Source: an uncultured Anaerobutyricum sp. (lineage in GTDB: Bacteria; Bacillota; Clostridia; Lachnospirales; Lachnospiraceae). Taken from it: DNA of 13,781 nt. The stretch covers positions 1 through 13,781 of the forward strand of contig CAKREJ010000034.1 of the NCBI GenBank assembly GCA_934317185.1, read 5' to 3'. Both the position numbers and the translations under genes were made by a program. The notes under the pieces were generated by a model. It had not been told where the DNA came from, ran no database searches, and saw only the letters and a list, made by a program, of their open reading frames with translations. Below, one piece after another: positions 1 to 13,781 of this stretch. Position 1 is the stretch's first letter, and every line of letters starts with the position of its first letter.

Positions 1-78
1 CGAGCTTTTATGCAAGCATTCAAGATGCAGCGACTACTGGCACAGATGCTATAAGATACTTTTTATTTTTCGTCCGTT
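1..78 (-). repeat. Palindromic repeat element, copy A (cut by window edge)
   Basis: This is the visible part of a repeated structured element. Bases 1-44 align without gaps to 746-789 of copy B (33 of 44 identical by hand). Bases 12-63 align without gaps to 12957-13008 of copy C (40 of 52 identical). Its right end, TTCGTCCGTT at 69-78, is identical to the right end of copy B at 815-824. The arm CTATAAGATACTTTT at 49-63 matches the copy C arm CTATAGGATACTTTT at one mismatch; its pairing partner would lie left of the window. The element runs straight into the fur gene, whose TAA stop (77-79) overlaps its last bases, so it would be transcribed as the fur 3' end. Homology to B and C is seen directly; function is unknown. 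Confidence 0.8.
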
Positions 79-505
79 AGCTCTTCAAATCAGAATTCTT
101 CGAACATTCTTCGCAAAGCCCATGAAGTAAATCCCCTCTACATTGTAACTGAAAATGATGTTCTGCCATAATATGTTCTCTTAATTCATCCATAAATCCG
201 CAGTCTAAATGCATTACTTTTCCGCACTTTACACATTTTAAATGCAGATGTTCTCTGCAATGCCCCTGCTCTCCCGCATATTGATAAACTGCCTTATCAA
301 TATTTACATCCGAATACTTTATAATTACATTTTCCGCACAAAGCTTATCCAGGAAACGATATATTGTCGTTGTATTTACCTTGACCTCTTTCTCCTCAAG
401 ATGCTTTTTTATATCTGCCGCACTTATCGTAGCTGAGCAGTTTTTTTTAAAATAATCAAGAATTTCTGATCTGCTTTTTGTTGTGTACGCTTTTCTTTCT
501 TTCAT
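77..505 (-). CDS. Fur-family metal-responsive transcriptional regulator
   Basis: This is a 142-residue protein, normal length for the Fur/Zur/PerR superfamily of metal-sensing repressors. The N-terminal winged helix covers about residues 1-78, with the recognition-helix signature TTTIYRFLDKL at 46-56. The dimerisation and metal-binding half contains HLHLKCVKCGKVMHLDC at 86-102. Two CxxC pairs (C91/C94 and C131/C134) should form the structural zinc site; H82, H86, H88, D101 and nearby residues could form the regulatory metal site. The closely packed HxHxxC motif fits Zur or Fur better than PerR, but the sensed metal cannot be decided from sequence. The ATG at 503-505 has an AAAGGAAG-type ribosome site about 12 nt upstream, rather distant. 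The gene stands alone between repeat copies A and B. Its stop codon is partly made by copy A. Confidence 0.93.
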   Translation of the reverse strand: MKERKAYTTKSRSEILDYFKKNCSATISAADIKKHLEEKEVKVNTTTIYRFLDKLCAENVIIKYSDVNIDKAVYQYAGEQGHCREHLHLKCVKCGKVMHLDCGFMDELREHIMAEHHFQLQCRGDLLHGLCEECSKNSDLKS

Positions 506-630
506 AATATTTATATACTTCCTTTTACTATGCTTTTATTTAAAGAACTGTAAATTTTGACTTTTAAAATCTTTTGTAAAACGCAATCTCTGCCCTCCTC
601 CCCTGCTCTTTCCTGCTATTTAATTTATTA
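506..630 (-). promoter_or_regulatory. Upstream region of the fur-family gene
   Basis: This 125-nt stretch between copy B and the regulator gene must hold the regulator's promoter if it has its own. TTTACA-like -35 hexamers occur on the minus strand (575-580 and 549-554), but no convincing -10 sits at proper spacing. The AT-rich part at about 555-570 includes TTTTAAAA, a weak dyad that could be an autoregulatory site. The distal part (590-616) is purine-rich on the minus strand with three evenly placed GCAG words. Boundaries and function are inferred. Confidence 0.3.
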
Positions 631-824
631 GGGACGGATGAAAAACAGAAAATTACTTTTTAATTCTCATCTTCAATTTAGGAAAAGACGAAAACCGTGC
701 GAAATAAAAAATCCTTATTTGTGGTCTCGGAGCAAGTATTGGATGCGAGCCTATAAGCGAACATTCAATACGCCGCGACTAAAGTCACAAATAAGAATTC
801 TTTTATTTCCGCGATTCGTCCGTT
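631..824 (-). repeat. Palindromic repeat element, copy B (complete)
   Basis: This is the fullest copy of the three-member family. A long imperfect stem pairs GACGAA (687-692) with TTCGTC (815-820), GCGAAATAAAA (699-709) with about 801-812, and CTTATTTGTG (714-723) with CACAAATAAG (786-795, ten perfect pairs). Inside, GTCTCGG (724-730) pairs with CCGCGAC (773-779) with one mismatch, and GTATTG plus ATG (736-744) pairs with CAT and CAATAC (763-771) around the loop CTATAA. A second left arm, ACGGATGAA (634-642), can pair instead with TTCGTCCGT (815-823, one G-U). It begins 13 nt after the hscC stop codon. No meaningful ORF lies in it. Confidence 0.8.
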
Positions 825-836
825 CTTAGTAAATAG

Positions 837-2534
837 TTATACCCACATTTCTTCCTCGATCCAATCAAGTGCTTCTTCGTAATCTTTTCTGGCTTCTTCA
901 ATTTTCAGTGGGTCCTGACGATCAAGGATTCTCTCAAATTGTTGCGTTACCATCTCAAGCTGTTCCCGGAGTTCTCCTGTAGTTTCTTCATATAGTCGTT
1001 CACCTCGAAGAAGCAGGACCTTATTCTTTTCCTGTTCTCTTGGTGGAATTTTAAGGTAAGAAAGTTCTTGCATTCGTGCTTTCATTTCTTCTTCTGTCAT
1101 ACTGTTTTCCTGATTCTTTATGAGACGGGTCACTGTTTCTCCTGTAGATACGATTTTGGCCTCAACTTCAAGTAAGGCATTGACATCATAAGTATAGGTA
1201 ATATCAATTTGTTCTTTTCCTGCCTCGTTATCCGGTACCGTAAGTTTTAAAGTTCCAAGAGAAACATTATTGGAAGCAAATCGGCTCTCTCCTTGTAATA
1301 TGTGTATTTCCACCTGCGTCTGATGATCGTATACCGTAAAAAAATGCTGGGTTCTGCTTGCCGGAATTACGGTATTTCTTTCTATAATGGGACAAAAATG
1401 ATTTCCCTCAAGATGTTCATTCTCCGTTTTAACGGAGACTTCCGTTCCAAGTGTAAATGGACAGACATCAGTAAGAATTACTTCCTTTACTGCTTCCCTT
1501 CGCTCTTTCATGGCAGCCTGGATTGCCGCTCCAAGTGCGACGGCCTCATCTGGATTAATGCTTGTATCCGGTACTCTTCCAAATAACTTACCAACAAACT
1601 TACGGACAAGCGGCATCTTCGTTGTTCCACCGACCAGTACAATCTCATCAATTTCTCCTGGCTTTACACCTGCATCAAAAAGGCTCTTTCTTACCGGAGT
1701 TTTAATGCGTTCCAAAAGCTGTCCGCTCATTTTTTCAAAAGCACCTCTTGGAATAAGTGTTTCTACTTTTTCTCCATTTACCAGTGCCTGCATACGATAA
1801 AATGCATCCGAGGAATCATTACATTTGCTCTTTTCTGCCTGATTACGATAATATGCCTTTTCTCTTGAGGAGAGCTTCTCTTCGTCAATTCCCTGCTCTT
1901 TATAAAATTGTTCTACGATCAGATTCGTAAAATCTTCTCCACCAAGATAATTATCTCCTGCGACCGCTCTTACCTCAAGAATATCGTCAAATAATTCAAG
2001 AATAGAAACATCGAAGGTTCCTCCACCAAGATCAAAAACAAGGAAACGGGTATTATCATTCTTCTGATAAAGTCCATAAGCAATTGCTGCCGCTGTTGGC
2101 TCACTGATAATCCTCTCTACTTTAAGTCCTGCTAATTCACCGGCCTGCTTTACTGCCTTCCTTTTTACTTCATTAAAATAGGCAGGAACACTGATAACCG
2201 CTTCTGTTACCTTTTCCCCAAGATAAACCTCCGCATCCTCTTTTAAAGAACGAAGAACCATTGCAGACAGCTCTGTTGCTGTAAATATCTTATCTCCCAG
2301 TTTAAATTCCTTCCGGCTTCCCATACTCCTCTTGAACAGATTCGCTGTCTGATCCGGATAAACTGCCATTCTCTCTAATGCCGTCTTTCCGACATAAACC
2401 TGATCATTTTCGTCAATGCTGACTACTGATGGGGTCAGTTTTTCTCCTAATCGATTTGGAATAATTTCAGGTCCATGTTCTGTATAATACGCCGCAAGAG
2501 AATTTGTCGTTCCTAAATCAATTCCAATAATCAC
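837..2534 (-). CDS. hscC: HscC-type Hsp70 chaperone
   Basis: This is an ATP-dependent Hsp70 of 565 residues, shorter than DnaK (about 610-640) and close to E. coli HscC (556). Numbering from the GTG start, nucleotide-binding motifs are DLGTTNS (6-12), VPAYF (116-120), EPTAAAIAYG (145-154), FDLGGGTFDVS (167-177), GDNYLGGEDF (193-202) and VGGTTKMPLVR (301-311). HscC-like rather than DnaK-like features are LFKRSMGS (67-74), ILTDVCPFTLG before the substrate domain, and PIIERNTVIPASR. The lid is short. The GTG at 2532-2534 is preferred because AGGAGGA lies six nt upstream and the protein then starts directly at IIGIDLGTTNS; a longer reading would add about 20 non-homologous residues. The start overlaps the J-protein stop as GTGA, indicating translational coupling. 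The upstream J protein is its presumed co-chaperone. Substrates are unknown. Repeat copy B follows the stop. Confidence 0.93.
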   Translation of the reverse strand: MIIGIDLGTTNSLAAYYTEHGPEIIPNRLGEKLTPSVVSIDENDQVYVGKTALERMAVYPDQTANLFKRSMGSRKEFKLGDKIFTATELSAMVLRSLKEDAEVYLGEKVTEAVISVPAYFNEVKRKAVKQAGELAGLKVERIISEPTAAAIAYGLYQKNDNTRFLVFDLGGGTFDVSILELFDDILEVRAVAGDNYLGGEDFTNLIVEQFYKEQGIDEEKLSSREKAYYRNQAEKSKCNDSSDAFYRMQALVNGEKVETLIPRGAFEKMSGQLLERIKTPVRKSLFDAGVKPGEIDEIVLVGGTTKMPLVRKFVGKLFGRVPDTSINPDEAVALGAAIQAAMKERREAVKEVILTDVCPFTLGTEVSVKTENEHLEGNHFCPIIERNTVIPASRTQHFFTVYDHQTQVEIHILQGESRFASNNVSLGTLKLTVPDNEAGKEQIDITYTYDVNALLEVEAKIVSTGETVTRLIKNQENSMTEEEMKARMQELSYLKIPPREQEKNKVLLLRGERLYEETTGELREQLEMVTQQFERILDRQDPLKIEEARKDYEEALDWIEEEMWV

Positions 2535-4459
2535 TGTGTTTCCTCCTGTAACTTTGTTAAAATCTGCGCTTTCCGATAAACAATCTCTGCCCATTCTTCT
2601 TCATCCATCTCTGATTGTAAAGACCATCCTTTCTTTTCTAATGTTTCAAGAATGGAAAGTGCCTTTTCTAAATCTTTTCGACTCTTTGCCCTTATTGCAA
2701 TATATCTTGCCCGAAGAAGTTCAAGTTCATCACTGTTTGCTCCATTTTCCCTTGCCAGTTCAAGGATATCTCTCACCTTATCCGGCTCGCCAAACAGCAG
2801 ATACATACGAATCAACGTACAATACGGTCTGGCATGGTACGGATACAATGCTGTTGCTCTCTGATAATCATTAATAACTTCCTGATACCTTCCAAGATAG
2901 AGGCAAGCCTCCTGTCTTAAAAGATATGCCGGATAATACTGTGGGTCGATAGCAAGAATTTTATCACAAATATCAAACATCCTGGCATATTCCTTTTTTC
3001 TACGCCAGATATCTGCCGCAGTGTGATAATAACTTACTTTTTGTGAAAGATCAGCCTCAGCCTCCACTGCTTTTTCTATGTAATCCATCACTTCAGAAAG
3101 ACTGCCTTCCTTACCTGCAAGAATTAAATCTGCCTTTGCAGAAGCAATCGTGTAGTACGCATAACCAAGTCGTGCTTTCTGTCTTTTTGTTTTCTTTGTC
3201 CCATCCGGACGAAGCTTTTGTATCGCATACAGCCACGGAAGCAAATGTTCCAACGCTTTTTCATCCTCATTAATCGTAAGATAGATTCTGCCTTTTAAAT
3301 TATGGTAATCCAGATAATGTTCCTCATCCGGTATAAAACCGTCAAGTAACGCAATCCCATCTTCAAATCTTGAATTTTGGTAATAACACCACGCAAGCTC
3401 CATCAATCCGTCCTGATTTAGTGCATTCTCTTTATATTTTGGCTCTAATTCTGCTATAACATACACATTGGCCTTATTAAGATCTTCTACTAACCTCTCA
3501 TCTACCGGACTTTCTTCTAACAAATCAAGAATAGCCTCCCTTGCCTTGCGATATTGTCCCTGCTGAAGCACCGCTTCCATCCTTCCGGTTCTTGCAAGAA
3601 AGGATTCCGGAGATACTTCTAAAACTCCATCGTATAGCTTGATCAGTCCGTCCCACTTCTCTTTTTCCTGACAGTATCTTCCATAACAGCATACGATTCG
3701 TTCTTCCTTCGGATAGTTTTCTGCAAGACGGCGAAAAATCTCACCACCTTCTTCCTGACAGTCCTTTTCTTCTTTACTATAGAGAATTCTTGCTTTTTCC
3801 AGTTCTGTATAAGGATGATAGATTTCATAGCTTTCTTCCATTATCTTATACTCTTCCCACGCTTCTTTTTGCATACCAAGATCTGCATACTGGCGAAGCT
3901 TATGATAATGTTCTATATAATCGTCTATATCCTGACCAACTTCACCTTCAAATAATTCATAATTTAACGCACCATTATAGCGGACAACCTGCTGTAAAAA
4001 GTCAACATATGGTTCCGGAAAAAGTTCAAGAAGCTCTCTGCGATTCCCTGTAATAGAAAAAGTATGATCTATCCTTTTCCACACAGGTGCCGGAAGACGG
4101 AAATGCTCCATTAAAAATATCAGGAAGCCTCTCCGTACTTCTTCACCACTTTCCAAACTAATACAAATATCTTCTGAAAAAAGCCGCTCCCACTCGTATT
4201 CATCAATTCTTCGATAAAAATCCTTATAAAGCTGTTCGCACCGAGACAGGAAGTCTTCAACTGGTGACAGTTTTTTTGACTTCTCCTCTTCTTTTTGCCT
4301 TGCGTACTTTAATGCTTCCTCGTAAGCAGTTCGAAGAAGCTTGAATCCATTCGGATCATCCTCAGGATTCACTGTGTGTAGCTTCGCCCTGTATGCTTTT
4401 TTAATCTCACTTTCTTCTTTTGTCTCTTCTATTCCTAATGTGTTAAAAAAATCATTCAT
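2531..4459 (-). CDS. J-domain protein with TPR-like repeats, HscC partner
   Basis: This is a 642-residue protein with an N-terminal J domain (about 1-55) followed by a long helical region rich in TPR-like pairs (about 170-640), for example the blocks around LAWCYYQNSRFEDGIALLDG and YRQEACLYLGRYQEVI-like repeats. J-domain helix II is IKKAYRAKL and helix III is FKLLRTAYEEAL. The canonical HPD tripeptide is replaced by NPE (31-33) within NPEDDPNGF. From memory, HscC-linked J proteins such as E. coli DjlB/DjlC also carry divergent xP(D/E)xDP versions, so this probably marks specificity rather than decay. It should stimulate the ATPase of the adjacent Hsp70 and use its TPR region for clients or partners (inference). 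It begins two nt after the sirtuin stop with only a weak ribosome site, and ends in a four-base overlap with hscC. Confidence 0.88.
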   Translation of the reverse strand: MNDFFNTLGIEETKEESEIKKAYRAKLHTVNPEDDPNGFKLLRTAYEEALKYARQKEEEKSKKLSPVEDFLSRCEQLYKDFYRRIDEYEWERLFSEDICISLESGEEVRRGFLIFLMEHFRLPAPVWKRIDHTFSITGNRRELLELFPEPYVDFLQQVVRYNGALNYELFEGEVGQDIDDYIEHYHKLRQYADLGMQKEAWEEYKIMEESYEIYHPYTELEKARILYSKEEKDCQEEGGEIFRRLAENYPKEERIVCCYGRYCQEKEKWDGLIKLYDGVLEVSPESFLARTGRMEAVLQQGQYRKAREAILDLLEESPVDERLVEDLNKANVYVIAELEPKYKENALNQDGLMELAWCYYQNSRFEDGIALLDGFIPDEEHYLDYHNLKGRIYLTINEDEKALEHLLPWLYAIQKLRPDGTKKTKRQKARLGYAYYTIASAKADLILAGKEGSLSEVMDYIEKAVEAEADLSQKVSYYHTAADIWRRKKEYARMFDICDKILAIDPQYYPAYLLRQEACLYLGRYQEVINDYQRATALYPYHARPYCTLIRMYLLFGEPDKVRDILELARENGANSDELELLRARYIAIRAKSRKDLEKALSILETLEKKGWSLQSEMDEEEWAEIVYRKAQILTKLQEETQ

Positions 4460-4461
4460 CT

Positions 4462-5181
4462 TTATAACTGTCCAAATACTTCTCCTATTTTATCGTTAAT
4501 CACTAAATCTGCCTGTGAATCTCTCTGTGTCTCTGACTTATTAATTAAAATAAGATGACTTCCCTTAAAATAATCAATAAGACCTGCTGCCGGATAAACA
4601 ACAAGGGAAGTACCTCCGATAATCAATACATCTGCCTGACTGATATAATGAATTGTTTTTGAAATGATATTCTCATCCAATCCTTCTTCATACAACACAA
4701 CATCCGGCTTGATCAAACCACCACATGCATCACATTTTGGTGCACCCTCACTGTTTTTTACATAAGCTGCATCAAAAAACTTTCCGCATCGCATACAATA
4801 ATTTCTATGAATACTTCCATGAAGCTCTAATACATTTTTACTTCCTGCCATCTGATGAAGTCCATCGATATTCTGGGTAACGACCGCACGGCATTTACCC
4901 TGCTTCTCCCACTCAGCTAACTTATAGTGTGCAGCATTCGGTTTTGCATCAAGTGCCATCATCTTATCTTTATAAAAATCAAAAAATTCCTTATTCCGTC
5001 TCATAAAAAAAGTATGACTGACAATGGTTTCCGGTGGATAATCATACTTTTGGCTATAAAGACCATCTGTACTTCTAAAATCAGGAATACCACTTTCTGT
5101 AGAAACCCCGGCTCCTCCGAAAAATACCAGATTATCTGTTCCATCAATAATTTCCTTTAACTGTCTGATCTTCTCGTTCAT
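4462..5181 (-). CDS. NAD-dependent protein deacylase (sirtuin)
   Basis: This is a 239-residue sirtuin, usual length for bacterial Sir2/CobB proteins, which remove acyl groups from lysine using NAD and release nicotinamide and O-acyl-ADP-ribose. Visible motifs are GAGVSTESGIPDFRS (23-37, Rossmann/NAD), TQNIDGLH (102-109), the catalytic His121 in ELHGS, a zinc ribbon with C129, C132, C150 and C153, KPDVVLYEE (158-166) and GTSLVVYPA (190-198). All core catalytic residues are present. It lacks the Ala-to-Tyr/Arg pair that would mark a desuccinylase such as CobB/SIRT5 as far as I can see, so deacetylase is the more likely activity. The start is firm: AGGAGG lies seven nt before the ATG. It follows the DUF445 gene by 36 nt and precedes the J-protein gene by 2 nt, suggesting a shared transcript. 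Confidence 0.94.
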   Translation of the reverse strand: MNEKIRQLKEIIDGTDNLVFFGGAGVSTESGIPDFRSTDGLYSQKYDYPPETIVSHTFFMRRNKEFFDFYKDKMMALDAKPNAAHYKLAEWEKQGKCRAVVTQNIDGLHQMAGSKNVLELHGSIHRNYCMRCGKFFDAAYVKNSEGAPKCDACGGLIKPDVVLYEEGLDENIISKTIHYISQADVLIIGGTSLVVYPAAGLIDYFKGSHLILINKSETQRDSQADLVINDKIGEVFGQL

Positions 5182-5217
5182 AAATATACCTCCTGTCTAC
5201 TTCACCATAGGGTAATA

Positions 5218-6120
5218 TTAAATCATAAAAATAACCACATTAATAAGTCCTAATATAAGCCCGATAACTGCACCAAGATTTACGATAGCTCCAAGCTCTT
5301 TGTTCATTATAGAAAGAACCAGTTCCTCTACCTCCTCAACCTTCATCGCATTAATCCGTTCTTCCACTACAGCAGAAAGCTTCAGAGAAGAAAGCAGCTT
5401 TCCTAGCTTCTCCTCTATGATTCTTTTATAAAGTCCCCATAAAAACTCCGGATCATATATTCCCTTCTGCTCAAGAATATCTGCCACTTCTGACATCGGC
5501 TTTTCCTGAAGTTTCAAAGACTCTGCCATAACTTCCTTCTCAATATATCCCCTTGCATTCTCTGCTATGTAAGAATCAATTCCTTCCTGTACCTGTGTTC
5601 CGATTTTCTCCAGAAAAGATCCTCCAAGCATCATTCCAAACATAGATTCTGCAAGCCTGCTCTGTGCCTCCTTCATTACCTTATCTACAATAAGCTTTCC
5701 CGGCTCCATCTCAATAACTTTTTCTGAAAGAAAATCCGTCAAATCCTCTTCCACTGATGCAATAAAATCGTCAACCTTTTCCTCTGTCACGATATTCGTC
5801 ACGGTCAGACGAAGACTTTCCTCAGAATTTTTCTGTGCATTCACCCAATCTTGTACATGACATTTAAACTCTTCTTCTGACTCTTTAGACAAAAGCTTCT
5901 CTCCCATAAATTCCGGAGTTAAAAGCTGTGTTTCTACCACTTCACCAACCGCTCTTGCCAGCCTTCCCTGACCTCTGGGAATTACTCCCGGTGTAAATGG
6001 AAGACGCTTTCCAAATATGCGAATCTCCTGTCTTGGACGAAATAGCATCTTTACTGCGATCCAGTTTGTCACATAACCAATGATAGCCCCAATAACAGGG
6101 GTTGCTATATATTTCCACAT
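5218..6120 (-). CDS. DUF445 family membrane protein
   Basis: This 300-residue protein belongs to the DUF445 (YheB-like) family, whose function is unknown. The N-terminal hydrophobic segment (about 4-22) leads into the family signature PVIGAIIGYVTNWIAVKMLF and then RLPFTPGVIPRGQGRLA. The middle (about 60-265) is charged and helical. A C-terminal hydrophobic segment (about 274-299, GAVIGLILGLINVVIFMI) ends the protein, so it is probably membrane-anchored at both ends with the middle domain on one side. GGAG at 6130-6133 lies about nine nt before the ATG. It is the first gene of the probable DUF445-sirtuin-J-protein-hscC set, with no terminator in the 36-nt gap after it. Confidence 0.9.
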   Translation of the reverse strand: MWKYIATPVIGAIIGYVTNWIAVKMLFRPRQEIRIFGKRLPFTPGVIPRGQGRLARAVGEVVETQLLTPEFMGEKLLSKESEEEFKCHVQDWVNAQKNSEESLRLTVTNIVTEEKVDDFIASVEEDLTDFLSEKVIEMEPGKLIVDKVMKEAQSRLAESMFGMMLGGSFLEKIGTQVQEGIDSYIAENARGYIEKEVMAESLKLQEKPMSEVADILEQKGIYDPEFLWGLYKRIIEEKLGKLLSSLKLSAVVEERINAMKVEEVEELVLSIMNKELGAIVNLGAVIGLILGLINVVIFMI

Positions 6121-6313
6121 AATCTTTTGCTCCTTATTCTAACTACGCTAAATGTTCACAATACTCATTTGCAAAATAAGTCTCCTATACTTTTATTGCT
6201 CCTTTAGCTACTCCTTCACATAAATTTTTGACAATCTATATAAACTATATAAATATGAACAGTTACATATTATCATATCCTGCTTTAAATGCAAGAATCA
6301 AATGCGGTTCACA
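6121..6313 (-). promoter_or_regulatory. Upstream region of the DUF445-sirtuin-chaperone set
   Basis: This 193-nt AT-rich gap lies between the helicase stop and the DUF445 start, so it is where a promoter for the four-gene set should be. It contains TATATA-AAC-TATATA repeats at about 6235-6251. Several poor -10-like words occur on the minus strand, but I cannot pick a convincing -35/-10 pair. A TTGACA (6228-6233) faces the opposite way. No hairpin with a T-run strong enough to call a helicase terminator was found. Confidence 0.3.
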
Positions 6314-8701
6314 TCAAGATTCCTGCCTCTCATATTTCTTCCAGAATTCTTCTAAAACCTGTCCGCAATTATTCTGGTTCACTACATAATAACTTTCCCA
6401 ATCTGTCGGAAGCAGCTTCTGATTCTCCATTTCCAAAAAGCGTTCATCCATTAAAAGAATCATTCCTATATCCTGTGCTGTCCGAATTACTCTGCCGGCA
6501 GCCTGCAGTACCTTATTCATTCCCGGATACCGATATGCATAATCATATCCTTTTTTCTGTTGTCTGTCAAAATAATCCCGGATTACTTCTCTCTCGTTAC
6601 AAAGCTGTGGAAGCCCGGTGCCCACAATCAATACTCCGATAAGACTTTCTCCTGTAAGATCAATTCCTTCTGAAAAAATACTTCCAAGAACACAAAAACC
6701 TATTAAAGACTTTTTCGACTTCTTCTGATATCTTTCTAAAAACTCTTCTCTTCTTCTTTCTTCCATATAAGGTTCCTGCACGATTAATTCTGATACAAAA
6801 TTAAGTGTACTTTTCTCTGCGATCTCGTATACTGCAGATAACATCTCATAAGAGGGAAAAAATATCATATATTTTCCAGGTCTTTTTTCCAGACAAATTT
6901 CCAGATAACGTACTATTTTTTCGTATTCTTTTTCTCCCCTTCTTGTATAGCGACTTGTCACATCTTCTGTAATCGCCAAAATACGCTTCTCTTTTTCAAA
7001 AGGAGAACTAATTTGATATGCCTCATAATGATTCCCTAAAAGAAGCTGTCTGTAATACTGCACGGGCAAAAGTGTTGCTGAGAAAAAAATACTTGAACGG
7101 CTGTTTTGGATATATTCCTCCAGCTTATCCGATGGATTTACACAAAAAAGCCGCAAAAAAAAGTCCCTCCCTCTTTTTTCACTATAAATTTCATATCCAT
7201 TATCCATTCCGTCTAATATCATATAAAAATGACTGATTTTGAAATAAAACTCTACGATTTCTTCCCGTTCCGGGAAATTTTCATGGTCTGTAAGATATTC
7301 TTCTAACGGCCCTATCAAATGAAAAATCGGAAAATAGACAGCATCTGCATTTTTATGTAAGTGAAAATATGCTACTTCCTCCGCTTCTTTTTCCAGCTTT
7401 CTAAGAGCAAGAACACAATTATTTAATTTTTTATATAAAAAATGATTCCTCTCCTTAAAATACTTCTTCGGCATTTTAAAATCGCTTTTTGCTATATCAG
7501 CACTATACATATCTCTTGCCCGGTCAAGCAAGTTATGTGCTTCGTCAATCAAATATATATTCTGCCGCTGACTTCCTTCTATCAGACTTTTTCGATTTAC
7601 ATGTGGATCAAATACATAATTGTAATCACAGATAATACAATCTGCCCATGCCGCTGCCTCAAAAGACAACTCATAGGGACAGACACTGTATTTTTCTGCA
7701 TATAAAAGAATATTCTCCCGATCAATAGCCACTTCTGCATTGAGTAGTGCATAAAGTGCCTCATTAATTCTGTCGAAATGTCCCGCTGCTCTCTCACATT
7801 TATCTGGATTACACTGCATTTCCTCCTGAATACAGATTTTTTCCTTTGCTGTAATCACAACAGAAGAAAGATAAAGTCCCTGTTTTTTTAGCAGCCTTAC
7901 GGTATCCTCGGCCACTGTTCTTGTAATCGTCTTCGCCGTAAGATAAAAAATATTCTCTGCCTTTTCTTCACCAAGCTCCTTCAATGCTGGATAAAGGGTT
8001 GAGATTGTTTTCCCAACTCCTGTTGGTGCCTGTAAAAAAATATGTTTTTTTTCTTCCATCGCCCGGTAAGCAATTGCTGTCAGTTTCTTCTGTCCCGGTC
8101 GAAATAAAAAGGGAAACTTTAACTGTTGAATACTCTCATTTCTTCTTTTTCTCGCTTCTACATAGTAAAAAGCCCACATTCGATATGCATCCAACACTTC
8201 CGCAAACCACAGAGAAAGTTCTTCGATTGTATAAGAATAAAAAATTCTCTTTATTTCCTCCGTTTCTAAATGACAGTACGTAATCTGCACACCAATCTTT
8301 TCCAAATCCTGTCTGTGACCATACAAATATGCATAACATTTTGCCTGTGCAAGATGTAATGCTTCTGCCTCATCTATTTCTTCTATATTTTTATAAACAC
8401 ATTTTATTTCATCGATATAATAAAGCTTTTCTCCTTCCTTTTCTATCCAGTCAATTCCATCTGCACGCCCTTCCAGGACTAGTTTATATCCACTCTCATT
8501 CCATTCCATTTTTAACGGTACTTCACTTTGATAGGTTGCTTTTTGCTCTCTTTGTATTTTCCGATGCATCCGACTTCCTTCAAGCATTGCTTCAGGCTTG
8601 GCACTTACGGAAGAACCTGTTGTAATATCACCACTGCGAAATAAAAATTCTACCAGATGCCGTACTGAGGTTTTTACAATCCCCTTTTGATAGGACAACA
8701 T
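6314..8701 (-). CDS. RecB-like nuclease fused to DinG/XPD-type Fe-S helicase
   Basis: This 795-residue protein combines a PD-(D/E)xK nuclease and a superfamily 2 Rad3/XPD-type DNA helicase. Nuclease (about 1-180): GxxxH at 42-46, D81 in GRADG, E98-I-K100 in IDEIKC, and QxxxY at 119-123, a complete RecB/Cas4-type active-site set. Helicase (about 195-795): Walker A APTGVGKT (225-232), DEAH box 386-389 in YLIDEAHNLL, four cysteines C290, C297, C302 and C341 placed like the Fe-S cluster of XPD/DinG, and C-terminal AAGRVIRTAQDIG (motif VI). It probably unwinds DNA and cuts or trims it during repair (inference). The start has GGAGGA eight nt upstream of the ATG. It seems to be transcribed alone. 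Such fusions are recurrent in Firmicutes chromosomes as far as I recall, so this need not be a defence gene. Confidence 0.9.
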   Translation of the reverse strand: MLSYQKGIVKTSVRHLVEFLFRSGDITTGSSVSAKPEAMLEGSRMHRKIQREQKATYQSEVPLKMEWNESGYKLVLEGRADGIDWIEKEGEKLYYIDEIKCVYKNIEEIDEAEALHLAQAKCYAYLYGHRQDLEKIGVQITYCHLETEEIKRIFYSYTIEELSLWFAEVLDAYRMWAFYYVEARKRRNESIQQLKFPFLFRPGQKKLTAIAYRAMEEKKHIFLQAPTGVGKTISTLYPALKELGEEKAENIFYLTAKTITRTVAEDTVRLLKKQGLYLSSVVITAKEKICIQEEMQCNPDKCERAAGHFDRINEALYALLNAEVAIDRENILLYAEKYSVCPYELSFEAAAWADCIICDYNYVFDPHVNRKSLIEGSQRQNIYLIDEAHNLLDRARDMYSADIAKSDFKMPKKYFKERNHFLYKKLNNCVLALRKLEKEAEEVAYFHLHKNADAVYFPIFHLIGPLEEYLTDHENFPEREEIVEFYFKISHFYMILDGMDNGYEIYSEKRGRDFFLRLFCVNPSDKLEEYIQNSRSSIFFSATLLPVQYYRQLLLGNHYEAYQISSPFEKEKRILAITEDVTSRYTRRGEKEYEKIVRYLEICLEKRPGKYMIFFPSYEMLSAVYEIAEKSTLNFVSELIVQEPYMEERRREEFLERYQKKSKKSLIGFCVLGSIFSEGIDLTGESLIGVLIVGTGLPQLCNEREVIRDYFDRQQKKGYDYAYRYPGMNKVLQAAGRVIRTAQDIGMILLMDERFLEMENQKLLPTDWESYYVVNQNNCGQVLEEFWKKYERQES

Positions 8702-8795
8702 AATACAGTCCTCCTTTTCTTTTAATGCCTTCTAATACTTTTTTGTCATTCTTTCTTATCTCATAAGTTTTAATTTATCATTCACATTAATATAT

Positions 8796-8824
8796 GTTGT
8801 ATTTTTTATCTTTTTTACTTTCAA
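8796..8824 (-). promoter_or_regulatory. Candidate promoter of the nuclease-helicase gene
   Basis: On the minus strand, TTGAAA (8819-8824, five of six to consensus) is followed after 17 nt by TACAAC (8796-8801, four of six). It lies about 95 nt upstream of the helicase ATG. The surrounding sequence is very AT-rich, so chance matches are likely. Confidence 0.3.
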
Positions 8825-8949
8825 ATGAAATCATATCGTAATTCTCTCTTTGATTCCCTACGGGCTAATATTATTATAAACAATAACTTTCTGTCTATTT
8901 CATTCTTTGAAAAATCAAAAAACATAGCTTTTATAAATTCCGTATAAAA

Positions 8950-8993
8950 GAAAATGCCCACAATGAGGGGCAAAACTCATTGTGGACATTCTC
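8950..8993 (-). terminator. Strong hairpin terminator
   Basis: Bases 8950-8967 pair with 8976-8993 (16 of 18 pairs) around an eight-base loop. On the minus strand the stem is followed by TTTTC and TTTTATA, typical of an intrinsic terminator. It lies about 220 nt after the pyrophosphatase stop, so it would end that transcript or a short RNA starting nearer. Confidence 0.75.
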
Positions 8994-9213
8994 TGTATAA
9001 TACTAACCTTTAACTTAGGGGATTACTTTAATTATAATACAACACTTTTCTAAAACTTTCATGCCTTTGTAGAGGAATTTCTTGTTCAATTTCAAAGAAT
9101 TTGTTGATATTCGTATTAATACAGCAACTTTCTTTCATTTGAAACGAAAAATCACACTCTTTTCACTTTATTTTCGAAGTTTCTTAATTTCTTTCCCTAA
9201 GAATATCTTTTTC

Positions 9214-10869
9214 TTATCCTAACTGTCCAAGAATTGCAGGGATTAACTGTTTCTTTCTGGATACTACTCCAGGAAGTTCTGCAGAACTATCTTCCACAGT
9301 TGCTTCAAAAGCATTCTCTATAACCTCTTTGCACATATCACCTACCATTAATAACTCTGTAGACTCACCAATGATATCTGTCATCATAAAGAATACCATA
9401 TCAAGACCATAGGATGTCCTTACCTCCTCCATATAAGGCAGAAGCTTTTCTTTACATGCAGAAAGCTCCTCTTTGTTCATGGAACTAATCTGTCCCACAC
9501 CAAAATTGACATTGGAATCATTGAACTTTTTGAAATCCTGATAAAAAATCTCTTTTGCAGATTTTTCTCTCAAATTACTTCCTGCATCAAACATATCTTT
9601 TGCATATTTTTCAATCTCAATATGTGCGATTGATGCAAGCTTCTCTGCAACAATATGATCGATTGCTGTACAGGTTGGAGAACGGAACATTAATGTATCT
9701 GAAAGAATCGCTGAACATAACATACCTGCAATCTTTTCCGGAATCTCAATATTATTCTCCATATACATCTGCGTAATAATAGTTGCTGTACATCCTACCG
9801 GCTGGTTTCTGAAAAATACCGGAGAATTCGTCTCAATATTTCCAAGACGATGATGGTCAATAATCTCTAAAATCTCTGCTTCTTCAAATCCGTCTACAGC
9901 CTGTGCCTTCTCATTGTGATCAACAAGAATGAGCTTCTTTCTATCTAAATCTAATAAATTACGTCTTGAAATCATTCCTACATAATTACCCTGATTATCT
10001 GTAATAGGGAAATCACGGAATCTTCTCTTTGCCATAATCTCCTGAATATCATCCACATAATCTGTTGTGTGGAATGTAATCAGATTATCTGTTGTCATAA
10101 AGTAGCGAACCGGCATACTGTGGTTGATCAATCTTGCTACAGTATATGTATCATATGGACTTACGATAATACGACATCCATGCTCTTTCGCCATTTTACG
10201 GATCGTTTTTGAAACAGTTGCTCCCATACAAACTACAATACACTGGGCATCCATCTCAATCGCACAAAGCTGGGATTCATAACGGTTACCTAAAATAACC
10301 ATATCCTGTGGCTCAATATATCCTTCCATCATATCTGGATTTGCGGCAGCAATCAAAACATGACCTTCTTCAAACTTACCATCAAGTTCTCCTACGATCA
10401 TCTCACCGTCAATCGTCTCCACAATATTCTTATAACTTGTACCAGCTTTTGATAAAATCATATTATCATATACATCCATATCAGAGTATGCAATATCGCT
10501 GACCGTAATAATTCCCGCAAGTTTACCTTCCTCGAGAATAGGTAATGAAACAATACGGGCACCTCTCATGATATCCCATGCCTTTTTAAGAGACAAACCA
10601 GCATCTACACCTTCTGTCTTACGAATCTCAATGTCCGTAACCTGTGGACGGATATCATTCACATACAAGGGTGCTTCCTGTCCGAAATAATTCAATACAT
10701 ACTGTGTTTCTTCATTAATATGACCGGCTCTTGTAGGAATATATTTGTATTCCTCCTCCTGCTTCTGACTTAATTCATTTTTAAGATATGCATAAGAAAT
10801 TGCTGAACAGATGCTATCTGTATCCGGATTCTTATGACCAATTACATAAATATTATTCTTTTTACTCAA
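9214..10869 (-). CDS. ppaC: Manganese-dependent inorganic pyrophosphatase with CBS and DRTGG domains
   Basis: This 551-residue family II (DHH) pyrophosphatase hydrolyses pyrophosphate to phosphate with Mn/Co. The catalytic domain is split: N-terminal GHKNPDTDS (H12, D16, D18), then VDHNE (D317, H318), DHHRLG (338-343) and SDTLMF (D391), with the substrate-binding SRKKQ near the C-terminus (537-541). Inserted between about 73 and 306 are CBS 1 (73-130), a DRTGG domain (about 140-245) and CBS 2 (about 250-306). In this subfamily, adenine nucleotides bound by CBS domains regulate activity, and DRTGG-containing forms are known to bind diadenosine polyphosphates. The start codon is TTG (10867-10869): no in-frame ATG exists before the GHKNPDTDS motif, and AAAGGA lies ten nt upstream. 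It follows the unknown 364-375 aa gene by 47 nt, with no clear terminator between them. Confidence 0.95.
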   Translation of the reverse strand: MSKKNNIYVIGHKNPDTDSICSAISYAYLKNELSQKQEEEYKYIPTRAGHINEETQYVLNYFGQEAPLYVNDIRPQVTDIEIRKTEGVDAGLSLKKAWDIMRGARIVSLPILEEGKLAGIITVSDIAYSDMDVYDNMILSKAGTSYKNIVETIDGEMIVGELDGKFEEGHVLIAAANPDMMEGYIEPQDMVILGNRYESQLCAIEMDAQCIVVCMGATVSKTIRKMAKEHGCRIIVSPYDTYTVARLINHSMPVRYFMTTDNLITFHTTDYVDDIQEIMAKRRFRDFPITDNQGNYVGMISRRNLLDLDRKKLILVDHNEKAQAVDGFEEAEILEIIDHHRLGNIETNSPVFFRNQPVGCTATIITQMYMENNIEIPEKIAGMLCSAILSDTLMFRSPTCTAIDHIVAEKLASIAHIEIEKYAKDMFDAGSNLREKSAKEIFYQDFKKFNDSNVNFGVGQISSMNKEELSACKEKLLPYMEEVRTSYGLDMVFFMMTDIIGESTELLMVGDMCKEVIENAFEATVEDSSAELPGVVSRKKQLIPAILGQLG

Positions 10870-10879
10870 AATTCCTATA

Positions 10880-10885
10880 TCCTTT
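10880..10885 (-). promoter_or_regulatory. Ribosome binding site supporting the TTG start of ppaC
   Basis: AAAGGA on the minus strand lies ten nt before the TTG at 10867-10869. A nearer AGGA (10873-10876) is only three nt from the start and is probably too close. Together with the lack of an upstream in-frame ATG, this fixes the TTG start. Confidence 0.6.
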
Positions 10886-10916
10886 CTTTATTATTTGGGG
10901 GAATTCATTTACCCTT

Positions 10917-12011
10917 CTACTTTTTTCCACCATCTATAATTGTAAACAAATTCTTTCTATTTTTCAATTGTTTCTGATAAGATATTTTTTTATATTCTGT
11001 TCTCGAATATCCTTTATATTCAAATATCGGGACATTTTCAAAAAGCTGATGTATTGCCTGTTCTGCTTCCTCTTTATGTTCTTTCCTTGTAAAAGATACA
11101 CCATCCAGCCTATCCTGCAATTTTTCATAACTACAGCTATTCTTAATCATAACAAGTAACGTTTTAACTAAAACTGTTGCAGAATAATAATTCATTCCCA
11201 TTTTATCGATCAAAAGGCTTCCAAGCTCGCTGACACCCGGCCAACGATTATCTATTCCGGCTGCATCACTGACATAAATTAAATCTTCTACCTTAATCAG
11301 CTTATATGGAATCTCCCCATGCTCTTTGATATATTCAAGAAGCAAGTCTGCATTCTCCACACAAAGATACTGAAAATATTCATTCCTTCCTGTTATATCT
11401 TTAAGAATCGCACCAAAAGACCACAAAGAACTCCTACATTTAATAAAAAGAATGAAATCTTCATAAGAAATAATCTTCTTAGATACTTTTAAGAACAGAG
11501 AATATAACGTCTTCATCTCTATAAAACCATAGTAGTACATAAATCCGGTAATAATCTTCTCCCATTCTTCATATATTGAAAGAAGCTCCCTGTTCTTCTT
11601 ACTTTTCAATAGAAAATAAAATGTATCCTTCATCTCCGGTACAATCATGATCTGATTTGGCTCATCAGAAATCGGATTCCCCATACGACAGGTTAAAAAT
11701 CCAAAAATCTTTAGATACTCAATATAATCCCATTGTTCTTCTGCCATGAGAATACTGTCACTTTCCCATACTTCCATCAAAAAATCAAGCATTGCTTTCG
11801 GCAGCATAAAGAGAATCCACTTCGGCTCGGAACAAAATTCCTCCTTAAACGCAGCTATATATGCTTCCTTAGGCAGTCCCTCTTCATATTCAATTCCAAT
11901 TCGTCCAAGTATCGACTTCACCGTTGACACAGGAGTACTCTTCATAACATTTTCTGCTTCCAGACTACTGATAATAACTTTAGCTTCGTCTGCGATATAT
12001 CTGTCCTGCAT
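10917..12011 (-). CDS. Conserved-looking hypothetical protein, unrecognised
   Basis: I do not recognise this soluble, mixed-charge protein of 364 residues. Starting from ATG 12009-12011 it begins MQDRYIADEAK, with GGGAG five nt upstream. The ATG at 12042-12044 would add 11 residues (375 aa) but has no ribosome site. No signal peptide, membrane segment, Walker motif or metal-binding cluster is visible. It is predicted mostly helical, with aromatic-rich stretches such as WEKIITGFMYYYGFIEMKTLYSLF and a Lys/Arg-rich tail. It lies between a SEC-C protein gene and the pyrophosphatase, 47 nt from the latter. Its general look recalls the N-terminal part of larger Firmicutes proteins that end in SEC-C, but it has no SEC-C motif itself; this resemblance is an impression, not an alignment. 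Confidence 0.8.
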   Translation of the reverse strand: MQDRYIADEAKVIISSLEAENVMKSTPVSTVKSILGRIGIEYEEGLPKEAYIAAFKEEFCSEPKWILFMLPKAMLDFLMEVWESDSILMAEEQWDYIEYLKIFGFLTCRMGNPISDEPNQIMIVPEMKDTFYFLLKSKKNRELLSIYEEWEKIITGFMYYYGFIEMKTLYSLFLKVSKKIISYEDFILFIKCRSSLWSFGAILKDITGRNEYFQYLCVENADLLLEYIKEHGEIPYKLIKVEDLIYVSDAAGIDNRWPGVSELGSLLIDKMGMNYYSATVLVKTLLVMIKNSCSYEKLQDRLDGVSFTRKEHKEEAEQAIHQLFENVPIFEYKGYSRTEYKKISYQKQLKNRKNLFTIIDGGKK

Positions 12012-12137
12012 ATTCTCTCCCATCATCTTTGCTGCGTGGCTCATAGTCTTAGAGCTGCACTAAGAAAAACAACTTTGTTGCACTTAAGAATGCCCCTGCA
12101 TCTACTACATAAGCAGTGACAAAACAACATGAAAACA

Positions 12138-12159
12138 GCACCCTGCAAACACAGGATGC
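12138..12159 (-). terminator. Terminator downstream of the SEC-C gene
   Basis: On the minus strand GCATCCTG pairs with CAGGGTGC (7 of 8) around TGTTTG, followed by TGTTTTC and further T-rich sequence. It begins about 39 nt after the SEC-C stop codon and most likely ends that transcript. Confidence 0.6.
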
Positions 12160-12166
12160 CGTTCAC

Positions 12167-12183
12167 AAGGCATACCATGCCTT
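12167..12183 (-). other. Perfect short hairpin after the SEC-C stop
   Basis: AAGGCAT (12167-12173) and ATGCCTT (12177-12183) form seven perfect pairs around a three-base loop. It has no T-run of its own and precedes the terminator hairpin by 7 nt on the minus strand, so it may protect the mRNA 3' end or assist termination. Confidence 0.5.
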
Positions 12184-12197
12184 ATACTATTACATGA

Positions 12198-12704
12198 CTA
12201 TTTATTACGTCCACAACACTTCTTATACTTCTTACCACTTCCACATGGACATGGATCATTACGTCCGATCTTTGGAGGCTTAACAACAGTTGTAGAACTT
12301 CTCTGTTCTTTGTACAACTCTTTACGTCTTTCTGCTGTTAAAAGAGTTGTCCACTGCTCTAAACCATATAACCAATCTGCTTTAGCAGCAACCATGTTAT
12401 AGTAAAGCTTCTCTTTATCATAGTCTAAAGATACTACTGTATTCTCATCCATATCATCAATAGGATTTGGATTTTTTAAACTATCATTAATTCCATCTAA
12501 GAAACCTACAAAATAAGTAAGCTCCATGTTATATTTCTGTGCTAATTCTGCAACTGTTCCACTTACCGGTTCTTCTGGTGTAGAAAGAATCTGCTCATAT
12601 ACTGCCTTCTCCTGATTAAAATATCCAATCCAGAACTCCTGTCCTTCTCTGGTTCTATCATCATGACTATACGCAAACTCTCTCCAATCTGTTAATAAAG
12701 ACAT
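12198..12704 (-). CDS. Small protein with C-terminal SEC-C zinc motif
   Basis: This 168-residue protein ends in a SEC-C motif: [18 protein letters not shown] with C152, C154, C163 and C164 (the last or a nearby residue completing the zinc site). SEC-C was named from the C-terminus of SecA, where it binds zinc and contacts SecB and ribosomes, but it occurs in many unrelated proteins. Residues 1-135 form a helical, acidic domain I cannot assign, with blocks such as [19 protein letters not shown] and [15 protein letters not shown]. No membrane segment or signal peptide is seen. AAAGGA lies eight nt before the ATG, so the start is sound. It appears monocistronic, with hairpins and a terminator following. 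A role in protein quality control or ribosome-related work is only a guess from the motif. Confidence 0.88.
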
Positions 12705-12836
12705 ATCTCTTTTCCTTTCTTTTCAAACGATTCCCATAAATCACCTTGATATAACAATATTCAAATTTATGGCATCATATATTACAACAGTATACCAAAA
12801 TCCCTACAAAAATTCAATATATATTTTTATTCGGTA

Positions 12837-12874
12837 ATTCCTCTCCCTCTTTTGTTTATCTTCAGGAGGGGAAT
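12837..12874 (-). other. Imperfect hairpin upstream of the SEC-C gene
   Basis: ATTCCTCTCC (12837-12846) can pair with GGAGGGGAAT (12865-12874), nine Watson-Crick pairs and one mismatch or wobble, with an 18-nt loop. Neither strand has a following T-run, so it is not a typical terminator. It may be a boundary of the copy C region or an RNA structure of unknown use. Confidence 0.4.
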
Positions 12875-12909
12875 CCTTTACTTGATTGTTAAAACAGACA
12901 AAAATAATA

Positions 12910-13008
12910 AAAAGTATCCTATAGCAGATATGACCCCTGAGTAATCAGAAACTGTGGCAAGCAATCTCCATGCAACAACTAAAGGTACATATACTATAGG
13001 ATACTTTT
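12910..13008 (-). repeat. Palindromic repeat element, copy C, terminator-like
   Basis: AAAAGTATCCTATAG (12910-12924) and CTATAGGATACTTTT (12994-13008) are a perfect 15-bp inverted repeat. Beneath it, ATATGACC (12928-12935) pairs with GGT-A-CATAT (12984-12992) with one bulge. The enclosed 48 nt contains the hairpin CTGA-GTAA-TCAG (12937-12948) and the core shared with copies A and B: 12957-13008 matches A at 40 of 52 ungapped positions, and 12957-12989 matches B 757-789 at 21 of 33. The left part, CTGAGTAA, resembles CGGAGCAA in B (728-735). It lacks the CGTCCGTT outer ends of A and B. On the minus strand the stem is followed by TTTTTATTATTTTT, so it could terminate the DUF6465-type gene, whose stop lies 38 nt upstream. 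Confidence 0.8.
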
Positions 13009-13046
13009 AGTATACTTTTATATTTAGCAACCTGATAAATCAGCGT

Positions 13047-13544
13047 TTAGAATAAAAATACTTTTCCTGAGTTATTATCATTAATTACATAATAAGCAGA
13101 TGCATCTTCTGGCTTTAAATAGATTTTTAAAGACTTAATATCACTTTCTTTATGACCTTCTTCTACATACTGCTTTTTAATTCTTTCTGTAATCATAGCT
13201 AAATTAGATTCGTTACCCTGATACTGTACATATACTTCCGGCTCTGCCACGGCTGCTTTTACTTCTGCAACTTTTTCCTTTACAGTCTTCTCAACTTTTT
13301 TTGTAACTTCTTTTGCTTTATCTACAACTTTAGCTCCTGTATCTTTTACTGTTTCTTTTGCTGCTGCTGCCACTTCTTTAATGTCAGCATCCACTGCTTT
13401 TTCTTTCTTTACTTCTACTTCTTTTACAACTGCTTCTTTTACTTCCTCTGCGGCTTCTACTGCTGTCTTTGTTGCTGTTTTAGCTGCTGTAGATGCTTTT
13501 GCTGCTGCTTTCTTCTTTGCCGTTCTTGCTGTTGTTCTTGCCAT
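13047..13544 (-). CDS. Ala/Lys-rich protein with DUF6465-like C-terminal domain
   Basis: This 165-residue protein has two parts. Residues 1-100 are almost wholly Ala, Lys, Thr, Val and Glu in short amphipathic repeats (ARTAKKKAAAKASTAAKTA at the start), resembling histone H1-like or stress-type helical tails; the first 30 residues are strongly basic. Residues about 100-165 (VYVQYQGNESN, ERIKKQYVEEGHKESDIKSL, KIYLKPEDASAYYVIND, GKVFLF) look like a small alpha/beta domain that I identify from memory as DUF6465, common in Lachnospiraceae and of unknown function. A DNA- or RNA-binding or surface role would be a guess. AGGAGG lies about eight nt before the ATG and a good promoter lies upstream. 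The gene is flanked by a tRNA and repeat copy C and appears monocistronic. Confidence 0.85.
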   Translation of the reverse strand: MARTTARTAKKKAAAKASTAAKTATKTAVEAAEEVKEAVVKEVEVKKEKAVDADIKEVAAAAKETVKDTGAKVVDKAKEVTKKVEKTVKEKVAEVKAAVAEPEVYVQYQGNESNLAMITERIKKQYVEEGHKESDIKSLKIYLKPEDASAYYVINDNNSGKVFLF

Positions 13545-13551
13545 AATTAAT

Positions 13552-13558
13552 TCCTCCT
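13552..13558 (-). promoter_or_regulatory. Strong ribosome binding site of the DUF6465-type gene
   Basis: AGGAGGA on the minus strand, about seven nt before ATG 13542-13544, is a near-perfect Shine-Dalgarno sequence. With the good promoter hexamers it suggests high expression. Confidence 0.7.
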
Positions 13559-13639
13559 AAACTGTAAGATGTACTCACAAAGTCAATTGCATTAAATACT
13601 CTGAGAATACATTGATTACTTCTTTATACATACTTTGCT

Positions 13640-13668
13640 ATTATACATCAGAAATATTATTTTGAAAA
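13640..13668 (-). promoter_or_regulatory. Promoter of the DUF6465-type gene
   Basis: A perfect minus-strand TATAAT (13640-13645) lies 17 nt downstream of TTTTCA (13663-13668, four of six to consensus). Transcription would start near 13632, giving a leader of about 90 nt before the ATG. Confidence 0.5.
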
Positions 13669-13715
13669 GTTATTTTACTGATTTTTCTAATATTTCATGA
13701 TTTGTATAAAAAAAA

Positions 13716-13781
13716 CAGCGCTACCAGGATTCGAACCTGGAAATGCTGGAATCAGAATCCAGTGCCTTACCATTTGGCGAT
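13716..13781 (-). tRNA. tRNA-Gln (anticodon CUG), 5' end beyond window
   Basis: The minus strand shows most of a tRNA: D arm GCC...GGC with GGTAA, anticodon stem CTGGA/TCCAG around TTCTGAT, T arm CCAGG-TTCGAAT-CCTGG, and the acceptor 3' half TAGCGCT with discriminator G (13716). The anticodon CUG (plus-strand 13753-13755) reads CAG, glutamine; the overall pattern TCGCCAAxxGGTAAGGCA is typical of bacterial tRNA-Gln. The 5' acceptor half (predicted AGCGCT plus the visible A) is cut by the window edge. CCA is not encoded. Eight T residues follow directly (13708-13715), which may help termination. Confidence 0.93.

Follow-up and report, generated by a model that had tools for sequence, protein, structure and literature searches.

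What are the three long palindromes that follow genes in this DNA, and what keeps their arms paired? The window (the whole stretch analysed, 13,781 nucleotides from an uncultured Anaerobutyricum sp.) carries one at its start (A), one behind an Hsp70-like gene (B) and one near its far end (C). The first-pass annotation had taken the three to be homologous, and a repeat search of the window confirmed this at the stretches it had aligned, assigning 12-63, 757-808 and 12957-13008 to one repeat family with 77% identity between A and C and 62% between A and B over 52 nt. With blastn, A matched C at E 1e-5 and B at E 0.006. We built a covariance model, R1, from B, C and 32 copies from A. hallii (34 sequences), which recovered the excluded A at E 6e-4 over positions 1-56, A being cut by the window start; a broader model covering several core types, R2, reported B and C, and not the truncated A, at E 0.01. 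B scored 101.3 bits with R1 and 72.3 bits with R2, and C 47.8 and 53.1 bits, both elements being part of both training sets. The family sense is that of the minus strand for all three elements, which is the strand of the upstream gene in each case. The features are as follows.

1..79, minus strand: element A, truncated (tag, left arm and 5' part of the core), directly at the fur stop codon; R1 score 27.2 bits
71..79, minus strand: 5' tag TAACGGACG of A, whose TAA is the fur stop
77..505, minus strand: fur-family gene, upstream of A (Pfam FUR, E 7.6e-15)
693..824, minus strand: element B, with a type I core; arms 693-723 and 786-816, core 720-789
720..789, minus strand: conserved asymmetric core of B, 93% to the A. 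hallii-derived core consensus (alignment A1)
815-824, minus strand: tag AACGGACGAA, part of element B
837..2594, minus strand: Hsp70-like gene (Pfam HSP70), its stop 12 nt from the tag of B
12910..13008, minus strand: element C; arms 12910-12929 and 12989-13008, divergent core
13047..13544, minus strand: DUF6465 gene (Pfam DUF6465), its stop 38 nt from C

Two of the proposed boundaries required revision. The homology of A stands, but positions 1-79 are the 5' part (read on the minus strand) of an element that continues beyond the window start; and of the 631-824 span given for B only about 693-824 belongs to the family, 631-692 being an extra flanking palindrome. The arm sequence of C resembles that of A.

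Several other features of the window were recorded. Its predicted proteins resemble those of Anaerobutyricum. The protein of the DHH/DHHA2 gene (9214-10869) is 95% identical to its counterpart in A. hallii DSM 3353, and between the stop of this gene and the start of a helicase-like gene lies a plain 19-nt inverted repeat (8949-8994, 89%) with an 8-nt loop and no core, a candidate for an ordinary terminator. In 837-4459 the Hsp70-like gene overlaps an ORF for a TPR protein that also matches DnaJ, though not at the curated cut-off, so that two chaperone-like genes are paired in an unusual way. A 375-aa ORF at 10917-12044 has no Pfam match at E 0.001 and has DNA-level matches in A. hallii and in a second Anaerobutyricum species (G302, 3.5 Mb).

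Copies from A. hallii and G302 bear out the idea of an outer stem enclosing a conserved inner domain. Read in the sense of the core, an element consists of an AAC(A/G)GACG tag, an arm, the core, the matching arm, TTCTGT with a T/G-rich tail, and outer inverted repeats that are specific to subfamilies (e.g. AATACTAATTTG or AATTCTGATTTG). The whole hairpin measures about 130-180 nt and the core 60-70 nt; the arms are near-perfect and roughly 22-30 bp long, the paired part outside the core being about 22 bp in type IV and about 28 bp in types I and III (the core type names I-IV were coined in this analysis). Types I, III and IV share an asymmetric internal loop in the core, whose two sides have the consensus sequences TAGTCGC and GCTCCGA; type II carries a changed form of it, TATCAC / GCTCTAA, and the loop of C is also of a changed form. 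A regular expression placed the tag on the 5' side in 105/112 elements, and one more, L136:19893, is likewise 5'-tagged and escaped the pattern owing to its position at the locus end. The reverse-complemented tag was found on the 3' side in 7/112 elements, 5 of which have a 5' tag as well. An apparent inversion of the spacer relative to the tag in C and L032 was suggestive and is not claimed here, since the tags can be read either way.

The arms and tag also occur apart from the core: at the A. hallii locus L023 the arm sequence of A and C forms a plain hairpin that lacks it, and at the A. hallii counterpart of the C site a tagged hairpin without a core adjoins a family element. A second layer of repeats is visible in G302, where the spacers between inverted element pairs on contig C1 have mosaic modules in common, up to about 190 bp long and present in either orientation (e.g. 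L143:7581-8198 and L146:18123-19032), resembling BIME-type mosaics.

Three copies in one window had been taken to imply many in the genome, an expectation borne out in the relatives A. hallii DSM 3353 and G302. With B as the query against A. hallii (G001), all 40 of the scored candidates, out of 328 from a first look, were strong matches. R1 matched 150/150 scored candidates in the same species (of 1440 first-look candidates), which correspond to at least 141 distinct places, and 130/150 in G302; R2 matched 150/150 in each of the two. Within 800 kb of G302, R1 identified 72 distinct places (80 rows, of which 8 give the opposite strand of a place already counted) and R2 78 places (79 non-window rows, one place being found on both strands), the weakest few of these 78 being doubtful. 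Extrapolated to the 3,515,670 bases of contig C1, 78 places per 800 kb would amount to about 340.

Beyond these two genomes the family was not detected in the collections searched. In the remaining 22 of the 24 genus genomes R1 found no copy at E 0.01, and R2 again found none; 1/299 genomes in a family-wide sample matched R1 and 1/392 in an order-wide sample, which overlaps the former, matched R2, in both cases A. hallii itself, with at most 14 and 11 candidates scored per genome, respectively, so that single weak copies could be missed. No R1 match was present in loci L002-L022, which surround 21 genes more distantly related to the window gene, and no match to B in phage and plasmid collections by blastn at the sensitivity used for distant matches; two exact-pattern matches in viral contigs lacked a surrounding element and were rejected as copies. 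Rfam, run on the whole window and on the elements, returned a tRNA for the window and no entry describing the family at the gathering score; the sub-threshold matches were judged to be chance, the best being a miRNA-type hairpin that scored 27.2 bits where the gathering score is 75. In the open-access PMC literature we found nothing recognisable as this repeat. Among the genomes searched, the family is confined to the A. hallii group.

The elements begin at the stop codon of a same-strand gene or shortly behind it, as A, B and C do behind the fur, Hsp70-like and DUF6465 genes, and sometimes supply the stop themselves. Using genes defined by simple longest-ORF calls and not by a trained gene finder, we found a same-strand gene directly upstream of 55/72 R1 elements in G302, and, counting genes of at least 110 codons, a stop codon within 90 nt of the match start in 52/72. 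The GAC(G/A) motif starts 0-36 nt past the stop in 46 of the 52 and later in 2, and the pattern did not recognise it in 4; in about 22/52, read by eye from the list, an in-frame stop lies within the end of the element. Orientation within inverted element pairs is partly expected from the symmetry of the pair. Single elements of G302, with no neighbour within 700 bp, had a stop on the 5' side in 23 cases, on the 3' side only in 2 and on neither in 4 (23 vs 2, p 2e-5; the control, random intergenic positions, gave 646/3366), and with the distance raised to 1000 bp the counts were 19, 0 and 3. Furthermore, a separate set of 40 copies (39 from A. hallii, plus B) was examined for the closest ORF on the 5' side: it stops toward the element in 32 copies and starts there in 7, while 1 copy has no such ORF.

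At orthologous gene ends the elements differ between species. A full relative of A (around G302:C1:2272544-2272622, 96% over window 1-79) sits in G302 behind a gene other than fur, and fur is followed there by two other elements. The B site carries a type I core with unrelated arms in A. hallii and a plain hairpin in G302; the C site carries a type I element in A. hallii and, in G302, a hairpin whose interior is unrelated. Stretches of G302 were matched by 13 A. hallii loci, and we compared 10 intergenic regions side by side, having excluded L040, L060 and L068 (matches of only about 210 nt) and L075 (which repeats L032); the 10 include L056, which is the B site again, and L026, a truncated copy. 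In none of them (0/10) was the same subfamily with the same arms retained. At L055 and L032, the same stop codon has a type I element in A. hallii and a type III element in G302, the L037 site holds a plain hairpin in G302 and the L061 site no element at all. Within A. hallii, L038:1330-1650 appears to be chimeric, an older type II left arm being joined to a type I element. The comparison of the 10 orthologous regions yielded no clean empty site with a target duplication; the sites are mosaics. Gene ends that differ between orthologues, together with the recurrence of A behind a different gene, point to DNA that is mobile or repeatedly overwritten, and the data fit mobility as well as overwriting or gene conversion; mobility as such is what we infer.

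The first-pass annotation had argued that stems which vary while pairing is kept indicate selection on structure. The pairing is indeed kept: in 110 of 112 elements (2 were left out for short flanks), 3303/3407 aligned arm cells hold Watson-Crick pairs, gaps open 48 times, and 37/110 elements have perfect arms. When copies are compared in pairs, positions changed on both sides outnumber those changed on one side by 2052/485 in type IV (34 copies), 742/74 in type III (15 copies) and 5855/609 in type I (36 copies), counts in which related copies are not independent. The covariation signal of alignment A1 is above that of every one of 500 shuffles and of all slid controls, the structure being taken from the same alignment. 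In type IV (34 copies), arm positions 3-11 differ between copies at 0.35-0.38 per site, positions 12-22 at 0.06-0.09 and the core at 0.06, such that the arms are six times more variable than the core, their pairing maintained mostly by two-sided change. We considered this arm block as actively hypervariable and dropped that reading in favour of free drift with arm copying, since variation is greater still (0.63) outside the hairpin.

Two observations make the step from kept pairing to selected structure unsafe. First, arm mismatches comprise nearly as many A-C cells (19) as G-U cells (24), compared with 84 G-U and 35 A-C in 125 ordinary hairpins found after 534 stops in the same stretches, a difference that is suggestive only (Fisher p 0.09), the ordinary set having been chosen by other criteria. 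Second, two G302 copies (L187 ~4236-4351 and L144:12107-12219) have become perfect palindromes of at least 53 bp with 6-nt loops and intact tags, the 5' half of the core in both being the reverse complement of the 3' half; copying in the opposite direction, of the 5' half over the 3' half, was looked for among the copies and none was found. Palindromised copies are a signature of template switching at the DNA level, a process that homogenises inverted-repeat arms in the cases treated in the parts of PMC8794818 and PMC8604942 drawn on here, and by which arms can be paired with no selection. It appears that arm pairing in this family is kept at the level of DNA, leaving RNA selection unnecessary, and we infer that template switching inside the hairpin is what matches the arms.

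The same data bear on an alternative in which the elements are a structured 3'-UTR RNA family, the core being a protein-binding or regulatory RNA domain and the arms covarying under selection for RNA pairing. The strict placement past stop codons on the gene's strand, the internal loop conserved across core types and the covariation above its controls would all be expected of such a family, but the mismatch spectrum of the arms, the two palindromised copies, the very narrow distribution and the lack of an Rfam match at the gathering score argue against it, and we consider it unlikely. Very unlikely, in our assessment, is that these are ordinary intrinsic terminators whose loops share sequence by chance, with no mobile element involved: they do occupy the position of terminators, and plain long hairpins fill the orthologous G302 slots at the B and L037 sites, yet the 141 or more A. 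hallii copies share a core as well as tags outside the arms, and no copy was found in 22 of 24 genomes of the genus, which need terminators too. Integron attC sites are folded sites that lie after genes and are recognised as single-stranded hairpins. That the elements are recombination sites of this attC type, a reading suggested by their place behind genes in gene-sense polarity and by an asymmetric folded motif that is conserved while the stems vary, is hardly credible, given that no integron integrase exceeded the curated cut-off in A. hallii or G302 (2/2 genomes; sub-threshold matches were of the same kind in all 14 control genomes) and that the elements are scattered singly or as inverted pairs and not in cassette arrays.

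The search for a gene that moves the repeat covered Y1 transposases in addition to integron integrases. Y1 transposases occur in 16/24 genomes of the genus, repeat-free ones included, with 7 matches in G302 and 6 in A. hallii in open frames of 77-160 aa. In 0/13 cases do elements lie within 500 nt on each side of the match; L195 comes closest, with an element about 0.4 kb away on one side and another about 1.9 kb away on the other. A Y1 transposase as the partner is not supported.

These results favour the MITE/REP-like reading offered at the outset. We consider it probable that A, B and C belong to a non-coding, high-copy palindromic mobile repeat of a REP/MITE-like kind, with a core at the hairpin tip, stop codons as sites and arms that are copied from one another. 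We chart the following model for this repeat. The long DNA hairpin ends in a conserved, asymmetric folded core, which probably serves as the site recognised by the agent that moves the family. Stop codons, in the terminator slot of a gene, are where copies gather, and the comparison shows them turning over between species. The arms evolve freely, and the sequence signature points to each change being copied to the other arm by template switching inside the hairpin. Many copies are probably also terminators, some of them bidirectional, judging from their position and A/T tracts. A more specific version, which we put forward tentatively and regard as doubtful, is that of hairpin-borne mobile DNA: an enzyme or recombination process would read the folded core, install the element precisely at stops in gene sense and replace terminators, with arms of arbitrary sequence held in perfect pairing by template switching and recognition resting on fold and core, not on terminal sequence.

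If the probable reading of a mobile repeat with copied arms is correct, the family would provide a natural experiment in which DNA template switching accounts better than RNA selection for covariation in bacterial hairpins, and a warning for covariation-based discovery of RNAs. The comparison also shows one repeat family extensively remodelling gene 3' ends between closely related gut bacteria, and finding the partner of the core would reveal a mobile system that is directed at gene ends and reads the tip of a hairpin.

Bacterial MITE-like repeats are non-coding, 70-300 bp long, folded and located next to genes, with terminal inverted repeats. Among those named in PMC3733652 are NEMIS, RUP, ERIC, Bcr1 and EFAR. 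When MITE criteria were applied, the present family proved non-coding and dispersed, with terminal inverted repeats, and is likewise folded and gene-adjacent. It differs from MITE-like repeats in that the terminal repeats vary among subfamilies, the core and not the ends being conserved. Neither a parent insertion sequence (Y1 and integron-integrase genes searched) nor, at the mosaic orthologous sites, a target duplication was found. The arms, in turn, recall the template-switch events at quasi-palindromes in rRNA, microRNA or yeast coding sequences that PMC8794818 and PMC8604942 describe, sharing arm homogenisation, multi-site compensatory change and occasional spacer inversion; unlike the cases in the portions of those papers considered, the process appears to act here across many copies of one repeat.

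The nearest kind would be the REP elements. As presented in the sections of PMC3733652 used here, REPs of the GTAG and CGTC super-families are high-copy palindromes lying mostly within 20 bp of gene 3' ends, between convergent or tandem genes and often as inverted dimers; their termini can provide a stop codon, a tetranucleotide tag marks one end, the unit is 20-40 bp (8-9 bp stems and 4-5 nt loops in the CGTC families), and the CGTC REPs have no dedicated transposase. Word searches of the main texts of PMC3733652 and of the REP survey PMC12306157 returned no word beginning with Firmicutes, Clostridi or Eubacterium. Measured against this description, the A. hallii-group repeat resembles REPs in its high copy number, gene-3'-end position, dimers, supply of stop codons and one-sided tetranucleotide, and departs from them in its longer arms, its structured core and the size of its hairpin; the GACG tag on the 5' side is, moreover, the reverse of the CGTC-stem-CCA order of CGTC REPs. 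Because size, core and tag orientation differ, we do not file the repeat as a REP and regard it as a variant of the palindromic-repeat kind whose closest known representatives are the REP elements.
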